Origin: a virus | DNA: 64,000 nt | Reading direction: 5' to 3' (one strand) | IMG/VR virus record: IMGVR_UViG_3300031963_000065 | Location: 20,970-84,969 of that record | Shown: piece by piece, positions 1-64,000 of the stretch | Numbering within the stretch: position 1 is the stretch's first letter | Layout: each line of letters starts with the position of its first letter | Made by a program: the position numbers and the translations under genes | The notes under the pieces: model-generated | Databases searched by the model: none | Seen by the model: the letters and a program-made list of their open reading frames with translations, nothing else | Told to the model about the DNA's origin: nothing

Positions 1-299
1 GTGTTGTGCTCAGACACAGGATCCTTCTGACCCAGAGTGGTCAGAGAGTTCTCAATATACCAACCACCAGGACCTTGGAATGCGTGACTGTAGAGTTTCA
101 CGAACGGAAGGTCCTCACCGTTCGGAGCAGGCAGGAAACGGATGACGGCATAACCATTGCCGCTCTTATCACATTCTAGTTTCCACAGGCGCTCATCGCC
201 ACTGGAACCGCCATTGTTATTCATTTTTTCGACTTCCTTGACCAGTTTTGCGGTCAGGGAGCCAAGCTTAGATTGCTTCTTAAGGTCTGCGAAAGACAT
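1..299 (-). CDS. 32: gp32 single-stranded DNA-binding protein, 3' part cut off by window edge
   Basis: This gene covers single-stranded DNA during replication, recombination and repair in T4-like phages. The start MSFADLKKQSKLGSL and the stretches RLWKLECDKSGNGYAVIRFL and GGWYIEN closely follow the opening of T4 gp32, including the WKL...GNGYAVIRFLP core. About 99 residues are visible and the rest, including the zinc-binding part, lies left of the window. An SD-like GAGG precedes the ATG and a good sigma-70 promoter lies 44-72 bases upstream. The order gp32, gp59, gp33 matches T4, which supports the call. Confidence 0.93.
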   Translation of the reverse strand, partial: MSFADLKKQSKLGSLTAKLVKEVEKMNNNGGSSGDERLWKLECDKSGNGYAVIRFLPAPNGEDLPFVKLYSHAFQGPGGWYIENSLTTLGQKDPVSEHN

Positions 300-342
300 T
301 TGGATTACCTCGGATTAATTGGATTCGGGGGATTACTCGGAT

Positions 343-371
343 AGTATAACAGGGATGCCCTCAGTCGTCAA
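343..371 (-). promoter_or_regulatory. sigma-70-type promoter of gp32
   Basis: On the minus strand TTGACG and TATACT are separated by exactly 17 bp. The promoter lies 44 bp upstream of the gp32 start and overlaps the 3' end of the DUF1825 gene, so gp32 can be expressed by host RNA polymerase apart from its upstream neighbours. Confidence 0.75.
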
Positions 372-693
372 GATATTGCTTGAGGGATTCGATTGTCTGA
401 TTCATACTGTCGAATAAAACTTGCATATCGGTCTCTGGTGGGAATCCCATCAGTGCTACCGATTTGCGAAGATTCTCTTTCATCTCAACCGCCTGTGGGT
501 CATCTGAAAGAGACAATCTAGTATACATGATCCTTTGCTTTTCTAGCAAGGTCTGTAACTTTTCAACGTGTTCTTTCTTGGTTTCATTATCCATTACACC
601 AAAGGTAAGGATACTTCCATAGATTTGTTCTTGAAGATTATTAATTTCTTCAAGTTCTTCTTGAATAATATCGGATTTAAAAAATTCACTCAT
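361..693 (-). CDS. DUF1825 family protein
   Basis: The 110-residue protein starts MSEFFKSDIIQEELEEIN and is helical and acidic. It resembles the DUF1825 family, found in cyanobacteria and their phages, whose function is unknown. The ATG lies inside the end of gp59 (8-base overlap ATGAGTGA), so translation is probably coupled. An upstream in-frame start would add 14 residues that overlap gp59 further and look uncharacteristic. The gene sits between gp59 and gp32, so a replication-related role is possible but only inferred. Confidence 0.75.
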   Translation of the reverse strand: MSEFFKSDIIQEELEEINNLQEQIYGSILTFGVMDNETKKEHVEKLQTLLEKQRIMYTRLSLSDDPQAVEMKENLRKSVALMGFPPETDMQVLFDSMNQTIESLKQYLDD

Positions 694-1276
694 TGATAAT
701 GGACCGCAAAATCTTTCGGTAGTTGAACACATCAATATTTAGGAATGGGGAATATTTTTTCAATTTCAAACTTACGGTTTCCCACACAGGGTCCAGAAGT
801 TTCTTATCAAAATCGTTTGAGAAATGGAATATTTTTTCGTAGATTGTGAAAGTTTCTAGCGATAGTTGCCCGCTTAGAAACTTTTTGAGTATCGGAGGGT
901 GACCTTTGGTACAGTTGAACAAACTCTCTAACTCGTTCTCCGATAACAATTCGTTGCTTTGCTCTTTGAATAAGTAGGTCAAACTCTGTTGACGCCTCAT
1001 CCACTCTGCGTATGTTCTTTCGCCAGAATTGATAATTTCTCCAATCCATAAGTTTTGTGGGTTGTCTGCGGATACAAAATTTGCAAGTAGAAAGTCTTTG
1101 ACTTCCTCATCAGAATATTTACGGCTGGTCTTCTCAAACCAGTATTTGTCTTTACGTTTATTGAAAGAAGTCACAGTTGCCCGTGACTTTCCTCCATACT
1201 TAAAAAAGTCATATTTACTGTTCGTAAAATGACTTTTCATCGAAAGATAAGTTTGATAAGTTTCAAATGGTGACAT
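686..1276 (-). CDS. 59: gp59 helicase loader
   Basis: In T4, gp59 loads the gp41 replicative helicase onto gp32-coated DNA. The 196-residue length fits the family. The stretches ETYQTYLSMKSHFTNSKYD, RKDKYWFEKTSRKY and LWIGEI match the spacing of T4 gp59 (YKLYLMIKQHMNGKYD, RRDKYFFQKLSEKY, AWIGDI). The ATG gives MSPFETYQ; a TTG four codons earlier is possible. The gene is in the conserved block gp33, gp59, gp32, and its end overlaps the DUF1825 start. Confidence 0.9.
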   Translation of the reverse strand: MSPFETYQTYLSMKSHFTNSKYDFFKYGGKSRATVTSFNKRKDKYWFEKTSRKYSDEEVKDFLLANFVSADNPQNLWIGEIINSGERTYAEWMRRQQSLTYLFKEQSNELLSENELESLFNCTKGHPPILKKFLSGQLSLETFTIYEKIFHFSNDFDKKLLDPVWETVSLKLKKYSPFLNIDVFNYRKILRSIINE

Positions 1277-1291
1277 AATAAACTTCAAAAA

Positions 1292-1807
1292 TTACTTTCC
1301 TCCCCAAGCAGTATATCTTGATTTTTCAGTATCACTCCATTGTCTAGCAACAAAGTCTTTACCAACACCAGTTCCCTCAACTCCCTTTAGTTTTGAAAGA
1401 ACTTTTGGTGGGGTATAACCACCGCCATATACAGAAGAAATGCTAAATCCAGCTCTTGCTAAATCATTGCGAATTGAGGAACTCATTGCTCTTTCTCCAA
1501 TCTTATCATCAGAGAAACCTTTTTGTACCCCACCAGAAGGTCTATACATTGGGATATCAAATGCTCTATCAGAATAGTGCCTTGATCCTTTAGAGTGCTT
1601 TCCTCCAGAGGTGGAACCAATCTCCCAACCCTGTTTTTTCATCCATGCTATAGCAGCATCTCTAGTCTTTTTATCATCAAACTCCAAATGATCATGATAA
1701 TTTTTACCACCATGACTTGGATCATATCCTCCGTGAGTTTCGTCACCAGTGATATATCCAGCTTTCATTTCGTTTATTACAGATATAAACTGATTAAACG
1801 TTTTCAT
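1292..1807 (-). CDS. Predicted head-packaged protein with capsid-targeting-like N-terminus and partial M15 peptidase-like motif
   Basis: The 171-residue protein opens MKTFNQFISVINEMKAG. This resembles the capsid-targeting sequence of T4 internal proteins (MKTYQEFIAEA), which takes proteins into the prohead and is removed by the gp21 protease; an I-N-E tripeptide near residue 13 would fit an I/L-x-E cleavage rule. Residues around 70-90 read HSKGSRHYSDRAFDIP, similar to the S-x-H...A-x-D zinc motif of M15 D-Ala-D-Ala peptidases, but I do not see the last histidine ligand. A CTAAATA late promoter lies about 20 bases upstream, as expected for a virion protein. The function is inferred. Confidence 0.6.
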   Translation of the reverse strand: MKTFNQFISVINEMKAGYITGDETHGGYDPSHGGKNYHDHLEFDDKKTRDAAIAWMKKQGWEIGSTSGGKHSKGSRHYSDRAFDIPMYRPSGGVQKGFSDDKIGERAMSSSIRNDLARAGFSISSVYGGGYTPPKVLSKLKGVEGTGVGKDFVARQWSDTEKSRYTAWGGK

Positions 1808-1825
1808 TTGAAGTTGTCTTTTATG

Positions 1826-1832
1826 TATTTAG
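1826..1832 (-). promoter_or_regulatory. Late promoter (CTAAATA)
   Basis: CTAAATA on the minus strand lies 19 bases before the ATG of the M15-like gene. It is a variant of the T4 late box TATAAATA and no other -35 element is needed for this class. Confidence 0.5.
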
Positions 1833-1833
1833 T

Positions 1834-2094
1834 TTACAGAGGAAGTTTTGCCTTCGAAGTCTTCTTCATAAAGTTGAGACGGATAGCATCCCACTTCAAT
1901 CTCTCTTTTAATGGTTTTGAGATAAGCTTCGTGACTGATTCTACCTCAAGACTGTTAATTTCACAATAGTGACAGATAGCATCAATGTAGTTGAAGTTTT
2001 CTTCAATCACAATCTTCTCAATTTCAAGAGCGAATTTAGAAGGAGTCAGAAACTTACTTTCTATTGCTTGTTCTAGTTCTTTGTTATTTTCCAT
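1834..2094 (-). CDS. 33: gp33 late transcription accessory protein
   Basis: In T4, gp33 joins gp55-RNA polymerase to the gp45 sliding clamp and so activates late promoters. The 86-residue protein starts MENNKELEQAIESKFLTPSK and contains IEKIVIEENFNYIDAICHYC, matching the T4 gp33 pattern in length, helix layout and the E-x-S-I-P-like stretch (CEINSLEVE). The first ATG in the long reading frame is too far upstream and inside the nuclease gene. The chosen ATG overlaps the nuclease stop by 11 bases. Confidence 0.82.
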   Translation of the reverse strand: MENNKELEQAIESKFLTPSKFALEIEKIVIEENFNYIDAICHYCEINSLEVESVTKLISKPLKERLKWDAIRLNFMKKTSKAKLPL

Positions 2095-2761
2095 AGAGTT
2101 CCAGTTTATCTCTAACAAACTTTCTAATGTATTCGCTGAGAAGTTTGATGTACTTTGATTTGTCTCGTTCTTCATAGACGACGCATTCTCCATTTTCACA
2201 AGCCATGATGATTACAAGTTTTTTAACTGAAATACCAGTCAGTTCGTACAGCATACATCCGTAAGCCATACATTGAACAAAATAGTGTTCGATCCACTCT
2301 CGTGGTTTTGGTTTTTTAGAAGTCTTAAAGTCGATTATAGCTAACTCACCGTCATATTCAGCGATGCAGTCAACTGTCCCAGCAATACCTAGTTGCTTAC
2401 TATATAGGGACCCTTCAAGGGCGTAAATATTATTTATACGATTTAAGTCTGATTTTGAAATTTTAAAGAGGAAATCAGAAATTGGTTGTACTTTTGGTAG
2501 TTCTTCATTCTTCAGATGATGTTCTACCAGAGTATGCATGTCTGTACCACGACTTGTTGCTGCCTTCGTGATACGATCTGCTTCTTCATCACCGACTTTC
2601 TTTCTCCAGTTGACGAAAATCTCCCTATTAAAATGACTGGTCACCGAAGTGATGGAGACCAGTCTAAGAAGTTCTTCTTCTGTAGGAACTCTGTAATACC
2701 TTACACCATCAATAGTCTCCCTCTCAAGTTGAGGGAGATCAATATCAACATGACTGAACAT
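2084..2761 (-). CDS. PD-(D/E)XK superfamily exonuclease
   Basis: The 225-residue protein has the RecB/Cas4/MGME1-type nuclease core. D132 in GTVDCIAEY and the D-F-K pair in LAIIDFKTSKKPK are the metal-binding and catalytic residues, and a later Q-x-x-A-Y (FVQCMAYGCML) fits motif QxxxY. An early R-G-T-D-M-H-T-L-V-E helix is typical as well. It likely degrades DNA ends during recombination or host DNA breakdown. The gene overlaps the phoH stop by one base (TAATG) and runs into gp33. Confidence 0.8.
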   Translation of the reverse strand: MFSHVDIDLPQLERETIDGVRYYRVPTEEELLRLVSITSVTSHFNREIFVNWRKKVGDEEADRITKAATSRGTDMHTLVEHHLKNEELPKVQPISDFLFKISKSDLNRINNIYALEGSLYSKQLGIAGTVDCIAEYDGELAIIDFKTSKKPKPREWIEHYFVQCMAYGCMLYELTGISVKKLVIIMACENGECVVYEERDKSKYIKLLSEYIRKFVRDKLELYGK

Positions 2762-3519
2762 TAAAAACCTGCTTCCATTTTTGCGAGAATGTATTCTTTA
2801 ACAAGTCCAGAGCGGACAATATCATCAACCCCAAATTCAATTATATCAAAAGAAGGCATTTTACGCAATACACTCATAAAATCATGAATACCATTACGCT
2901 CATTTGACTTCTGCAAATCAGACTGAACCGCATCACCACAGAAACAAATTCTAGTATTTTCACCAACACGAGTGATAATAGAGTCTAATTCATGGAAGTT
3001 TAGGTTCTGATATTCATCAACAATAATAATAGAGTTATCAAGTGTAGTTCCACGAAGGAACGAAGTACTCCAAAACTTGATTGTTTCTTGTGACTTGAGA
3101 TTACCATAGAGCATCTCGAAATCAGCATCACTAGGCATCTGGAACATATATTTCACCATATTCTTATAAGGAATTTGGTAAATATCCGCCTTATCTTCAT
3201 GAGAACCAGGAAGGAACCCAATCTCTCTGGTAGCAACTAGAGAACGAACAAGGTAAATGCGTTCATAAGGTGTATGTTCATTCAATACATCTTGAAGAGC
3301 ATTATAAAGTGTGATAAAGGTTTTACCAGTACCAGCACAACCATATGCTACTAAATGTTTACCTTCTTGATAGGAATTAAATAATCTTTTTTGATTATCC
3401 GTAAGGGGATCAATATCAATAAGGTAATCGGAACTTAGAGGTTTCTTCCTCTTCATCTGCTTTGCAGTGAGACCAACCCCGATAGGTTGCTCTGCAGACG
3501 ATCTTTTTCTTCTTGCCAT
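2761..3519 (-). CDS. phoH: PhoH-like P-loop ATPase
   Basis: This is a 252-residue NTPase of the PhoH family, very common in marine phages. Walker A is GCAGTGKT near residue 61 and Walker B with sensor residues is SIIIVDEYQNL near residue 166. The basic N-terminus MARRKRS is usual in phage copies. The bacterial family is linked to phosphate starvation, but its biochemical role in phages is not settled. It is coupled by one-base overlaps to the genes on either side. Confidence 0.93.
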   Translation of the reverse strand: MARRKRSSAEQPIGVGLTAKQMKRKKPLSSDYLIDIDPLTDNQKRLFNSYQEGKHLVAYGCAGTGKTFITLYNALQDVLNEHTPYERIYLVRSLVATREIGFLPGSHEDKADIYQIPYKNMVKYMFQMPSDADFEMLYGNLKSQETIKFWSTSFLRGTTLDNSIIIVDEYQNLNFHELDSIITRVGENTRICFCGDAVQSDLQKSNERNGIHDFMSVLRKMPSFDIIEFGVDDIVRSGLVKEYILAKMEAGF

Positions 3520-3767
3520 TAGATTTTGTTTACTTTAGAACCAGGCATTTTCGCTGCACGGTGCAGCACATCGTTCCATCCAGGATTCTTCTTCCTGAGT
3601 TTGTCCTTCCACTCACCCACTTCACCAGGTTGTGGGCAGGTAGAAGGATCAGACCAGTCTCGAATCCATTCTGGATTTTCCACTTTCCACTGGTCCCATT
3701 CGTTGACGCTCATCGTCACTTCTTTTTGTTCACCAGTTTCTTTGTGGACTACAGGATATGTTGCCAA
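3519..3767 (-). CDS. Small conserved cyanophage protein, FmdB-like N-terminus
   Basis: The 82-residue product starts MATYPVVHKETGEQKEV and ends GWNDVLHRAAKMPGSKVNKI. The opening resembles FmdB-type phage proteins (M-P-T-Y-x-F...TGE) but has no zinc cysteines. I choose the TTG at 3767 because an AGGAGG Shine-Dalgarno ends about 8 bases upstream; the longer reading from a GTG would place that SD inside the start codon. The function is unknown. Confidence 0.72.
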   Translation of the reverse strand: MATYPVVHKETGEQKEVTMSVNEWDQWKVENPEWIRDWSDPSTCPQPGEVGEWKDKLRKKNPGWNDVLHRAAKMPGSKVNKI

Positions 3768-3793
3768 AATTTTCACCTCCTAATGATATGAAC

Positions 3794-4372
3794 TTATTTA
3801 TTGTTTAAATGAGAAGATATTTTCATAATATGATTGGTAAAATCTTCCAAAGATAAATCCCACTTCATCACATTACAAATTTTACAGCAAGGGGTACAAT
3901 TATCTTCTGTATAACCTTTAGTACTATCAATCCTATCAATTCCAGTATATAAAAAATCACCGCCAGTTTTTGATTGCGATTTTTTTACGGAAGATAATGA
4001 ATCACCACAATAAGAACAAGATTTTACTACATTTTCTGTAAAAAAATTTACATCAATGTCAAAGTTTAATCCTCTTCTATTAGCAGAAGTTCTATATGTG
4101 GAGTATAGGTCGTTTTTTGCGGCTTCACCATAAGATAATTTCCAAGGCATATTTTTTGCCCCTTTTGATTTCCAAGTAGATACATCTCTTTGAGAACATC
4201 CACAAGAATATCTTCTTCTTATGTTAAAACTATACATTTCTTTAGTCCCACCACATATAGAACATTTTACTTTCCCTTTAACATGATGACCTGGACCTTT
4301 TGCTGGTATTACATCCAATACGGTAAAGTTGCCTATGACATCTCCAACACTAATAGATGATTTTCTTCCCAT
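3794..4372 (-). CDS. HNH homing endonuclease, free-standing
   Basis: The 192-residue protein has an N-terminal zinc-ribbon-like DNA-binding part (CSICGG...YSCGCSQ, residues 37-60) seen in many phage homing endonucleases. Its C-terminal HNH core has cysteine pairs CSYCG (residue 118) and CCKIC (residue 161) around TGIDRIDSTKGYTEDNC. It nicks or cuts DNA to spread its own gene. It lies between thyX and the FmdB-like gene, both widely conserved in cyanophages, so it looks like an insertion. It has its own TATAAATA promoter. Confidence 0.85.
   Translation of the reverse strand: MGRKSSISVGDVIGNFTVLDVIPAKGPGHHVKGKVKCSICGGTKEMYSFNIRRRYSCGCSQRDVSTWKSKGAKNMPWKLSYGEAAKNDLYSTYRTSANRRGLNFDIDVNFFTENVVKSCSYCGDSLSSVKKSQSKTGGDFLYTGIDRIDSTKGYTEDNCTPCCKICNVMKWDLSLEDFTNHIMKISSHLNNK
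3795..3802 (-). promoter_or_regulatory. Late promoter (AATAAATA)
   Basis: AATAAATA on the minus strand lies 28 bases before the TTG start of the FmdB-like gene and overlaps the last codons of the upstream HNH gene. It would restore expression of phoH and later genes below the inserted endonuclease gene. Confidence 0.55.
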
Positions 4373-4396
4373 AGTAGTAATGTATCCAACTACTTA

Positions 4397-4404
4397 TATT
4401 TATA
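4397..4404 (-). promoter_or_regulatory. Late promoter (TATAAATA) of the HNH gene
   Basis: A perfect T4 late box TATAAATA lies 24 bases before the HNH start codon, in the short gap after thyX. Confidence 0.7.
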
Positions 4405-4415
4405 ATATGGATACA

Positions 4416-5069
4416 TTACAGAACCCATTGATTTTCTACTCCCCCAAGTGCTTCTGTACAGATAGGAAATTGCTCGGCAAAGATTTTTTTACATTCTTTA
4501 GCAATATCCATATGCTCTTTTTGCGTTCCATTTTTTTCTCGGAGTGCAATATATGTGATCCAAGACCTGCAACTACCCGCCATATAAAGACGAGTAGGAG
4601 TCGCCAGAGGAAGCACAAAGCGAGCAGACTCTTTTGCTACTCCGTGAGCAAGAAGTTCCTTGTAGAGGCGCATACCCTCCGCAAAATGGTCTTGAATCTT
4701 ACTTTGTAGCGTCAGTTTTTCATATTCGCCAATATCATCAATAGAGTTTTGACGATTCTTGGTATCCTGACGACGAAGATCGGGAACGGGAATATACTCT
4801 GAAATCAGTGAAGTATCAGCATAGCGTTGTGAGAACTCTTGATATGTGAAACTACGGTGACGCAAAATTTGAGCTGCGATACCACGATTGGTTTCAATCT
4901 CAAGAGTCATAAAACTCTGCTCAAACACAGACCAATGGTTGTGCTTGATGCAATAAGCAAGCAACTTGGAATAGTTTTCGTTGTCTTGATTTGCAGGATT
5001 ACTGACTCTTGCTACATACGCCATTGTCTTTTCGGCGTCTGGAGTTACACTAACCAGTTTTACAGTCAT
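4416..5069 (-). CDS. thyX: Flavin-dependent thymidylate synthase ThyX
   Basis: ThyX methylates dUMP to dTMP using FAD, NADPH and methylene-tetrahydrofolate, supplying thymidine for phage DNA. The signature RHRSFTYQEFSQRYA (about residues 69-83) is the ThyX motif RHRxxSxxExSxRY with T in place of the central S. The 217-residue length is normal. The start codon overlaps the preceding 54-residue gene by ATGA. Together with NrdB and glutaredoxin it forms the nucleotide supply set of the window. Confidence 0.95.
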   Translation of the reverse strand: MTVKLVSVTPDAEKTMAYVARVSNPANQDNENYSKLLAYCIKHNHWSVFEQSFMTLEIETNRGIAAQILRHRSFTYQEFSQRYADTSLISEYIPVPDLRRQDTKNRQNSIDDIGEYEKLTLQSKIQDHFAEGMRLYKELLAHGVAKESARFVLPLATPTRLYMAGSCRSWITYIALREKNGTQKEHMDIAKECKKIFAEQFPICTEALGGVENQWVL

Positions 5070-5230
5070 TTACCAAATCCTTTTGATGTTTTCTTTTCTA
5101 AGTCTGCGAGTTGTTCTTTCAACTCACGAAGTTGCACTTTCATCTCACGAATCTTTTCATCGGTATAGAGATGGTCTTGCTTGATGAGACGCTCAAGCAA
5201 CTTTACAAGTTTTTTAGATCTACTAGTCAT
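5066..5230 (-). CDS. 54-residue coiled-coil protein upstream of ThyX
   Basis: The protein MTSRSKKLVKLLERLIKQ... is strongly helical with heptads of L and K/E (REMKVQLRELKEQLADLEKK) and ends TSKGFGK. Its stop and the ThyX start share ATGA, and its own start shares one base with the stop of the upstream gene (TAATG). This tight coupling on both sides supports a real gene. A short coiled-coil ORF in this place is usual in cyanophages as I recall. The function is unknown. Confidence 0.7.
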   Translation of the reverse strand: MTSRSKKLVKLLERLIKQDHLYTDEKIREMKVQLRELKEQLADLEKKTSKGFGK

Positions 5231-5400
5231 TAATCTGCATATCCATCATCATCGTCAAAAATTTCATCGTAGTCTTGTAGACCTACTTTTACTTCCTCAT
5301 AGTTGAGATAACTCTGAGTATCAGAGTATACTTCAGCTTTGAGAGAATCTACAAGTAATTCAAGATTACGGACGATGAGTTTAAGTTTTTCTTTGTCCAT
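5230..5400 (-). CDS. Small acidic conserved protein
   Basis: This 56-residue protein, MDKEKLKLIVRNLELLVDSL..., ends in an acidic tail DEIFDDDDGYAD. It is the first gene after the promoter at 5422-5450, so it leads the short operon with the coiled-coil gene and thyX. I chose the ATG at 5400 because the earlier in-frame codon would lie within the promoter's expected transcription start. No family is recognised. Confidence 0.65.
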   Translation of the reverse strand: MDKEKLKLIVRNLELLVDSLKAEVYSDTQSYLNYEEVKVGLQDYDEIFDDDDGYAD

Positions 5401-5421
5401 AAGATAGGGTTCTCTCAACTC

Positions 5422-5459
5422 ATTTTACACAAAAAAAGGGAGGTCGTCAAGACCTCCCC
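5422..5459 (-). promoter_or_regulatory. Composite terminator and sigma-70 promoter
   Basis: The hairpin GGGAGGTC / GACCTCCC is followed by seven T, an intrinsic terminator for the gene at 5466-5639. Its loop holds TTGACG (5445-5450), which is placed 17 bp before TAAAAT (5422-5427), so the same bases can act as the -35 box of the next transcript, leading to the thyX operon. Confidence 0.7.
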
Positions 5460-5465
5460 ATCTTA

Positions 5466-5639
5466 TTACTCACTCAGCATATTTCTACATACCCGTTTAC
5501 AAGTTTGTTGGTCATCATCACATTCTATTAGACAGTTAAAATAATCATTGACTAACTCCATTTCATCATTACAACGGTCAACTGTTTGCTCAAAGTGTCG
5601 CCATTCTGCAAGTTGATTGTAAGAGACAAGGTTGTGCAT
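5466..5639 (-). CDS. Small cysteine-containing protein
   Basis: The 57-residue protein MHNLVSYNQLAEWRHFEQ... has four cysteines in its C-terminal half (CLIECDDDQQTCKRVCR) that could form disulfides or bind metal. GGAGG sits five bases before the ATG at 5639, which decides this start over an in-frame codon six residues upstream. It is a one-gene unit between two composite terminator/promoter elements. Confidence 0.65.
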   Translation of the reverse strand: MHNLVSYNQLAEWRHFEQTVDRCNDEMELVNDYFNCLIECDDDQQTCKRVCRNMLSE

Positions 5640-5765
5640 AATGTCCTCCACGCACAAGGATAATCATAACAAATAATTTTCGCTCATTTGTATGACCTCA
5701 TTATTCTACCATATGTATATTAGATATGTTACTTAGGATACAAAAATTTATGCCTATTAGAGAAA

Positions 5766-5806
5766 CTTATAGACATAAAAAAAGAGGGAGAGTCAATCTC
5801 CCTCAA
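5766..5806 (-). promoter_or_regulatory. Composite terminator, stop codon and probable -35 box
   Basis: The hairpin GAGGGAGA / TCTCCCTC with a T7 tail is a terminator. Its loop TTGAC contains the TGA stop codon of the 51-residue gene and also a -35-like TTGACT. The matching -10 is weaker: TCTATA at 17 bp or TATAAG at 19 bp. Confidence 0.6.
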
Positions 5807-5948
5807 ACTTAAACATTTTTTCAAACCACTCATCTAGATGAATAGTATAACAGGACCAATAATTACAACCCCTGTATGTTAGTTGATAGCAAGCAGGAGG
5901 TCTATTGTCCTTATCCATATCATCATAATGATATTTGTAGTTGTCCAT
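5793..5948 (-). CDS. Microgene, 51 residues
   Basis: The protein MDNYKYHYDDMDKDNRPPAC... is rich in Y, W and C (CNYWSCYTIHLDEWFEKM). Its start overlaps the stop of the preceding 28-residue gene by TAATG and its stop lies inside the loop of the terminator hairpin. It is the last gene of a four-gene microgene row. No family is recognised. Confidence 0.6.
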   Translation of the reverse strand: MDNYKYHYDDMDKDNRPPACYQLTYRGCNYWSCYTIHLDEWFEKMFKFEGD

Positions 5949-6034
5949 TATTTGTCCAACCACTGAACATACATTGATAAAAATACGGTTGTTAAAGCAA
6001 TCGCAGCAGTAGTTGATACCATGAACTGTACCAT
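5948..6034 (-). CDS. 28-residue predicted membrane peptide
   Basis: The peptide MVQFMVSTTAAIALTTVFLS... is almost one transmembrane helix, followed by MYVQWLDK. An AGGAG ends nine bases before the ATG, and TAATG overlaps link it to genes on both sides. The small size leaves doubt, but signal and spacing are good. Confidence 0.55.
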   Translation of the reverse strand: MVQFMVSTTAAIALTTVFLSMYVQWLDK

Positions 6035-6132
6035 TACCTTGCTCCTACTAATTGTGCTAGTTGGGCTTGATGACGACGCTCTTCTTTTTGTTTTTGCTCT
6101 TTAATGATTTGCAAGAAGTTTAGTTTCTTCAT
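6034..6132 (-). CDS. 32-residue basic peptide
   Basis: The peptide MKKLNFLQIIKEQKQKEERR... is a single charged helix. An AGGAGG seven bases upstream of the ATG and overlaps on both sides (ATGA and TAATG) support translation. No family is recognised. Confidence 0.55.
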   Translation of the reverse strand: MKKLNFLQIIKEQKQKEERRHQAQLAQLVGAR

Positions 6133-6266
6133 TTGTGCCCCTCCTTTACATACTTAACACCACGATAGGTTTCGTTGTATTGTTGGGGTTGTTGCATCAT
6201 CTGTTGTTGATATGCGATACGCTTTTCGGTATCGTATTCAGCACCACGATAAACTACTTTCGACAT
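6129..6266 (-). CDS. 45-residue protein with two YRG(A/V)xY motifs
   Basis: The protein MSKVVYRGAEYDTEKRIAYQ... repeats a short motif, VVYRGAEY near the start and TYRGVKY near the end, around a Q-rich middle. YRG-x-x-Y resembles the small cyanobacterial DUF4278 family. AGGAG lies seven bases before the ATG. It is the first gene after the second riboswitch-like element. Confidence 0.62.
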   Translation of the reverse strand: MSKVVYRGAEYDTEKRIAYQQQMMQQPQQYNETYRGVKYVKEGHK

Positions 6267-6300
6267 TGGTTTTCTCCTAAAGAAATGAGATGGTTAGTCC

Positions 6301-6472
6301 CGTTCCTTCAGTCGGCTTTTGCGTCTATGAAACAACCTTTCTTTGTGACTTGTTCAATTTCTAATATGAGACCAATTTTTTCATGGTCAGTGACGAAGTT
6401 ACTAGCATTAACTCTACTAATGAGAAGTTGTGCCTGTAAGCAAGATAAAAAGAGTTGCTCCATAGATGAACG
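6301..6472 (-). ncRNA. Downstream-peptide/glutamine-II riboswitch-like element A, with an ORF in its P2 loop
   Basis: The 5' part CGTTCATC lies at 6465-6472. The 3' part, GACGCAA then AGCCGACTGAAGGAACG, lies at 6301-6325. Together they match the conserved parts of the cyanobacterial Downstream-peptide (glutamine-II) RNA as I remember it: CGUUCAUC, P2, GACGCAAGU, GCCGACU, GAAGGAACG. P1 is CGTTC with GAACG. P2 pairs TCTATGGAG with TTTCATAGA, nine pairs including G-T. Unusually, about 130 bases holding a 51-codon ORF separate the halves, and the ORF start codon lies within P2. Confidence 0.55.
6308..6463 (-). CDS. 51-residue protein enclosed by riboswitch-like element A
   Basis: The protein MEQLFLSCLQAQLLISRVNA... 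is hydrophobic at the N-terminus and ends KKGCFIDAKAD. There is no Shine-Dalgarno; the ATG is part of the predicted P2 helix and the stop overlaps the conserved GACTGAAGG of the 3' half. If the RNA folds on glutamine, the start would be hidden. No family is recognised. Confidence 0.5.
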   Translation of the reverse strand: MEQLFLSCLQAQLLISRVNASNFVTDHEKIGLILEIEQVTKKGCFIDAKAD

Positions 6473-6475
6473 ATC

Positions 6476-6728
6476 CGTTCCGAGTCGGCTTACTTGCGTC
6501 CTATTCAGTTTTTAGCACCTTTGAACAACATCCTTTCGGAGTTCTAATAGCAATCGGTCTTCTCTTCTTTGGTCTACTACATCGTCGTTTTTAACGATGT
6601 CCATTAGTTCCCACGCTGCGTCACAACTTATAGTCACAGGATATGGATTCTGTATAAGTCGTGGCGTTGAAACAGAAAGAAGTGGAACCCATGCTAAAAG
6701 CAAAAGTGCTTTAGTCATAGGATGAACG
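6476..6728 (-). ncRNA. Downstream-peptide/glutamine-II riboswitch-like element B, with an ORF in its P2 loop
   Basis: The 5' part CGTTCATCC is at 6720-6728. The 3' part, GACGCAAGT then AAGCCGACTCGGAACG, is at 6476-6500. P1 pairs CGTTC with GAACG and P2 pairs TCCTAT with ATAGGA, different bases from element A but the same pairing, which is covariation within the window. The halves are about 215 bases apart and enclose a 68-codon ORF. Element A begins three bases after element B ends. Confidence 0.55.
6512..6718 (-). CDS. 68-residue protein with signal peptide, enclosed by riboswitch-like element B
   Basis: The protein begins MTKALLLLAWVPLLSVSTPR, a good export signal. The rest has one cysteine in the middle (TISCDAAW), a charged region and a C-terminal cysteine. 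There is no SD; the ATG directly follows the 5' strand of P2. The stop lies 13 bases before the conserved 3' half. No family is recognised. Confidence 0.55.
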   Translation of the reverse strand: MTKALLLLAWVPLLSVSTPRLIQNPYPVTISCDAAWELMDIVKNDDVVDQRREDRLLLELRKDVVQRC

Positions 6729-6758
6729 TTAGGGGATTATTATACCCCTATTCATCCT
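6719..6758 (-). repeat. Nested inverted repeat around a TATAAT box before the 68-residue gene
   Basis: The outer arms AGGATGAA / TTCATCCT and inner arms TAGGGG / CCCCTA are both perfect and surround TATAATAA. The right arm is also the conserved 5' part of riboswitch-like element B and touches the ATG. The structure could be an operator, an alternative pairing for the riboswitch strand, or a cruciform. Confidence 0.6.
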
Positions 6759-6812
6759 ATATAGGTCTTATATGTGTGAAAACAGTAACATAAGATACTA
6801 AATGGTATCTAT

Positions 6813-6853
6813 ATTATACTAAAAAGCGTGAAGATTTGTGAAAACCCTCACGC
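6813..6853 (-). promoter_or_regulatory. Terminator overlapping a sigma-70-type promoter
   Basis: GCGTGA / TCACGC with a T5 tail ends the operon at 6894. Its 16-base loop contains TTCACA, which lies 18 bp before TATAAT (6813-6818). This promoter would transcribe the riboswitch-like region. Confidence 0.55.
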
Positions 6854-6893
6854 AAGAAAATTTTGCCGGAAAAATTATTAGCGATATTGGAAA

Positions 6894-7154
6894 CTACTTT
6901 CGCTTTTTCTTTTCAGGCACATTATAACCCCATGACTTTGGATTGACTGTACCTTGAGTCCAATCCATTCGTCTTACATCACGATACTTATCCCAATAGT
7001 GGTCAAAGATATCAGAGCGAAGACCTTGAACTACATCAAACTTTTCTTCATCATTATCACCATAAGATACTAGATAAGAATCTCTTGGAAGACTCTTATC
7101 GTCAGCAAAAGAAGGATCACAATTTATGTGAATAATATTGATACCCTTTCCCAT
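6894..7154 (-). CDS. Conserved cyanophage protein, unknown function
   Basis: This 86-residue protein starts MGKGINIIHINCDPSFADDK and ends in a basic PEKKKRK tail, with a D-x-Y-W-D-K-Y-R-D-V segment between. The start directly follows the stop of the DUF6433-like gene (TGATATG), so the two are translated together. It may be a small nucleic-acid-associated protein given its basic tail, but there is no motif to prove this. Confidence 0.68.
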   Translation of the reverse strand: MGKGINIIHINCDPSFADDKSLPRDSYLVSYGDNDEEKFDVVQGLRSDIFDHYWDKYRDVRRMDWTQGTVNPKSWGYNVPEKKKRK

Positions 7155-7155
7155 A

Positions 7156-7770
7156 TCAAGAACGATTGCCCCACTGAATATCGGGGAATGCTTCAGCAAC
7201 ATCATCCTGAGTAAGATTGTATTTGTCGGTTAGTTTTTTATCTTTTACAAGACAAATAATCTCTGCTTCAAGTGGGTGTAAACCTTGGAGAAGATTGATA
7301 AACATACTTTCTCTACGAATGCTGTTCATACTATCATTACCACCTTTCACAAAGAAATAAAAGTTCTTCGCCTCTTTACGAATAGTAGTTCTAGCCTGCT
7401 GATCAGTCACTCCCATTGAGAATGAACCAGTCTCATACATTCTACGTGTCTCTTGACTGATTTTGGTAGAAAGTGTACCAGAGTTTACAGTTTGTTCATC
7501 ATAAGAGGAATATGGAACTTCCCCTGGTGGAAGAACACTTACAACACTCTCATCAAAGTTCCAAATGAGGATGATCTTAAGAGACATATCCTCATATTTT
7601 TTCAGAACTTCGACTTTTTTTGCTTTGGTTTTTTGTTTCGATACTAGATCAAGAACCTCAAAAACCAGTGGATTATTAGGGAGTTCTAGTGAGGTAGAAA
7701 CCTTAACAGTCCTTGGTTTTGTATTGGTAGTGTTACTCGTCGTCTTCTTCGTCGTTGATTTCGTAGTCAT
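7156..7770 (-). CDS. DUF6433-like conserved cyanophage protein
   Basis: The 204-residue protein has a T/K-rich N-terminal 30 residues followed by a conserved domain: FEVLDLVSKQKTKAKKVEVL, LIWNFDESVVSVLPPGEVPY, GGNDSMNSIRRESMFINLLQ and LHPLEAEIICLVKDKKL. These phrases are typical of a protein found in most T4-like cyanophages and named, as I recall, DUF6433. The function is unknown. Its start overlaps the upstream membrane-protein gene by 38 bases. Confidence 0.78.
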   Translation of the reverse strand: MTTKSTTKKTTSNTTNTKPRTVKVSTSLELPNNPLVFEVLDLVSKQKTKAKKVEVLKKYEDMSLKIILIWNFDESVVSVLPPGEVPYSSYDEQTVNSGTLSTKISQETRRMYETGSFSMGVTDQQARTTIRKEAKNFYFFVKGGNDSMNSIRRESMFINLLQGLHPLEAEIICLVKDKKLTDKYNLTQDDVAEAFPDIQWGNRS

Positions 7771-7963
7771 GATAGTTTTCAAAGTTAAATGCAATCACCT
7801 CATCTGGAATCAGGTTACCCTGGTTATCGAACATTTCGGGGTGAGGTCTTGGAATCTCCCGATAGTTCATCATATATTCTCTTGCTACCCAACCACCTAT
7901 AAGTCCCACAATAAGAAACAATACGGTCATGAATGAACCAAAAACTAGACTAACTGCTAACAT
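7733..7963 (-). CDS. Small membrane protein
   Basis: The 76-residue protein has one N-terminal transmembrane helix (VFGSFMTVLFLIVGLIGGWV) and an acidic cytoplasmic-type tail ending NDEEDDE. A GAGG lies about ten bases before the ATG. It is the first gene after the three-hairpin leader and its late promoter. Confidence 0.7.
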   Translation of the reverse strand: MLAVSLVFGSFMTVLFLIVGLIGGWVAREYMMNYREIPRPHPEMFDNQGNLIPDEVIAFNFENYHDYEINDEEDDE

Positions 7964-7971
7964 TTCTTTTG

Positions 7972-8137
7972 CCTCGGGAAACTACTATTCTTTTCCTTGA
8001 CTTAAAGGAAAATTCAAAATAGATGGTAACTTCCCGATTCAGAAAGCAAACCATCTTTTCGAAGATGATATGGAATGGTTGCGTTTGCTTTCTCTTACCT
8101 CCATTAAGCAGTAAATCAACGCCACGGTTTACGTGAC
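7972..8137 (-). ncRNA. Three consecutive hairpins, candidate structured RNA or leader
   Basis: There is no convincing gene between glutaredoxin and the membrane protein, but there are three stems. GTCACG / CGTGGC is at 8121-8137. AGAAAGCAAAC / GTTTGCTTTCT (11 bp, 8041-8093) encloses a second perfect stem CATCTT / AAGATG. TCGGGAA / TTCCCGA (7974-8037) encloses CTATT / AATAG and TTTTCCTT / AAGGAAAA in nested order. None has a T tail, so they are not simple terminators. A late promoter lies just upstream. Confidence 0.55.
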
Positions 8138-8146
8138 TCTTGTTTT

Positions 8147-8154
8147 TATTTATG
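8147..8154 (-). promoter_or_regulatory. Late promoter (CATAAATA)
   Basis: CATAAATA directly follows the glutaredoxin stop codon and would start transcripts a few bases before the first of the three hairpins. Confidence 0.55.
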
Positions 8155-8397
8155 TTATGACTTGATGACTTGTTGTTCTTTGAGGAATCTGATTGTGTCA
8201 ACGGAACCTCCTAGCTTTTTATCATCACAAATAACCTGAGGGAAGGTAGAACCTTCACCAAATTCAGAATAGAATTCTTCTCTAGTAAAGTCCTCACTAA
8301 GAGTATACACGACAAACTGAGTGTTTGTCAACTCTAAGACTTTTTTTACTTTGTCGCAATATGGACAACCTTCTTTTGAGTAAACTGTAAAATTCAT
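8155..8397 (-). CDS. nrdC: Glutaredoxin
   Basis: This 80-residue thioredoxin-fold protein has the active site CPYC at residues 11-14, the cis-proline in TFPQV and the GG-S motif (KLGGSVDTI) that binds glutathione. In T4-like phages it reduces ribonucleotide reductase, which fits with nrdB at the end of the window. It follows the oxygenase-like gene after two bases. Confidence 0.93.
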   Translation of the reverse strand: MNFTVYSKEGCPYCDKVKKVLELTNTQFVVYTLSEDFTREEFYSEFGEGSTFPQVICDDKKLGGSVDTIRFLKEQQVIKS

Positions 8398-8399
8398 TT

Positions 8400-9032
8400 T
8401 TAGTCGAAAAAGAAAATGTGAAAGAGTCGTGAATCTTCTTTGGTTTGACCAAAGTATTTTGATGCTGCGTGAATATTTTGAGCGTCAAAGATGAATAGTC
8501 TATTGAAGACATTACCAATAGAGTCAACTAACTCAAACTTGGTTTCATCGTAAAAACCACCAGCAAATACATCATCCGTAAAGTTGGGGTCACCAGTTCT
8601 CCTAGCACCATTCTTACTAGCGTAAAGAGAAGTTCCTGTACAATAAGGAGCATCTGGGTTGAGATATATCATAGCAGCCCAGGTTTGACCATCGTGATGA
8701 TAGACAAGGGCATCTTGTGAGGTACAGTATTGAAAACGACCACACATTCCATGAGACTCCCATTCACGGATTTTGATACCCATGATTTTTTCAAATGCTT
8801 CTTTTGTTCCAGGAACGAAGTATTGTTCTTTTGAACGACTTCCTTTGAAATAATTTAAATCTTCAGAAAACTCTTGCTGAAGAGCAAATTCTCTTACAGC
8901 ATATGGGTTAGCATAAAAATTATCAACAACCCATATAGTTTTCTGCGACTGTCTATTTATTGATGAGACTGGAAGGTATTTCATATCAATTGCATAAGTT
9001 TTCACATACGATTTGATGAAGCGATTTTCCAT
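8400..9032 (-). CDS. 2OG-Fe(II) oxygenase-like protein (DUF6445-like)
   Basis: In this 210-residue protein H-x-D (YHHDGQTWAAMIYL) and a distal H followed by R (NIHAASKYFG...SRLFHIFF) match the iron-binding layout of 2-oxoglutarate dioxygenases. The opening VVDNFYANPYAVREFAL is typical of the group I know as DUF6445. The substrate is unknown; location beside UDP-galactopyranose mutase and glycosyltransferases suggests modification of a sugar or surface protein. The ATG at 9032 is preferred over a GTG two codons earlier. It overlaps the upstream glycosyltransferase by 47 bases. Confidence 0.6.
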   Translation of the reverse strand: MENRFIKSYVKTYAIDMKYLPVSSINRQSQKTIWVVDNFYANPYAVREFALQQEFSEDLNYFKGSRSKEQYFVPGTKEAFEKIMGIKIREWESHGMCGRFQYCTSQDALVYHHDGQTWAAMIYLNPDAPYCTGTSLYASKNGARRTGDPNFTDDVFAGGFYDETKFELVDSIGNVFNRLFIFDAQNIHAASKYFGQTKEDSRLFHIFFFD

Positions 9033-10101
9033 AATCACCGGTATCTATATAATAGTTACTATTGACAAGGAAGTGATATGTGGGAAAAGGATTAACTCTG
9101 CTCGGATCAATCAATCTTTCCGTCTGCATCTTCATCATCTGATAATCACCTAAAGTTCTGTAGCACTCAGATAATCCCACAAGATGTTCATTTCTTGGTG
9201 GACACCATTCTTCTGCACGAATATAGCAGTCAATTGCTTTTTCAAAATTATTGCAAGTTCGATTCAAGTCTCCCATAGCACATAAAGTAAAATATGCCAT
9301 CTCATCAATACCAGTTACATATCCAAGTTGATGATAATTAAATCGATAATTCAGATACTCTTCATAATAAAATAAAGCACGACGTGCCATCTCCTGATTA
9401 TGCGTTTCACCTAAAGGATAAGTACCATAAGCAGCATCATTATAACTTTTAGCAATATACCAGAAGTGATAAACATCCTCTAGCATTGTGTTGTTGGAAA
9501 TGTGTTGGTTCTCAAGTTCAACAGCATCAGTAAAGAACTTAGTTGGATTTACCCAAGTCCGACCATCGTTAATAATGATGTGTCTAAATCCTCTTGCCAG
9601 ACTTATTCTTGGAAACTCTTCTCCCGTTGGAACACATCCAGGTTTCAGAATACACTCGTGCCTCTTGTCGTGCCTAAACCTCCAGGGAATTTTTGTATTC
9701 CATAGACGGCAACGATACCAAATACAATTATCAGACTGTGCCGTAACATCCCAGGCATCAATTGAAGTATCTTCTAAAACACTCCAATCAAAGTCATCAT
9801 CAACGTGTAGTTGTTCATCAGCATCAATTCTGAATAACCAGTCACAACCGTGGTCAGTCTCTGTACATTTCTGAACCAAGTCATCACTATTCCAACCAGG
9901 ATAGTGCCATTCTACATTGTAGGTAAATCCAGGAATACCTTTTTGTTGAAAAAAGTCTTCAACCATCTGTTGAGTGCGGTCGTTACCATTACACTGGATA
10001 ATCCAATAGTCAATGTGCTTATAACAAGAATTAAGCATTCTCTCAACGACGTGCTCCTCATTTCCAAGCATTACATTGAGACATAGTTTAGTTTTCTTCA
10101 T
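8986..10101 (-). CDS. Family 2 glycosyltransferase with helical-repeat C-terminus
   Basis: The 371-residue protein has a GT-A fold N-terminal half: LCLNVMLGNEEHVVERMLNS opening, and the metal-binding WLFRIDADEQL near residue 90. The C-terminal half looks like tetratricopeptide-type helices (NFEKAIDCYIRAEEWCPPRN). Such proteins transfer a sugar from a nucleotide donor to a glycan or protein. Its start overlaps the UGM stop by ATGA. Confidence 0.82.
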   Translation of the reverse strand: MKKTKLCLNVMLGNEEHVVERMLNSCYKHIDYWIIQCNGNDRTQQMVEDFFQQKGIPGFTYNVEWHYPGWNSDDLVQKCTETDHGCDWLFRIDADEQLHVDDDFDWSVLEDTSIDAWDVTAQSDNCIWYRCRLWNTKIPWRFRHDKRHECILKPGCVPTGEEFPRISLARGFRHIIINDGRTWVNPTKFFTDAVELENQHISNNTMLEDVYHFWYIAKSYNDAAYGTYPLGETHNQEMARRALFYYEEYLNYRFNYHQLGYVTGIDEMAYFTLCAMGDLNRTCNNFEKAIDCYIRAEEWCPPRNEHLVGLSECYRTLGDYQMMKMQTERLIDPSRVNPFPTYHFLVNSNYYIDTGDYGKSLHQIVCENLCN

Positions 10102-11123
10102 GGCGTTAAAATAGAATCAGATAGTCCAAGTTTCTTCAGTTTTTTAGCAGTCTTGATGATGGTTTCATCAATCGTCAGATATTCATAAGTAGCAGTTCTT
10201 CCAGTGAATACTGTGTTCTTTTCTGCCTGCATCAGAGGTTCATACAGTCTGAACTGACTGAGATACTCACCAAATATCATTGGATAATATGGATTGTTCA
10301 CACCATCAACGTGAGGAACAGGATACTCTCTTGTGACAATTGTTGTTTCTACATCCTGTTTATACCAGTAGGAATGGTCAATTGCACGGTTCCATCCATT
10401 CTCTTTATTACATTCATTCAGTTGAATATAAAGAGTTTTAGGGCAATAGACGTGTTCAAAATTCAAAGAGCGATAAGTTAATTCGCCAAACTGATAATCA
10501 AAGTAATTATCAACCTTACCAGTATAAACCAACAGGTCACACTTGTCTTTCAGTTTTCTCCACTCATCTCTGGGTGTATCCAAATGAACGGGGATACCAT
10601 CCAGAATGTTTTCAAACATCCGAACAAATCCATACTTAGGAAGACCCTGATACTTGTTATTCACAAAGTAAGTTTCTTCACCAGGATTTCTTACTGCTAG
10701 TCGTGCAAGAATACTCTGAGGAAGTTCCTCAAAGGGAGTATTCCACATCTTTTCAGAATAATCCCTGAAGACTAAATCAATAATTTCTTCATCAGAAAGT
10801 CGTCGTCCAATAATTCTATCAGACGTATCATTATAAGGAATGGGGATTTTACCCAGTTTAGTATTTGCCCAGACCTTGACTGAGAAATCATTAAACTCCG
10901 AAAACTGATGCAACCAGTTCCAGACTTTCTCACTATTAGTATGAATTGCGTGTGGACCATGTGCATGGACAATACAACGGGTCTTTTCATCAATATAGTC
11001 GTAGCAATTACCAGAAATATAAGATCTAGTTTCAAATACTTCTACATCCCACCCATTATCTTTTAAAATTCTAGCGGCAGTTGAACCTGCTGTTCCTGCG
11101 CCGATTACATATGCAAGTGCCAT
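10098..11123 (-). CDS. glf: UDP-galactopyranose mutase
   Basis: This flavoenzyme converts UDP-galactopyranose to UDP-galactofuranose for surface glycans. The FAD-binding GAGTAGSTAARIL opens the protein. HAHGPHAIHTN (around residue 53) and RDYSEKMWNTPFEELP are the family signatures, and the catalytic arginine region near TIVTREYPVPHV is present. At 341 residues it is slightly shorter than the usual 365-400. It is a rare gene in phages and implies that galactofuranose is wanted in the glycan built by neighbouring transferases. Confidence 0.88.
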   Translation of the reverse strand: MALAYVIGAGTAGSTAARILKDNGWDVEVFETRSYISGNCYDYIDEKTRCIVHAHGPHAIHTNSEKVWNWLHQFSEFNDFSVKVWANTKLGKIPIPYNDTSDRIIGRRLSDEEIIDLVFRDYSEKMWNTPFEELPQSILARLAVRNPGEETYFVNNKYQGLPKYGFVRMFENILDGIPVHLDTPRDEWRKLKDKCDLLVYTGKVDNYFDYQFGELTYRSLNFEHVYCPKTLYIQLNECNKENGWNRAIDHSYWYKQDVETTIVTREYPVPHVDGVNNPYYPMIFGEYLSQFRLYEPLMQAEKNTVFTGRTATYEYLTIDETIIKTAKKLKKLGLSDSILTP

Positions 11124-11128
11124 AAAAA

Positions 11129-12361
11129 TTAAATTGCAAGAATTCCAGGGAAACGTTCTTCATCCTTAATTGCTGTCAACCAAGCAGTGACAACAGGAAT
11201 ATGTGGTGCCATTTCCCAAGTATTTAACCGATACGTTTGAAAGCGAATATCATAGTTTCTAATGAAGTTTGCTAGCTGTTTGTTGGTATAATACCAGAAA
11301 CTATGTTCATTCCAGAAGCTAACGTGAGTTGGGTCTTGGAATGCACCCCTACCATCAGTAGAAGGAACCTCAATCATTGCCCAACCACCGTGTGCAAGGA
11401 CCCGATGAATTTCTCTCATTGACTTAACAGGGTCTCTCAGGTGCTCTAGAACATGACTTGCATTCAAAACACCAACACTATTATCAGGAAGTGGGATGCC
11501 ATCATTCAGGTCACAAGTAATATCAGCACCCTCCTGGTCAATGGTTACATAACCAGGACGAGGATAAAGTCCACCACCAATATCAACTTTCAGAAGTCCA
11601 CGGTCTTCTGCATCTTTCTCTGCAAGTTGATATCCATACTCATAATAAAGGTCTACGGTCTTAGTTTGAATTTGAGCATTTCTTTCTAGGTAAGTATTGT
11701 CACCATAAACCCTATAGATGTAAAGAGGTTTTTGAATATGATACATCTTCGTATTCAGATAGGTTCTTATCATCAACTCGTGGTCATCACATATACTTAA
11801 TTGAACATTATGCCCACCGATTGATTGATAAACACTCCTTCTCCAAGATCTAACATGGTCAGGAGAATACCAGATGAATGATAATGCCTGACTAGTTGGA
11901 CGCCAAGAGTTCATCACATAACGGTCTTTACCACGAAAATTGTAGAAGTAGTAAGACCAACCATGCTGCTCATTATAAGGAACAAAGTTATCATCATACA
12001 CAGCAACATCACTGTACACAAAACCAACACTCTCGTCTTGGTATGCCTTGTTAAGTTCTTCCAGACAGTCTGGTGTGATCATATCATCATGGTCAACTTC
12101 CACAAGGACATCACCAGAACCAAGATGGAATGCCTTGCTCTTGTGAAACCCAACGTTAGGATTATTTTCATTACACTCGTAGATCTTTACCCTCCCATCA
12201 TTCTCAATTTCTGGAGAGAGTTTGCTACGGTTAAACTTACCATTCAACCACAAAATCCACTCCCAGTTCTCATAAGTCTGAGCACACAGACTTTCGTAGA
12301 GTTCTTGAAGGTAGGGAGTGTTCTTGTGGGATGGCGAAATAATGCTGAACTTATAATCCAT
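11129..12361 (-). CDS. Glycosyltransferase family 2 fused to class I methyltransferase
   Basis: Residues 1-230 are a GT-A domain (FSIISPSHKNTPYLQELYES, then VLVEVDHDDMITPDCLEE with the D-x-D metal site). Residues 250-400 are an S-adenosylmethionine methyltransferase of the Methyltransf_11 type (NDGIPLPDNSVGVLNASHVL, HLRDPVKSMREIHRVLAHGG). The fusion suggests that one sugar is added and methylated, or that two steps are held together. A consensus promoter lies 24 bases upstream, making this the first gene of the operon through glf and the GT2 to glutaredoxin. Confidence 0.82.
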   Translation of the reverse strand: MDYKFSIISPSHKNTPYLQELYESLCAQTYENWEWILWLNGKFNRSKLSPEIENDGRVKIYECNENNPNVGFHKSKAFHLGSGDVLVEVDHDDMITPDCLEELNKAYQDESVGFVYSDVAVYDDNFVPYNEQHGWSYYFYNFRGKDRYVMNSWRPTSQALSFIWYSPDHVRSWRRSVYQSIGGHNVQLSICDDHELMIRTYLNTKMYHIQKPLYIYRVYGDNTYLERNAQIQTKTVDLYYEYGYQLAEKDAEDRGLLKVDIGGGLYPRPGYVTIDQEGADITCDLNDGIPLPDNSVGVLNASHVLEHLRDPVKSMREIHRVLAHGGWAMIEVPSTDGRGAFQDPTHVSFWNEHSFWYYTNKQLANFIRNYDIRFQTYRLNTWEMAPHIPVVTAWLTAIKDEERFPGILAI

Positions 12362-12384
12362 TCAAGTAAAGGTGATATAGAAGT

Positions 12385-12413
12385 ATTATACCTTATGTAG
12401 TTGGTTCAGTCAA
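12385..12413 (-). promoter_or_regulatory. Sigma-70 promoter of the glf operon
   Basis: TTGACT and TATAAT are 17 bp apart, 24 bases before the GT2-methyltransferase ATG. The -35 box and most of the spacer lie inside the 3' end of the short ORF at 12393. Confidence 0.75.
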
Positions 12414-12710
12414 ACTATTTTTTGAAATTTTTGAAACTACTTTTTTTAACTGATCATTCACTAGATATGGTAGTTCAGTTCCCCTCATGTTCTGAATATA
12501 AATTTTTCTACCATCAATATATTTTTTACCATTATCTGGTTTGTAAAGACCACCCACTAAAGTTATAGGTAGTTTTTCTATCTCACAATTAACCGCATCT
12601 AAATCACAATAAAAATTATCAAGTATACTAATATCAGTCAAACCATAATTTATGGTTGTGACATTCAACTTCTCACTTAACTTAAAAACATCATTATCAA
12701 AAAATATCAT
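12393..12710 (-). pseudogene. Probable truncated copy of a DUF6445-like oxygenase
   Basis: The 105 residues align in layout with the N-terminal third of the oxygenase-like protein at 8400: ISILDNFYCDLDAVNCEIEK against IWVVDNFYANPYAVREFALQ, then a G-R-K/S-K segment. The H-x-D and distal histidine region is missing; the frame ends NSLTEPTT inside the promoter of the next gene. It may be a gene remnant, or a small independent protein. Confidence 0.5.
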
Positions 12711-12711
12711 A

Positions 12712-13227
12712 TTAATCTGGTTTAGTTGGCCAATTCTCGTGATTTAAATCATTAACCATTGGTTTTGGATCACTAATAATAACTGGGAGATCTCGCAATA
12801 TCTGACGATATGTTGCCCACTCATCTTTCTTTTCTTCTGTTAGTGGGGAATCTGGAGATTGAGTCCAATCACATCTAGATAAAAGACTATCTCTTATATT
12901 TCTAAATTCTTTCCAGTAATTTCTTGCTGCTTCCAATGCCAATTCTTCTAAAATTTTTTTCTCCTCATTCTCTTTATTTAATGCCTCAAGTTCAGTATCA
13001 ATTCTTTCCTTTTCATTATTAAAATCCAAAACTGCCTGTTCAAAAATACCCAACTCCTCAATTCTTTTATTGGGAGATCCATCAATATACTCAATCTCAC
13101 CCCAGGTATCATACCATTGAACAGCATGAATATTTGACGGAATCCAAGAAAAATCCTGTTCAATATTACGATAAAACTCATTATCAATTCCAATTGTTTT
13201 ATCACTTGGAATAAGTGTAATTCTCAT
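12712..13227 (-). CDS. Tail-fibre assembly chaperone
   Basis: The 171-residue protein has an acidic coiled-coil middle (ERIDTELEALNKENEEKKIL) and the signature RDSLLSRCDWTQSPDSPLTE then WATYRQILRDLP near its end. This signature is typical of the Phage_tail_APC group that helps assemble tail fibres. It is two genes downstream of the collar/collagen fibre, a usual place for such a chaperone. Confidence 0.8.
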   Translation of the reverse strand: MRITLIPSDKTIGIDNEFYRNIEQDFSWIPSNIHAVQWYDTWGEIEYIDGSPNKRIEELGIFEQAVLDFNNEKERIDTELEALNKENEEKKILEELALEAARNYWKEFRNIRDSLLSRCDWTQSPDSPLTEEKKDEWATYRQILRDLPVIISDPKPMVNDLNHENWPTKPD

Positions 13228-13568
13228 TCTTCTTTACCTTCTTCTAAGATATTTATAGGTTGATTGAGTGGTGTAATTTGTGCAGGAATAATTTGTTGCT
13301 TAAGTGCTTCTTTATAAAGTTCTTGGTTTTGATAGTTTGCTCGCACAACTTCATTCCTAAAACTCTCTACTGCTGCTCCAGTCTGATTTGATTTTTGTGC
13401 TATTTCAACTGCCATAAAAGGCATCCAAGTTACTGCACACCCCCACTCATCAACTGGTTCTCCTGTGTTTGGATTAGTACCTCTCATCTGAGTGTACCAT
13501 GAACACTTAAGACCAATGCAGTCTTTCTTAATAAGTGGACAAAAGTTTCCTGGTTTAATTTTAGCCAT
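13224..13568 (-). CDS. Cysteine-containing conserved phage protein
   Basis: In this 114-residue protein four cysteines lie in the first 45 residues (NFCPLIKKDCIGLKCSWYTQ, then WGCAVTWMPFM), possibly binding a metal or an Fe-S cluster. The remainder is helical. The gene overlaps the chaperone start by ATGA and follows the fibre gene, so a role in fibre assembly is possible. I do not recognise a named family. Confidence 0.65.
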   Translation of the reverse strand: MAKIKPGNFCPLIKKDCIGLKCSWYTQMRGTNPNTGEPVDEWGCAVTWMPFMAVEIAQKSNQTGAAVESFRNEVVRANYQNQELYKEALKQQIIPAQITPLNQPINILEEGKEE

Positions 13569-13593
13569 ATCTAAAAATTATATTATATCAGTA

Positions 13594-14955
13594 TTAGTCT
13601 TTAGAAGCAATAATTAAGTCAACATATTGGACAGCAAAGTCCATTGCTGTACCTGTAAAAGATGCTGAACCAGACCAAGATGGATTAGTAAATCCGTGTC
13701 CGTGAGAGTTTCCACCACCAGTTGATGTGGTATTTGGGCTGAGACCAACAATTGTACCACCACCGGCAAATCCTTGAGAACCACCTCCACCATTATCAAG
13801 CAAAAATTGCCCAGATGTTGATGAGTGGTTGTGGGATGGCATCTCTGAAGTGGTTAGTGTAGTATTACTTACAGAACCGCCAGAGTTAGATCCAGAAACC
13901 GAAACAGAACCAGATGGTGTCCTAGAAGCAAATACACTTGTAAATGCGGTCGTACCACCAGAACTTGCAGATCCACTTACTACTCTAAGTGCTTTATTAT
14001 TATGAGTTGTTTGTTTGGTCCAACCAGTAGGTGCTGCTGTCTGTTGGAATAACATCAAAGTGCCTGATGCAAAAGTTATAGCGCCAGAAGTACCTTGAGA
14101 TCCAACAGCACCCTGTGCACCTACAGCACCTTGAGCACCTGTAGATCCTTGAGCACCTTGAGTACCTGTAGATCCTTGAGCACCTTGAGCACCTATAGTA
14201 CCTTGAGATCCTGATGTACCTGCGGTTCCTTGAGCACCTTGAGCACCTGTGGAACCTTGAGCACCTTGAGCACCTGTGGAACCTTGAGCACCTTGAGCAC
14301 CTGTAGATCCTTGTGCTCCTACTGAACCTTGAGCACCAGTAGCACCTTGAGCACCAGTAGCACCTTGAGCACCTGTGGAACCTTGAGCACCAACTGTGCC
14401 TTGTACACCTGTAGATCCTTGAGCACCTACATCACCTTGAGCACCTTGAGCACCTACATCACCTTGAGCACCTGTGGAACCTTGAGATCCTGATGCACCT
14501 GCGGTTCCTTGAGCACCAGTAGCACCTTGAGCACCTTGAGCACCTATAGTACCTTGAGATCCTGATGTACCTGCGGTTCCTTGAGCACCTTGAGCACCTT
14601 GAGCACCTTGAGCACCTTGAGCACCTTGAGCACCTGTAGATCCTTGTGCTCCTACTGAACCTTGAGCACCAACTGTGCCTTGTACACCTGTAGATCCTTG
14701 TGCTCCTACTGAACCTTGAGCACCTTGAGCACCTTCAGCACCTGTAGATCCTTGAGCACCTTGATCCCCTACAGCACCTTGAGCACCTTGAGCACCTGTA
14801 GATCCTTGAGCACCTTGAGCACCTGTAGATCCTTGAGCACCTTGAGTTCCAGGTGTTCCCTGCCTAACCCAAGATGTTCCATTCCATATCCATCTGGAGT
14901 TACTAGATGTAAAAATATCATTTACTGATGGACTATCTGGAAAGTTTAGAGCCAT
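13594..14955 (-). CDS. Tail fibre with collagen-like shaft and collar-type C-terminus
   Basis: The 453-residue protein has three parts. The N-terminal 35 residues are an attachment domain ([20 protein letters not shown]). Residues 36-280 are G-x-Q/G-A-Q-G collagen-like triplets. The C-terminal part from about 290 resembles the phage collar/gp12-like receptor-binding head ([13 protein letters not shown], then [13 protein letters not shown] and [17 protein letters not shown]), in which histidines bind iron or zinc in T4 gp12. It should adsorb to the host surface. Confidence 0.85.
14050..14870 (-). repeat. Collagen-triplet coding repeat in fibre gene
   Basis: Short repeats of the type GGTGCTCAAGGATCTACA cover the shaft of the fibre. 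The high identity of neighbouring copies makes length change by slippage or recombination likely. Confidence 0.85.
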
Positions 14956-14982
14956 TATCTAACCACTATATTCCTTTCAAGT

Positions 14983-14990
14983 TATTTATC
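14983..14990 (-). promoter_or_regulatory. Late promoter (GATAAATA) of the collagen fibre gene
   Basis: GATAAATA lies 28 bases before the fibre ATG, with AAGGA in between as ribosome binding site. Confidence 0.6.
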
Positions 14991-15011
14991 TTTTCTTTGA
15001 ATTCTTAAAGG

Positions 15012-15040
15012 ATTATAACCAATATCATACATAAAGTCAA
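15012..15040 (-). promoter_or_regulatory. Sigma-70-type promoter upstream of the fibre gene
   Basis: TTGACT and TATAAT are 17 bp apart and follow directly after the T tail of the terminator at 15043-15074. The late promoter lies further downstream, so the fibre gene may be read at two stages. Confidence 0.6.
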
Positions 15041-15042
15041 AT

Positions 15043-15074
15043 AAAAAAAGAGAGTATAAAACTCTCCTTTTTTA
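15043..15074. terminator. Bidirectional intrinsic terminator
   Basis: GAGAGT / ACTCTC has T runs on both strands (seven on minus, six on plus). The minus reading ends the transcript from the gene at 15167. Confidence 0.75.
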
Positions 15075-15166
15075 ACCACCAACTCACCTCTCCCACCACA
15101 GAGAGGGTCTTCATTCCCAAAGATACAAGGAATCTTGAAGACCTTAAAGAGAACGTACACCCATCA

Positions 15167-15436
15167 TCAAAGATTAGTTAACCAAATGTTTTCAGCAAGT
15201 TTTGCTTCGCCAGTTATAATTGCAGATTCTAGATCTGAAATATCTTCTCCAGAATCTACAATTTCTTGGTCAGTAACAACAAGTTTAAGGTGTCCAACAT
15301 TACGATCAATATTAGATTTTAAGTCTTTGGAGGGCGTTTCTCCACCATCTAATTTTTCAATAGCATCTTCAATCACCCAAACACTATCTTTAGCTACAGT
15401 AATTGTTTGCAAAATTTGTTCTTGAGTTCTTGCCAT
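15167..15436 (-). CDS. Conserved short protein, unknown function
   Basis: The 89-residue protein MARTQEQILQTITVAKDSVW... is helical, without cysteines or membrane segments. A terminator lies about 90 bases downstream. It follows the sulfotransferase gene after three bases, so it is the last gene of the A+T-rich module. No family is recognised. Confidence 0.6.
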   Translation of the reverse strand: MARTQEQILQTITVAKDSVWVIEDAIEKLDGGETPSKDLKSNIDRNVGHLKLVVTDQEIVDSGEDISDLESAIITGEAKLAENIWLTNL

Positions 15437-15439
15437 TTT

Positions 15440-16354
15440 TTAAGCTCCTATAAAGTTTTTTGAATCTTCAAAGACCTGATTATTTGCATTTATATTCAAT
15501 TCAATATCTTCATAATCAATTGATTCAAGATCTCTCCAAAATTCAAGTCCTTTACATCTTGATAAGATTTCATCGGAAAGAATTTCTTTTGGAGATAAAG
15601 AAGTTTTTTTCAACTCCTTTCTAACATAATGCATATCACTTAAACCATAAGTAGAGGCATCATTTTCCTCATTAATGTTAATAAGATTATCAAATTCGTG
15701 TTCATAATATTCTTCATCAAGAAACTCATAAATTTTCTTCATTGTTTTTTCTGGAAAACTAACAAGATCATCATATTCAACAAAATGCAAATATTTTTCC
15801 TGCCCTTTCGTTAGTACATCACGAATTCCCAAATAACTTTGTCCAAGAATTCCAGATTCACTTACAAGAAATTCACAACGATTATCATCCGTTAATAAAA
15901 TATTAGATTTAACTAACATATCATCAATAAAGTTTATTTTTCCATTTACTTCATATGGATTACGACGATGCATCGAAATAAAAGATGCTAAAATTTCATC
16001 AATGTTTCTAACAGGACAAATAATTTTTGGTGTAATTCCCAAGTAACCTTCAATGTAATGAATTCGATTTACCCAAGATCTATTCTTGTCAAAAATTACT
16101 GGTTTTTTTACATCAAAATAATATTGATGAATAATATTGGAAATAATCATTGATGCTTGTTCTGGTTTTGGATATGCCAAAAACAACTCGTCCTGAGACA
16201 ATTGTTGTTCTAACATAATCATCAACCCAGTCACAGGAGAACTAGGACCAGAATAAAACCTTGGATTTTGATTTAAAATGCTAGATAAAATTGTACTTCC
16301 AGAGCGAGGAAGTCCCGCCATAAAATAATAAGTTTTTTGCACTGGTTCTACCAT
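15440..16354 (-). CDS. Sulfotransferase family protein
   Basis: Sulfotransferases move sulfate from PAPS to a hydroxyl or amine. The PAPS 5'-phosphosulfate loop GLPRSGSTILSSILNQNP is at residues 14-31, the 3'-phosphate binding region is PVRNIDEILASFISMHRR (about residue 115), and EYDDLVSFPEKTMKKIYEFL is the usual helix near residue 195. Length 304 is normal. The acceptor is unknown; its operon of glycosyltransferases suggests a glycan. Sulfotransferases are unusual in phages. Confidence 0.82.
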   Translation of the reverse strand: MVEPVQKTYYFMAGLPRSGSTILSSILNQNPRFYSGPSSPVTGLMIMLEQQLSQDELFLAYPKPEQASMIISNIIHQYYFDVKKPVIFDKNRSWVNRIHYIEGYLGITPKIICPVRNIDEILASFISMHRRNPYEVNGKINFIDDMLVKSNILLTDDNRCEFLVSESGILGQSYLGIRDVLTKGQEKYLHFVEYDDLVSFPEKTMKKIYEFLDEEYYEHEFDNLININEENDASTYGLSDMHYVRKELKKTSLSPKEILSDEILSRCKGLEFWRDLESIDYEDIELNINANNQVFEDSKNFIGA

Positions 16355-16363
16355 AGACTTAAT

Positions 16364-17266
16364 TTACTGAGCATCAACGGATTTAACAATTTCATTAAAA
16401 TCAAACAGTTCGGTTCCCTCTTCATAAGGATACTCAACTTCATTACCATCAAAGTCAAAATCAAAAAGATAACTCCCCGGTAATTTAAAATCATATGGAA
16501 CTGTTGTGGAGATATTATCATGCAGATCATATCCAAATACTTTTGGACTAGTCCCATTCCAAAGAACTGTTGATTTTTTATTTAGTGCGGCAGCAGCATG
16601 TTGAACACAAGAATCAATTAAGATTCTTTTTTTAGCATGAAGAACAATACTAAAGTATTCCATCAAAGATAAAGATTTTTCTGGTGTTGCAAAAATGTGC
16701 TCGACACCTTCTAGTTTTGGCGAATTAACTTTTGTAAGTTGAATAATATGATATTCAGATTTATAATAATCTACAAGTTTTTCTGCAAGATCAAATGGCA
16801 TATCTCTTGTCCAAGAATATGGTTTCGAATCAGTGGTCATAACTCCACCGTTAGTATGAATAATCATAACTGGTTTTTTTCGTTTCCAAACTTCTCTGGA
16901 TATATTTTGTTGAAGTTTATTAAATCTTATTTCTGGTCTTTCTCTAGAATATTTAATACCATACATATCACACCAATTCTCAATTAAACGTTTACGTTTA
17001 TGAATATGATTAGTTGTATAATATGGTTCATTATGAAATAGAATAGAATCTTTATCTTGAATATATTCTTGATAAAAATACTGCGTTGTTCCTATGGTAT
17101 AAACTCTATGAACATAAGGAAGATTTATAAAAATATCTGCATATGCACAGACTATAACTAATTTACGATCTGGGTGATTTGCTTTAATTGCTTTTGCTAC
17201 TGCGGTGGCCGCAATATGTTTTCCAATACCACCCTGCACATGAAAAATACTATATTTTGATTTCAT
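16364..17266 (-). CDS. Glycosyltransferase family 9-like protein
   Basis: The 300-residue protein has a GT-B look with the opening FHVQGGIGKHIAATAVAKAI, a heptosyltransferase-type G-G-x-G-x loop. A second half has TNGGVMTTDSKPYSWTRDMP and a C-terminal donor site (RILIDSCVQHAAAALNKKST, then VLWNGTSPKVFGY). Family 9 enzymes add heptose or related sugars to lipopolysaccharide. Here the substrate is unknown. A perfect consensus promoter lies 65 bases upstream. Confidence 0.72.
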   Translation of the reverse strand: MKSKYSIFHVQGGIGKHIAATAVAKAIKANHPDRKLVIVCAYADIFINLPYVHRVYTIGTTQYFYQEYIQDKDSILFHNEPYYTTNHIHKRKRLIENWCDMYGIKYSRERPEIRFNKLQQNISREVWKRKKPVMIIHTNGGVMTTDSKPYSWTRDMPFDLAEKLVDYYKSEYHIIQLTKVNSPKLEGVEHIFATPEKSLSLMEYFSIVLHAKKRILIDSCVQHAAAALNKKSTVLWNGTSPKVFGYDLHDNISTTVPYDFKLPGSYLFDFDFDGNEVEYPYEEGTELFDFNEIVKSVDAQ

Positions 17267-17326
17267 AAATGAATGATTAACTTGAATGGGTCTACTTATA
17301 AAATATTATTATCAATTTATGGTGCA

Positions 17327-18625
17327 TTATATTATATCATCTCTTTTTAAAACTGTCAATCCATTATTGTTTGTTTTATACTTATAAAATTTCCAGTGTG
17401 GATTCTTCATTACAAACTCAATAACCGCAGATAACAATCCTTTATCATCTTTTCCATCTTCTCCTTTAAGACCAAATGTATATGTGTCATGAAATACAAT
17501 ATATTTTTGTGCCTTGTTTCCGTGAAGATTTAATTCCCGTTTAAGTTGATCATATATGTGAAAAGTATCAATAAACAATAAATCAGTCTCTTCAATTTCT
17601 ATATCGAGAACATCTGCTTGAATATATTCCGCAGATTTTCCTTGTCGTTTAGCAAGATCAAAAAGTTTTTGAACATTTGAATCTAATATGATATCAAAGG
17701 AAAAAAGTTTAGCATTAGTGTTTAAAAATGCTCTAGTACTAACTCCTGTTCTAACTCCCATTTCCACTACGGTCTTACATTCTTTTGCTAATTCATAAAG
17801 TTCATGAACATTTTCGTTGATATCACTTGGTATTTTCCTTGCTCTTTGATACTCTAAATCAAATACACCTGATTTTATATTTTTATCTTTACGTTGATGT
17901 TCATAAAGTTTTATCATATTGTGTGGGATTTCCCAATTTTTTCCATTGATAAAATGATCATATGATATCAAGTTTTTTGAATCTAATTCAATTCTTTTTG
18001 AAATATCACTGTCGGGGTCTTCAAACTTTGTAAGTGTTTCCGAAATAGTTCCTTTAATTTTATTTGAATTAATCGCGTAAATGTTTTTTGCATATTGTAC
18101 AAAAAAATCATCACCATACCAAACTTGATATAGAGATGGTATAACTTTATATGATTCTCTTAACATAAACATACAGATTCCGAATGCCCACGACTGACCT
18201 CCAATAGGTTTTGTGGGATCATAATTTAATTTTACAATCTCTTCTTTTGTATCAATATAATCATCAATTTTATAATTATTTTGCCTTCCCTGTAAATTTA
18301 CACCAATCAAATCTCCATTTGAAAGATTAAAATCAATAATCATATCAAATATTTCTGATGACACTTTAATATCATCATTTAATATTCCAATAATTTTAGA
18401 TTTTGATCGAAAATATCCCTCATTCCAAGCAGGATTTACAAAAATATTTTTACCATATGAAATAATTTCAATTTTTGAGTGATTTAAAATCTCATAAGAT
18501 GGTCTTTTTAATTTATTATTGTCAACGATAATAATTTTGTTAATTGAGTTATGACTTACATAAGTTTGCAAAGATTCTTCAAATTTATTTGCAAACCACA
18601 TTGTTGGAATAATGAGATCGATCAT
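17327..18625 (-). CDS. Glycosyltransferase-like domain fused to class I methyltransferase
   Basis: In this 432-residue protein residues 1-220 resemble a GT2 domain (IIPTMWFANKFEESLQTYVS; SKIIGILNDDIKVSSEIFD with D-D). Residues 255-430 are an S-adenosylmethionine-binding domain of the cephalosporin-hydroxylase/CmcI type (KTVVEMGVRTGVSTRAFLNT; DLLFIDTFHIYDQLKRELNL; YIVFHDTYTFG). This is the second glycosyltransferase-methyltransferase fusion in the window, but with a different methyltransferase family. The start overlaps the previous stop by ATGA. Confidence 0.75.
   Translation of the reverse strand: MIDLIIPTMWFANKFEESLQTYVSHNSINKIIIVDNNKLKRPSYEILNHSKIEIISYGKNIFVNPAWNEGYFRSKSKIIGILNDDIKVSSEIFDMIIDFNLSNGDLIGVNLQGRQNNYKIDDYIDTKEEIVKLNYDPTKPIGGQSWAFGICMFMLRESYKVIPSLYQVWYGDDFFVQYAKNIYAINSNKIKGTISETLTKFEDPDSDISKRIELDSKNLISYDHFINGKNWEIPHNMIKLYEHQRKDKNIKSGVFDLEYQRARKIPSDINENVHELYELAKECKTVVEMGVRTGVSTRAFLNTNAKLFSFDIILDSNVQKLFDLAKRQGKSAEYIQADVLDIEIEETDLLFIDTFHIYDQLKRELNLHGNKAQKYIVFHDTYTFGLKGEDGKDDKGLLSAVIEFVMKNPHWKFYKYKTNNNGLTVLKRDDII
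17331..17359 (-). promoter_or_regulatory. Perfect consensus sigma-70 promoter
   Basis: TTGACA and TATAAT are 17 bp apart, all twelve bases consensus. It lies in the last codons of the GT-methyltransferase gene and reads into the GT9-like and sulfotransferase genes. Confidence 0.8.
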
Positions 18626-19263
18626 AAATTATAACTCTTTTCAAAATTTCCTTTATATATTTTATTTCCAATATGTGATACTGTGTGTTTTGGATTTAAC
18701 CAAATATCATATCCCAATTCCTTTATTTTTCTAGTTAATGCGACATCCTCTCCGATAAAACTTCCATTTTCAAAGGTATATTCACAAATATTTTTTAAAG
18801 GACTGTTACGAAATAGTAATTCTGTGTTTGTATTCCACAAATCAATAATAACCTTACGAGTCAATTTAAGAAATCCTGTCCCACATTTTTCAATTTTAAT
18901 ATATCCATCGGTATCTTTTTGAATGTCATTATTTAACCATACATTATATTTAATTTTTTTATCTTCCTTATTCACAACAGGTATTGTTATAACATCCTTT
19001 TCAGATTGAATAATTTCAATTAATGCTTTTTCATCCCAATATTCATCATCATCAATAAACACCATTACATCATAATTATCAGTATAAGATAATTTAAATA
19101 ACTCATTTCTAGCCATTGGAAGAATACTTTCATTAGCTAAAAAAACACATCTAATATCTAAGTCATTTTTGATTCCTAATTTAATAGATTCACATAAACT
19201 GTGAACAAAATAAGCATCAACTTTTTGATCAAGGCATGGTGTAGCAATTAAAACTTTTTTCAT
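18622..19263 (-). CDS. Glycosyltransferase family 2-like protein
   Basis: This 213-residue GT-A protein has MKKVLIATPCLDQKVDAYFV at the start, a metal site VMVFIDDDEYWDEKALIEI near residue 70 and an acceptor-side segment SFIGEDVALTRKIKELGYD with the E-D pair. It is the first gene after the giant fibre gene and has its own promoter. Confidence 0.75.
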   Translation of the reverse strand: MKKVLIATPCLDQKVDAYFVHSLCESIKLGIKNDLDIRCVFLANESILPMARNELFKLSYTDNYDVMVFIDDDEYWDEKALIEIIQSEKDVITIPVVNKEDKKIKYNVWLNNDIQKDTDGYIKIEKCGTGFLKLTRKVIIDLWNTNTELLFRNSPLKNICEYTFENGSFIGEDVALTRKIKELGYDIWLNPKHTVSHIGNKIYKGNFEKSYNL

Positions 19264-19297
19264 ATATTCTCACGTATCATACAGTATGTATGAGACT

Positions 19298-19327
19298 ATT
19301 ATATCACGAATTTTCCAATATATCCAA
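19298..19327 (-). promoter_or_regulatory. Probable sigma-70-type promoter
   Basis: TTGGAT and TATAAT are 18 bp apart. The -10 box directly follows the fibre stop codon and would start the sulfotransferase-containing operon. Confidence 0.5.
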
Positions 19328-22300
19328 TCTTGATTTTAATACATCAACTTCCTCTGATAATTCCTTCACTGCATTTACAAGAACTGGAATCATATGATCT
19401 GATGTCAGTTTGAGATGCTCTGGATCATTTGAGTCTACAATAACAGGATTTTCTCCTTCTGCTTCAAGGACATTCTGGGCACTGAATCCATACCTACGCT
19501 TTCCTTCTATGTCCTTTAATTCATCAGTATCACGGTCCTTAAAGGCATATTCAATTGGAGTAATATTATGAAGGAAACCTCTACCATGAGGAACAGGTCC
19601 AAAAATGCACTTGTCACGGCAATCAGAAACTGCTGTCCAAGCAACCTGGATAAGAGCACATGCATGACTGTTGTTACCCATAATGATGTAATTGGATTCT
19701 GTTGTAACATTACAAAGTCCTGTAGAACCCGTTCCAGCATTTTGTCCGAAGAAAAGATTATTAGTTCCAGTGGTGTTGCAGTAACCAGCATTACGTCCAA
19801 TAAAGGTGTTGTTGCATCCACTGGTGTTGCAGATACCAGTATAAGCTCCAATGAAGATGTTAAAGGTTCCACTGGTGTTGCGGAATCCAGCACATTGTCC
19901 AATGAAGTTGTTAAAGGCTCCAGTGGTGTTGCATTGACCGGCACTAAATCCAATAAAGTTGTTATTGGATCCAGTGGTGTTGCTGAAACCAGCACATCGT
20001 CCAGCAAAGAAGTTAAAGGATCCACCGGTGTTGCAGTAACCAGCACTAAATCCAATAAAGTTGTTATTGGATCCAGTGGTGTTGCCGAAACCAGCATAAG
20101 CTCCAATGAAGGTGTTATTGGATCCAGTGGTGTTGTTGGATCCAGCAAGTCGTCCAATGAAGTTGTTGCAGGTTCCAATGGTGTTGGATTGACCAGCATT
20201 AGATCCAAAGAAGTTGTTGTTGGCTCCACTGGTGTTGCATCGACCAGCAAATCGTCCAAAGAAGTTGTTGTAGGATCCACTGGTGTTGCTGAAACCAGCA
20301 CATTGTCCAGCAAAGAAGTTATGAGTTCCACTGGTGTTGCATCGACCAGCATTAGATCCAAAGAAGTTGTTGTTGGCTCCACCGATGTTGGATTGACCAG
20401 TATAAGCTCCAATGAAGTTGTTATTGGATCCAGTGGTGTTGCTGAAACCAGCACATCGTCCAATGAAGTTGTTGCAGGTTCCAGTGGTGTTGCTATAACC
20501 AGCACTAAATCCAATGAAGTTGTTGTTAGTTCCAGTGCTGTTGTATCGACCAGCATAATTTCCAATGAAGTTGTTGTAGTTTCCAATGGTGTTGCGGAAT
20601 CCAGCAAATCGTCCAAAGAAGTTGTTGTTAGTTCCAGTGCTGTTGCATCGACCAGCACATTGTCCAATGAAGTTGTTGAAGGATCCAGTGGTGTTACAGG
20701 CACCAGCACCTTGTCCAATAAAGTTGTTATTGGATCCAGTGGTGTTACAGGCACCAGCACATTGTCCAGCAAAGAAGTTAAAGGATCCAGTGGTGTTACA
20801 GGCACCAGCACCTTGTCCAATAAAGTTGTTATTGGATCCAGTGGTGTTACAGGCACCAGCACATTGTCCAGCAAAGAAGTTAAAGGATCCACTGGTGTTG
20901 GATTGACCAGCACAATAACCAGCAAAGAAATTATTGAGTCCAGTGCCACCAGTTCCTGCTTCTGAACTGTAAATGGTCCCACAAGAACCACTTAAAATGA
21001 ATTCTCCACCGCCACCGACACCCCCTCCTGCAGGTCCTTGAGCACCTTGAGCACCAGTAGCACCAGCGGTTCCTTGAGCACCTTGAGCACCAGATCCAGT
21101 GGCACCTTGAGCACCTGTAGATCCTTGAGCACCTGTAGATCCTTGAGCACCTTGAGTACCTGTAGATCCTTGAGCACCTGTAGATCCTTGAGCACCTTGA
21201 GCACCTTGAGCACCTTGAGCACCAGATCCACTGCCACCCTCTCCTGCAGGTCCTTGAGCACCTTGAGCACCAGTAGCACCTGTAGATCCTTGAGCACCAG
21301 TAGCACCTGTAGATCCTTGAGCACCAGATCCAGTGGCACCTTGAGCACCTGTAGATCCTTGAGCACCAGTAGCACCTGTAGATCCTTGAGCACCAGATCC
21401 AGTGGCACCTTGAGCACCTGTAGATCCTTGAGCACCAGTAGCACCTGTAGATCCTTGAGCACCAGATCCAGTGGCACCTTGAGCACCTGTAGATCCTTGA
21501 GCACCTGTAGATCCTTGAGCACCTTGAGCACCTGTAGATCCTTGTGCTCCTACTAAACCTTGAGCACCAGTAGCACCTTGAGCACCTTGAGCACCAGATC
21601 CACTGCCACCCTCTCCTGCAGGTCCTTGAGCACCTTGAGCACCTTCAGCACCAGCGGTTCCTTGAGCACCTTGAGCACCAGATCCAGTGGCACCTTGAGC
21701 ACCTGTAGATCCTTGAGCACCTTGAGTACCTGTAGATCCTTGAGCACCTATAGATCCTTGAGCACCTGTAGATCCCTGAGCACCTTGAGCACCAGATCCA
21801 GTGGCACCTTGAGCACCTGTAGATCCTTGAGCACCTTGAGCACCTTCAGCACCAGCGGTTCCTTGAGCACCTTGAGCACCAGATCCAGTGGCACCTTGAG
21901 CACCTATAGATCCTTGAGCACCTGTAGATCCCTGAGCACCTTGAGCACCAGATCCAGTGGCACCTTGAGCACCTTGAGCACCTTCAGCACCAGCGGTTCC
22001 TTGAGCACCTTGAGCACCTGTAGATCCTTGAGCACCTACATCACCTTTATCACCAGTCCTAGCAAAGGTGATGATAACGTCTTCACTATCACTGAATGAA
22101 GAAGCACTACCAGATACATATCCACAACTGACTGTGAAGTATCCAGTGTTCTCAGTCACACTAGAGATAGTGAACAGAGCAAAGTCGTCAGCATTCAGTC
22201 TATTAGAAATTCTAAAGTGACCCTTAATAGTAGAAGTAGAGTCATCAATAGTTCTTAAGAATGACTGAATATCTGTAGAGTTATCGTCAACATCATCAAT

Positions 22301-25300
22301 GTATAGAACCGTAGCAGATGAAACTGTAGCGTTATTGAGCTTTAGTATTCCAGTTCCTGGGTCACTAGCAGTAATGTTTGTAGAGAAAGTATAGTCAAAT
22401 GTAGCGCCACCGAAGTTACCATCAGCTCCTTGTGCTCCAACAGCACCCTGTGCACCTTGAGCACCAGCAGTTCCTTGAGCACCAGCGGTTCCTTGAGCAC
22501 CTTCAGCACCAGTAGCACCTGTGGAACCTTGAGCACCTTCAGCACCAGTAGCACCTGTGGAACCTTGAGCACCAGCAGTTCCTTGAGCACCAGCGGTTCC
22601 TTGAGCACCTTCAGCACCAGTAGCACCTGTGGAACCTTGAGCACCAGCAGTTCCTTGAGCACCAGCGGTTCCTTGAGCACCTTCAGCACCTGTAGATCCT
22701 TGAGCACCTTCAGCACCTGTAGATCCTTGAGCACCAGCAGTTCCTTGAGCACCAGCGGTTCCTTGAGCACCTTCAGCACCCTGAGCACCTTCAGCACCTT
22801 GAGCACCTGTGGAACCTTGAGCACCAGCGGTTCCTTGAGCACCTTCAGCACCCTGAGCACCTTCAGCACCTTCAGCACCTTGAGCACCAGTAGAACCTTG
22901 AGCACCAGTGACACCAGTAGAACCTTGAGCACCGGTGGCACCTATTGAACCTTGTGCTCCATCAGCACCTTGAGCACCTGTGGCACCTGTGGAACCTTGA
23001 GCACCAGTGGCACCTGTGGAACCTTGAGCACCGGTGACACCAGTAGAACCTTGAGATCCATCAGCACCTTGAGCACCAGCAGTTCCTTGTGCTCCAGTGG
23101 AACCTGTAGATCCTTGTGCTCCAGTGGAACCTGTAGATCCTTGTGCTCCAGTGGAACCGGTAGAACCTTGTGCACCTGTATCTCCTTTATCACCAGTTCT
23201 AGCAAATGTGATAATTACATCAAGGTTATTGGTAAATGATGTCGTAATACCAGAAACATAAGAAATAGGAACTGCAAAGTAATTTGTATATTCAGTATGA
23301 AGACCTACAATTGAAAATAATCCAAAATATGCAGTATTTCCTTTTTGTGCAATTGTGAAATGTCCCTTAATATTAGAAGTTGAATCATCAATTGTTTGTA
23401 AATAACTTGTAATATCTACATTATTATCATCATCATTATGAATATAAAGATAACTTGCTGTTGTTATTCCAACTTGATTTAATCTTAATTTACCTTGTGT
23501 TGGATCGCTATCTACTGTTGAACTATCAAATGTGTAATCAAAAGCAGCACCACCAAAGTTTCCATCAGCACCTTGAGCACCTGTAGAACCTGTAGATCCT
23601 TGTGCTCCTGCCGTACCTTGTGCACCAGCAGTTCCTTGAGATCCTTGTGCTCCTGCTGTACCTTGAGCACCTGTAGAGCCTGTAGATCCTTGTGCTCCAT
23701 CAGCACCTTGAGCACCTGTGGAACCTGTGGAACCTTGAGCACCTATAGAACCAGTAGAACCTTGGGCACCAGCATTACCTTGTGCTCCAGTGACACCTGT
23801 GGAACCTTGTGCTCCAGTGGCACCTGTGGAACCTTGTGCTCCATCAGCACCTTGAGCACCTGTGGAACCTGTGGAACCTTGAGCACCTATAGAACCTTGT
23901 GCACCGGTAGCACCTGTGGAACCTTGGGCACCAGCATTACCTTGTGCTCCAGTGACACCTGTGGAACCTTGAGCACCAGTAGAACCTTGAGCACCAGTGA
24001 CACCAGTAGAACCTTGAGCACCGGTGGCACCTATTGAACCTTGTGCTCCATCAGCACCTTGAGCACCAGATCCAGTGGCGCCTTGAGCACCTTGAGCACC
24101 TTCAGCACCAGCGGTTCCTTGAGGACCTTGAGCACCAGCGGTTCCTTGAGCACCAGCGGTTCCTTGAGCACCAGCGGTTCCTTGAGCACCTTGATCCCCT
24201 ACAGCACCTTGAGCACCAGCGGTTCCTTGAGCACCTTCAGCACCAGCGGTTCCTTGAGCACCTTGAGCACCTTCAGCACCAGCGGTTCCTTGAGCACCTT
24301 GAGCACCTTCAGCACCAGCGGTTCCTTGAGGACCTTGAGCACCAGTAGCACCTGTGGAACCTTGAGCACCAGCGGTTCCTTGTGCTCCAGTATCACCCTT
24401 ATCACCAGTTCTAGCAAAAGTAATAATAACGTCTTCACCATTGGAGAATGATGTAGCACTTCCTGAAACGTATGAAGAACTTACATCAAAATATCCAGTG
24501 TTCTCTGTTACTGAAGAAATAGTAAACAGAGCAAAGTCTGAGGCATCAAGTCGGTTTGAAATTCTAAAGTGACCCTTAATAGTAGAGGTAGAGTCATCAA
24601 TAGTTCTCAAGAACGACTGAATATCAGTTCCATTGTCGTCAGTATAATCAATATAAAGGTTTAGTGCTCCAGAGAAAGGAGACTCACTAAACTTCAGAGT
24701 TCCTGTTCCTGGGTCGCTATCGGTAGTATTTGTAGAAAATGTATAGTCGAAGGTAGCACCACCAAAGTTTCCATCAGCACCCTGAACTCCTTGAGCACCA
24801 GTAGCACCTGTGGAACCTTGAGCACCTTCAGCACCTTGAGCACCAGCGGTTCCTTGAGCACCTTGAGCACCTTCAGCACCTTGAGCACCAGCGGTTCCTT
24901 GAGCACCTTGAGCACCTGTAGATCCTTGAGCACCTTGATCCCCTACAGCACCTTGAGCACCTTCAGCACCTGTAGATCCTTGAGCACCTTGAGCACCTGT
25001 AGATCCTTGAGCACCTTGAGCACCTGTAGATCCTTGAGCACCTTGAGCACCTGTAGATCCTTGAGCACCTTGAGCACCTTCAGCACCTGTAGTTCCTTGA
25101 GCACCAGCGGTTCCTTGAGCACCTTGAGCACCTTGATCCCCTACAGCACCTTGAGCACCTTCAGCACCTGTAGATCCTTGAGCACCAGCGGTTCCTTGAG
25201 CACCAGCGGTTCCTTGAGCACCAGCGGTTCCTTGAGCACCAGCGGTTCCTTGAGCACCTTCAGCACCTGTAGATCCTTGAGCACCTTGAGCACCTGTAGA

Positions 25301-26713
25301 TCCTTGAGCACCTTGAGCACCTTGATCCCCTACAGCACCTTGAGCACCTTCAGCACCTGTAGTTCCTTGAGCACCTTCAGCACCTTGTAAAGCCGCAGTT
25401 TCAATTGATTCCCATTTAATTCCAGACCCCGTTGAAATTAAAACAGAAGAAGCTGCACCAACATTACCAAAATAATCTTTTAAAGTTGAATTAAATTTAA
25501 CACTATCAACAAATGTAGAGACACCTGTTATATTAATCCCGCCATTAGATACACTAATCCCACTATCCGAAGTAATAATACCGGATGAATTAATATTTCT
25601 AACAGAAATTAAATCTCTTTCAGTAAATTGGACTGCTCCAGCAGCAAGTCTAACACCATTAGGAACTTGCGTAGAACCAATACCAACGGCATAGTTTGAT
25701 AACCAAGCATCAGTTCCAAGTCCAGAAAATTCACCCGCCTTGAACCACATAATCTTTTTATATGTGGTAGGCGTAGTTTCAATACCAGCAATAAAAAGAT
25801 TAACTAGTGGAGAACCTTCAGTTGATGCAACAGCAATACCACCATGATTTGCAGTATTATCATTAGAAGCATCATTACCAAATGCATCAGTTCTAAAACC
25901 AAGAACAATATCTGGATCATAAATTTTTAATTCACTTGTAAGTAATGTCGCTGTTGTTCCACCAATAGTAATGTTTCCGTTAACATTTAAATTACGATTG
26001 ACTTGAAGATCTCTTGTAACTTCTATATCCTGTGGTACTGTGAATTGATTTGGAATACTTAATGTTGGTGTCGAACCTTCACCAGTGCCACCAGTTATGG
26101 TAATTTGATTTGCAGTTCCTGTAATATCTCTTACATAATCTCCAGTCGTATCGGTTCCCAATCCAACTGAATTTGGTTGAATAGTTGCCGCTAATGAAAC
26201 ATTTCCAGTTCCATCAAAACTGATCGCTGATGCAACAACGTCTCCTGTAATTTCAAATGTTCTTGAGTTCTGAAGTGCTGTTGCAATACCCGCAGTAGTT
26301 GCATAAGTTGCTATACCTGCTGATGTGGAATATGTAGAAATACCCGATACATCAGCATAATCTGCAGTTGCAGCATTGCCACTTATATCAATATCATAAG
26401 ATCCAGATAATCTAGAGGCATTAATAGTTCCAGTAGTAATATTTGCAGCATCAGAAAGATTTGTTGCTGTTGTTGCAGTTCCAGTTAAATTACCTACAAA
26501 ACCACCTGCTGAAGTGGTTACTCCTGAAACATTAACTTGCTGAAATTCAGCATTTCTATTTGTTCCTATTCCTAGCGATACAACACTACTACTAGATGTC
26601 CATTCTACAGAAGATCCTGTAGAAACTAAAACGGATCCAGCTACTCCAACCTGATTATTATAATCGTAAACCTTACCACGAAGTCTTTCTGGTTTCTTAC
26701 CGAAATATGCCAT
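19304..26713 (-). CDS. Giant tail fibre with collagen-like shafts and S74 self-cleaving C-terminus
   Basis: The 2469-residue protein is modular. Residues 1-440 hold an attachment region ([20 protein letters not shown]). Four collagen-like G-A-Q-G segments (about 441-641, 774-1044, 1177-1427, 1554-1897) alternate with three copies of a roughly 125-residue beta module (starts GNFGG-A, contains [16 protein letters not shown], ends [14 protein letters not shown]). About 1917-2340 are turns of an [11 protein letters not shown] repeat, many with cysteines. The end from 2358 is an S74 intramolecular chaperone ([33 protein letters not shown]) that cleaves itself before the S-D and trimerises the fibre. 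It recognises the host. Confidence 0.9.
19690..20960 (-). repeat. About 54-base tandem repeats coding N-N-F-I-G turns
   Basis: Units of 18 codons (N-x-F-I-G-x-x-A-G-x-x-N-T-T-G-S-N-N) repeat more than 20 times, with near-identical DNA. Many units carry one or two cysteines in A-G-x-C-N or Q-C-A-G, which is unusual for a fibre. Confidence 0.8.
20996..25390 (-). repeat. Collagen-triplet repeats interrupted by three beta modules
   Basis: Repeats such as GGTGCTCAAGGATCTACA fill four blocks. They share units with the fibre gene at 13594, so recombination between the two genes is possible. Confidence 0.85.
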
Positions 26714-26724
26714 CTATCTTACCC

Positions 26725-27054
26725 CTAAGTTTGTTCTAGAATACTCAACATTACATCAATACTGGAAGATATATTGGAAAATACCTGCAATTTATCACCG
26801 GTCTCTAAAATGATTTTATTGCCACCATTAAACTCATAAAGAGATCCATCTGAAAGTTCTAAACTTTTAGCAAGATAAACTGTATCAGAAGCACCTGCCT
26901 TGTCTACAAGAACATTAGCATTTATAGGATATTCTACTGTGTTTACCAAACACAGTCCCACAATTACGGATGTAGTCGCGCCGGGAACAGTGTAAATATC
27001 ACTTGCAGCAGTTCCTACATTTGCTTTAGTATAACTTTTAAATAAATTTGCCAT
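26725..27054 (-). CDS. Small virion structural protein, probable fibre or baseplate partner
   Basis: The 109-residue protein MANLFKSYTKANVGTAASDI... is a beta-rich domain with YTVPGATTSVIVGLCLVNTV and a C-terminal VFSNISSSIDVMLSILEQT. It resembles small phage structural proteins placed beside tail fibres. It lies eleven bases upstream of the giant fibre gene in the same transcript. The role is inferred from location. Confidence 0.6.
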   Translation of the reverse strand: MANLFKSYTKANVGTAASDIYTVPGATTSVIVGLCLVNTVEYPINANVLVDKAGASDTVYLAKSLELSDGSLYEFNGGNKIILETGDKLQVFSNISSSIDVMLSILEQT

Positions 27055-27059
27055 TTTTA

Positions 27060-27761
27060 TTATCCTAGTGCGATTGCAAGTGCAAGTGCATCATTACTTG
27101 CTGTGGTAAGAACACTAATTCCATCAATTTTAAGATCTGTCGAACTATTTATATCTCCACCAACATCTAATTTATATGTAGGTACAGTGGAATTTATTCC
27201 AACTTCACCACCAATAGATGTGGTAATAACTGTCCCAGCTGCTCCAACATTTAAAGTCCCTTCAATAGTACCAATACCACTATAGGAAACATTAGTACCA
27301 GATAAGTAATCAATAGTACCAGTTGTTACATCTAAAGTGCTTATGGTTACAATACCAGAAACACTTAACTGGTTGAGAGTACCAACAGATGTAAGTGAAG
27401 AATTAACTATACCAGAACCAAGTGTATTTGATGAAAGAACATCTGTTCCATTGATTTTAATAGTGCTAGTATTAATTCCTATTCCACTGACTCCACCAAT
27501 TTTAAGATCCGAAGTGTTTTTATCGAATGTGAAGTTAGAAGATGCTCCAAGAGTTAAATTATCATTGAAAATAACTTCAGTATTAGATCCAGCAGATGCA
27601 GTACCGTACCGATAATCAAGATAATTCCATGATGTGGTTCCTAAACCAACTTTAATTCTTCCAGTATCTAATTCTAAACCCAACTCACCTTCAGCAAGCA
27701 CTGGATTGGCATTTGTCCAGTCTGCAGAACTTCCTCTTCTAATTTGAATTCTAGTTGCCAT
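27060..27761 (-). CDS. Tail-fibre protein with Mtd-type N-terminal domain
   Basis: The 233-residue protein starts with IQIRRGSSADWTNANPVLAE, then GELGLELDTGRIKVGLG and WNYLDY. This is the N-terminal repeat found in phage fibres and the Bordetella phage tropism protein. The rest is repetitive beta structure (SGIGTIEGTLNVGAAGTVIT). It should be part of the fibre or baseplate edge. Confidence 0.72.
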   Translation of the reverse strand: MATRIQIRRGSSADWTNANPVLAEGELGLELDTGRIKVGLGTTSWNYLDYRYGTASAGSNTEVIFNDNLTLGASSNFTFDKNTSDLKIGGVSGIGINTSTIKINGTDVLSSNTLGSGIVNSSLTSVGTLNQLSVSGIVTISTLDVTTGTIDYLSGTNVSYSGIGTIEGTLNVGAAGTVITTSIGGEVGINSTVPTYKLDVGGDINSSTDLKIDGISVLTTASNDALALAIALG

Positions 27762-27766
27762 TTTTT

Positions 27767-28540
27767 TTAAATGCCTCCTCCATTAACATTTTCTATTCCA
27801 CCATAATTTGATGATGGCGATCCACCATCAAGATTTCCTTGCAAATCTATAACAACTTCTGTTATATTACCTACAATAAACGCAGAAACACCAGTTCCAA
27901 CAAAATTAAGAGTCGTACTTGCAGATCCAACTTGTATTCCTTCATCTTGAATTGCAATACCAGACCCAACAGCAACAATCCCAGTTAGTCCAGATCCATC
28001 ACCGACAAATGCACTAGCTGTTACTACTCCACTTACATTTACATCACCAGAAACAGTCAGTTTTGATGTTGGAATTTCAGTTCCTATACCAACATTAGAA
28101 AGAGTATGTATTCCTAATACGGTAGATGACCAATAGGATTCACTACTTCCACCAGAACCAGCAGAAGGTGTAGTCCAACTAACTCCAATTCCAGTTGAAG
28201 TAAGGATTGATCCGGCAGCACCTACAACATTATTACTATCATATAATGCACCACGAATTCTTATTCCCCCATCAATGTCCAATCTTTGTGTTGGATTTGT
28301 TAATCCAAGACCGACATTACCTGAGGTAAAATAAGTATTATATGCAGTGCTGCCAATCCCAACACTCCAAGGATTAACTGCTATTACGGTGACACCTAAT
28401 CCTGTTGATGTCTGATCCTGCTCAAGATAAAGTTTACCGTCATATGTGTTAATAGCTAACTCACCAAGAGATAGCTGACTTTCAGTAGGAACTTTACCAG
28501 GCGTAGCACTACGCCTAATTATAATCTTAGGATCTGCCAT
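27767..28540 (-). CDS. Fibre/baseplate protein, related in layout to its neighbour
   Basis: The 257-residue protein starts ADPKIIIRRSATPGKVPTES with LGELAINTYDGKLYLEQD, the same type of N-terminal unit as the gene at 27060. The middle has fibre signatures VGLGLTNPTQRLDIDGGIRI and VGIGTEIPTSKLTVSGDVNV. It has a G/N-rich end. It is the first gene of the fibre operon, below a late promoter and palindrome. Confidence 0.7.
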   Translation of the reverse strand: MADPKIIIRRSATPGKVPTESQLSLGELAINTYDGKLYLEQDQTSTGLGVTVIAVNPWSVGIGSTAYNTYFTSGNVGLGLTNPTQRLDIDGGIRIRGALYDSNNVVGAAGSILTSTGIGVSWTTPSAGSGGSSESYWSSTVLGIHTLSNVGIGTEIPTSKLTVSGDVNVSGVVTASAFVGDGSGLTGIVAVGSGIAIQDEGIQVGSASTTLNFVGTGVSAFIVGNITEVVIDLQGNLDGGSPSSNYGGIENVNGGGI

Positions 28541-28565
28541 TACTAGATTCGGTATTTACCTTAAT

Positions 28566-28594
28566 AGCAGTATATACTGCTCCTTATATTTATT
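28566..28594 (-). promoter_or_regulatory. Late promoter (AATAAATA) followed by a perfect 16-bp palindrome
   Basis: AATAAATA at 28587-28594 is followed on the minus strand by AGCAGTATATACTGCT (28566-28581), a perfect palindrome placed near the expected transcription start of the fibre operon. Confidence 0.6.
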
Positions 28595-28964
28595 AAGAAA
28601 AATTATTTCTTCTCGGACGATATTTAAATAGGTTTACTGGTGGATCTGGTTTCATCCACTCTTCTATTTTATTGATCCTTTCTTCACTATAAAATTCTTG
28701 CTGAACATACCACAGTTTCCAATGCTCGTACCCCTTATCTTGATTACAGGAGTGACAGCAGCAAACTACATTCTTTGTGAAGTCCATTCCACCTTTGGAC
28801 TGTGGAACAATGTGGTCTATTGTGAGATTTTCTCCTGATCCACAATAAGCACATTGATGATTCCATTGCTCTTTTATATGTTTCTTCCACATTCGTTTTG
28901 CCTCTCCAGAACTTGTTGTGTATAGATTAAACAAGTATTCTTTTGGAGAGTGTAGAGGTCCCAT
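28593..28964 (-). CDS. HNH endonuclease, free-standing
   Basis: This 123-residue protein has cysteine pairs CAYCG and CCHSCN around ENLTIDHIVPQSKGG, the classic HNH/McrA core with D-H and the later N. It has its own late promoter, lies between a fibre operon and small genes, and is probably a homing endonuclease that entered here. Confidence 0.85.
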   Translation of the reverse strand: MGPLHSPKEYLFNLYTTSSGEAKRMWKKHIKEQWNHQCAYCGSGENLTIDHIVPQSKGGMDFTKNVVCCCHSCNQDKGYEHWKLWYVQQEFYSEERINKIEEWMKPDPPVNLFKYRPRRNNFS

Positions 28965-28967
28965 AAA

Positions 28968-29117
28968 TTACTGCGACTTATCTATATTTATTCTCTTACA
29001 TGCTCCTCGTGCCCATGCCCGTGCCATACTATCTACATGAGAGCAAAGTTTACCAGACTCACCACAATAAGGACACTTGGAATCCTTTGGGTCATTAGGG
29101 TACGAAAACTTTGGCAT
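28968..29117 (-). CDS. 49-residue zinc-finger-like protein
   Basis: The protein MPKFSYPNDPKDSKCPYCGE... has CPYC plus two further cysteines and a histidine (KLCSHV, GACKR), a likely zinc site. It overlaps the upstream gene by 23 bases and ends three bases before the HNH start codon. Confidence 0.6.
   Translation of the reverse strand: MPKFSYPNDPKDSKCPYCGESGKLCSHVDSMARAWARGACKRINIDKSQ
28985..28992 (-). promoter_or_regulatory. Late promoter (AATAAATA) of the HNH gene
   Basis: AATAAATA lies 20 bases before the HNH ATG, inside the last codons of the 49-residue gene. Confidence 0.55.
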
Positions 29118-29418
29118 CGCTCTGGTTTAATTGTTTTTGATTTTCAACACCAAACGCATCATCAAATTCTTCATATATTTCCTTCCAAGAACCACCAACA
29201 CCACCATCCATATTGACGACAATCTCATTGGTTGGAAGTGCCTTTGGAGTTTCAATATCTATTACCTGGTCCATCAGCACCTTGTTTTTTACAATCTCAC
29301 GATTTGGTCCGTCCAGACTCATCATCATTCTTGCATCTTCAAAACTACCACAGTCACAAATTTTTTTATGAGTTCTTCTTTCTCTTACTGTAAAGTGCTC
29401 GTCATTATACTTTTTCAT
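29095..29418 (-). CDS. Conserved hypothetical protein
   Basis: The 107-residue protein MKKYNDEHFTVRERRTHKKI... has a C-D-C-G motif near residue 21 and an acidic, N-rich end. It overlaps both neighbours, as expected in this compact genome. No family is recognised. Confidence 0.62.
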   Translation of the reverse strand: MKKYNDEHFTVRERRTHKKICDCGSFEDARMMMSLDGPNREIVKNKVLMDQVIDIETPKALPTNEIVVNMDGGVGGSWKEIYEEFDDAFGVENQKQLNQSDAKVFVP

Positions 29419-29653
29419 TATTAGGTTGCGAAGGAACTACTGGACTTCTACTTTTATTTTTAATTACAATGAAGGCATCATTCTGATAGGAAATTGTTCC
29501 GTATGGTTTTGACCACTTTGGATTTGCACTTTCGGTTTGCTTAATACCACTGAAAGCAACTCCACCGATTTCAACAGCAATATCATCATCAGCAGTCCAT
29601 TTCAATTTTTGAAGAGCACTATTAAGATGTTCTACCCAATCAGCACTTCTCAT
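29405..29653 (-). CDS. Conserved hypothetical protein
   Basis: The 82-residue protein MRSADWVEHLNSALQKLKWT... is an alpha/beta protein with an SPVVPSQPNN tail. The ATG at 29653 follows GAGG at a fair distance; an upstream in-frame start would add eleven residues. The function is unknown. Confidence 0.58.
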   Translation of the reverse strand: MRSADWVEHLNSALQKLKWTADDDIAVEIGGVAFSGIKQTESANPKWSKPYGTISYQNDAFIVIKNKSRSPVVPSQPNNEKV

Positions 29654-29709
29654 TACATTTTCCTCAGGTTCAAGGTTTCCGATCATCTGGTTTTTCTAGT
29701 CTCTCTTCA

Positions 29710-29964
29710 TTATACTTCTTTTTTGGCGGTCTGTAAAGATTTGGCCAAGTATCCCGTATTATCTCTGCGAGTTTGTATGGTGTTTCCGTTGTTATCATTC
29801 CAGTGTCTTATTGCGTTTGCTACGATTGCGATATTTGTAATCAGGTATGTGATAAAAATAAGGGTGCGTATAATAGCAATAGTATCAGACTCTCTATCGT
29901 TTTTACCTGACTTCTCGCCAAGTGCTTTTGCCCACAAACGCCAGAGTGTTTTTTGTTTCTTCAT
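29710..29964 (-). CDS. Small membrane protein next to psbD
   Basis: The 84-residue protein starts MKKQKTLWRLWAKALGEKSG and has one transmembrane helix (TLIFITYLITNIAIVANAI) followed by RHWNDNNG. A protein of this kind near photosynthesis genes is common in cyanophages as I recall. The function is unknown. Confidence 0.66.
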   Translation of the reverse strand: MKKQKTLWRLWAKALGEKSGKNDRESDTIAIIRTLIFITYLITNIAIVANAIRHWNDNNGNTIQTRRDNTGYLAKSLQTAKKEV

Positions 29965-29970
29965 AGAGTT

Positions 29971-29999
29971 AAAAAAAGACCCCTTTGAGGGGGGGTCTT
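29971..29999 (-). terminator. Terminator of psbD
   Basis: GACCCC / GGGGTC with a T7 tail lies 17 bases after the psbD stop codon. Confidence 0.8.
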
Positions 30000-30015
30000 G
30001 TATTATACGACATAT

Positions 30016-31077
30016 TTAGAGAGCATTCCCTCTTGGGAGAACCTCATCTGGAAATACAAAATTTTCATGAATCTGATCCACAGGAGCCATCCAAGCACGC
30101 AAGCCCTCGTTTAATAATATATTCTTCGTGTAGAAAGTTTCAAACTCTGGATCTTCTGCCGCTCTAACTTCCTGAGATACAAAATCATAAGCTCTTAGGT
30201 TAAGAGCAAGACCAATGATGCCGATAGAAGAAGTCCAAAGGCCCATAACGGGTACAAAAAGCATAAAGAAATGCAGCCAACGTTTATTAGAAAAAGCAAT
30301 ACCAAAGATCTGGGACCAAAATCTGTTGGCAGTAACCATTGAATAAGTTTCTTCTTCTTGGGTAGGCTCAAACGCTTTGAAAGTATTTGATTGATCACTG
30401 TCTTCATAAAGTGTGTTCTCAACTGTTGCACCGTGAATAGCACAGAGTAGTGCTCCTCCTAGTATACCAGCAACTCCCATCATATGGAAGGGGTTTAGCG
30501 TCCAATTGTGGAAACCCTGAAGGAACAGAAGGAACCTGAAGATAGCAGCAACACCAAAGGAAGGTGCGAAGAACCAACTGGATTGACCCAGAGGATACAT
30601 CAGGAATACGCTGACGAACACAGCAATAGGACCTGAGAATGCGATTGCGTTATAAGGTCTGATACCAACCAGGCGAGCAATCTCAAACTGGCGAAGCATG
30701 AAACCTATAAGGGCAAAGGCTCCGTGGAGCGCCACAAAAGTCCAGAGTCCCCCAAGTTGGAACCAACGGACGATATCTCCCTGAGACTCTGGACCCCAAA
30801 GTAAAAGAAGAGAATGACCCATAGAATCTGCAGGCGACGACACAGCAGCTGTAAGGAAATTAGCGCCCTCAAGGTAACTAGACGCCAACCCGTGGGTGTA
30901 CCAGCTTGTAACAAACGTCGTGCCAGTAAGCCAGCCACCAAGGGCAAGATAAGCAGTGGGAAAAAGTAGTAGTCCAGACCAACCCACAAATATGAAGCGA
31001 TCGCGTTTAAGCCAGTCATCAAGGACATCGAACCAACCTCTCTGTGAAATGGGCGGTGAAAGAGTTGAAGAAGTCAT
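30016..31077 (-). CDS. psbD: Photosystem II reaction centre protein D2
   Basis: D2 pairs with D1 to bind the P680 chlorophylls, pheophytin, plastoquinone QA and the non-haem iron. The 353 residues are full length. [20 protein letters not shown] opens the protein, [12 protein letters not shown] and [19 protein letters not shown] carry the chlorophyll and iron histidines, and the end [20 protein letters not shown] is intact. AGGAGG is three bases before the ATG. Phage D2 keeps host photosynthesis going during infection. Confidence 0.98.
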
Positions 31078-31098
31078 AACCTCCTGTATCGTTTCTCA

Positions 31099-31132
31099 TA
31101 TTTATCTTAACATTCCTTAACAAAGAAGTCAA
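31099..31132 (-). promoter_or_regulatory. Overlapping sigma-70 and late promoters of psbD
   Basis: TTGACT (31127-31132) is 17 bp before TAAGAT (31104-31109). The last three bases of that -10 box also begin GATAAATA (31099-31106), a late promoter. The psbD start is 22 bases downstream. Confidence 0.65.
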
Positions 31133-31145
31133 TGGGTGTTTGTGC

Positions 31146-31268
31146 TCATCCCCAATAAATGACGCTAAGAGTGAACGCAACGAAAATAATAACTGTGAAT
31201 ATCATCATACCTACACCTGCCCAGATGACCCAGTTAGGCATAGGTTCGTTTTCGGTATTATGAGACAT
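31146..31268 (-). CDS. 40-residue single-span membrane protein
   Basis: The protein MSHNTENEPMPNWVIWAGVG... continues with a hydrophobic stretch (MMIFTVIIFVAFTLSVIYWG) to its end. It lies between the endonuclease gene and psbD. It has the size of a small photosystem or cytochrome subunit, but I cannot match it to a named one. Confidence 0.6.
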   Translation of the reverse strand: MSHNTENEPMPNWVIWAGVGMMIFTVIIFVAFTLSVIYWG

Positions 31269-31276
31269 TAGTTTTA

Positions 31277-31855
31277 TTACAAACAACTATTAGCATATTC
31301 TATGATTTCTTGTATTGGAAGTTCTTTTACAAAATGCTCTGACCCTCCTATTATACCATCAATCTTTTTTTGATACTGCTTATAAGTATCCAAGATATAT
31401 CTTTCACACTCAAATACTTTTTTGTGGGACGCTTTCCATTCGCCAAGTTCTTTTACAGTTTCAGTAAAGCGATATTTTATTCCGTGAAAAGACCTACCTA
31501 TTTTATAAGTTCCGTATATGGTTTCAATAAAATATAAGTAATCTTCTCTATCAGACCATTCCTCCTTAAAACCGAAAAATCCATAACTTTTTGATATACC
31601 AACCGTTCCAGCATTCCAAGTTGGTTTCCCAAATGCTGGATTATTTTTACCAAGTTTTGATTTTCTTTTGCAACAAAATGCTTCTCCACCTTTTTCATAG
31701 GTGAAAATAAAGTTTCTTATACTCATATTTCTCTGTCCTGTGCAAGGGCATTTAACCACTACATCGGTTGAGCGACGCACAAGTCTTTCAGGAAGGTAGA
31801 TAAGTTCTAAACCCCGTCTTTCACATTCAGATATTACTAATTCGTGGAGGTCCAT
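31277..31855 (-). CDS. Free-standing homing endonuclease between psbA and psbD (GIY-YIG-like)
   Basis: In this 192-residue protein DYLYFIETIYGTYKIGRS followed by R fits the GIY-YIG pattern. SKLGKNNPAFGKPTWNAGT is a NUMOD3-type DNA-binding motif and ECERYILDTY could supply the catalytic glutamate. In cyanophage S-PM2 a free-standing endonuclease (F-CphI) near psbA targets the intron insertion site. Position here suggests the same function, but I have not compared the sequences. Confidence 0.75.
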   Translation of the reverse strand: MDLHELVISECERRGLELIYLPERLVRRSTDVVVKCPCTGQRNMSIRNFIFTYEKGGEAFCCKRKSKLGKNNPAFGKPTWNAGTVGISKSYGFFGFKEEWSDREDYLYFIETIYGTYKIGRSFHGIKYRFTETVKELGEWKASHKKVFECERYILDTYKQYQKKIDGIIGGSEHFVKELPIQEIIEYANSCL

Positions 31856-31881
31856 AAAGGTTGCTCATAACTTTCCAAAAC

Positions 31882-31913
31882 TATTTATAAAAAAAGGACC
31901 CTTTTGGGGTCCC
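31882..31913 (-). promoter_or_regulatory. psbA terminator fused to a late promoter
   Basis: GGACCC / GGGTCC with a T7 tail ends psbA. The tail runs straight into ATAAATA, giving TATAAATA (31882-31889), the late promoter of the endonuclease gene 27 bases upstream of its ATG. Confidence 0.75.
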
Positions 31914-31941
31914 TTAATTATATCATATATTTGGTTTTATA

Positions 31942-33279
31942 TCAACCAATTGCAGGTGCGGTGAGTGCAACAGGAGTTGACTCGGCAGCAGCAAGATCAA
32001 GTGGGAAATTGTGCAAATGTGTTATCGTAAAGACTCTTTATTCTTTACTTCTTACTGTCGCCAGTAAGTTCAGACTATCTCTTCATCCTTATGTTTATTA
32101 AGGAGTCGGGCATTCGTGGGTAGATTATTGTTGGGACTCACTACCTAGTCGTTAGACCTTTCAGAAAACTTAAACCCTTTCTGACTTGGTACGGGATTGT
32201 CTCATAGAGAGTTTCCCCGTTTAACCCGATTTTACTAATGCCTATTACTAGGCAAGAACACCAACAAGTCTAGCGTTCCTTTCGTGCATTACCTCCATGC
32301 CCAGTCCAGCACGGTTGAGAACATCAGCCCAAGTGTTAATAACTTTTCCTTGACTATCAACAATAGACTGGTTGAAATTAAAGCCGTTGAGGTTGAAAGC
32401 CATCGTGGAAACACCAAGAGCGGTGAACCAGATGCCTACAACAGGCCAGGCAGCAAGGAAGAAGTGCAGCGAACGGGAGTTATTAAAGGAAGCATATTGA
32501 AAAATAAGGCGACCGAAATAACCGTGAGCGGCTACAATGTTGTAGGTCTCTTCTTCTTGTCCGAACTTGTATCCATAGTTCTGTGACTCATTCTCTGTCG
32601 TCTCGCGGACAAGAGAAGAGGTGACAAGAGATCCATGCATAGCAGAGAAAAGAGAACCACCGAAGACCCCAGCAACTCCCAGCATGTGGAAAGGATGCAT
32701 AAGAATGTTGTGTTCTGCCTGGAAAACAAGCATGTAGTTGAAAGTGCCTGAAATCCCCAGAGGCATCGCATCAGAGAAGGATCCTTGACCGAAGGGATAG
32801 ACCAGGAACACTGCGCTAGCAGCAGCAACGGGTGCAGAGTAGGCAACACAAATCCAAGGACGCATACCGAGTCGGTAAGAAAGTTCCCATTCGCGTCCCA
32901 TGTAAGCATAGATGCCGATCAGAAAGTGGAAGACGACCAGTTGGAAAGGTCCTCCATTATATAGCCACTCATCTAGGGAAGAAGCTTCCCAGATGGGGTA
33001 AAAGTGCAGTCCAATAGCATTGGACGAAGGAATAACAGCACCAGAGATGATGTTGTTTCCGTACATGAGTGAACCAGCAACGGGTTCACGGATTCCATCA
33101 ATGTCCACAGGGGGAGCACCGATGAAGGCGATGATGAAACAAGTCGTAGCAGCAAGCAGGCAAGGAATCATCAGGACTCCGAACCAACCGACATAAAGAC
33201 GATTATCGGTTGAGGTGACCCAGTTGCAGAATTGTTCCCAAGTATTCGATTGTCGTTGTTGTGCAATAGAAGCAGCCAT
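31942..33279 (-). CDS. psbA: Photosystem II D1 protein, interrupted by a group I intron
   Basis: Exon 1 is 33279 to 32272 (336 codons, ending HERNA) and exon 2 is 32013 to 31942 ([20 protein letters not shown] plus AIG). Spliced D1 has 359 residues, normal length. Reading through without splicing gives [12 protein letters not shown] and a stop. The Mn-cluster ligands H332 and E333 are in exon 1, while H337, D342 and the new C-terminus at A344 are in exon 2. Splicing is therefore needed for oxygen evolution. [20 protein letters not shown] is intact. Confidence 0.96.
32014..32271 (-). ncRNA. Group I intron in psbA
   Basis: The intron is 258 bases. Exon 1 ends in T and the intron ends in G, as group I rules require. 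The exon end GAACGCT pairs with intron GGTGTTC as P1, with a T-G wobble at the splice site. ACGACTA and ATAGTCT, spaced as in the T4 td intron, can form P7. Stop codons fill all three frames, so it encodes no protein. Joining the exons restores N-A-H-N-F exactly. Confidence 0.9.
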
Positions 33280-33446
33280 TTTTTTAAAAAGATAGTAAGA
33301 CCATCAGGGAAATGGTGGAGATACTATGCTCCCCGCACCCTTAGCGGGGATATGAGAGACGGATTGGTAACCCTGCCTAGTCTCGGTCAAGCGGCAGGAG
33401 TGTTACAACTTGTTTCGGAAAGTTACATTCCGTAACGTTGTTGATG
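33280..33446 (-). promoter_or_regulatory. Structured 5' leader of psbA (PhotoRC-like candidate)
   Basis: The 165-base leader has three stems: CCTGCC / GGCAGG (33372-33398), CCCCGC / GCGGGG (33331-33349) and ACCAT / ATGGT (33300-33316). There is no clear SD before the ATG. Structured psbA leaders named PhotoRC are known in marine cyanobacteria and phages; I cannot confirm that this is one of them. Confidence 0.6.
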
Positions 33447-33480
33447 TATTTATCATACTACGGTTTTGGAGTGGCGTCAA
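33447..33480 (-). promoter_or_regulatory. Overlapping sigma-70 and late promoters of psbA
   Basis: TTGACG (33475-33480) is 17 bp before TATGAT (33452-33457). The last bases of TATGAT begin GATAAATA (33447-33454). The TGA inside TTGACG is also the stop codon of the 54-residue gene. Confidence 0.75.
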
Positions 33481-33641
33481 GCCCTATATTCCTCTATCTT
33501 GTCCAGGACCTTATTGAGATACTCGTGAGCAAGATACTTGGGATCATGGCAAGGTTTATTCATCCACTCATTATCCAAGTCTCTTTTGATTTTGAGGACC
33601 TCACATTTTATGGTCTCCTTTGTAAGTTGTCCTCTAGGCAT
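33477..33641 (-). CDS. 54-residue conserved cyanophage protein
   Basis: The protein MPRGQLTKETIKCEVLKIKR... is a two-helix protein with KPCHDPKYLAHEYLNKVLDK. It matches my memory of a small protein common in T4-like cyanophages. Its stop codon forms part of the psbA -35 box. The function is unknown. Confidence 0.68.
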   Translation of the reverse strand: MPRGQLTKETIKCEVLKIKRDLDNEWMNKPCHDPKYLAHEYLNKVLDKIEEYRA

Positions 33642-33645
33642 ATAC

Positions 33646-33677
33646 AAAAAAACTCTGCTGCTTATTTAGCAACAGAG
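33646..33677 (-). terminator. Peroxiredoxin terminator with a late box in its loop
   Basis: CTCTG / CAGAG with inner TGCT / AGCA pairing and a T7 tail ends the peroxiredoxin transcript. The loop contains CTAAATA (33663-33669), possibly the late promoter for the 54-residue gene 22 bases on. Confidence 0.65.
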
Positions 33678-33699
33678 TTAAGTATTATTACTTATTCTA

Positions 33700-34227
33700 T
33701 CAAACTGGTGCGGTTTCCCTCACAGTTGTCTTTACATACTCAAGAACGTTTTCTGGTGTCGATACTTCGTATGGATCGGTGTCTGCGTTGTCACGGAAAC
33801 CGTCTTCAAGGAATAGTTTTTCGATGATTCCGTTATCCACAACCGCAGCATAACGCCAAGAACGCTGACCGAAACCAAGGTTAGACTTGTTGACCAGATA
33901 ACCCATGCTTCTGGTGAAATAGGCATTTCCATCGGGGATAAGTTTTACTTTTTCAATATTTTGATCTTGTGCCCAGGCATTCATAACAAAGCCGTCATTA
34001 ACAGCCAAGCAGTAAATAGCGTCGATGCCAAGAGCAGCAAATTCATCGTAGTTTTCCTCGAATCCTGGGAGTTGATAAGCACTACAAGTAGGAGTGAATG
34101 CACCAGGCAGACTGAAAATAACGACTCGCTTGTTATCAAACAGTTCTGAAGTAGTGCGGGTTACAAACTCACCGTTCTCACGGAAAACAAATTGGACTTG
34201 TGGGACTTGAAAATCTTCTTTACGCAT
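33700..34227 (-). CDS. Peroxiredoxin (Prx5/AhpE-like redoxin)
   Basis: The 175-residue enzyme reduces peroxides through the active-site cysteine in SLPGAFTPTCSAYQLPGFEE (P-x-x-x-T-x-x-C). AVNDGFVMNAWAQDQ and LGFGQRSWRYAAVVDNG are Prx5 signatures. GGAGG sits five bases before the chosen ATG, rejecting an eight-residue longer form. It is in one transcript with hli and ferredoxin genes, so it likely protects the photosystem during infection. This gene is less common in cyanophages than hli or psbA. Confidence 0.9.
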   Translation of the reverse strand: MRKEDFQVPQVQFVFRENGEFVTRTTSELFDNKRVVIFSLPGAFTPTCSAYQLPGFEENYDEFAALGIDAIYCLAVNDGFVMNAWAQDQNIEKVKLIPDGNAYFTRSMGYLVNKSNLGFGQRSWRYAAVVDNGIIEKLFLEDGFRDNADTDPYEVSTPENVLEYVKTTVRETAPV

Positions 34228-34240
34228 CTTTACCTCCATC

Positions 34241-34348
34241 TCACCACACACCCGGAATCACTTGACCAGTCAGGGCATAGGACCCCATTGCGGCAACGAT
34301 TCCGATCATTGCGAACCAACCGTTAATGCGTTCTGCTCTTTCGTTCAT
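34241..34348 (-). CDS. hli: Short high-light-inducible protein (Hli)
   Basis: The 35-residue protein MNERAERINGWFAMIGIVAA... has one chlorophyll-binding helix with E-R-x-N-G-x-x-A-M-x-G. Hli proteins bind chlorophyll and carotenoid and quench excess energy. It is among the shortest forms. AGGAG lies seven bases upstream. It sits between ferredoxin and peroxiredoxin. Confidence 0.9.
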   Translation of the reverse strand: MNERAERINGWFAMIGIVAAMGSYALTGQVIPGVW

Positions 34349-34365
34349 TGTTTTACTCCTAAAAA

Positions 34366-34656
34366 TTAAAGGTTTTCTTCTTGCTCGGTAAGAATCACAC
34401 AGTCGCTAGTAGGATAAGCGGTACAGGTGAGAATCCAACCGTCTGCTACTTGATCGTCATCCAGGAATGACTGCTCTTCATTATCTACGGTTCCTTCTAC
34501 GAGTTTACCAGCACAGGCGGAACAAGCGCCAGCACGGCACGATGCAGGAAGGTCAATACCTGCCTCTTCTGCCGCTTCAAGAATATACTGATCGCTCGCA
34601 CACTGAATGGTGGTTTCGGAGCCGTCGGGAGAGCGGAGAGTAACATTGTAAGTCAT
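34366..34656 (-). CDS. petF: Plant-type [2Fe-2S] ferredoxin
   Basis: The 96-residue protein has the cluster motif [11 protein letters not shown] (C-x4-C-x2-C, residues 40-48) and the fourth cysteine in [13 protein letters not shown]. It accepts electrons from photosystem I and can reduce ribonucleotide reductase partners or other enzymes. It is 96 residues against about 97 for host PetF, so it is complete. Confidence 0.95.
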
Positions 34657-34668
34657 AGGTAGAAATAC

Positions 34669-34863
34669 TTAGAAAATACCAAAGAACAGTTTACCAGTAG
34701 TTGCGTAAGAAATCAAGCCTGCTACGATACCCATCATTGCCCAGCGACCATTGGTGCGCTCCTTGACCATGTTAGGGGTAATCTGCCCGTAGTTTTCATA
34801 ATACATTACAGGTTCTTTGGCAAACATGTTCTGCTGCCCATACTCATTAGTTGTTACAGTCAT
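34669..34863 (-). CDS. hli: High-light-inducible protein (Hli), longer form
   Basis: The 64-residue protein has an N-terminal extension and the chlorophyll-binding helix KERTNGRWAMMGIVAGLISY. I choose the ATG giving MTVTTNEYGQ because earlier in-frame codons fall near the promoter's transcription start. It is the first gene of the hli-petF-hli-peroxiredoxin transcript. Confidence 0.92.
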   Translation of the reverse strand: MTVTTNEYGQQNMFAKEPVMYYENYGQITPNMVKERTNGRWAMMGIVAGLISYATTGKLFFGIF

Positions 34864-34890
34864 TGTAGTTTTGTGAAGAACTGTTACAAC

Positions 34891-34924
34891 ATTATATAGC
34901 AAAAATAAAGGGGACGCAATCCCC
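34891..34924 (-). promoter_or_regulatory. Composite terminator and sigma-70 promoter before hli
   Basis: GGGGA / TCCCC with a T-rich tail ends the glycan operon. Its loop gives TTGCGT (34914-34919), which lies 17 bp before TATAAT (34891-34896). Confidence 0.7.
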
Positions 34925-34961
34925 CTGTGTTACGGTTTCCCGATATATTGAGTATAAATGC

Positions 34962-35753
34962 TTACTTTCCTTCAAATCCTGGAGGTAATGTTCCAAAATA
35001 AGGATCATAGTCAAATATAACATTCCAATCTGGAATATCAATAGCTTGAGTTTTCCAGAAGTTCCAAAGACCATCATGACTACTTCTATGAAAAATATCT
35101 ACATGAATGTCATGAATATCAGAACCAAGTTCTACCTTGTAAAGGAACAGGGGAATAGCAAAAGTATTTCCAGAATTATAGATTAAGTCATCAGCTACTG
35201 CTCTGGGTTTAACACCTTGATCTAACTTATACTTGTCTTCACGACAATGCAAATCGATAAGTTTCTGGGCATGATGTCTTGTAATCATATAGCAGGCAGT
35301 AGAAAAGTCATTTACGAACCTCCGATGGAGTTTCATATGAACTTGTGCTGGGTTGATAATAGCGAGTTGAATAACATCATAGTCATAAGGAACCTTAGAG
35401 TAAAAGTCCCTCCATTTAAATGGCCAATGCGATGCTGTAGAAATATCACAGTCATCTTCCATCACCAAAGCACATGGTGCATCTGATGTTTCTAGAAAAT
35501 GCTTCATTGCCTTAAGATGAGATGTTACACATCCAACCTCACCAGAAGTCATGTTATCAGGATACCTACCCTTGATAATATCACTCAGGTCATCTTCTCT
35601 ACCATCATATGCTGAGATACGAGTGTAGTCTTCTATCTCCCAGTATTTGAACTGGTCTTCCATATACTTCCACCTATCAGGTTTTCCATCAAGGTTGATA
35701 CAATAAATGGGAGGAAGTCCTTTAAGTTTGAATGCTGCCTTATTCTTGTCCAT
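34962..35753 (-). CDS. Glycosyltransferase family 25 protein
   Basis: The protein has PPIYCINLDGKPDRWKYMED, the GT25 opening, and ALVMEDDCDISTASHWPF with the E-D-D metal site (about residue 95). GT25 enzymes add galactose in lipooligosaccharide or collagen modification. A GTG two codons earlier overlaps the GT4 stop as TAGTG and could be the start instead. It is the last gene of the eleven-gene glycan operon. Confidence 0.82.
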   Translation of the reverse strand: MDKNKAAFKLKGLPPIYCINLDGKPDRWKYMEDQFKYWEIEDYTRISAYDGREDDLSDIIKGRYPDNMTSGEVGCVTSHLKAMKHFLETSDAPCALVMEDDCDISTASHWPFKWRDFYSKVPYDYDVIQLAIINPAQVHMKLHRRFVNDFSTACYMITRHHAQKLIDLHCREDKYKLDQGVKPRAVADDLIYNSGNTFAIPLFLYKVELGSDIHDIHVDIFHRSSHDGLWNFWKTQAIDIPDWNVIFDYDPYFGTLPPGFEGK

Positions 35754-35758
35754 CAACA

Positions 35759-36703
35759 CTATCGTCCAATAATTTCTCTTACAGCAGGAATATAGTATTT
35801 CCCAATAACTGAAGTCCAGTCAAATTCTTTGGAATATTCTATAATATCATTTCTATGAGAAATAGAGTATTCTCTATTCTTTATTATAGCATCTTCAACA
35901 TATTGAATGTCGTTTATCTTTGACTCAGGAATAACTGTAATGAACTCCTTGTTGATATCAAGGTTTGCTTTACCCCACTCACAGACAACCACACCAAGTC
36001 CAGCAGCAAGTGCTTCCATACAAACTAGAGGATGTGCCTCACCATCAGACAGAAGAACCAGGTTTCCATACTCAGTTAGTTCATTAAATAATTTACTCTT
36101 TGTCCACTCACCTAAGTAATTTTTACCTGTATCAAATCGTGGATCTGCATTGTTACCAGCAAACCACAAACTGCTGATAGACTGAAACAAATGCTGCCTC
36201 TTACGATAATCAATCTTTGCTAGGTAGATGCTACGGTCAGGATACTTTGGTTCTTGCACTACTCTAAACTTAGAGGTATCGACACCGTTAGGGGTCACAA
36301 ACAACCTTTCACTAGGAATACCAGACATAACCTTATAAACGTTCTTAATGCCCTCAGAGAGGCAGAAAACGTTTGGTTTAATCTGAGTAAAGGCATTCAG
36401 GATATTGATGTATCCATTGAACATCTCTGGGCGTTCAAGATATCCAAAATGACTAGTAATAGCATTTGGATATTGAATATAAGGAACGATGGGAATGAAC
36501 TCATCGTAATGAACATGAACAAAATCAGGTCTAAAGGTGTTTATCTCATCAATGATCTGCCTACCGTCTTTGGTATTCACAATATGAACTTCATGTCCAA
36601 GTTGCTCTAATGCGTTCTTAGTATCCCATATCAGGATCTCAACAGCACCCCACCCTGTTGGTGGGATAGGCATAATACCAGGTCCTATTAATACAATTCT
36701 CAT
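35759..36703 (-). CDS. Glycosyltransferase family 4 protein
   Basis: This 314-residue GT-B enzyme opens MRIVLIGPGIMPIPPTGWGA, with VTPNGVDTSKFRV at the hinge and SDGEAHPLVCMEALAAGLGV, the E-x7-E donor site, near residue 225. It transfers a sugar with retention of configuration. It overlaps the HtrL-type gene by ATGA. Confidence 0.87.
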   Translation of the reverse strand: MRIVLIGPGIMPIPPTGWGAVEILIWDTKNALEQLGHEVHIVNTKDGRQIIDEINTFRPDFVHVHYDEFIPIVPYIQYPNAITSHFGYLERPEMFNGYINILNAFTQIKPNVFCLSEGIKNVYKVMSGIPSERLFVTPNGVDTSKFRVVQEPKYPDRSIYLAKIDYRKRQHLFQSISSLWFAGNNADPRFDTGKNYLGEWTKSKLFNELTEYGNLVLLSDGEAHPLVCMEALAAGLGVVVCEWGKANLDINKEFITVIPESKINDIQYVEDAIIKNREYSISHRNDIIEYSKEFDWTSVIGKYYIPAVREIIGR

Positions 36704-37506
36704 TGCTTACCAAGTTCAGTGAACAGTTCCATATGCTTACCATTATACCTCTCAAACACAGAAAAGTCATCAGGATATTTCTTAACCAAATATCCAAAGG
36801 CAATTTGTTCGTTATTTACATAACCATTACCTATCATTTCATCAACAAAGATCTCATCCATATACTTAGAAACTTTCTTGATAGATTCTGGACCACCACC
36901 AAACATGGAACCCAGAACGTAAGAGCGATTATCTAACAGATATTCTTTTGGAAGTTCATCGGCACCAGCGAGATCTTTATAATACTCCATATTCATCTGA
37001 ATAAGGAAACTATCACCCATCTCATTCAGAGACTCAATAGCACTAGCACTTGGATAGTCATTGGATAGATCATATCCATCAAAGAAGCGAGAACCACCAG
37101 CATCTAACCAGAAGAAATGCTTACTACCATGTGGGTTTTCTTCAATTGCCTGCTCTAACCACTTGAACTTAGAATACTGAACAATAGAGTAAAGTGAATG
37201 CTTACATTCAATTCTATCTGGATCAGAAATCTTATTAATATATTCCTCAGACTCGATAATAGTATCAATCTTATCTTTCAGATAATAATAAGGAATCTCT
37301 TCTACAGTTTGAACGTTAATAGAAGTTGGTACAGAAAGCCGCCGCTCTTCAATAAACTCTCGAACATCTTCAGTCACAAAAAGAACCATAGGGCACTTGA
37401 GTTTGAGCATAATATCAAACCACTCTAAGTACTCTTCCCAATTTCTACCATCCATACCCTCACGCGCAATATTGAAAAGGGCAGATACAATAGTTACGTC
37501 TTTCAT
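36700..37506 (-). CDS. HtrL/YibB-like protein
   Basis: The 268-residue protein fits the bacterial HtrL/YibB family, thought to be glycosyltransferases of surface polysaccharide loci: TIVSALFNIAREGMDGRNWE, then FDIMLKLKCPMVLFV, HFFWLDAGGSRFF and GSMFGGGPESIKK. The exact activity is unknown. It overlaps genes on both sides by ATGA-type junctions. Confidence 0.7.
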   Translation of the reverse strand: MKDVTIVSALFNIAREGMDGRNWEEYLEWFDIMLKLKCPMVLFVTEDVREFIEERRLSVPTSINVQTVEEIPYYYLKDKIDTIIESEEYINKISDPDRIECKHSLYSIVQYSKFKWLEQAIEENPHGSKHFFWLDAGGSRFFDGYDLSNDYPSASAIESLNEMGDSFLIQMNMEYYKDLAGADELPKEYLLDNRSYVLGSMFGGGPESIKKVSKYMDEIFVDEMIGNGYVNNEQIAFGYLVKKYPDDFSVFERYNGKHMELFTELGKQ

Positions 37507-38465
37507 AGCAAACTCATAATAGATTTAATTCTGTTAACGTATGTATGGTTTTCTTGAACATACATCATAGCATTTTTAATGTACTCATAATCCGTTCTTT
37601 TTTCCATAGAATCATAGAACAGTTGTGCAGTATCTTCTTGAAGAATACAATTACCATCAAGTTCTGCATAAACTTCTGGAGAATTTGTAGTCCCAAGATG
37701 ACCCCAACTAATAGACTTGAATACCCTACAAGGAACATATCCATTACGAAGATGTTCTGGTCCACGAATATCAACACCGATAATTGACTTCTTGGTTCTC
37801 GATATAACCTCATCCTCACTTAGAGGATTTGAAAATGGGTCGTTATGAATAAAATCTATTCCATTCTTCTCACATTCCAAGATAAAAGGTTTGAATGTAC
37901 TGAAGTTTTCACATCTACCATGAGCAGAAATATTTCCACTGAAATAGATTTTATTTTCTCTAGGGTGGATAATATCCTCAAAGTTAAATTCGTGTGGAAG
38001 AATATTAGTTGCCCAAGTCACATAAAACTTATCATAGTCTTCAATCCAGTACTGATGATAGTTGTTTAAAACTTGAACTCGATGATTTTTCTTTGGTTGA
38101 AGATAGCAACAAGGTCCAACTTTTTCAACTTTAGTTTTATCTAAAGTATAATCATAGTTGTGATCTTTGTGCCACAAATGATTATAGCGAACGTCAATAA
38201 ACTTCTTCACTCCAGCATTGATATACTTTGATGGATCTGGACAGACATGAACAAAGTAGGTACTGGTTTTGTTTAGCGGAATATTTTTATCAGCAAATCC
38301 TTCCGTCCAAAATACACAGTCATCCCAATTAAAGTTATCGGGATATTCACCATCATGGAACCAATATGTTTCATATCCCATATAAGTAAATGCTTTATAA
38401 AAAGCAGCATGGATATATGAATGTGTATGAGAATGGAGCGGATATCCCCAAATAATAATTTTCAT
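37503..38465 (-). CDS. Putative glycosyltransferase, GT-B-like
   Basis: The 320-residue protein MKIIIWGYPLHSHTHSYIHA... has a C-terminal half with NKIYFSGNISAHGRCENF and RNGYVPCRVFKSISWGHLGT, a segment like the nucleotide-binding site of fucosyltransferase-like GT-B enzymes. The family is uncertain. Operon location supports a glycan function. Confidence 0.55.
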   Translation of the reverse strand: MKIIIWGYPLHSHTHSYIHAAFYKAFTYMGYETYWFHDGEYPDNFNWDDCVFWTEGFADKNIPLNKTSTYFVHVCPDPSKYINAGVKKFIDVRYNHLWHKDHNYDYTLDKTKVEKVGPCCYLQPKKNHRVQVLNNYHQYWIEDYDKFYVTWATNILPHEFNFEDIIHPRENKIYFSGNISAHGRCENFSTFKPFILECEKNGIDFIHNDPFSNPLSEDEVISRTKKSIIGVDIRGPEHLRNGYVPCRVFKSISWGHLGTTNSPEVYAELDGNCILQEDTAQLFYDSMEKRTDYEYIKNAMMYVQENHTYVNRIKSIMSLL

Positions 38466-38477
38466 TCTTGTTTAATT

Positions 38478-39227
38478 TTAAAATCTAGGTACTGATAAAG
38501 CAATAGGGTGTCTCTCAATATTCACCATCATTTGATCTAAGAGTTGAACATGAAGTGTTTCATTATCCCATGCGCCATCACGATGATGCTTAGTCAAATC
38601 AAAAACTCTTTGGAAGACGGGAAAAACTCCCATACACACATCCATTATATCAGATCCACCGAAACAAATCCAGTCATTAATATGTGGTGGTTGCTGCATT
38701 AAGGATGTGCAGTTGAGAGAACTTTGGTTATAGGTAGACAAATTTATTTTTGTATGGACATTTACATCTGTTCTTATTTTAAATACCCAATCATACTTAA
38801 ATCTATTTTTATATTCATGCTTTAGTTTGAGTCTATTAACTTCACTCATACTATAAAAGTTAGACAAAGTATTTTTAATTTGCCTTTCCTTATAGTTTGG
38901 TTCATTTAATGATCCTTTCCAATATCTGTTTTGAGATATTTCAAAGTCTTCTTCCATATATGGATCATAAAAATCACAACTCTCTTCAACTATCATTTTA
39001 ACAGGGTTGTATATTCTTTTAAAATCATCAATCGCGGTTTCAGAAATTCTCTGGTCTTTCCATCCACCAGATCCACCATACTTATATGGTTTTGTTAAAA
39101 GATTTTCATCAAACCACAGATGCCCAAAAACATCAACAGAATAATTCCCAAATACATTTTCCAGGATACTAGGAGAACACTCATTTACAAAACGAGGTTG
39201 CCCAGAAAAGCAAACCGCAACTTTCAT
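38478..39227 (-). CDS. Glycosyltransferase-like protein, paralogue 1
   Basis: The 249-residue protein opens MKVAVCFSGQPRFVNECSPS and contains YDWVFKIRTDVNVH with a D-x-x metal-like site near residue 150. It shares opening (V-A-V-C-x-S-G) and the R-x-D motif with the next gene. These features suggest a GT-A-like nucleotide sugar transferase. The substrate is unknown. Confidence 0.58.
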   Translation of the reverse strand: MKVAVCFSGQPRFVNECSPSILENVFGNYSVDVFGHLWFDENLLTKPYKYGGSGGWKDQRISETAIDDFKRIYNPVKMIVEESCDFYDPYMEEDFEISQNRYWKGSLNEPNYKERQIKNTLSNFYSMSEVNRLKLKHEYKNRFKYDWVFKIRTDVNVHTKINLSTYNQSSLNCTSLMQQPPHINDWICFGGSDIMDVCMGVFPVFQRVFDLTKHHRDGAWDNETLHVQLLDQMMVNIERHPIALSVPRF

Positions 39228-40030
39228 CGTATAAACTTTGGATAAGTTTCTCTATCTATACTATCTCTCGTAATGAGATAACTGGTTGATAATTTATTGA
39301 TATAAAAATTATTGACTTCAAAGTGCTTACCCAATACTATCTCTTGAATGAAGTCAACTCCATAGATAAAGTAATAGGTGGATAAGAATAAGAAGCATTC
39401 TCCATACAAATCAAGGAGTTTTGATGATGAACAAGCAAAGTGATCATTAACAGTTAAATTAGTTCCTTTATGATATGGTGCATCGAATATATTCATATAG
39501 GACATATTCAATGAGTTCAAATCTATTTGTTCGTTCAGATAAACATCAGGTCGTATTCGAATAACACAGTCATATTCAAATCCGTTGTTCTGTTCATATA
39601 TCTTCTTCAGGTCAATCGCTTTATAAAAGGAGTAGAACTGAGATAAAAAGTTATAAGGAAAACTACTATAATATCCAAACTTTACAACTTCAAGATCTTT
39701 GTTAAAGTCAAAATTATTTTCCTTAGATGGTTTCTCAAAAAATTTTTTATCTTCTCCAGAAGACTTAAGATCATTTAGATACTGCTCTGGAGTTGTGTTG
39801 CAGTTTATAAATCCATAAGGATTTTTTTCAAATGCTTTCTGCTCTTCAACCAAGATTAACTTGGGACATATTGTGCTTTTTGAATAAAAGATTTCTTCAG
39901 AATATTCTGGAACGTTCCATGTATGAATGAAAAAGTCAACGTCATGACCCTTTAGCATTTGCTGTGATATGTTTGGGAATGTTTTTTGTATATTCCTCAG
40001 AAACCCACTATAACAAACTGCTACTCTCAT
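39224..40030 (-). CDS. Glycosyltransferase-like protein, paralogue 2
   Basis: The 268-residue protein opens MRVAVCYSGFLRNIQKTFPN and contains YDCVIRIRPDVYLNEQIDLN near residue 160, parallel to KIRTDVNVH in the preceding paralogue. The two genes overlap by ATGA and probably arose by tandem duplication followed by strong divergence. Confidence 0.58.
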   Translation of the reverse strand: MRVAVCYSGFLRNIQKTFPNISQQMLKGHDVDFFIHTWNVPEYSEEIFYSKSTICPKLILVEEQKAFEKNPYGFINCNTTPEQYLNDLKSSGEDKKFFEKPSKENNFDFNKDLEVVKFGYYSSFPYNFLSQFYSFYKAIDLKKIYEQNNGFEYDCVIRIRPDVYLNEQIDLNSLNMSYMNIFDAPYHKGTNLTVNDHFACSSSKLLDLYGECFLFLSTYYFIYGVDFIQEIVLGKHFEVNNFYINKLSTSYLITRDSIDRETYPKFIR

Positions 40031-40483
40031 TTACCCCATTCTCCCAACATAGTCACTGCATATTCCATAACAGTCATACTCACTAGCAGAAAATTTGAAC
40101 GTTTCTGTATTTTCTGGTAAAACTACAATAGAGTTAGAACTGTGTGGTTGTCCAGGATAACTCCAGATATACCCCTTACTGGTAAGAGTATGATCATCTG
40201 TATCATGCCAGAAATAGTTGAAATCAGTATCACACTTTGAAAGAAATTCAAGAGAAGCAAAGTCTTTGCAATGTATCCAAAGATTATTTTTTCTTTCTAC
40301 CAACCATTCCATGAAGACATGGTACTGAGATTCGTCATGTCCAAGATAAAAATCATTAGATTCACATCTAAGATCAATCTCAACATCGTAACCAAGATTT
40401 ATAGCAGTATCAATATAATCTAGACTATTTTCTACTGAAGGATCTGGTCCATTCACATTTCCTCTATGTGCTATCAGTCTCAT
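40031..40483 (-). CDS. Glycerophosphodiester phosphodiesterase-like protein
   Basis: This 150-residue protein has IAHRGNVNGPDPSVENSLDY, then GYDVEIDLRCESNDFYLGHD, matching the HRG, E-N and E-x-D...H-D metal-binding and catalytic motifs of GDPD proteins. It is much shorter than usual GDPD enzymes (about 240), missing the last strands, so activity is uncertain. It may process a glycerol-phosphate glycan part. Confidence 0.7.
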   Translation of the reverse strand: MRLIAHRGNVNGPDPSVENSLDYIDTAINLGYDVEIDLRCESNDFYLGHDESQYHVFMEWLVERKNNLWIHCKDFASLEFLSKCDTDFNYFWHDTDDHTLTSKGYIWSYPGQPHSSNSIVVLPENTETFKFSASEYDCYGICSDYVGRMG

Positions 40484-41850
40484 GGATTGTAATGCTCCAA
40501 GAAGTAGTTAAGGTCTTCTGGAGTTCCAATACCCCACATCCTTTCAATCTCCTTAACTCTCACCTTCTTATTATCAAGAATAGCCTCATTAAATGCTGGG
40601 CAGATATAAAACTCATTATTAGTTCTAATATCTTTCTCAATCATCTGCTCTGCGTACTTAACATAATCAGAACCTTTCTTCCAGAAGTAGACGCCAACAG
40701 TAGCATCATTACTGATAGGTTTCTTCTCAGCAACTTCAGATACGAAACCATCTTCACCAACTTTTGCATAAGACCACTTTGGATGAGTTGCCTTAAAGGT
40801 TAGAATTCCAGCATCAATACCATCTGCATTAAATGCATACAAACATTCATTACTGTTCCACTCCATGAATTGGTCGGAGTTTGCTAGTAGCAGCGGATGG
40901 TCGTTATCAATATATTCTTTTGCTAAAAGTGTCGTGCAAGCAGAACCTTCTGTAAGACCATCTACCTGAACAATGTTACATCCAGGTACAATCAGCGTCA
41001 GTAGATACTGTAGACTATACTTCTCATAGTGCTCTTTACGAACAACGAAAGTATAGTTTGCATCAATATTCAAGTTTTCAATAACAACCTGAATCATTGG
41101 TTTCCCATTGACCTCAATCAAAGGTTTGGGGAATGTATATCCAGCAGAAGAGAATCTATTGCCTGCACCAGCCATGGGAATAAGAACATTCATTTTTTCA
41201 GACTTCCAAGGAATATGTGATACTTTTTGAGATGAGAATATTTTAAATACTTTATCAATTTTACTCTGGTTAAGGTCATACCTATTTTCAATAGGTACAA
41301 GGTGTGAACCACTATCTAAAGCACCTTGTCTACCAATATGACTATCTTCGAAGATTACTGTATCCTTAGGAAGGGCATTACATGCAGTCATACACTTCCA
41401 GTACATTTCTGGAAATGGTTTGTTCTTGACTACATCTTCATTACTCACATAGTAATCAATGAACTCTAGAAGTCCAAGTTTAAGGAGAACTAGTTTAACA
41501 GTATTGCGAATACTATTACTAGCAACAGCAACTTGATAGTCTTTACTTTTGAGTTGTTGGAAGTAGTGCATCAACTCATAATCATGCTCAAGATGTGAGA
41601 AGATTTCAAGAGTTGCTTTTTGCTTATCTTCCCAAACCTGCTGATGCTTTTCTACAGGAAGATCTTTACTTTCAGTCAACATCGCCAACTTTCTAGAAGT
41701 TGGAAGTCCATCATAGGAACTTAGATGCTCATCTTTACTTATTTTATATTTTGGATCTACTTTTTCGAGAGCACAATTAAGTGCTTCGTAATGCATATCT
41801 CTACTATCAATCAATACACCATCAAGATCAAAAATTACAAGTTTATTCAT
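40480..41850 (-). CDS. HAD phosphatase fused to sugar-phosphate nucleotidyltransferase
   Basis: Residues 1-220 are a HAD hydrolase (VIFDLDGVLIDSRDMHYEAL with the D-x-D nucleophile; VAVASNSIRNTV; TVIFEDSHIGRQGALDSG). Residues 228-456 are a nucleotidyltransferase (NVLIPMAGAGNRFSSAGYTF then PKPLIEVNGKPMI; LLANSDQFMEW). Together they could trim a sugar bisphosphate and activate the product to an NDP-sugar for the operon's transferases. The order is phosphatase then transferase. Confidence 0.85.
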   Translation of the reverse strand: MNKLVIFDLDGVLIDSRDMHYEALNCALEKVDPKYKISKDEHLSSYDGLPTSRKLAMLTESKDLPVEKHQQVWEDKQKATLEIFSHLEHDYELMHYFQQLKSKDYQVAVASNSIRNTVKLVLLKLGLLEFIDYYVSNEDVVKNKPFPEMYWKCMTACNALPKDTVIFEDSHIGRQGALDSGSHLVPIENRYDLNQSKIDKVFKIFSSQKVSHIPWKSEKMNVLIPMAGAGNRFSSAGYTFPKPLIEVNGKPMIQVVIENLNIDANYTFVVRKEHYEKYSLQYLLTLIVPGCNIVQVDGLTEGSACTTLLAKEYIDNDHPLLLANSDQFMEWNSNECLYAFNADGIDAGILTFKATHPKWSYAKVGEDGFVSEVAEKKPISNDATVGVYFWKKGSDYVKYAEQMIEKDIRTNNEFYICPAFNEAILDNKKVRVKEIERMWGIGTPEDLNYFLEHYNP

Positions 41851-42545
41851 GGCTTAACAACATATGCAGATGGGGCAAAAAAGTTTAATGAATTAATTTT
41901 AACATCATGATCGGAGAAAAACTTATCAACTCCTTTCGACTCAGACCAGTTATGATAAGCGTATTCATCAAAGACTACTATTCCACCACTACTTACTCTA
42001 TCCCATAAAGAAACTAAAGTATTGTATGTTGGTACTTCCAAATCCAAATCAAGGTATAGCAATGAAATTTTTGCACCTGGTCTATTCTCTACATATTCTA
42101 CTACAGTTTTAGAAATATCACCAGGTATTAACTCATATTCATGATCCTGAAAACCAGAAGAACGAATACTGAGATCTAGTTTTTGTTTAAAGTCTGAGTC
42201 ATGCTCAAAATTTCTACCATCAAACAAAGTCTTCATGGCAGTTTGATCTTGATTCTTTAGAGTAGATGTAAGTTCATCAGAATTAAAAAAGTCAAATCCA
42301 ATTACCTTTTTATAAGTATTTGGACAAAAATATCTTTTCAATTTAAGAAAAGTAAAAAGACCAGTTCCTTTAAAAACACCACACTCTACAATATCTCCAG
42401 GAACATCCTTGACTTTTTCAAATAATTGTGTTCTAGCTAAAAGTTTTCCAAACACTTTCAAGTCAGAACTAATCATGAAAGTATTAAAACTATCATAAAA
42501 GTTTTGGTCAAGTGCAGTAACAAGTTCTAAATCTTTAAGGTTCAT
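41847..42545 (-). CDS. TylF/MycF-type O-methyltransferase
   Basis: In this 232-residue protein VPGDIVECGVFKGTGLFTFL is the S-adenosylmethionine site, ISLLYLDLDLEVPTYNTLVS has the metal-binding aspartates, and GGIVVFDEYAYHNWSESKGV is typical of macrocin O-methyltransferases. It likely methylates a sugar hydroxyl of the glycan. It overlaps the next gene by ATGA. Confidence 0.83.
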   Translation of the reverse strand: MNLKDLELVTALDQNFYDSFNTFMISSDLKVFGKLLARTQLFEKVKDVPGDIVECGVFKGTGLFTFLKLKRYFCPNTYKKVIGFDFFNSDELTSTLKNQDQTAMKTLFDGRNFEHDSDFKQKLDLSIRSSGFQDHEYELIPGDISKTVVEYVENRPGAKISLLYLDLDLEVPTYNTLVSLWDRVSSGGIVVFDEYAYHNWSESKGVDKFFSDHDVKINSLNFFAPSAYVVKP

Positions 42546-42551
42546 TTTATA

Positions 42552-43277
42552 CTATTGGTGATACTTAGAGTTTTCTTTTGCAAGGTGAACTATTTTTGGT
42601 TCAAAATTACAATATTCTGAAAATAGTTCTGGGTAAGCAAATGATGGACTAAGGATATGGACATCATCTACTCTTTCGGAATAAAATTTATTGAGATGAC
42701 TCTCATCGTGCCAGACTGCTATTACATTCCTTAAAAGATCATCTTCAGTTCTTTTTTGAAGTTCTTTCATCATATCTATCACATCTGGAACTCTGCCTCC
42801 CCACAAACATCCTTGAAAATAAGTAGTTGTATCATCTTCATCTGTAATACATGCCGATGAATCTGAATTAGTTTCAAATGCTCCTGGAAACTTTGTATGT
42901 GGATTCATTCCCAGAAAATGACAAGGGTGATGAACACCAATATAAGGTTTATCAGTTAATATCTCTTCTGGTTTTACAGTGTCCACCAAACGCATATCGG
43001 CATCAAGGAATAGAAGATAATCATACTTACAAATGTCCTCATACGCTTTCAGAATAGTAGAAAATCTGTAGAGTGTAATATATGGCCAAGGAAGGTGCTC
43101 CTGATGATAAAGTGAAATATTATCAGGAAGTTCATCTAACTCACCATCCGTAAAAACAAAGTATTGCTTCTTATGTCCTGGTAGAAGATACTCTTCACAA
43201 GATTCATACCATGATGGGAGAAAGTTTAGATACTTGTTAGTCCCAATAAAAACAACTGCTAAGTCTGCAAGTTTCAT
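42552..43277 (-). CDS. Glycosyltransferase family 6 (ABO-type alpha-1,3 transferase)
   Basis: The 241-residue protein has the GT6 set of motifs: VFIGTNKYLNFLPSWYESCE, YLLFLDADMRLVD (D-x-D-like), TTTYFQGCLWGG and VIAVWHDESHLNKFY. Mammalian members make blood-group A, B and alpha-Gal epitopes by adding GalNAc or Gal to a galactose that in ABO carries an alpha-1,2-fucose. I choose MKLADLAVV because its ATG overlaps the fucosyltransferase stop (TAATG). Confidence 0.87.
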   Translation of the reverse strand: MKLADLAVVFIGTNKYLNFLPSWYESCEEYLLPGHKKQYFVFTDGELDELPDNISLYHQEHLPWPYITLYRFSTILKAYEDICKYDYLLFLDADMRLVDTVKPEEILTDKPYIGVHHPCHFLGMNPHTKFPGAFETNSDSSACITDEDDTTTYFQGCLWGGRVPDVIDMMKELQKRTEDDLLRNVIAVWHDESHLNKFYSERVDDVHILSPSFAYPELFSEYCNFEPKIVHLAKENSKYHQ

Positions 43278-44074
43278 TAAATTACCTCCCAAGTTTCGGG
43301 ATATAGATCTTTAGTGTCCTTATCATTTGAAGGAAACCATTTCTTTGGTGCAATAACTTTTCCCCTATTTCCCAACCACGCTGCCCACCAAGAGAATGAA
43401 GAGTTAGCAATAATATATCCACTACACATACTCATTAAACACATATCAATATATCCATTCTCATTCTCAGAAACCATAAAACGGTCATCTGCAAATATTT
43501 CTTGTTCCATACACCATTGTGGTTCATCCGAAAACACAATGACCTGAGCATCATCAGGGAACTTCATCAATGCCTTTTTATAATATTCAATATCAAGAGC
43601 ACAATGGTTTGGGTTGGTCAGATAGTCTTTTCTACGGATATGGAGACCAACTGCCTGCCCAATGCCTTCCATCATATCTGCACAAGGTTCAAGTATTTCA
43701 CTCTTAAATGTGAAGTCCTTGCGAATAGTATCTTCTACATTCTTAAAATACTTTTCAGACTGAAAGAACCCATATAAACTAATCCAGTCAAAAGAGTTAG
43801 AGAATAGTTCTTGGTTGAAGTTGAATGTATTTTCACCAATAATAGGTCTATCAATATCAATCATTTGAATATTCAATGGAGTTACCGTCTCCATTGTGAA
43901 GCAGTCAAATAGTTCTGTTCTGTTTGGATTTCCCAGACCATCATCAACTGCTTCTTTATAAAGTGGAAGGCAATAGTTGACTTCCTGCTTAGCAGCAATA
44001 CCGCGTAGAGCAGCATATTGAAACATTTGGTTTCCCAAGCGTCCAAGTCTTCCTAAGTGATTAAAACCAATCAT
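43277..44074 (-). CDS. Glycosyltransferase family 11 (alpha-1,2-fucosyltransferase)
   Basis: The 265-residue protein has GRLGRLGNQMFQYAALRGIA at the start, VGLHIRRKDYLTNP (the HxRRxD GDP-fucose motif, near residue 155) and YIIANSSFSWWAAWLGN near residue 225. These are the three GT11 motifs. It would add fucose in alpha-1,2 linkage. It is the first gene of the long glycan operon and overlaps the GT6 gene by one base. Confidence 0.9.
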   Translation of the reverse strand: MIGFNHLGRLGRLGNQMFQYAALRGIAAKQEVNYCLPLYKEAVDDGLGNPNRTELFDCFTMETVTPLNIQMIDIDRPIIGENTFNFNQELFSNSFDWISLYGFFQSEKYFKNVEDTIRKDFTFKSEILEPCADMMEGIGQAVGLHIRRKDYLTNPNHCALDIEYYKKALMKFPDDAQVIVFSDEPQWCMEQEIFADDRFMVSENENGYIDMCLMSMCSGYIIANSSFSWWAAWLGNRGKVIAPKKWFPSNDKDTKDLYPETWEVI

Positions 44075-44090
44075 TATACCTTTTTTTATT

Positions 44091-44126
44091 ATTATACTAA
44101 AAAAGGACGACTCGCGCAAGCCGTCC
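44091..44126 (-). promoter_or_regulatory. Composite terminator and sigma-70 promoter of the glycan operon
   Basis: GGACG / CGTCC, extended by CT / AG, with a T6 tail is a terminator. Its loop region gives TTGCGC (44114-44119), 17 bp before TATAAT (44091-44096). It drives the operon from the fucosyltransferase to the GT25 gene. Confidence 0.68.
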
Positions 44127-44256
44127 TCATTAGGTCTTTACATGCACGCCACTTGCTCTTTGTCCAGAAGCAAGAAACTGGGCGGGGTATACCCCATCCG
44201 CACCAGGGTTTTTATCGTGTCTCCATCACGGGCATATTGGGGATTGACTCCACCAC
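44127..44256. other. Intergenic stretch without a confident gene
   Basis: I see a perfect palindrome GGGGTATACCCC (44184-44195) and a minus-strand frame of about 40 codons without a start codon (reads GDTIKTLVRMGYTPPSFLLL then DKEQVACM). It may be the remnant of a gene. Confidence 0.4.
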
Positions 44257-44490
44257 CTAGTTTGAATTAACTAGGAAAAGTTGGACTAGTTTTGGTATCT
44301 CAATAGCGGCATAAAAACCACACAAGAAAAGAATATCCCAGAACTTATATTTGATAGCAAAGGGAACGACAAAGACATTCCCAATACATTTTACAAATAG
44401 TCCGATTTTCATATCTCCCCATAACAGGAAAAAATAACCAGATAAGAGGAGGATATTACCAATGTATCTGAATACATTAGACTTAGACAT
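44257..44490 (-). CDS. Small multi-span membrane protein
   Basis: The 77-residue protein MSKSNVFRYIGNILLLSGYF... has about three hydrophobic helices (NVFVVPFAIKYKFWDILFLC near the middle). I chose the ATG at 44490; earlier in-frame codons overlap the upstream gene and encode basic residues. The function is unknown. Confidence 0.6.
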   Translation of the reverse strand: MSKSNVFRYIGNILLLSGYFFLLWGDMKIGLFVKCIGNVFVVPFAIKYKFWDILFLCGFYAAIEIPKLVQLFLVNSN

Positions 44491-44516
44491 AAGGGGTTTG
44501 CTCCCGACCAGTACTT

Positions 44517-44780
44517 TTAAAGACTCTCCGTGTCTTCGTCGTCTTTCACATATGCAGGAACCATATCTGGGTCTAACCAACAAGTATAATCGTGGTCATC
44601 CATAGCGGTCATAAGTTGCATTTCATTGTCGCAAAGATACATATCACGGTAACGACCAGTATATGCGTCTACTTTTTGAATGCGACAATCAGGTTTTCCA
44701 TTGATTTCCAAAGTACCGACCTGAACATAACGATAAGGAAACCGCTCAAGAAGAACAGTAGGTTTTTTGACGACTTTCAT
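44517..44780 (-). CDS. Conserved small protein
   Basis: The 87-residue protein MKVVKKPTVLLERFPYRYVQ... is beta-rich with an acidic end VKDDEDTESL. Its start shares TGATG with the upstream stop. No family is recognised. Confidence 0.6.
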   Translation of the reverse strand: MKVVKKPTVLLERFPYRYVQVGTLEINGKPDCRIQKVDAYTGRYRDMYLCDNEMQLMTAMDDHDYTCWLDPDMVPAYVKDDEDTESL

Positions 44781-44995
44781 CAGGCAACCTCAATCGTTTC
44801 AAGATCCTGATAGAGATAATCCATCAGCATTTCATAGTCATCAAGGGGATCTCCAGAAAACACGACACCATTATTTTCATAATAGCGGCGAACTTTCTTA
44901 TAAAGTTTCGGACTCTTTACATCAAGGTAGATATCCCCGTTAGCAGCAGAACGCAAAGTGCTAACATCTTTCTTGAATTTTTCGATCAGAGACAT
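44780..44995 (-). CDS. Conserved small protein
   Basis: The 71-residue protein MSLIEKFKKDVSTLRSAANG... continues YYENNGVVFSGDPLDDYEML. It is the first gene after a near-perfect promoter. No family is recognised. Confidence 0.62.
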   Translation of the reverse strand: MSLIEKFKKDVSTLRSAANGDIYLDVKSPKLYKKVRRYYENNGVVFSGDPLDDYEMLMDYLYQDLETIEVA

Positions 44996-45018
44996 TGTTG
45001 TGTAATGAATACCTGAGT

Positions 45019-45047
45019 ATTATAAGTGTTTGACTTTATATAGTCAA
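45019..45047 (-). promoter_or_regulatory. Sigma-70-type promoter
   Basis: TTGACT and TATAAT are 17 bp apart, 24 bases before the 71-residue gene. Confidence 0.75.
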
Positions 45048-45070
45048 GGTGCCAGTGTTTAAACTGGCTA

Positions 45071-45144
45071 TCCGAGATGCAGGATTCGAACCTGCGACCC
45101 CTTCAGCCCAAGTGAAGTGCGCTACCAAACTGCGCTAATCCCGG
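45071..45144 (-). tRNA. tRNA-Pro (UGG)
   Basis: The cloverleaf is complete: acceptor CCGGGAT / ATCTCGG, anticodon loop CTTGGGC between CTTCA and TGAAG, and a T-arm with GGTTCGAATCC. No CCA is encoded. A perfect promoter lies 35 bases upstream. Confidence 0.95.
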
Positions 45145-45178
45145 TTGCGTTGAGTGGTCTTGCCTCTCAACAGAAGTA

Positions 45179-45207
45179 ATTATACTACTTCTTGTGCCCT
45201 TTGTCAA
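45179..45207 (-). promoter_or_regulatory. Perfect consensus promoter of tRNA-Pro
   Basis: TTGACA and TATAAT are 17 bp apart, all twelve bases consensus. The element covers the stop codon of the 50-residue gene. Confidence 0.82.
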
Positions 45208-45337
45208 ATGGAGCCCAGTGTTGCCAGTCGTATTTGTGGACTGCCCAGATGCCCAAGATAGGCACAAAGACCATTATGTAACAAATGAATCCAAGAAATA
45301 AATCATTGTTGAGTGCTGCTGCTGCGAAATGTCCCAT
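45185..45337 (-). CDS. 50-residue membrane protein
   Basis: The protein MGHFAAAALNNDLFLGFICY... has one transmembrane helix and ends WQHWAPFDKGHKK. It starts one base after the upstream stop. The last codons form the spacer of the tRNA-Pro promoter. Confidence 0.6.
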   Translation of the reverse strand: MGHFAAAALNNDLFLGFICYIMVFVPILGIWAVHKYDWQHWAPFDKGHKK

Positions 45338-45338
45338 A

Positions 45339-45545
45339 TTAATCCCATTCCTCGTAATATCTTCTAAAGTAAGAATCTACTTTTTTTAAATCATCTAGGT
45401 GGATATTACATGTATAGTTATTATCATCACACCATTGTAGAGCCATCCAATGAAAGTTTTCCTCTCTCATCACTCTTTCCACACCATAACTTCTAGCAAA
45501 AGAAGACATAACGAAGTTCCAACACTGACTAGTGTGCTGTTCCAT
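45339..45545 (-). CDS. 68-residue conserved protein
   Basis: The protein MEQHTSQCWNFVMSSFARSY... is helical and contains HWMALQWCDDNNYTC. I start at the ATG at 45545; the longer frame continues into the coding sequence of the upstream gene. No family is recognised. Confidence 0.5.
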   Translation of the reverse strand: MEQHTSQCWNFVMSSFARSYGVERVMREENFHWMALQWCDDNNYTCNIHLDDLKKVDSYFRRYYEEWD

Positions 45546-45660
45546 TTCCTTTATAATCCTCTGAGTCGTAATAACTCCCTTTCTTTGATCCAACATATAA
45601 AGTAGCAACCACAAAAGGGATTGCTAATACAACAAGAAACCTTCCTAATAAATGGGGCAT
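45529..45660 (-). CDS. 43-residue membrane protein
   Basis: The protein MPHLLGRFLVVLAIPFVVAT... has an N-terminal hydrophobic helix and a soluble end YYDSEDYKGNGTAH. TAATG links it to the upstream gene, and GGAGG lies upstream. Confidence 0.58.
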   Translation of the reverse strand: MPHLLGRFLVVLAIPFVVATLYVGSKKGSYYDSEDYKGNGTAH

Positions 45661-45782
45661 TACATTCCTCCGTTTCTAAATCCAACTAGGTATCCAATAA
45701 TAAGTCCACACATAAATGCTACAAACATATAGAGCATATGTGAGAAAAAGTCAATGAAAATAAACCACTCTTCAGTCGTCAT
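45660..45782 (-). CDS. 40-residue membrane protein
   Basis: The protein MTTEEWFIFIDFFSHMLYMF... is one hydrophobic helix ending in YLVGFRNGGM. It overlaps the upstream gene by 11 bases and the downstream gene by one. Confidence 0.58.
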   Translation of the reverse strand: MTTEEWFIFIDFFSHMLYMFVAFMCGLIIGYLVGFRNGGM

Positions 45783-45957
45783 CTTGGTTCATTAACTCCT
45801 CTATTCGTTTTCTCATATTGGTCATTTTTTGTTTCTCGTGGTCCATATGAGTATATCCACGATGCCCTTTCATTATCATTGTGCCTTGATAGAACATCGT
45901 GGCAGCAAAGATAAGAAGCAGAACTATACCTATTATTTCAGGGTAATGTTGAGCCAT
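45772..45957 (-). CDS. 61-residue membrane protein
   Basis: The protein MAQHYPEIIGIVLLLIFAAT... has one N-terminal helix and a charged tail (DHEKQKMTNMRKRIEELMNQ). It is overlapped at both ends by neighbouring microgenes. Confidence 0.6.
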   Translation of the reverse strand: MAQHYPEIIGIVLLLIFAATMFYQGTMIMKGHRGYTHMDHEKQKMTNMRKRIEELMNQDDD

Positions 45958-46136
45958 GGTAGTAAGGGTGGAATGACGCCTATAAGCCTTAGCAGTCCTT
46001 CAGCAAATAAAGCAAGGACAACCCAACCAACGCACATAGAAATAATGGAAGCATTTCGATTGTGCCTTCGTATAGCAGCATCAATCATCTCCTGGCATTC
46101 AGAGCGAGTGATTAACTCTTCTTGTTCGTGTATCAT
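45933..46136 (-). CDS. 67-residue membrane protein
   Basis: The protein begins with a soluble helix (MIHEQEELITRSECQEMIDA) and ends with a transmembrane segment (MCVGWVVLALFAEGLLRLIG). It overlaps the upstream gene by ATGA. Confidence 0.6.
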   Translation of the reverse strand: MIHEQEELITRSECQEMIDAAIRRHNRNASIISMCVGWVVLALFAEGLLRLIGVIPPLLPWLNITLK

Positions 46137-46282
46137 TTTTCATCACCAAGAAACTTCGCCAGAGGGTCTCTTCTGGTCTTTACAATTTCTACTGCTCTCT
46201 TGTAGAACATATTGTCTGTGTTACCAGACTCTTCGAAGGTCGCCTTGATCTTCACCCAATTCTCGTAGGTGTGCTGATCCAT
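46133..46282 (-). CDS. 49-residue conserved cyanophage protein
   Basis: The protein MDQHTYENWVKIKATFEESG... ends RRDPLAKFLGDEK, a sequence I remember as recurrent in T4-like cyanophages. The ATG at 46282 is chosen because the promoter lies in the upstream part of the longer frame. The function is unknown. Confidence 0.66.
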   Translation of the reverse strand: MDQHTYENWVKIKATFEESGNTDNMFYKRAVEIVKTRRDPLAKFLGDEK

Positions 46283-46310
46283 ACGGGTTTTAAATTGAAT
46301 ACTACTAGCT

Positions 46311-46338
46311 ATAATAGCAAGTAGTTTCAACCCGTCAA
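46311..46338 (-). promoter_or_regulatory. Sigma-70-type promoter
   Basis: TTGACG and TATTAT are 16 bp apart, 29 bases before the 49-residue gene that starts the membrane-protein microgene row. Confidence 0.6.
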
Positions 46339-46391
46339 CTTTGTGTTGATTTCAAAAAAGTGTTGAAGAAATTATTAAATCTTAAATAAAA

Positions 46392-46476
46392 CGGAGAGAG
46401 TAGGATTCGAACCAACGGAAGCTTTCACTTCGGCAGTTTTCAAGACTGCTGCCTTAAACCACTCGGCCATCTCTCC
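46392..46476 (-). tRNA. tRNA-Ser (UGA)
   Basis: This is an 85-base class II tRNA with a long variable arm. The acceptor is GGAGAGA / TCTCTCC, the anticodon loop is TCTTGAAAA with TGA, and the T-arm has GGTTCGAATCC. Confidence 0.95.
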
Positions 46477-46482
46477 AAATTT

Positions 46483-46740
46483 TCAGCGAACTTCAAAGTC
46501 CAGTTTACGAACCTTGCGTTGCTTTCTTTGTTCTTGCCACAGGATATCTTCTTGTGTAAGAACACCCTTTTTATTTTTGGGTTGATAAGAGTTTAGCATA
46601 ATAACATTAGATAAGTCAAGTGCTGAAATCTTATCACCACGAATAGTCGCCATATTAGGGCAACCACAAGTCACCGTTTTATTCTGATGCCCCTCTAACT
46701 CCTTACCACAGGAGCGGCATCTTATCTTAATGTTATCCAT
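46483..46740 (-). CDS. Zinc-ribbon protein
   Basis: The 85-residue protein starts with MDNIKIRCRSCGKELEGHQN and C-G-C-P a little later, a four-cysteine zinc ribbon. The C-terminal half is charged. Conserved in cyanophages as I recall; possibly a DNA- or RNA-binding factor. A TATAAATA lies 28 bases upstream. Confidence 0.7.
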   Translation of the reverse strand: MDNIKIRCRSCGKELEGHQNKTVTCGCPNMATIRGDKISALDLSNVIMLNSYQPKNKKGVLTQEDILWQEQRKQRKVRKLDFEVR

Positions 46741-46763
46741 TATAAGTTAACTGTATTCAGTTT

Positions 46764-47300
46764 TCAGTTATTTATATGAAACTTCGGATGTTGCTTGTCC
46801 TTACTATAACGCCCACCTTTACTCTTCTGGGGCGGTAAAGTTTTTTGTGCGTGACAATTAGGACAGACCACTTGTAGGTTTTCAGGAGAATGGTTAAAAG
46901 GGTCGTCGTCTATGTGGTCCACCTCAAGGCAGATTCGTCCTGTATGGATGTTTGTGCCAGACCAACCACAAAGAGAACACTTACCCCCGCTCGCTTCCAG
47001 TAGATAGTTTCTTATGTATCCTGGCGTATCCCCCCTATCAGTTGATAATGCGTTGCCCGCCAACCAGTTCTCTACTTTTAGTTTCTTCCTACCAGCGGCA
47101 CTACACTCATTGGAGCAAAACTTACCAGTGCTCTTCTTGGTCTGGTAGTCAAACTCCACACCACAGTGTTGGCAAGTGGCAGTCTTCCAGGCGGTTCTCT
47201 TACGCTTGGGCGTATTTTTGTTATTATAAATGGCGGCACAGGATCGGGAGCAGAACTTAGGTTTATCGTGCTCGCATCCGCAGTTTAGACAACTATTCAT
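46764..47300 (-). CDS. HNH homing endonuclease with zinc fingers
   Basis: The 178-residue protein has two N-terminal C-x2-C...C-x3-C fingers (CLNCGCEHDKPKFCSRSC and CQHCGVEFDYQ...FCSNEC). Its HNH core is KCSLCGW, ICLEVDHIDDDPFNHSPENL, VVCPNCHAQK. This arrangement is common in phage homing endonucleases that recognise long DNA targets. It has its own TATAAATA promoter. Confidence 0.88.
   Translation of the reverse strand: MNSCLNCGCEHDKPKFCSRSCAAIYNNKNTPKRKRTAWKTATCQHCGVEFDYQTKKSTGKFCSNECSAAGRKKLKVENWLAGNALSTDRGDTPGYIRNYLLEASGGKCSLCGWSGTNIHTGRICLEVDHIDDDPFNHSPENLQVVCPNCHAQKTLPPQKSKGGRYSKDKQHPKFHINN
46769..46776 (-). promoter_or_regulatory. Late promoter (TATAAATA)
   Basis: A perfect late box lies in the last codons of the HNH gene, 28 bases before the zinc-ribbon gene. 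Confidence 0.62.
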
Positions 47301-47322
47301 AATAGAAACAAAGACCTATTAT

Positions 47323-47330
47323 TATTTATA
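47323..47330 (-). promoter_or_regulatory. Late promoter (TATAAATA) of the HNH gene
   Basis: TATAAATA lies 22 bases before the HNH ATG. Confidence 0.65.
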
Positions 47331-47374
47331 ACATAAGTCTCCGTTTCTATTAAGTTGTCAGTAAACTCTAATAA

Positions 47375-47447
47375 TGCCCGATACAGGTAACGCTCCCGTC
47401 AATGTCTGAGTGTAAATCAGGTCCCTTCACTTGCTGGGTCATCGGGC
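47375..47447 (-). tRNA. Aberrant tRNA-Val(UAC)-like element
   Basis: The 73 bases fold in exact tRNA geometry. Acceptor is GCCCGAT / ATCGGGC plus A; D-stem CCC / GGG; anticodon loop TTTACAC (anticodon TAC) on CTGA / TCAG; T-stem ACGGG / CCTGT with a seven-base loop. But the D-loop lacks GG and the T-loop reads AGCGTTA instead of TTCRANY, so both parts of the normal D-T loop contact are gone. It may be a decayed tRNA or a tRNA-like RNA with another role. Confidence 0.5.
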
Positions 47448-47469
47448 AGGTCTATTACACCTGAGTGTA

Positions 47470-47631
47470 TCAACATTGTAGCATATACTCTACAGTTTTG
47501 GCAACATCTTCCATAGCCAGTCTCAAATCTTCCCTCTGCCCAGATTCTTGTCTGCAGATAGGGCGTCGGTCATCAACAAGAGTCCAACGCCATTGATTCA
47601 TATCAGCACAATACCACAGATTAATTTTCAT
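47470..47631 (-). CDS. 53-residue conserved cyanophage protein
   Basis: The protein MKINLWYCADMNQWRWTLVD... continues QREDLRLAMEDVAKTVEYML. I recall closely similar small proteins in T4-like cyanophages. It overlaps the upstream gene by 11 bases. The function is unknown. Confidence 0.7.
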   Translation of the reverse strand: MKINLWYCADMNQWRWTLVDDRRPICRQESGQREDLRLAMEDVAKTVEYMLQC

Positions 47632-47824
47632 TCTTCTGATATTCTAGTTTGATCCAGTTTAAAAGAGCATAAGTTTCTGATAGTTCTAACTTATGATCTT
47701 GGTAGTCAGTATCTTCCAACATACCCTCTCTTTCATAAAACTCAATCTCACTAGAAAGATAATCAATATAATGATTGATGGCGGTGATAGTAAGTTGCCT
47801 ATCCCGTTGTGAAATAAGAGACAT
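47621..47824 (-). CDS. 67-residue helical protein
   Basis: The protein MSLISQRDRQLTITAINHYI... is two helices (HKLELSETYALLNWIKLEYQ) without membrane segments. No family is recognised. Confidence 0.62.
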   Translation of the reverse strand: MSLISQRDRQLTITAINHYIDYLSSEIEFYEREGMLEDTDYQDHKLELSETYALLNWIKLEYQKNEN

Positions 47825-47843
47825 AAGACTTCTCAGTATACTA

Positions 47844-47999
47844 CTATCTATTCAGGCAAGTATCTCCCACTTGCCCATCAAGTTTTTTATGTTCTGCTGT
47901 ATGAATTCCTTGTATCAACACAAAAGTGACTAAAAGAACTGTAGGCACTGCCCACATTTCATTTCCAATTGCTCTAAGGATCTTTAAAAGTTTAATCAT
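47844..47999 (-). CDS. 51-residue membrane protein
   Basis: The protein MIKLLKILRAIGNEMWAVPT... has one transmembrane helix followed by HTAEHKKLDGQVGDTCLNR. Its start codon lies right in the T tail of the upstream terminator, so it needs readthrough or its own nearby start. Confidence 0.5.
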   Translation of the reverse strand: MIKLLKILRAIGNEMWAVPTVLLVTFVLIQGIHTAEHKKLDGQVGDTCLNR

Positions 48000-48021
48000 A
48001 AAAAAGGGGTCCGAAGACCCC
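48000..48021 (-). terminator. Terminator with TTCG tetraloop
   Basis: GGGGTC / GACCCC with a TTCG loop and T6 tail is a very stable terminator for the beta-barrel gene at 48038. Confidence 0.88.
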
Positions 48022-48037
48022 AGTATTATAGCATAAA

Positions 48038-48421
48038 TCAGAAGCTATAACGAACTTTAACTTCACCACCAAGATCAAGGACCTCAGAACTCATACCATA
48101 CTCACCAGCAACTTTCCCTTTGAGGGAAACTTTCTTAGCAAGAGGATAAGAGAAACCTACTTCACCAACGGCAACACCTTCACTCTTAGTTTTACCAGTG
48201 TTGAACTCATAACCAGGACCGATTTCGCCATAGACTTTCAGACCAGACTTACCAACCTTTTCATCATAACCAACACGAAGTTCGGTTTGAGAACCTTTGT
48301 AGGTGCTCTTATCACTGGTAACAGAGATACCAGAGGTGGTCTTACTTTCTACATATGGACCAGCAAGGGCAGGTGCCGCAATCATCGGAAGTGCCATTGC
48401 GGCAAGAGCGATTGCTTTCAT
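48038..48421 (-). CDS. Secreted small beta-barrel-like protein 1
   Basis: The 127-residue protein has a signal peptide MKAIALAAMALPMIAAPALA, with cleavage before GPYVESK. The rest alternates hydrophobic and polar residues (TELRVGYDEKVGKSGLKVYG; LGGEVKVRYSF) and ends in F, as outer-membrane barrel proteins do. It parallels the gene at 48555. It is likely an exported envelope protein or a virion protein; I cannot tell which. Confidence 0.65.
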   Translation of the reverse strand: MKAIALAAMALPMIAAPALAGPYVESKTTSGISVTSDKSTYKGSQTELRVGYDEKVGKSGLKVYGEIGPGYEFNTGKTKSEGVAVGEVGFSYPLAKKVSLKGKVAGEYGMSSEVLDLGGEVKVRYSF

Positions 48422-48457
48422 AAAAATCTCCTTTTATAAACATTAAATGTCTTCAAT

Positions 48458-48488
48458 AAAAAAGACCCCTATATTCTAACAGGGGTCT
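48458..48488 (-). terminator. Intrinsic terminator
   Basis: AGACCCCT / AGGGGTCT with a T6 tail ends the transcript from the gene at 48555. Confidence 0.82.
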
Positions 48489-48554
48489 TTAAGTTTGTCG
48501 TTAAGGTTTAGTTAACAATCAATGTGGACAGTTAGGTTCCACAAACCTTCTATT

Positions 48555-48914
48555 TCAGAAGGTGTACTTCACACCAGCCTTGATGTTGCTGGTCAGGTCA
48601 TCACCAGTCAGGAACCAGTACTCACCATAGACGCTCAGGTTGTCGGTAGCGGCAACAGAAGCACCTGCCTTACCAGAAACCTTAACGGTTGCGTCACCAC
48701 CTTCAGGAGTGGACAGTGCAGGACCAACCTGAACATAACCGTTAACGGTAGGAGACAGAGCACCTTCATAACCAAGATGTGCTTCGGTCAGAGTACCGAT
48801 GTAGTCAGAACCAACGACACCAGCGTTAGATTCTACATTAACATAAGGGCCAGCGAACGCAGCCGAAGCAAGGAAAGGAGCAGCAGCAACAGCTGCGATT
48901 GCGGATTTAAACAT
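48555..48914 (-). CDS. Secreted small beta-barrel-like protein 2
   Basis: In this 119-residue protein the signal peptide MFKSAIAAVAAAPFLASAAF-A is followed by GPYVNVESNAG. The body has repeated strands (LTEAHLGYEGALSPTVNGYV; DNLSVYGEYWFLTG) and ends KAGVKYTF. It shares the mature start GPYV and final F with the gene at 48038, so the two are probably paralogues. Each has its own terminator. Confidence 0.65.
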   Translation of the reverse strand: MFKSAIAAVAAAPFLASAAFAGPYVNVESNAGVVGSDYIGTLTEAHLGYEGALSPTVNGYVQVGPALSTPEGGDATVKVSGKAGASVAATDNLSVYGEYWFLTGDDLTSNIKAGVKYTF

Positions 48915-49021
48915 AATAGTACCTCTAAGTTTCTCGCAGAATTATACCTGCGGATGTAAGGAGAATCGACTTTCTCCGTTTCAGTGACTCAACGAGTATT
49001 TGAGGTTTTATCACTTGAACA

Positions 49022-49056
49022 TATTTATTTTAACATTCGCTTAACCTTTTTGTCAA
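49022..49056 (-). promoter_or_regulatory. Late promoter with overlapping sigma-70-like element
   Basis: AATAAATA (49022-49029) overlaps a weak TTAAAA -10 box lying 17 bp after a perfect TTGACA (49051-49056). A leader of about 100 bases runs to the gene at 48555. Confidence 0.5.
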
Positions 49057-49082
49057 GGGGGTGGTTAACCGAATCTTTTAAA

Positions 49083-49155
49083 AAGCGGAGTATCGGATTC
49101 GAACCGACGACGAACTGCTTGGAAGGCAGCCATTCTACCACTGAATTAACTCCGC
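49083..49155 (-). tRNA. tRNA-Gly (UCC)
   Basis: Acceptor GCGGAGT / ACTCCGC, anticodon loop CTTCCAA between GCTGC and GCAGT, T-arm with GGTTCGAATCC. It is followed by a T5 run. Confidence 0.95.
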
Positions 49156-49201
49156 AGGCGGTGGGAGATTGCTCTCCCAAACACTTGCCCACACGGAAGG
49201 G

Positions 49202-49230
49202 ATTATAAGACGGAGTTTTATTTCCGTCAA
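49202..49230 (-). promoter_or_regulatory. Sigma-70-type promoter of tRNA-Gly
   Basis: TTGACG and TATAAT are 17 bp apart. The -35 box begins at the last base of tRNA-Thr. Confidence 0.75.
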
Positions 49231-49302
49231 GCCCCCGCTCGGAATCGAACCGAGAATCTTCCGCTTACAAGGCGGATGCAGTAACCGTTATGCTACAAGG
49301 GC
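49230..49302 (-). tRNA. tRNA-Thr (UGU)
   Basis: Acceptor GCCCTTG / CGGGGGC with two wobble pairs, anticodon loop CTTGTAA on CCGC / GCGG, T-arm GGTTCGATTCC. Confidence 0.94.
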
Positions 49303-49305
49303 AGG

Positions 49306-49379
49306 CTCCTGCTGCTGGGCTCGAACCAGCGACATCCGGATTAACAGTCCAGCGCAACTACCAACTGTGCTAAGCAGGA
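49306..49379 (-). tRNA. tRNA-Asn (GUU)
   Basis: Acceptor TCCTGCT / AGCAGGA, anticodon loop CTGTTAA on TGGA / TCCG, T-arm GGTTCGAGCCC. It starts directly after the stop codon of the 55-residue gene. Confidence 0.94.
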
Positions 49380-49547
49380 TTACAGGGGTTTAACACCCTG
49401 TTCCTTACAAAGTTTGAAGTAGAGTTTATAATACCTCTGCTTCATCTCAGCAAGGATTTTATTGTCCTCTTCAAAACCCAATTTCTTGGTATGGGCATAA
49501 CACCCCTCAAGTTCTCCAATTAATATTAGAATTTTTATTGGGTCCAT
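49380..49547 (-). CDS. 55-residue helical protein between tRNAs
   Basis: The protein MDPIKILILIGELEGCYAHT... continues KQRYYKLYFKLCKEQGVKPL. It lies between tRNA-Arg and tRNA-Asn in the same direction. No family is recognised. Confidence 0.62.
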   Translation of the reverse strand: MDPIKILILIGELEGCYAHTKKLGFEEDNKILAEMKQRYYKLYFKLCKEQGVKPL

Positions 49548-49563
49548 AATGAAGAAAGGACAA

Positions 49564-49636
49564 CAGGCACGGCTGGACTCGAACCAGCAATCGGCAACTT
49601 AGAAGGTTGATGCATTATCCATTATGCTACGTGCCC
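49564..49636 (-). tRNA. tRNA-Arg (UCU)
   Basis: Acceptor GGGCACG / CGTGCCT (first pair G-T), anticodon loop CTTCTAA on CAAC / GTTG, T-arm GGTTCGAGTCC. UCU reads AGA and AGG codons that are frequent in A+T-rich phage genes. Confidence 0.94.
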
Positions 49637-49644
49637 ATAAGAGT

Positions 49645-49673
49645 AGTATACACTACTCAGTTTTGTTTGTCAA
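49645..49673 (-). promoter_or_regulatory. Sigma-70-type promoter of the tRNA-Arg unit
   Basis: TTGACA and TATACT are 17 bp apart, nine bases before tRNA-Arg and overlapping the region just after the 123-residue gene. Confidence 0.78.
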
Positions 49674-49675
49674 GA

Positions 49676-50047
49676 TCAGTCCCAAGAAACATTTTGAACA
49701 AGGAAACCAGGCATTACATAAGTCCAAGCACCCAAGTCATTATGACCACCAACCTTGTAGTCCCACTTGTATTCAAACTTATTGTGACTATCCCAAGTCA
49801 TATATCCCTGCTCCTTATCAAAGCGACCCTTGATAGTGAGAGAGTGCTTATTAGAGAAGATGTTACGAGTGCGAAGTGCTCCACCCTTTTCACGGGTTTC
49901 AACTACTACACAAGTATCAGGATAGGTTTGAATACCTTGCTCCAACAAACAAGGAGTTTCATAACGAAATGGGCGATAAGTTTGCTCTGGTGTTGCAAGT
50001 GCAGGAGCACCAGAAAGAATCAGAGCAAGAGCAATGAGTTTTTTCAT
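49676..50047 (-). CDS. Exported protein of unknown function
   Basis: The 123-residue protein has a signal peptide MKKLIALALILSGAPALA followed by TPEQTYRPF. It has two cysteines (ETPCLLEQG, DTCVVVE), probably a disulfide, and an aromatic-rich end (YKWDYKVGGHNDLGAW). GGAGG lies nine bases upstream. It overlaps the RlpA-like stop by ATGA and is probably exported to the periplasm or the virion. Confidence 0.65.
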   Translation of the reverse strand: MKKLIALALILSGAPALATPEQTYRPFRYETPCLLEQGIQTYPDTCVVVETREKGGALRTRNIFSNKHSLTIKGRFDKEQGYMTWDSHNKFEYKWDYKVGGHNDLGAWTYVMPGFLVQNVSWD

Positions 50048-50358
50048 CCTACAACCCTCCAGCATACAGTAGCGTTTCCTTTTCTTGTAGATTCGATGTG
50101 AGCAAAAGCAGAATAAGAAAGGTCTAAATCTGCGTGGGAGTAAGGACCACGATCATTCACTCTTACAATCACTTGTTTGAGATTGTCTTGATTCGTCACC
50201 CGAATTTTTGTACCCATAGGTAGATAAGGATGAGCTGCAGTCCAACGATAAGCATCAAACCTTTCGCCGTTTGCAGTAGTTTGACCATGAAATCCATCTC
50301 CTAAACCATAGAAAGTAGCAATACCACAGGTAAGACCAGCAATTACAGTTTCAATCAT
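50044..50358 (-). CDS. RlpA-like double-psi beta-barrel protein
   Basis: The 104-residue protein has GIATFYGLGDGFHGQTTANG, TAAHPYLPMGTKIRVTNQ and VNDRGPYSHADLDLSYSAFA, the RlpA/EG45 domain signature including the catalytic-type D in V-N-D-R-G. RlpA enzymes cut denuded glycan strands of peptidoglycan. A hydrophobic start (MIETVIAGLTCG) may export it. It fits with the tail lysozyme and other wall enzymes nearby. Confidence 0.85.
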   Translation of the reverse strand: MIETVIAGLTCGIATFYGLGDGFHGQTTANGERFDAYRWTAAHPYLPMGTKIRVTNQDNLKQVIVRVNDRGPYSHADLDLSYSAFAHIESTRKGNATVCWRVVG

Positions 50359-50743
50359 TAAGGCAATTTTCAGTCCAAGGAGCACAAAGGCGCATCTCAC
50401 CACCAAGCAGTTTCTGCGCCTCACTACCGTCAGGTGGTCTCTCAACCAACTTCGGTCTAGGTATTATAGGGTCTTCTGGGTTTTCCGTCAAGTACTTCTC
50501 AATGGCGACGTCAACGTCCATGGTGACCCGCCTCTCGGTCTTCTCAGGGTCTCTGATGATAAGTTCATTGAGAATACCAAGTGGAAGATATTTTCTCTGT
50601 AACTCATCCAACATATCCCAGAGTTTGGTTTCACTTATCCCAGTAAATGTTGAGAGTGCTGCGATAAGAAGTGATACGATAATACTTACTTTTATTATCT
50701 CTCGTTTATCTGGTTTTTTATTTCCAAACTGAAAGTTAATCAT
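50351..50743 (-). CDS. Membrane-anchored conserved protein
   Basis: The 130-residue protein has a basic start (FGNKKPDKREIIKVS), one transmembrane helix (IIVSLLIAALSTFTGI) and a soluble part with PRPKLVERPPDGSEAQKLLG. Its stop overlaps the RlpA-like ATG. The function is unknown; association with cell-wall genes suggests lysis or entry. Confidence 0.62.
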   Translation of the reverse strand: MINFQFGNKKPDKREIIKVSIIVSLLIAALSTFTGISETKLWDMLDELQRKYLPLGILNELIIRDPEKTERRVTMDVDVAIEKYLTENPEDPIIPRPKLVERPPDGSEAQKLLGGEMRLCAPWTENCLND

Positions 50744-50773
50744 AAGGGAGAGTAAGCAGCACTCCCCTTATAT

Positions 50774-50817
50774 ATCACTCTTCAGTCACTTCTTCAGTCA
50801 CTTCTTCAGTCACTTCT
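50774..50817 (-). repeat. Three copies of a 15-base repeat
   Basis: GTGACTGAAGAA units in tandem encode the V-T-E-E repeats at the protein end. Copy number probably varies. Confidence 0.7.
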
Positions 50818-50963
50818 GGTTCTGGAAGGGTTACGCCGATTTGAGCCAAATACTCAATTGCTCCCTGAATTTTCCAAAGCAGTTCCCGATTTGTAGTCAT
50901 TTGTTGGTCTAGATTATTTCTTTGCTCTAAAAGATTTGCTAGATGTTGTTGTTGTTCGGTCAT
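50775..50963 (-). CDS. Small coiled-coil protein with EEVT repeats
   Basis: The 62-residue protein starts MTEQQQHLANLLEQRNNLDQ and has a helical body. The C-terminus is VTEEVTEEVTEE, coded by 15-base direct repeats. No family is recognised. Confidence 0.6.
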   Translation of the reverse strand: MTEQQQHLANLLEQRNNLDQQMTTNRELLWKIQGAIEYLAQIGVTLPEPEVTEEVTEEVTEE

Positions 50964-51032
50964 TTCTGTTCCCAATCTATAGAATAAAAAGTAAAGGGGA
51001 AGTAAATCCCTCCCCCTATATATTCAGTTTTT

Positions 51033-51671
51033 TTAAACCTCTACCGTGATCAGTCGGTTAGCATAATCATGTGCATAATGTGTGCGAGCACCATGATGCC
51101 CCCAACCAATCCAACTATACGCATAGTCCATGTAACGATTGATAGACTTACCAGGAGTTTTCATCCTGTCCTCAATTCGTTGCCATTGAACCTCAGTCGT
51201 TAGATAACGAAGTTGCGTGTGTAAGTCTGATGGTTTCCCACCATACTTATTAGCAAAAGCACCCAATCCATAATAACGGTTGGCAGATGTCCATTGAATC
51301 AGTCCGTAACCGCGTCCGCAGTTACTCCAACTGGTTCTGCTACCACCTTCGCAGATATTAGGCACGAATGTTGATTCCTGTCTAATATTGCCCATGATAG
51401 TAGCAAGGGCGTTTCTGTCTGTAATACCACGCTCCTGGAAGTATGCCAGGGTAGCATTCTCATTTTCATTACACCCTTTACAAATTAGCCTTATCTCTTT
51501 TGGCTTTTCGGGAGCAACCTCTTTGGTCGCTGTCTTCTCATCTACAAGATTCAATACATCAGTAATAAATGGGGGAGGACCCTGCATCTTGTAGTTTACG
51601 AATGGCAGTGTTGCCGCATTGGTTGTAACCGTTGCCAGAAGGGGCAGGGCTACAGTAAAGAAGTTTTGCAC
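51033..51671 (-). CDS. Phage tail lysozyme-like protein
   Basis: The protein has NALATIMGNIRQESTFVPNI, then GRGYGLIQWTSANRYYGLGA, the Phage_lysozyme2 signature, with the catalytic glutamate in R-Q-E-S. The N-terminus VQNFFTVALPLLATVTTNAA is a possible signal or membrane anchor. A GTG at 51671 gives this start; a TTG 16 codons earlier is also possible. CKGCNENENATLAYFQERGI precedes the domain. It would degrade peptidoglycan at entry or lysis. Confidence 0.82.
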   Translation of the reverse strand: MQNFFTVALPLLATVTTNAATLPFVNYKMQGPPPFITDVLNLVDEKTATKEVAPEKPKEIRLICKGCNENENATLAYFQERGITDRNALATIMGNIRQESTFVPNICEGGSRTSWSNCGRGYGLIQWTSANRYYGLGAFANKYGGKPSDLHTQLRYLTTEVQWQRIEDRMKTPGKSINRYMDYAYSWIGWGHHGARTHYAHDYANRLITVEV

Positions 51672-51772
51672 TAAATTTAATTGAACTCTACATCCGAATA
51701 GAAGGGGGGTATACCACAACCATCTCTGGGGGCACCTTCCTCGGCTCTAATGTCACTTCAATGACTCATAAT

Positions 51773-51831
51773 AAAAAACCCAACCAGAAGTTGGGTCTAC
51801 ACATAATAAGTGATTATTTATCTTTTGTCAA
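51773..51831 (-). promoter_or_regulatory. Promoters directly followed by a terminator hairpin
   Basis: TTGACA (51826-51831) is 17 bp before TATTAT (51803-51808), and GATAAATA (51815-51822) lies in the spacer. The terminator ACCCAAC / GTTGGGT with T6 is at 51773-51796, so it begins right at the expected start of transcripts. It would also stop antisense transcripts coming through the plus-strand operon. Confidence 0.6.
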
Positions 51832-51856
51832 GAATTTGATTTTAAAGGCAGTTTCA

Positions 51857-51863
51857 CTAAATA
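51857..51863 (+). promoter_or_regulatory. Late promoter (CTAAATA), plus strand
   Basis: CTAAATA lies 25 bases before the ATG at 51888 and is the only promoter-like element I see for the plus-strand genes. Confidence 0.55.
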
Positions 51864-51887
51864 CTTTTAGTGTTTATCGCAACTCAA

Positions 51888-52382
51888 ATGAAAAGACTAT
51901 TTCTAGCCTTTTCGTTATTCTTAACAACTCCAGTCTTTGCAGGGGAAATCACCCATAAGATTGTTGATTCGGTACAACTGACTGTTGATGGTGCTGCTTC
52001 TGCCGCAACCAGAATCGGTTCTTCATATGCTGTAACTGGAAGCAACATTTCCGCTACAACTTTCGGTGGTCTTACCGCTCCAGCAAGCACCACTGCTGCT
52101 GCTACCCAGATTCAGGGTTCTTATGATGTAAACACCGCTGGTCAAGCATTCAGTTTCTCTGAATCCTTTACTGCTGGTGATGCTATTCCAAGTGGTACAA
52201 CAGTAACCTCTGGTGTTGTTGGTTCTCTTCCTTCTTTCGGAAGCGTTACCACTTCTTCTGGTGGTGTTGCTGGTTCCCTTGCTGGTTCTCTTTCTGGTAC
52301 TGGTGTTCCTACGGTTACTGCTGGTGGTGCTGGTACTCAAGCAGTCGGTCAAAGATCCATTGAGTTAAGCGTATTTAAATGA
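51888..52382 (+). CDS. Exported T/S/G-rich protein 1 of the plus-strand operon
   Basis: The 164-residue protein starts with a signal peptide MKRLFLAFSLFLTTPVFA, followed by GEITHKIVDSVQLTVDGAAS. The motif SSYAVTGSNISATTF...GQAFSFSESFTAG recurs in the next gene. The rest is low-complexity G/T/S. It is conserved in T4-like cyanophages as I recall and likely a virion or envelope protein. The direction differs from nearly all other genes. Confidence 0.72.
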   Translation: MKRLFLAFSLFLTTPVFAGEITHKIVDSVQLTVDGAASAATRIGSSYAVTGSNISATTFGGLTAPASTTAAATQIQGSYDVNTAGQAFSFSESFTAGDAIPSGTTVTSGVVGSLPSFGSVTTSSGGVAGSLAGSLSGTGVPTVTAGGAGTQAVGQRSIELSVFK

Positions 52383-52741
52383 GACTTATAAATCCCGTCT
52401 TGCTAGTAGCGACGGGATTTATATCCCCCGCTCTAGCAGTGCCCGTTACGCCTAACTTCACCAGCGGCACAATGACTTCACACACGGAGTCCACAACAAC
52501 TGTAAATGAAACTATTCGCCAAATTGATTATCAGACAGGATGGAGTTACACAGTTACAGGGACAAACATCAATATTCCCGCAACACCAAAAGTAGGAACA
52601 CCCTATACCATTATGGAAAATGGTGCTCCATTCCAGTTCACGGAAACTTATTCGGGACCAGGAATGATCAAAGACACAACTGTGAATCGCAGCACAACCA
52701 TAATGTCGGTTACAGATACAACAAGTGTCTTCACACAATAG
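52379..52741 (+). CDS. Exported protein 2 of the plus-strand operon
   Basis: The 120-residue protein has a signal peptide MRLINPVLLVATGFISPALA, followed by VPVTPNFTSGTMTSHTEST. WSYTVTGTNINIPATPKVGT and GAPFQFTETYSGPG match the layout of protein 1, so the two are related. The start overlaps the previous stop by ATGA. Confidence 0.72.
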   Translation: MRLINPVLLVATGFISPALAVPVTPNFTSGTMTSHTESTTTVNETIRQIDYQTGWSYTVTGTNINIPATPKVGTPYTIMENGAPFQFTETYSGPGMIKDTTVNRSTTIMSVTDTTSVFTQ

Positions 52742-53448
52742 CATCCGCCCTTGTTCTCACTGCCTTTGCGACCCCTGTATATGCGGAAGGGGATACTCCA
52801 ATCACTGCGGTTGCAAATCCACAGGCAACCTCAACAGGAAGTGTAACAAACCAGGCGGTTCAGGTCTTACAAGGTCCATACGTTACCAACTCATACGGTG
52901 GTGGCGTAAGTTGTCAAGGACCAACCTTTAACCTGACACCATTTCTTACTACTACAAATAGTGGTCAAAGACCATTTGAGGAACTTGCGAATATTGATAA
53001 TGATCCTACCACTCCTTTAGAAAGAACTGGACAGAAGGACAACTGGGCAAAGAACTTTGGAATCTCTGGGACCATCTCCATTCCTTTGGATGGTGGTCTA
53101 CAAGCACGCTGTAAGGAAGCAGCAGAGACTTGGACTAATCGCCAGAAGGCGGAGACTGATAAGGCTCGTTTGGACTTTGAGCTCGTCCGCCTCTTAAAAT
53201 GCGGCGAAGCAATGAAGGCTGGGATACATTTTCATCCCCAGTCTCCTTATGCGAAGATATGTGCTGATGTTGTTGTTGTGTCCAATGGAGGTATTGTTCC
53301 TTCTTCTGCTGCTTTAGTTCCTTCTGGAATGTCTTCAAAACCTTCTTCTTCAGTTCCAGTTGGGCAGCGAAGTCAACCTGTAACTCATAAGGCGTCAGGT
53401 CTCGGTGGAGCCGTTTCTTTGCCTGAACGTACACCTGCTGGACGATAG
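52723..53448 (+). CDS. Exported protein 3 of the plus-strand operon, start codon unclear
   Basis: The reading frame contains a good signal peptide, KCLHTIASALVLTAFATPVY-A, then EGDTPITAVANPQATS. There is no ATG, GTG or TTG at the expected position; the nearest in-frame ATG (52540) would add about 60 residues that are only out-of-frame reading of gene 2. A rare start such as ATA, a frameshift from gene 2, or a sequence error could explain this. The last 100 codons overlap the minus-strand gene. Confidence 0.6.
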   Translation, partial: KCLHTIASALVLTAFATPVYAEGDTPITAVANPQATSTGSVTNQAVQVLQGPYVTNSYGGGVSCQGPTFNLTPFLTTTNSGQRPFEELANIDNDPTTPLERTGQKDNWAKNFGISGTISIPLDGGLQARCKEAAETWTNRQKAETDKARLDFELVRLLKCGEAMKAGIHFHPQSPYAKICADVVVVSNGGIVPSSAALVPSGMSSKPSSSVPVGQRSQPVTHKASGLGGAVSLPERTPAGR

Positions 53449-53929
53449 GTTTCATTTTACCTACCATCCATTCCACCAGAGATTTGCCAACAAGAGCCGC
53501 AGCAACAGAAGCAGTAGCAGTGGTGCCAGCAAGAATAACCTGCTCTTTAGGTGGGATGGGAACTTGTCCGATGAGGGGTACTTCAATGACGGGTACTCCT
53601 AAGTTTGTTGTTGGTGGTGGTGTAACTACCTGTGTTTCTTGTGGAACCTGAACGGCAGGAGGAACAACAGGAGCGGCAGGTGGTAGTTGCCTAGACTTCT
53701 CTTCTTGGGTTTCTTCCTTTTCTTTTTGCGAATTCTGTCCCTCCACTATCTGTTTCCATTGTTCCGTTGTTGGAACATCAATGGGTTCATAATAAGGAAT
53801 TTCAGCAGTAGGAACTTGGACTACTGGTTTTTGTAAAGATCTTATGGATGGTGTTAAGACAACAGGTGGTTCCAATCTACGAACAACTGGAACCTCAACT
53901 TGGTGAACTTGTATCTCTGGGATTTCCAT
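53135..53929 (-). CDS. Proline-rich virion-type protein
   Basis: The 264-residue protein starts MEIPEIQVHQVEVPVVRRLE with P/V-rich repeats, then a small hydrophobic segment (VILAGTTATASVAAALVGKS) and a basic helical end (AAQLELKKKVLKTFQKELKQ). I recall similar structural proteins in T4-like cyanophages. Its 3' end overlaps the plus-strand gene 3 by 314 bases in convergent orientation. Confidence 0.7.
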   Translation of the reverse strand: MEIPEIQVHQVEVPVVRRLEPPVVLTPSIRSLQKPVVQVPTAEIPYYEPIDVPTTEQWKQIVEGQNSQKEKEETQEEKSRQLPPAAPVVPPAVQVPQETQVVTPPPTTNLGVPVIEVPLIGQVPIPPKEQVILAGTTATASVAAALVGKSLVEWMVGKMKPIVQQVYVQAKKRLHRDLTPYELQVDFAAQLELKKKVLKTFQKELKQQKKEQYLHWTQQQHQHISSHKETGDENVSQPSLLRRILRGGRAQSPNEPYQSPPSGD

Positions 53930-53932
53930 TCC

Positions 53933-54364
53933 CTACTCAATCAATGTGCCCTTTGCTCTACGAATTTCTCTGAGTGGTTCCCAGTCCTTATCTTTTGTTC
54001 CACCATCATAAGGAAGAGCATAACCCTCAGTAATCATTTGGTTATTCAAAGATTCATCTTGTCCGTTAATAAAAAGATGTCCGATAATGCGCCCATATTT
54101 CTCAGTAGAATCTGGTTTTTCTGTGCGGATAACAACATCAAAAGCATCTTCTAACTGATGCTTCAACCAGTTCTTCGCATCTAATCCAAGTTCTTTTTCT
54201 TTGAGATCTCTCGTGCGACTTTCTGGGGTATCAATACCCGCCAGACGAATTCGTTTAGTGAGAGAAATATCAAACCCCAAATCAATGTCAGCATCAATGG
54301 TGTCGCCATCTACAACTCTTCCAACTGACTTAATTCTGTAAATATACGGATCTTTTTCTGACAT
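53933..54364 (-). CDS. Thermonuclease (SNase)-like protein
   Basis: In this 143-residue protein VVDGDTIDADIDLGF and RIRLAGIDTPESRTRD carry the calcium site and the first catalytic arginine. EKYGRIIGHLFINGQD holds the second R region and NNQMITEGYALPY the last strand. It would degrade DNA or RNA, possibly host DNA. No signal peptide is seen, so it probably acts in the cytoplasm. TAATG links it to the upstream gene. Confidence 0.85.
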   Translation of the reverse strand: MSEKDPYIYRIKSVGRVVDGDTIDADIDLGFDISLTKRIRLAGIDTPESRTRDLKEKELGLDAKNWLKHQLEDAFDVVIRTEKPDSTEKYGRIIGHLFINGQDESLNNQMITEGYALPYDGGTKDKDWEPLREIRRAKGTLIE

Positions 54365-54576
54365 TAGAAAGGAAGTTTAAACTCTTTCGTATTTAGTTTA
54401 GGCAGAGGAAGTTTCTCAAATGCCTTGTTGACCTGCTTCTCTACAACAGCACCAACAAACTCTTCTGGGTTGTCTAAAATCTTCTGTGCTTTTTGATAGG
54501 TGATATATGCTCCTACACCAATCGCAGCACTAATGCTTAGACTTGTCAGGGACAGAATCAGACTTATGTGTTTCAT
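54364..54576 (-). CDS. Small membrane-anchored protein
   Basis: The 70-residue protein has an N-terminal helix (ISLILSLTSLSISAAIGVGA) and a periplasmic-type helix KAQKILDNPEEFVGAVVEKQ. The function is unknown. Confidence 0.62.
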   Translation of the reverse strand: MKHISLILSLTSLSISAAIGVGAYITYQKAQKILDNPEEFVGAVVEKQVNKAFEKLPLPKLNTKEFKLPF

Positions 54577-54685
54577 CTTTCATCTCCAAGTGGGCTAACC
54601 TAAGTATATAGAAAACACAATATCCTGTGAACGCAAGTCCACAGGATAAGATGATGAATACTCCCCAGTTAAACTCACTATTCAT
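54530..54685 (-). CDS. 51-residue membrane protein
   Basis: The protein MNSEFNWGVFIILSCGLAFT... has one transmembrane helix and a charged end. It overlaps its neighbours by 47 and 8 bases, more than usual. The hydrophobic pattern suggests it is real. Confidence 0.55.
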   Translation of the reverse strand: MNSEFNWGVFIILSCGLAFTGYCVFYILRLAHLEMKDETHKSDSVPDKSKH

Positions 54686-54878
54686 TCCACCAACCCTCTT
54701 CTTTGTGTATCCATACTTTCAGGTCTTTTATATATTTCCTTAGTATATCTGCTTGCTCTTGATGCCAAAAATCACCCGTCTCTAAAAAAAGACGGGTGTG
54801 ATTATCTATTGCTTGGAGTATTTTATGGATGGGAGCATTCCAACACTCCCTTTTTGGAGTGTTCCATTCTCGTGGCAC
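54678..54878 (-). CDS. 66-residue conserved protein
   Basis: The protein MPREWNTPKRECWNAPIHKI... is helical and W-rich (VWIHKEEGWWNE). I recall similar proteins in cyanophages. The function is unknown. Confidence 0.65.
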   Translation of the reverse strand: MPREWNTPKRECWNAPIHKILQAIDNHTRLFLETGDFWHQEQADILRKYIKDLKVWIHKEEGWWNE

Positions 54879-54982
54879 GGGATTACGAGCGAGTGTATTT
54901 CATTGTATCTAAAATATTCCAACTGGCAACTACCAGGACTAATTTCGGCATAACCAACTATTAAAAAAGCAATGAGTTCCAT
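54806..54982 (-). CDS. 58-residue protein, possible
   Basis: The protein MELIAFLIVGYAEISPGSCQ... continues LEYFRYNEIHSLVIPC. It overlaps the 66-residue gene by 73 bases, but a TAATG overlap with the upstream gene supports translation. Similar short proteins (x-E-I-x-P-G-x-C-Q-L) occur in marine phages as I recall. Confidence 0.5.
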   Translation of the reverse strand: MELIAFLIVGYAEISPGSCQLEYFRYNEIHSLVIPCHENGTLQKGSVGMLPSIKYSKQ

Positions 54983-55089
54983 TACTTCTTTTTGCCGCCA
55001 TTCTTCGCCTTCTTAGCGGTTGCGTTGCCTTGATTCTGCTTCTTATTACCAGCGGAACCTTTCTTACCTTTGTTTGGTGACTTGGACAT
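54982..55089 (-). CDS. 35-residue lysine-rich protein
   Basis: The protein MSKSPNKGKKGSAGNKKQNQ... is made mostly of K, G, N and A with no hydrophobic core, like a nucleic-acid-binding or disordered peptide. TAATG joins it to genes on both sides, so it is likely translated. Confidence 0.6.
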   Translation of the reverse strand: MSKSPNKGKKGSAGNKKQNQGNATAKKAKNGGKKK

Positions 55090-55463
55090 TATGCTCCTGT
55101 GCGGGGTGTGACGAACCCTTCACCTTCTTCACCTTCTACTTTAGTCTCAAGTGCTTCTACTCTTTCCTCAAGGGATACAGGAGTTTCTGCTACAACTAAC
55201 TCAGGTGCTGGTGGTTCTGGTGGAGCAACAACCAATTCTCTTCTTGGTTCAGGTGCTGGATGATCATGGTCATCGTCGTCACCACCTTTCTTCATTGTAT
55301 TGATACCAAAAGTCGCAGCAGAAGCTGTGAAGACGGTAGCAATGAAGGTGGGGTCCATCTTAGATAGAGCCCCAGCATAACTTGCGGTGAGGAGTGCAGC
55401 AGACCAACTCAAAATCAAAATACGAATCAATGTCCCCATACGGTTTTCCTTTTTCTTGTCCAT
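55089..55463 (-). CDS. Membrane protein with acidic and proline-rich tail
   Basis: In this 124-residue protein two hydrophobic segments (LIRILILSWSAALLTASYAG and TFIATVFTASAATFG) precede a tail with DDDDHDHPAPEP and a short coiled coil (SLEERVEALETKVEGEE). The function is unknown. A CTAAATA late promoter lies 24 bases upstream. Confidence 0.62.
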   Translation of the reverse strand: MDKKKENRMGTLIRILILSWSAALLTASYAGALSKMDPTFIATVFTASAATFGINTMKKGGDDDDHDHPAPEPRRELVVAPPEPPAPELVVAETPVSLEERVEALETKVEGEEGEGFVTPRTGA

Positions 55464-55487
55464 CAGTTCCGTGTGATGAATTCTATG

Positions 55488-55494
55488 TATTTAG
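55488..55494 (-). promoter_or_regulatory. Late promoter (CTAAATA)
   Basis: CTAAATA lies 24 bases before the gene at 55463, next to the stop codon of the autotransporter-like gene. Confidence 0.5.
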
Positions 55495-55498
55495 GTTT

Positions 55499-57079
55499 TT
55501 AGAATCTAAATTTGACCTTTGCTGCTACTTGAGTGTTGTTAATACCATCAGCAATCTGGTGAAGTCCTTCAATGAAAATAGTTTGGTTATAGTCAACAGA
55601 GGCAATAACTTCCACATCAGTATTAGTATTCACGGATGCTTCTAAAGCAACACCAAACTTATCTTTCTTCTTACCACCAAAGCGGTGAGAAACATTTACA
55701 CCAACTTCACCGACATTCTCTGTCTTGTTGTAGTCACCAACACTTCTAGCAGACTGAACTGAACCATTCTCACTAAAGGCATCTCTACAAACATTACTTA
55801 CAGTGTGTCCTACGAATGGAGTGATATTCTTATGAGCATTCCAATAGAGTCTGTTGTTGACCCACCACTCTTGCCCATTAGAAGCACTATCATTATTGAA
55901 TACACCAGCAACATTTCTGGAAACAGAATACTTGTTGAGAGCATATCCAGCATTGGTGCGAAGTGATAATGTATTACCACGCATCATACTGAATACACCA
56001 AAGTGTTCTTTAGAAAGACTCGAAGTGCTGTCGGCACCAGTTAAATCAACACTTACATTATTATACTGACCACCAATAGTCCAAGTTGGTTTTACATCAA
56101 TCTCTACACCAGTTCCAAGAATGGTAGAAGTGCCGTAGTATCCATAGTCTCCGTGTGCCCATCCAAGATAGTTTTTGGAAAAGACTCTAACTTTCTCTTT
56201 GGTTTGAGAAGGAGTATGGTTAAGGGCACCACGAAGAGTATTACCGACCTTATCAAGCATTTGATACTGGTCAATGCGTCCAGTAAACTTATCTGCTGCG
56301 TTTGTAGTTACAGTAGAACTTGAGTATGCGGTTGTTGTAGAGTTATCACTATAAGTATCTACAGTCGCATATGTTGTGGTTGTATCAGTTCTGGTGTTTC
56401 TATCAACAGTCTGAACACCATCTGCTTCTGATGGGGTTTCGGTTATTGTAGTAACAACAGACTGAGAATATGGATTGGTTACAGAACTTACCAGAGTTGG
56501 TGTTGATGGTTGTTGTACTGTTCCAAACTCATAGATATCCAGGATTCCATTCTGGTTAGCATCACCAGAAAGAAGTGTTGCTGAAAGAGTTACAGTAGCA
56601 CTACGAATAATATTATCCATAGGCATCCAGTCTGCCGTTGGAGAACAGGTAGTACAGTAGGACTCAACATCACCTAAAGGAATATATGTGAAGGTATAGT
56701 CACCAGCAGAAAGTCCAGTGAAGTTTAGACCCTGCCATGTGTAAGAATCTCCACCACCATTAGGATCACCATAAGGAACTAACTGGGTTCCATCAGATGT
56801 GAAGTAGTTTGTTCCAGGAATCAAACCAGCAGGAGTTGAACTCTCAAGTAGATTAAATTGATTGATTGTGGTTGTATAACTGGTTCCATTGGCACCTTCT
56901 AACTTAATTTCTGCTTCATTAAAGTTAGTTCCACCGTGCCAAGATCCATACCAGAAAGTAATACCACCTTGCCCATCCCCAACATAACCAATAGAGTTTG
57001 TATGCGCCAATGCTGCTGTAGGCAATGTGCCCATTAATAATGCAGACGCTGCAGCCAACGCCTTCTTAGTGTAAGACAT
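55499..57079 (-). CDS. Exported protein with EF-hand-like motif and C-terminal beta-barrel (autotransporter-like)
   Basis: The 526-residue protein has a signal peptide KKALAAASALLMGTLPTAAL-A. Residues 26-170 are a beta domain with CTTC. SGDANQNGILDIYEFGT near residue 175 fits a dockerin/EF-hand calcium loop. A T/S-rich linker follows (TTTYATVDTYSDNSTTTAYS). From about 290 there are alternating strands (LGWAHGDYGYYGTSTILGTG; TWTIGGQYNNVSVDL) ending AAKVKFRF, like the barrel of an autotransporter. Its role is unknown. Confidence 0.68.
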   Translation of the reverse strand: MSYTKKALAAASALLMGTLPTAALAHTNSIGYVGDGQGGITFWYGSWHGGTNFNEAEIKLEGANGTSYTTTINQFNLLESSTPAGLIPGTNYFTSDGTQLVPYGDPNGGGDSYTWQGLNFTGLSAGDYTFTYIPLGDVESYCTTCSPTADWMPMDNIIRSATVTLSATLLSGDANQNGILDIYEFGTVQQPSTPTLVSSVTNPYSQSVVTTITETPSEADGVQTVDRNTRTDTTTTYATVDTYSDNSTTTAYSSSTVTTNAADKFTGRIDQYQMLDKVGNTLRGALNHTPSQTKEKVRVFSKNYLGWAHGDYGYYGTSTILGTGVEIDVKPTWTIGGQYNNVSVDLTGADSTSSLSKEHFGVFSMMRGNTLSLRTNAGYALNKYSVSRNVAGVFNNDSASNGQEWWVNNRLYWNAHKNITPFVGHTVSNVCRDAFSENGSVQSARSVGDYNKTENVGEVGVNVSHRFGGKKKDKFGVALEASVNTNTDVEVIASVDYNQTIFIEGLHQIADGINNTQVAAKVKFRF

Positions 57080-57223
57080 AAAAATCCTCTGTGAGTTCAG
57101 TGTGTACTAAACGAAACAAACCGAAGTATGAAAAGTAAAGTATTCACCGAATCACAGAGGACTCGGACTATGTAGATTCAGACCATTAAGATCAAAATCA
57201 GTTATGACTGTATCTTATTTATC
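57080..57223 (-). promoter_or_regulatory. Leader with hairpin hiding the SD, and late promoter
   Basis: GATAAATA (57216-57223) overlaps the stop codon of the GH24 gene. In the leader, TCCTCTGTGA and TCACAGAGGA (57152-57161 and 57085-57094) form a perfect 10-bp stem around 57 bases. The second arm contains the AGAGGA Shine-Dalgarno five bases before the ATG. Confidence 0.65.
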
Positions 57224-57884
57224 CTTTCTTCCACGCTTCGCCTTCTGCCTTGCGGCGTCTTGCGAGTCCTGCCTCTACATTTGAACCAGGATTACGATAG
57301 AGATAAAGAGCATCAGGGACTAAATCCCACTCCTTATTTTTAAGTCGCTTAGTAATGGTATTAAAATTATCGCCACCGTAAAACCCAGCACCAAGATTGT
57401 AAGCGAAAGATAATAGAGCGCCTCTTTTACCATCTGACATTTCATTCCAATGAGGAATCTTTTGAAGTGCTGGAATAAACTGACTCTTACACTGACTAAT
57501 CAGTAGGTCATCAGCTTCCTGTTGAGTGATTGATTCACCAAGTTTGAAAGGAGAACCATCTTTCTTACGGGTAGAACCCCAACCAATAGTGATTGGAAGT
57601 CCACCAGAAAGAGGGTCAGGGTATGCATTTAAATGACATCCCTCAAACTCTTTGATCAACTTGATGCCCATCATAGGGACATCACCACTCGCAGTTACAG
57701 GAGCTGCAGCAGCAGGGGCTGGTGCAGCACTAGACTTTTTTCCTCTATAGATTTCTGCCCAGTCAATATTATCTTCCAAATATTTGACGGGAAGATTATC
57801 TTCTAACCACTGAACTGCTTTCACATGGTTAGGGTTTCTTTCGTCGTAGAACTTAAAAAAGTTATGAAGGTCGATTCGTGCCAT
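57219..57884 (-). CDS. GH24-type lysozyme (endolysin) with shared N-terminal domain
   Basis: Residues 75-221 are a T4-type lysozyme: LIKEFEGCHLNAYPDPLSGG with the catalytic E, ITIGWGSTRKKDG with the T, and GALLSFAYNLGAGFYGGDNF. The N-terminal 45 residues (DLHNFFKFYDERNPNHVKAV then QWLEDNLP) recur in the next hydrolase gene. An alanine/proline linker joins the parts. It degrades peptidoglycan. Confidence 0.87.
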   Translation of the reverse strand: MARIDLHNFFKFYDERNPNHVKAVQWLEDNLPVKYLEDNIDWAEIYRGKKSSAAPAPAAAAPVTASGDVPMMGIKLIKEFEGCHLNAYPDPLSGGLPITIGWGSTRKKDGSPFKLGESITQQEADDLLISQCKSQFIPALQKIPHWNEMSDGKRGALLSFAYNLGAGFYGGDNFNTITKRLKNKEWDLVPDALYLYRNPGSNVEAGLARRRKAEGEAWKKG

Positions 57885-58008
57885 TGTTGTCTCCGAAATA
57901 CTTTTGATACAGTTGACTTGCTTCTACATGCTTTCCATTATTTGTGAGGTCTTTAATCACCTTGAGCATCTTTCTTTTAAAATTAATCGAAGATTCTGCC
58001 CCATCCAT
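57862..58008 (-). CDS. 48-residue protein between two hydrolases
   Basis: The protein MDGAESSINFKRKMLKVIKD... is a short helical protein. GGAGG lies six bases before this ATG, which decides the start. It overlaps both neighbours. Possibly part of a lysis module. Confidence 0.58.
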   Translation of the reverse strand: MDGAESSINFKRKMLKVIKDLTNNGKHVEASQLYQKYFGDNNGTNRPS

Positions 58009-58654
58009 CGTTCCCTCCTGGACACCAGCGGTGCTTAAGAACTGCTTTGGTATAAATGGTCTTCTTACCATTCGTCACAGGTCCAGTGTAGTTGTCGTTG
58101 AGAGAACCGTATGGATCGTTTATGTAATATCCCTTTCCATCTGGGGTTTTACCAATGACGACACACATATGCCCACCAGTAGGTGCAGAAAGAGAACCCC
58201 TATGAAGGATGCCAATAACAACTGGCTTCCCAGCGTCCAAACTTTTATCAATATCAGCAAAAGATAGATTGTAACTAAAGTGTGACTTAACTCCATAAGC
58301 CGCCAAAACTTTCGTCTGAACGGCGTGGTCCGTTGTATCACCAATCTCAAATACTTTCTTAACATACTCATCGTCGCCTTTAATGCTTCCTGGCTTGAGG
58401 AAAGATAAACACATAGCGCACGATGAAGAGTTGCAAGTTCTATGTGCATCTCTGTAGTTGTCTACTTGGTTATAGTATGGAACTGCAAGAACTTCTGGAG
58501 TTGGTGGTTTCGTTCTAAAGATACCAATCCAGTCAGTCTCTGAATCATCCATGAAGTTAGCAGGTAGGTTATCTTCTAACCACTGAACTGCCGCAACATG
58601 ATTTGAATTGTTTTCGTCGTAATACTTGAAAAAGTTATGAAGGTCAAGTGTCAT
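57983..58654 (-). CDS. C39-like cysteine peptidase with shared N-terminal domain
   Basis: The N-terminal 45 residues DLHNFFKYYDENNSNHVAAV match the lysozyme gene. The catalytic part has VPYYNQVDNYRDAHRTCNSS with the likely cysteine, GGHMCVVIGKTPDGKGYYIN with the histidine, and D-P-Y-G with the aspartate, as in Peptidase_C39_2. It probably cuts peptidoglycan cross-links or host proteins. Confidence 0.78.
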   Translation of the reverse strand: MTLDLHNFFKYYDENNSNHVAAVQWLEDNLPANFMDDSETDWIGIFRTKPPTPEVLAVPYYNQVDNYRDAHRTCNSSSCAMCLSFLKPGSIKGDDEYVKKVFEIGDTTDHAVQTKVLAAYGVKSHFSYNLSFADIDKSLDAGKPVVIGILHRGSLSAPTGGHMCVVIGKTPDGKGYYINDPYGSLNDNYTGPVTNGKKTIYTKAVLKHRWCPGGNDGWGRIFD

Positions 58655-58832
58655 CTTTGTCTCCTATAAACTCTAATGAGAAAATATCATGATCTAAAAT
58701 ATCTGGATCCAACCACTCACTGAATTCTGATTGAATCGCATGGGCATTCTCAATATTTTCCTCACAAAGAGTATGAATGCGGTCAACTGCCCAATCATGT
58801 GTTGTTTGTAGAGTCTGCTCCAAAGTTACCAT
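58644..58832 (-). CDS. 62-residue conserved protein
   Basis: The protein MVTLEQTLQTTHDWAVDRIH... is helical and acidic, ending LEFIGDKDDT. It overlaps the genes on both sides. The function is unknown. Confidence 0.62.
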   Translation of the reverse strand: MVTLEQTLQTTHDWAVDRIHTLCEENIENAHAIQSEFSEWLDPDILDHDIFSLEFIGDKDDT

Positions 58833-59244
58833 AATCTTTTCGCATGTAGCGTCCTAGAATATTGCTATTATAGAATGCTGGACTTCCATCGTCAAGAGAC
58901 TCCTTCAACACATTATTTAGAAAAAGTTGTTTCGTTTCTTCATAATTACAGTCACCCTTTGCCTTATGAAGACTCAATATTTCTCTATTGAAATTCTCTT
59001 TGTTATACTTTTTGATATCTTCCTTTAACTCAGGACAAGAACCATAATACTTCTTCCAGTCTGATTCTTGTTTTACTCTTCTCTTCTTTCCTGGAGGAGT
59101 TCTGAATGCCCAGAAGTATTTTCTACCGATGTATCTTCTACCGGTGGTCTTATTGGTAATACAGTAAACAAAACCAAAGTAGTCCCCAATATCATCACTG
59201 TTAAAAATTTCCCCACTATATCTCCAGGGATTCCCATAACTCAT
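58795..59244 (-). CDS. GIY-YIG-type endonuclease
   Basis: The 149-residue protein has GFVYCITNKTTGRRYIGRKY, the GIY-YIG core with the catalytic tyrosine and arginine, followed by the T4-like insertion (FWAFRTPPGKKRRVKQESDW). Related Seg-type enzymes are homing endonucleases; a packaging- or repair-related role is also possible. Both a late and a sigma-70-like promoter lie upstream. Confidence 0.8.
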   Translation of the reverse strand: MSYGNPWRYSGEIFNSDDIGDYFGFVYCITNKTTGRRYIGRKYFWAFRTPPGKKRRVKQESDWKKYYGSCPELKEDIKKYNKENFNREILSLHKAKGDCNYEETKQLFLNNVLKESLDDGSPAFYNSNILGRYMRKDYGNFGADSTNNT

Positions 59245-59266
59245 ACTATAGAATTCTATGAGCTAT

Positions 59267-59274
59267 TATTTATC
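59267..59274 (-). promoter_or_regulatory. Late promoter (GATAAATA)
   Basis: GATAAATA lies 22 bases before the GIY-YIG gene. Confidence 0.55.
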
Positions 59275-59292
59275 TTTAACCGGGACAAACCT

Positions 59293-59330
59293 AGTCTAGC
59301 AATAAAAAAGCACCCTGTCAAGAGGGTGCT
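59293..59330 (-). promoter_or_regulatory. Composite terminator and sigma-70 promoter
   Basis: AGCACCCT / AGGGTGCT with a T6 tail is the terminator of the structural genes. The loop gives a perfect TTGACA (59316-59321) 17 bp before TAGACT (59293-59298). Confidence 0.65.
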
Positions 59331-59351
59331 TTATGTGTTATGATAGTTGCA

Positions 59352-60587
59352 TCAGACTGGGGGAAGACTTATTCCAGAACCACCAAGTCTTTTAACAGCA
59401 GCACCAGCAGCATCAGATTCGGCACCAGAAGTGCCTTTCTTCAGTTGAGTTGCTTTTTCAATGCGTTGATTTTTTCTATGAGCCTCAGGATTAATAGGTT
59501 CTGGCATTACACCTTCGATAACTTCACCTTCTGGTTCAATTGGAAACCCTTCAACAATGCTCTGGATATATTCAGCATCCATCTGCATCATAACGTAATG
59601 CGCTTCTTCTACGGTGTCTGCGTGCCCCTCAGAGAGGAGATACTCAAGAACTAAGTCATAGGCGTCATATCCTTCTTTAACATTATATCTTGCATTATTT
59701 GCCCAACCTGGATCCCCCTTTGTCTTGAGTTTTGGTGTTTGTGCCTGTATGCTAGATGCAGGTTCTAAGGATGTATTCGATACACTAATGTTCTTCAGAT
59801 CTTCAAGATCTTGTTTGATTGACTGAACTCTTGGAACATTGTATTTTTTCTCAGCAGCCTTGAACAGCTCTTTTTGGGGAGCAGTTGACACATCAATTCT
59901 GGATCCACCCTTCTCAACGCTAGGGACAGTAAACTTACCAGCATACTTTTTAGCCCATATTTCCTTACCAACTGCTTCTGCTTCTTTTGTGTTACCTTGT
60001 TTGATTAGATCGCGGTAACGTTGAGAAGGTGATACCTGTGGAGCGGGTTTTGTTTTTGTTGCTTCAGGTTTTGCTTCTGCTGCAGGCTTTACTTCTGCTG
60101 CAGGCTTTGCTTCTGCTGCAGGCTTTGCTTCTGCTGCAGGCTTTGCTTCTGCTGCAGGTTTTGCTGGTTCTGATGTTGGTAATGGGAAAAGTTTATTAAG
60201 TTCCGCTCTCAATTCATCATGAGTTTTTGGTTTTTGATCTGGTTTTTGATCTGGTTTTTGATCTTGCTTTGGATCCTGTTTTGGATCCTGTTTTGGAGGT
60301 GTTGCCCCTGGTTCATCCCATCCCTGTACAGGAACATTACGTGGTCCAGCAGGATTAATACCAAAAGTTTCAAATTCTGCTCTAGTATATGGACTCTGAC
60401 CACTAGACTGTCTGAGTTTGTTAATCTGTTGAGGAGTCATAAATGCACTGGTTGGTTCACCAGCAGCTCTTTTAAGAGCATCTTCCATACCACTCATCCA
60501 TCCAGGAAGTTTTCCTGGAATAGGATATCTAAATCTGGTTACTCCACCAGTTGTTAGTCTGTCGTATTTTTCGTTAAAGTTTTCCAT
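59352..60587 (-). CDS. Large virion structural protein with low-complexity linkers
   Basis: In this 411-residue protein the middle has KQDPKQDPKQDQKPDQKPDQ and AKPAAEAKPAAEAKPAAE repeats. The C-terminal part from about 305 has EGYDAYDLVLEYLLSEGHAD then TVEEAHYVMMQMDAEYIQSI, a domain common in marine phage structural proteins as I recall. It lies one base after the 695-residue gene. The role in the virion is not known. Confidence 0.72.
   Translation of the reverse strand: MENFNEKYDRLTTGGVTRFRYPIPGKLPGWMSGMEDALKRAAGEPTSAFMTPQQINKLRQSSGQSPYTRAEFETFGINPAGPRNVPVQGWDEPGATPPKQDPKQDPKQDQKPDQKPDQKPKTHDELRAELNKLFPLPTSEPAKPAAEAKPAAEAKPAAEAKPAAEVKPAAEAKPEATKTKPAPQVSPSQRYRDLIKQGNTKEAEAVGKEIWAKKYAGKFTVPSVEKGGSRIDVSTAPQKELFKAAEKKYNVPRVQSIKQDLEDLKNISVSNTSLEPASSIQAQTPKLKTKGDPGWANNARYNVKEGYDAYDLVLEYLLSEGHADTVEEAHYVMMQMDAEYIQSIVEGFPIEPEGEVIEGVMPEPINPEAHRKNQRIEKATQLKKGTSGAESDAAGAAVKRLGGSGISLPPV
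60060..60170 (-). repeat. Tandem repeat coding A-A-E-A-K-P
   Basis: Five near-identical 18-base units (GCAGCAGAAGCAAAGCCT) encode the alanine-rich linker, and nearby shorter repeats encode K-Q-D-P / K-P-D-Q. Confidence 0.75.
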
Positions 60588-60588
60588 T

Positions 60589-62676
60589 TCAGCGTCCTTT
60601 TTTGAATGTTGATGGATACATGGAACCAGGTGGAATTAACTCCATCTTAGTTTTTGATAGTGTGTCTGCTGCTCTTACTTCAGTATCTCTTACTTCTCTA
60701 CCTTTTTTGTTAATCCATTTTTCTGCTTCATGACCGATTTTTTCTGGATCTATTCTACCTCCAGTAGCACCTTTAACAATACCAGATGCAAGAGAACCTC
60801 CAAAATCAGTTACTCTACCAATGCCTTTTCCTGCAAGATTAGCAAGATAATCAGACCCTCTCAAAAATTTTTCTGTTGCACGCTGAGACCATTGAGATGG
60901 TCCGCTCTGTTGATACGCTTGTTCCATAAACTGTGAATAAGTCTTCATTGGTTTCCTCCTGTTAACAGACTCTGGTAATCCTTGAATTTTTTTAATTTCA
61001 CGAACTTTTTTCCTCATGTTTTCCTCATCACTCTTGGTATAAGCATCTGGAAAGAGAGTTCTTCCAATCCTTTCAAAAGGATTAGATGATGTACGTGCTC
61101 TAGCAGCATTAGAAGTGTCTGCCGCCTTATATCCTGTATATTCCTGACCCTGATAACTTTGTTTTGTAAGATAACCTACAGTATCTTTACCAGTTCTTGG
61201 ATCTTTAACAACTGTTTGAAGTGATCTGGTGCCGAAAGAACCAGGTTCAACAGATGGTTTCCTCATCTGTTGAGTGTCTAGATTTTGTTGTCTAGCAAGT
61301 TTTTTCTCGGTTGGAGTTTGACCTGCTAAGGTTTCAAAAGCACCACCAGCACCGGCATAACCAAGACCACCACCAATGAGTCCACCAGCAATTCTTCCCC
61401 AAGGACCAACTAGACCGCCAATGTTTGCTCCTAGTTTAGCTCCCTGAGAAGCTGCATATAGTTGAGAACCTTTTTTAGCAGCAGTTCTTCCAATTGATGC
61501 TTGTTTTTCTGGTGCTGTTATATCATATACACCTTCAATACCAGCGGTAACAGGAAGAGTTAGCCTACCACCAATGGATTTTGTTTTTGATGCTAGATTA
61601 GATAATCTTCCTGAAGGGGTGGATAATCTTCTAGCAGTATCAATTTTCTGAACTGCTTGTGATGTAGGACCAGTAGACCCTGGTTTTGCTGCTTGAACTG
61701 ATGCCTGCTGACTAAATGCTTTAAAGGTATTGGCTGGAGGTGTTCCACCTCTACCATAGGTTACCCTAGAAGCACCAGTTGGTTTAGATGGTTTAGATAC
61801 ATCTGGTAGTTTAGGACCACTACCTCTAGTGGTTGTAGAACCAGAACCCTGTCCTCCTCTTACCTTGGGTGTTGGAGAGGATTTTGCTGGTTTTGTATCT
61901 ACATCTTGAACTGCCTTGCCGAGGTCCTTCAGACCCTGCTGACTATATCCTGACGATTGTTGTGGTCCTTTCTTACCCATCAAATCGTCTGCCTGCTGAT
62001 GAATAGCAGCATCGATTTTAGCAGTAGTTCTTTTTACTGGGTCTGGTTCTAAACCTTTGAAAAACTTGGTGTCCTTTGCAGACATCTCTGGTGTTGAAAT
62101 ATTTGCTCTACCAGTTTTTAAATCCGTTGTGGTAGTAGATGCTCTTCTACTAAATTCACCAAATCCAGTCTGTTTAGCAGTTGATGGTGATGGATAATTT
62201 TTTTCAATCTTAGCAATATCTATCTTAATTCCTCTTCTTGCCGCTCTTCTTTCGGCACCTACACCCTGAGAAGCAGTTCTACTTCTTTCCCTAGCATCTG
62301 CTGCTGCTTGTCTTGGGTCTATACCATACTTTGATGGGTCCTTTCCTGGATCACCATATCCAAGTGATCCTCTACGGGTAGCATAAGTTTCAACACCACG
62401 CTGAGTAATGTTACCTTCTGGCGATCTATATCCTTTTGCTTGCGCCTGCTGCTCTTTGGCAGATAAGGCAGTATCAGCAACTCTCTGAGCAGAAGGTGTT
62501 GTTGCTGCTTGTTGAACAGCAATTTTTGCTGCTCGTCTAGCAGCTCTACCTTGATATGATGGTTGAGAAGAAGGTTGTCTATCTATTCTAATCTCAATGT
62601 TTTTGTTTCTAAGAGGATCTTTGAATTCCTTCTTACTTCTACCCTGTTCATGTAATATTTCCTTAAAGGACTTCAT
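60589..62676 (-). CDS. Large structural protein with two capsid-targeting-like peptides
   Basis: The 695-residue protein starts MKSFKEILHEQGRSKKEFKD, and a second copy of the pattern, RRKPMKTYSQFMEQAYQQSG, occurs near residue 573. Both resemble the T4 capsid-targeting peptide MKTYQEFIAEA. The part between is R/S/G/Q-rich with a glycine-rich hydrophobic segment (GANIGGLVGPWGRIAGGLIG). The protein could be two prohead-packaged proteins joined in one gene. A terminator-linked TATAAATA drives it. Confidence 0.72.
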   Translation of the reverse strand: MKSFKEILHEQGRSKKEFKDPLRNKNIEIRIDRQPSSQPSYQGRAARRAAKIAVQQAATTPSAQRVADTALSAKEQQAQAKGYRSPEGNITQRGVETYATRRGSLGYGDPGKDPSKYGIDPRQAAADARERSRTASQGVGAERRAARRGIKIDIAKIEKNYPSPSTAKQTGFGEFSRRASTTTTDLKTGRANISTPEMSAKDTKFFKGLEPDPVKRTTAKIDAAIHQQADDLMGKKGPQQSSGYSQQGLKDLGKAVQDVDTKPAKSSPTPKVRGGQGSGSTTTRGSGPKLPDVSKPSKPTGASRVTYGRGGTPPANTFKAFSQQASVQAAKPGSTGPTSQAVQKIDTARRLSTPSGRLSNLASKTKSIGGRLTLPVTAGIEGVYDITAPEKQASIGRTAAKKGSQLYAASQGAKLGANIGGLVGPWGRIAGGLIGGGLGYAGAGGAFETLAGQTPTEKKLARQQNLDTQQMRKPSVEPGSFGTRSLQTVVKDPRTGKDTVGYLTKQSYQGQEYTGYKAADTSNAARARTSSNPFERIGRTLFPDAYTKSDEENMRKKVREIKKIQGLPESVNRRKPMKTYSQFMEQAYQQSGPSQWSQRATEKFLRGSDYLANLAGKGIGRVTDFGGSLASGIVKGATGGRIDPEKIGHEAEKWINKKGREVRDTEVRAADTLSKTKMELIPPGSMYPSTFKKGR

Positions 62677-62697
62677 CTCTATCGACACTTTTTTTAG

Positions 62698-62729
62698 TAT
62701 TTATAAAAAAAGGAGGGTATTACCCCTCC
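62698..62729 (-). promoter_or_regulatory. Terminator fused to a late promoter
   Basis: GGAGGG / CCCTCC with a T7 tail ends the nrdB transcript. The tail leads into TATAAATA (62698-62705), the late promoter of the 695-residue gene. The TAA stop of the 50-residue gene is in the hairpin loop. Confidence 0.75.
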
Positions 62730-62872
62730 GTTTCCTTCAACCATTCTTTGCAATAATCATAGTCTCCGAACAAGAATTCATCACATTCTGCTGCTTCTTG
62801 ATAAGCATTTATAATTTCTTGTTCGACCCACTCATCATAATTGGAATCCTGTAAAAGAGTCTTTGGTAACAT
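62720..62872 (-). CDS. 50-residue acidic protein following nrdB
   Basis: The protein MLPKTLLQDSNYDEWVEQEI... continues AECDEFLFGDYDYCKEWLKE. GGAGG lies 11 bases before this ATG inside nrdB. The overlap with nrdB is 38 bases. The function is unknown. Confidence 0.62.
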   Translation of the reverse strand: MLPKTLLQDSNYDEWVEQEIINAYQEAAECDEFLFGDYDYCKEWLKETEG

Positions 62873-63977
62873 CTTGCTTAATTCCTCCAACAATATATGA
62901 TTCGACCTCAGTTTCTTGTGGTGCAACTTGAAGACCCTTTGAAGAAATCCAGTGCTCTGTCCAAGGAAGAGGATTATTCTTTGCGGAAATATCATAAAGT
63001 GGTTTGAATCCAATTGCCTTCATTCTACGGTTCGCAATCCATTCAACATACTGCTGTAACAGTTTGTCATTCAGACCAATCATAGATCCATCCTTGAACA
63101 GATACTCTGCCCAAAGTTTTTCCTGGTTTACAGCGTTCTCAAAGGTCTTGTAGATCCACTGTTCTTCTTCTTTGGCGATACGCGCCATTTCTGGATCATC
63201 TCCATTCATCCAGTTCTTAAGGATGTTCTGGGTGATGACTAGGTGCTGGTTTTCATCTCTAGCAATTAGTGAGATGATTTTTGCACTTCCTTCCATAAGT
63301 TTGAGTTCGCCAAATGCAAAACTGCAAGCAAATGACACGTAAAAGCGAATGCCTTCAAGAATATTAACGTTTGCAACTGCTCTGAATAGTTTGCGCTTGA
63401 GTTCATACCTTCCTTCTAGTGCGGTGGGGACTTGCTCTAATGCGTGCAACCAATCATTTCCATTATCATATTGATGTGCTGCGTTAATGAAGTCGTTATA
63501 CGCTTGCGTAACGCTCACAGCACGCTCCATAATCCGATCCTCTCTGAGGATAGTATCAAAAACCTCAGATGGGTCTGAATAAATGTTTTTGATGATATAG
63601 GTGTAGGAACGTGAGTGAATCATCTCCATGAATTCCCACACTTTCATGCAAGCTTCCAGTTCTGGGAGAGAACAGTAGGGCGCGAACGCCATACCAGGTC
63701 CACGTCCCTGAACGGAATCCAGCATAATCTGATACTTCAGATTGCTGGTAAAGATATGCTTTTGTTCTGGACGCAGCATATGATAGTCGCTGCGATCCTT
63801 TTGAAGAGAGACCTCCTCTGGTCTCCAAAAATACCCTAGTTGTTGAGTTGTAAGTTTTTCAAAGATTGGATATTTGTAAGAATCATATCTTTGAACTCCC
63901 AGAGGTTGACCAAAGAACATTGGTTGTTTCTTTGTATCAACCTCGTTGGAGTTGAAAACTGTCATGGAATCAACCAT
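62835..63977 (-). CDS. nrdB: Ribonucleotide reductase class I beta subunit
   Basis: NrdB holds the diiron-tyrosyl radical used to reduce ribonucleotides. The 380-residue protein has the iron ligands in MKVWEFMEMIHSRSY (E and E-x-x-H) and SLIARDENQHLVITQ (E-x-x-H). The long helices and the C-terminal tail that binds NrdA (VTKDSFTGFQL) are present. GGAGG lies eight bases before the ATG giving MVDSMTVFN. The large subunit gene is probably just outside the window. Confidence 0.95.
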   Translation of the reverse strand: MVDSMTVFNSNEVDTKKQPMFFGQPLGVQRYDSYKYPIFEKLTTQQLGYFWRPEEVSLQKDRSDYHMLRPEQKHIFTSNLKYQIMLDSVQGRGPGMAFAPYCSLPELEACMKVWEFMEMIHSRSYTYIIKNIYSDPSEVFDTILREDRIMERAVSVTQAYNDFINAAHQYDNGNDWLHALEQVPTALEGRYELKRKLFRAVANVNILEGIRFYVSFACSFAFGELKLMEGSAKIISLIARDENQHLVITQNILKNWMNGDDPEMARIAKEEEQWIYKTFENAVNQEKLWAEYLFKDGSMIGLNDKLLQQYVEWIANRRMKAIGFKPLYDISAKNNPLPWTEHWISSKGLQVAPQETEVESYIVGGIKQDVTKDSFTGFQL

Positions 63978-64000
63978 TGGTTTTCCCTCCAACCCTGTCT

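Follow-up and report, generated by a model that had tools for sequence, protein, structure and literature searches.

A single composite RNA, assembled from two glutamine-riboswitch cores, is predicted on the minus strand of the window (the whole stretch of 64,000 nucleotides that was analysed). At 6728-6300 the glutamine-riboswitch core occurs twice, each time interrupted by an open reading frame (68 and 51 codons), and comparison with related sequences indicates that the locus is one RNA rather than two tandem elements. We hold it probable that this RNA is a composite glutamine riboswitch with two cores and with gene slots in its P2 loops, and that its folding with glutamine keeps the embedded genes off.

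Layout of the locus

The source virus record (84,969 bases) would fit a T4-like cyanophage, because it carries tRNA genes and the wcaG and PhotoRC-II RNAs (Rfam). Within the window the wcaG RNA lies at 44138-44231 on the minus strand (RF01761, 70.3 bits), and six tRNA matches (Rfam) lie within 45071-49636 on the same strand (45071-45144, 46392-46476, 49084-49155, 49230-49302, 49306-49379 and 49564-49636).

Read along the minus strand, the predicted composite opens with the outer P1 5' strand A5 (CGTTC, 6724..6728; partner 6301-6305), a single base (A6723) and the P2A 5' strand TCCTAT (6717..6722), which includes the A and T of the start codon of embedded gene A. This gene (6512..6718) encodes 68 amino acids with a hydrophobic N-terminus. 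The P2A 3' strand ATAGGA (6499..6504) is followed directly by the element A 3' part CGCAAGTAAGCCGACTCGGAACG (6498-6476). That part holds the outer junction CGCAAGUA (6491..6498), in which C6496 would form a long-range pair with G6300 and AGUA would form one side of a loop E; the 5' strand of the shared P3, AGCCGACU (6483..6490); and the inner P1 5' strand A3 (GAACG, 6476..6480; partner 6468-6472).

After the inner P1 loop GAU (spacer GAT, 6473..6475), whose G6475 would form the inner long-range pair with C6321, come the inner P1 3' strand B5 (CGTTC, 6468..6472), a single base (A6467) and the P2B 5' strand TCTATG (6461..6466), which includes the whole start codon of embedded gene B. Gene B (6308..6463) encodes 51 amino acids, and its stop codon falls within P3 and loop E. 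The P2B 3' strand CATAGA (6324..6329) is followed directly by the element B 3' part CGCAAAAGCCGACTGAAGGAACG (6323-6301), consisting of the inner junction CGCAA (6319..6323), with C6321; the P3 3' strand AGCCGACU (6310..6317), which makes 6 standard pairs and two A.C mismatches with 6483-6490; GAA (6307..6309), the second loop-E side as placed by the RF01739 alignment of relatives, overlapping the TGA stop of gene B; and the outer P1 3' strand B3 (GAACG, 6301..6305). G6300, the partner of C6496, comes next. All of these features, like the gene for a 45-residue YRG/DUF4278-like protein (phrog_5049) downstream at 6129..6266, with AGGAG at 6278-6274, are on the minus strand.

Relatives of the locus

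A 551-base stretch of the locus finds matches in 135 of 50,697 phage records, which by name are Synechococcus (102), Prochlorococcus (18), Cyanophage (8) and Marine (7) phages. In S-PM2 the halves follow in the same order as in the window with short hairpins in place of both inserts, giving a gene-free RNA of 96 nt (L001 1489-1584); P-HM2 has a gene in each slot; in DSL-LC02 and S-RIM32 the first slot contains a hairpin and the second a gene. A set of 210 sequences was assembled from five phage-record loci, IMG/VR loci listed by pattern scans, and the window. A script found 171 units in them, of which 14 were incomplete and are left out of the counts below; the remaining 157, from 156 loci, all have the same anatomy. 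Because the phage records match and the anatomy recurs in all 157 complete units, the two-element anatomy at the window locus is confirmed as real rather than a product of chance. Chance or purely coding conservation is rejected as an explanation, since gene-free relatives retain the same RNA.

The IMG/VR scans select on parts of the motif and kinship among units is common, so the counts given here are not counts of independent events. One locus, L200, is entered twice in the pairing and slot counts of 157 and is omitted from the counts of P3 ends, leaders, GGAG loops and best TATAAT-like hexamers. It is a triplet, having an additional A-type element ahead of a normal composite, and resembles a recombination product.

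A short hairpin or a complete gene of 49-75 codons occupies each P2 loop, and all four combinations exist: hairpin in the first slot and gene in the second (82 of 157 units), hairpins in both (33), genes in both (30), and gene then hairpin (12). Further inserts occur in a few relatives. Six loci (L504, L523, L525, L572, L582 and L585) have a 595-nt insert in the inner P1 loop with a 192-codon ORF whose product, by eye, looks like a GIY-YIG homing endonuclease, and L182 has a remnant-like insert of about 70 nt with similar ends. In L185, a second AACGACTGAAGG-like stretch follows B3, with another CGTTCATCCCAT beyond the composite; the next ORF there has paired cysteines and may, by eye, encode an endonuclease.

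Searching bacterial and archaeal genomes with a 15-base pattern, which is too short for the purpose, gave at least 119 stretches, and none of the 80 titles inspected was cyanobacterial. A loose pattern fits 4 of those (at least) 119, and by eye these four lack the AGTA linker.

Pairing between the two elements

In the window every P1 strand could pair equally well with the partner from either element. Likewise the invariant majority of relatives fits both pairings, so the exceptions decide. Outer P1 (A5/B3) reads CGTTC/GAACG in 155 of the 157 units and CGTTT/AAACG in 2, while inner P1 (A3/B5) reads GAACG/CGTTC in 149 and CAACG/CGTTG in 8. A dedicated scan for CAACG at A3 gave at least 120 stretches, with 116 rows that the script could read, and B5 is CGTTG in all 116 (adjacent in 110 and beyond an insert in 6, five of which are located by an unbiased pattern and all six by a pattern requiring CGTTG). 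The same rows read CGTTC/GAACG (89) or CGTTT/AAACG (10) at A5/B3, with 17 unread on one side and none mixed. From the other direction, a scan for AAACG at B3 found 19 loci, and A5 is CGTTT in all 18 that are readable; the remaining one ends at the contig end. The outer swap probably arose more than once, because three loci (L602, L604 and L605) have it with inner P1 unchanged, and two of them (L604 and L605) have a different P3 type. Comparison of relatives thus shows the predicted partners in P1 to be A5 with B3 (outer) and A3 with B5 (inner).

Long-range pairs follow the same crossed arrangement. The outer pair, between the junction of element A and the base after B3, is C-G in 132 units, G-C in 24 and C-A in 1. 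The inner pair is C-G in 154, with G-C, G-U and C-A once each. The alternatives within one element are mismatched in 26 of 157 units for element A and 27 of 157 for element B. These pairs correspond to the long-range base pair C19:G41 in the crystal structure of the glutamine-II riboswitch (PMC6698751).

The helix common to both elements, P3, is likewise shown by comparison and would join the linker that follows AGUA in element A to the one that precedes GAA in element B. These linkers are complementary and change together: AGTCG with CGACT, AGTCA with TGACT, and AGCCGAC extended by T, A or G, opposite which stands A, T or C, respectively. At the last position of the long linkers a standard pair is found in 68 of 70 (T-A 47, G-C 11, A-T 7, T-G 3), and the end pair of the short linkers is G-C in 76 of 78 and A-T in 2. 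Over 31 distinct linker pairs the P3 score is 5.37, compared with 4.20 when partners are shuffled (maximum 4.69 in 1000 shuffles). For units with genes in both slots, which offer 5 distinct linker pairs, the score only equals that of the best shuffle.

When the nested scheme is applied to 30 natural gene-free RNAs, 95.0% of cells are paired and there are 73 double changes, against 18.3 in shuffles, none of 500 shuffles reaching as high. P3 is the weakest helix in this set (80.0% of cells), and two inner P3 positions are mostly mismatched (23/30 and 15/19), largely as A.C. From the alignment alone RNAalifold returns outer P1, P2A, inner P1 and P2B; P3 is not drawn in its consensus. Of five single-sequence minimum-energy folds, all contain outer P1 and one contains the inner P1 hairpin; folding z-scores are modest (-0.46 to -1.77).

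The original prediction drew two tandem elements with P1 formed inside each. On both counts the comparison goes the other way, the swaps being crossed (inner 116/116, outer 18/18) and P3 joining the elements. The suggestion that the middle 3' and 5' halves make a circularly permuted element is upheld by those A3/B5 swaps. The inner core is accordingly predicted to run GAACG, a spacer of mostly 3-4 nt, CGUUCA, P2 and GACGCA, in permuted strand order, and to sit at the far end of P3 of the outer core. Several further points of the prediction hold: a complete ORF does lie between the halves of each element, the start codon is in or beside P2 (partly for gene A, wholly for gene B), and the P2 helices of the window, 6 bp each, differ in base content and covary across genes in relatives. 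The covariation it proposed to look for in P1 and P2 is thus found, with P1 partners other than those drawn.

Family assignment

The window carries CGUUCA, GACG, loop-E AGUA with GAA, and GAACG, that is, the glutamine-I core. Rfam gives no glutamine-riboswitch match in the window at the gathering cut-offs (35 bits for RF01739, 33 bits for RF01704), nor in 5600-7300 at E<=5, and RF01739 has 0 matches at E<=10 in the window's own virus record. The RF01739 miss would be expected, because two genes are inserted. Gene-free relatives are more informative. RF01739 exceeds its cut-off in 6 of 11 such loci, and in four of these it spans A5 to B3 as a single aptamer: L032 and L046 (43.6 bits; their composites are identical, the RNA of L032 being 82 nt long, and 38 bases are shown inside the P3 loop in the alignment), L112 (40.3) and L069 (39.6). 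In L020 and L047 it covers one element only, and in the other five (L027, L066, L072, L102 and L109) nothing exceeds the cut-off. In L003, which has a gene in slot B, RF01739 scores 35.6 bits over element A alone.

RF01704 stays below its cut-off in L004 (26.3 bits), L001 (24.6) and L005 (21.6), and gives nothing over the cut-off in the window or in 11 further gene-free loci; membership of the glutamine-II family is rejected at these scores. The P2 hairpin of glutamine-II, with GGAACG in its loop, is absent: in RF01704 alignments the P2 of the model is largely gaps and non-pairs, and the linker at that position pairs with the other element instead. Since RF01739 aligns some composites from A5 to B3 and RF01704 remains below its cut-off, the outer core is assigned to the glutamine-I (glnA, RF01739) aptamers and is predicted to bind glutamine. 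The three-way junction of P1, P2 and P3 that is typical of glutamine-I has covariation support in relatives. In the 155 units counted, the loop-E strands are AGUA in all (the script requires it) and GAA in 118 or AAA in 37. The glutamine-riboswitch halves of the original prediction stand, and the proposed match to the Downstream-peptide/glutamine-II family does not. Of the two Rfam models that it named, RF01739 matches some gene-free relatives, and neither matches the window.

With glutamine-I the composite shares outer P1, P2, the GACG core, the AGUA and GAA strands and GAAGGAACG; it differs in that its P3 loop contains a whole second, permuted core and in that its P2 loops may house genes. 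Its likeness to glutamine-II lies in the CGUUCA...GACGC...GGAACGG core, the C-G long-range pair and the presence of small ORFs downstream (PMC2864571), but it lacks the P2 hairpin around GAACG. The glutamine-II aptamer is functional when made of two separate RNA pieces (PMC6698751). In cyanophage S-CREM1 a glnA match of 99 nt and 44.0 bits is reported (PMC9964418), a length that would suit such a composite.

Genes in the P2 loops

Comparison of relatives shows the slot sequences to behave as coding genes bound to their slots. Differences between related embedded genes (233 pairs) fall at codon positions 1, 2 and 3 in the numbers 2517, 1326 and 4423. The start ATG lies 3-7 nt after CGTTCA in 151 of 153 ORFs (exceptions 10 and 15 nt). 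This distance is 3-5 nt in slot B (111 of 112 units) and 4 or 5 nt in slot A (38 of 41 units). In slot B 105 of 112 ORFs end at the TGA or TAA of GACTGAA or GACTAAA within the core. Of the 41 ORFs in slot A, 12 use the TAA of AGTAAG as their stop and 18 end immediately ahead of GACGCA. In read-through frames the 3' half of the RNA also encodes protein ends, for example DAND and IGRK. The P2 stem persists across the genes, with a mean of 5.22 in slot A (3.79 shuffled, maximum 4.72, 32 distinct cases) and 6.10 in slot B (4.42 shuffled, maximum 4.93, 71 distinct cases), each over 1000 shuffles.

Six of seven embedded proteins match PHROG entries with no assigned function, phrog_504 in slot B and phrog_6471 or phrog_13397 in slot A. 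For the slot-A protein of the window (68 aa) neither Pfam nor PHROG gives a match, and that of slot B has a weak match to phrog_504 (E 2.7e-4); across eight proteins, Pfam gives sub-threshold matches only. In IMG/VR protein searches, the best 80 of 542 matches to a phrog_6471-type query are all flanked by both RNA halves (79 are shown in slot A and one reaches the contig end), and the best 80 of at least 407 matches to a phrog_504-type query, from which the RNA-encoded C-terminus was removed, are all in slot B. For the slot-A family, AlphaFold (L018 protein, pLDDT 80.8) predicts a helical pair with confidence and, with low confidence, an N-terminal helix. Sequences shared between slots are seen as well. 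The slot-A gene of L039 and the slot-B gene of L010 are 91% identical in protein over 57 residues, and an identical compact hairpin is found in both slots (e.g. L132 slot A, L001 slot B). Only best cross-slot matches are used here, single-linkage clustering having joined 152 of 153 embedded proteins.

Proposed start masking, putative promoter and downstream gene

One or more start-codon bases fall within the P2 stem in 61 of 71 distinct cases for slot B and 14 of 31 for slot A. Among units with a slot-B gene, the inner P1 loop begins GAG in 61 of 111, which creates an SD-like GGAG before the start; where slot B is gene-free, it does so in 0 of 44. Within the AGTAAGTCGC lineage this loop is found in 60 of 67 units with a slot-B gene and 0 of 7 without; the window's own lineage, AGTAAGCCGACTC, has it in 0 of 35 units with a slot-B gene.

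A TATAAT at 6739..6744 (minus strand), a promoter -10-like box by sequence, lies 10 nt upstream of the aptamer in the window, and a consensus promoter scan of the window lists no promoter there. The exact hexamer occurs in 76 of 157 units. In 100 of the 151 units measured, the hexamer most like TATAAT has its end 7-8 nt ahead of A5, so the transcript would appear to begin at the aptamer. A terminator-like hairpin is present just upstream, at 6853-6826 on the minus strand (1 found, 0.4 expected in shuffles), and for this reason the composite may start its own transcription unit.

A downstream gene is found by rule in 148 of 157 units, and those inspected encode YRG proteins, with rare exceptions; the protein in the window is DUF4278-like, below the Pfam cut-off. 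Leaders of the G type after B3 can form a competing hairpin from the last base of outer P1 in 83 of 96 distinct cases, with a mean of 3.9 pairs (shuffles 2.5, maximum 3.0). In 57 of 96 the first three bases of this hairpin have their exact complement present, compared with 45.7 when they are dealt among leaders (maximum 56 in 1000). In most C-type leaders, CUCUUU beginning at the long-range base can pair with AAGGAG. Because nucleotides after outer P1 can join a hairpin beside its ribosome-binding site, the downstream YRG gene is probably switched as well; for the direction, ON is weakly preferred. Under nearest-neighbour folding the downstream SD shows no consistent switch, its mean unpaired value being 0.30 when the aptamer is enforced and 0.31 in the free fold (n = 32).

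Proposed mechanism and its alternatives

The first 5' half and the last 3' half would make up the outer core, a glutamine-I aptamer, and the middle two halves a second, circularly permuted core standing on P3 of the outer one; both cores would bind glutamine. With glutamine present the cores would fold and P2 would bury the starts of the embedded genes, turning them off; for slot B, one lineage would bury its SD-like GGAG, in the inner loop, as well. With glutamine low, or a ribosome translating, the cores would open and the microproteins would be made. Nucleotides just after outer P1 could alternatively join the hairpin near the ribosome-binding site of the YRG gene. The fullest form of this proposal, a two-site nested glutamine riboswitch with a permuted aptamer, interchangeable gene slots, a sensor that covers gene starts, microproteins made only at low glutamine and the YRG gene read out separately, is offered tentatively, as somewhat more apt to fail in one of its parts than to hold in all of them.

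It is rather unlikely that the inner core caps P3 for structural reasons alone and binds no glutamine, which would make the RNA a single-site glutamine-I switch with an elaborate loop. Such a cap would suit an inner core without a loop-E motif and with very short linkers joining it to P3; yet this core retains the core bases and its own long-range pair (C-G in 154/157), and the pocket of glutamine-II is a pseudoknot helix rather than a loop-E three-way junction (PMC6698751). An unlikely reading is that the composite fold is right and the genes are passive cassettes, recombined at the conserved halves into tolerant P2 loops, outside any glutamine control. The near-identical gene and the hairpin shared between slots, the endonuclease-like gene that invaded the inner P1 loop in six loci and the triplet arrangement of L200 all speak for passengers. 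Against this, P2 pairing is maintained across genes, the distance of ATG from CGTTCA is tight in both slots, the GGAG loop follows gene presence in one lineage, and, for both main gene families, the best 80 matches are all found between RNA halves.

That the composite fold turns the embedded genes ON with glutamine, by protecting or presenting their starts or by the translation of one aiding the next, is improbable. One characterised glutamine riboswitch, that of a GS-inactivating factor, is an ON switch (PMC6698751, PMC7760959), and the anti-SD CUCUUU of the type with C after outer P1 begins at the long-range-pair base, but the published ON cases concern downstream genes, and for embedded genes the folded state pairs the start region. 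Least of all do we expect a tandem of two independent aptamers, with P1 formed within each from its own CGTTC and GAACG. This scheme (without P3) pairs 97.0% of cells in 30 compact RNAs, agrees with the invariant majority and has a precedent in the tandem glutamine riboswitches in print (PMC9481103); however, each long-range pair is then broken in 9 of the 30 compact RNAs, P3 connects the elements, and P1 changes compensate between A5 and B3 and between A3 and B5, not between A5 and A3 or B5 and B3. Separate tandem aptamers are rejected on the P1 swaps and the broken long-range pairs.

Relation to known systems

Glutamine riboswitches have been published in cyanophages (PMC9964418, PMC9602691) and in a marine methylophage (PMC9004378), and a review counts 157 doublets and 4 triplets of tandem glutamine riboswitches (PMC9481103). 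Some of those doublets and triplets may be RNAs of the present kind, whereas the review treats them as pseudo-cooperative tandem units. Its available passages mention no nesting, permutation or enclosed gene ('nested' occurs 0 times, and the sole 'permut' concerns ribozymes). A literature search of incomplete coverage returned no paper on nested or permuted riboswitches, and its queries on circular permutation with glutamine or tandem riboswitches and on ORFs inside riboswitches gave nothing that looks to the point. The nested layout with a whole gene in the loop of each sensor therefore seems, provisionally, to be previously undescribed.

If the composite reading is right, the locus offers a natural case of an aptamer nested in an aptamer with circular permutation, and of complete protein genes housed within a metabolite sensor. 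It would account for the failure of Rfam to detect the gene-bearing copy, suggest that some of the glutamine-riboswitch doublets in the published count are single composites, and offer a testable route by which cyanophages link small genes to the nitrogen state of the cell.

Group I introns are structured, self-splicing RNAs that carry homing genes in peripheral loops. The composite, too, is a predicted structured RNA with a gene in a loop; unlike them, its host RNA is a riboswitch and its genes encode microproteins of 49-75 codons. The window has a group I intron of its own at 32051-32283 on the minus strand (RF00028, 61.2 bits), with the PhotoRC-II RNA nearby at 33316-33411.
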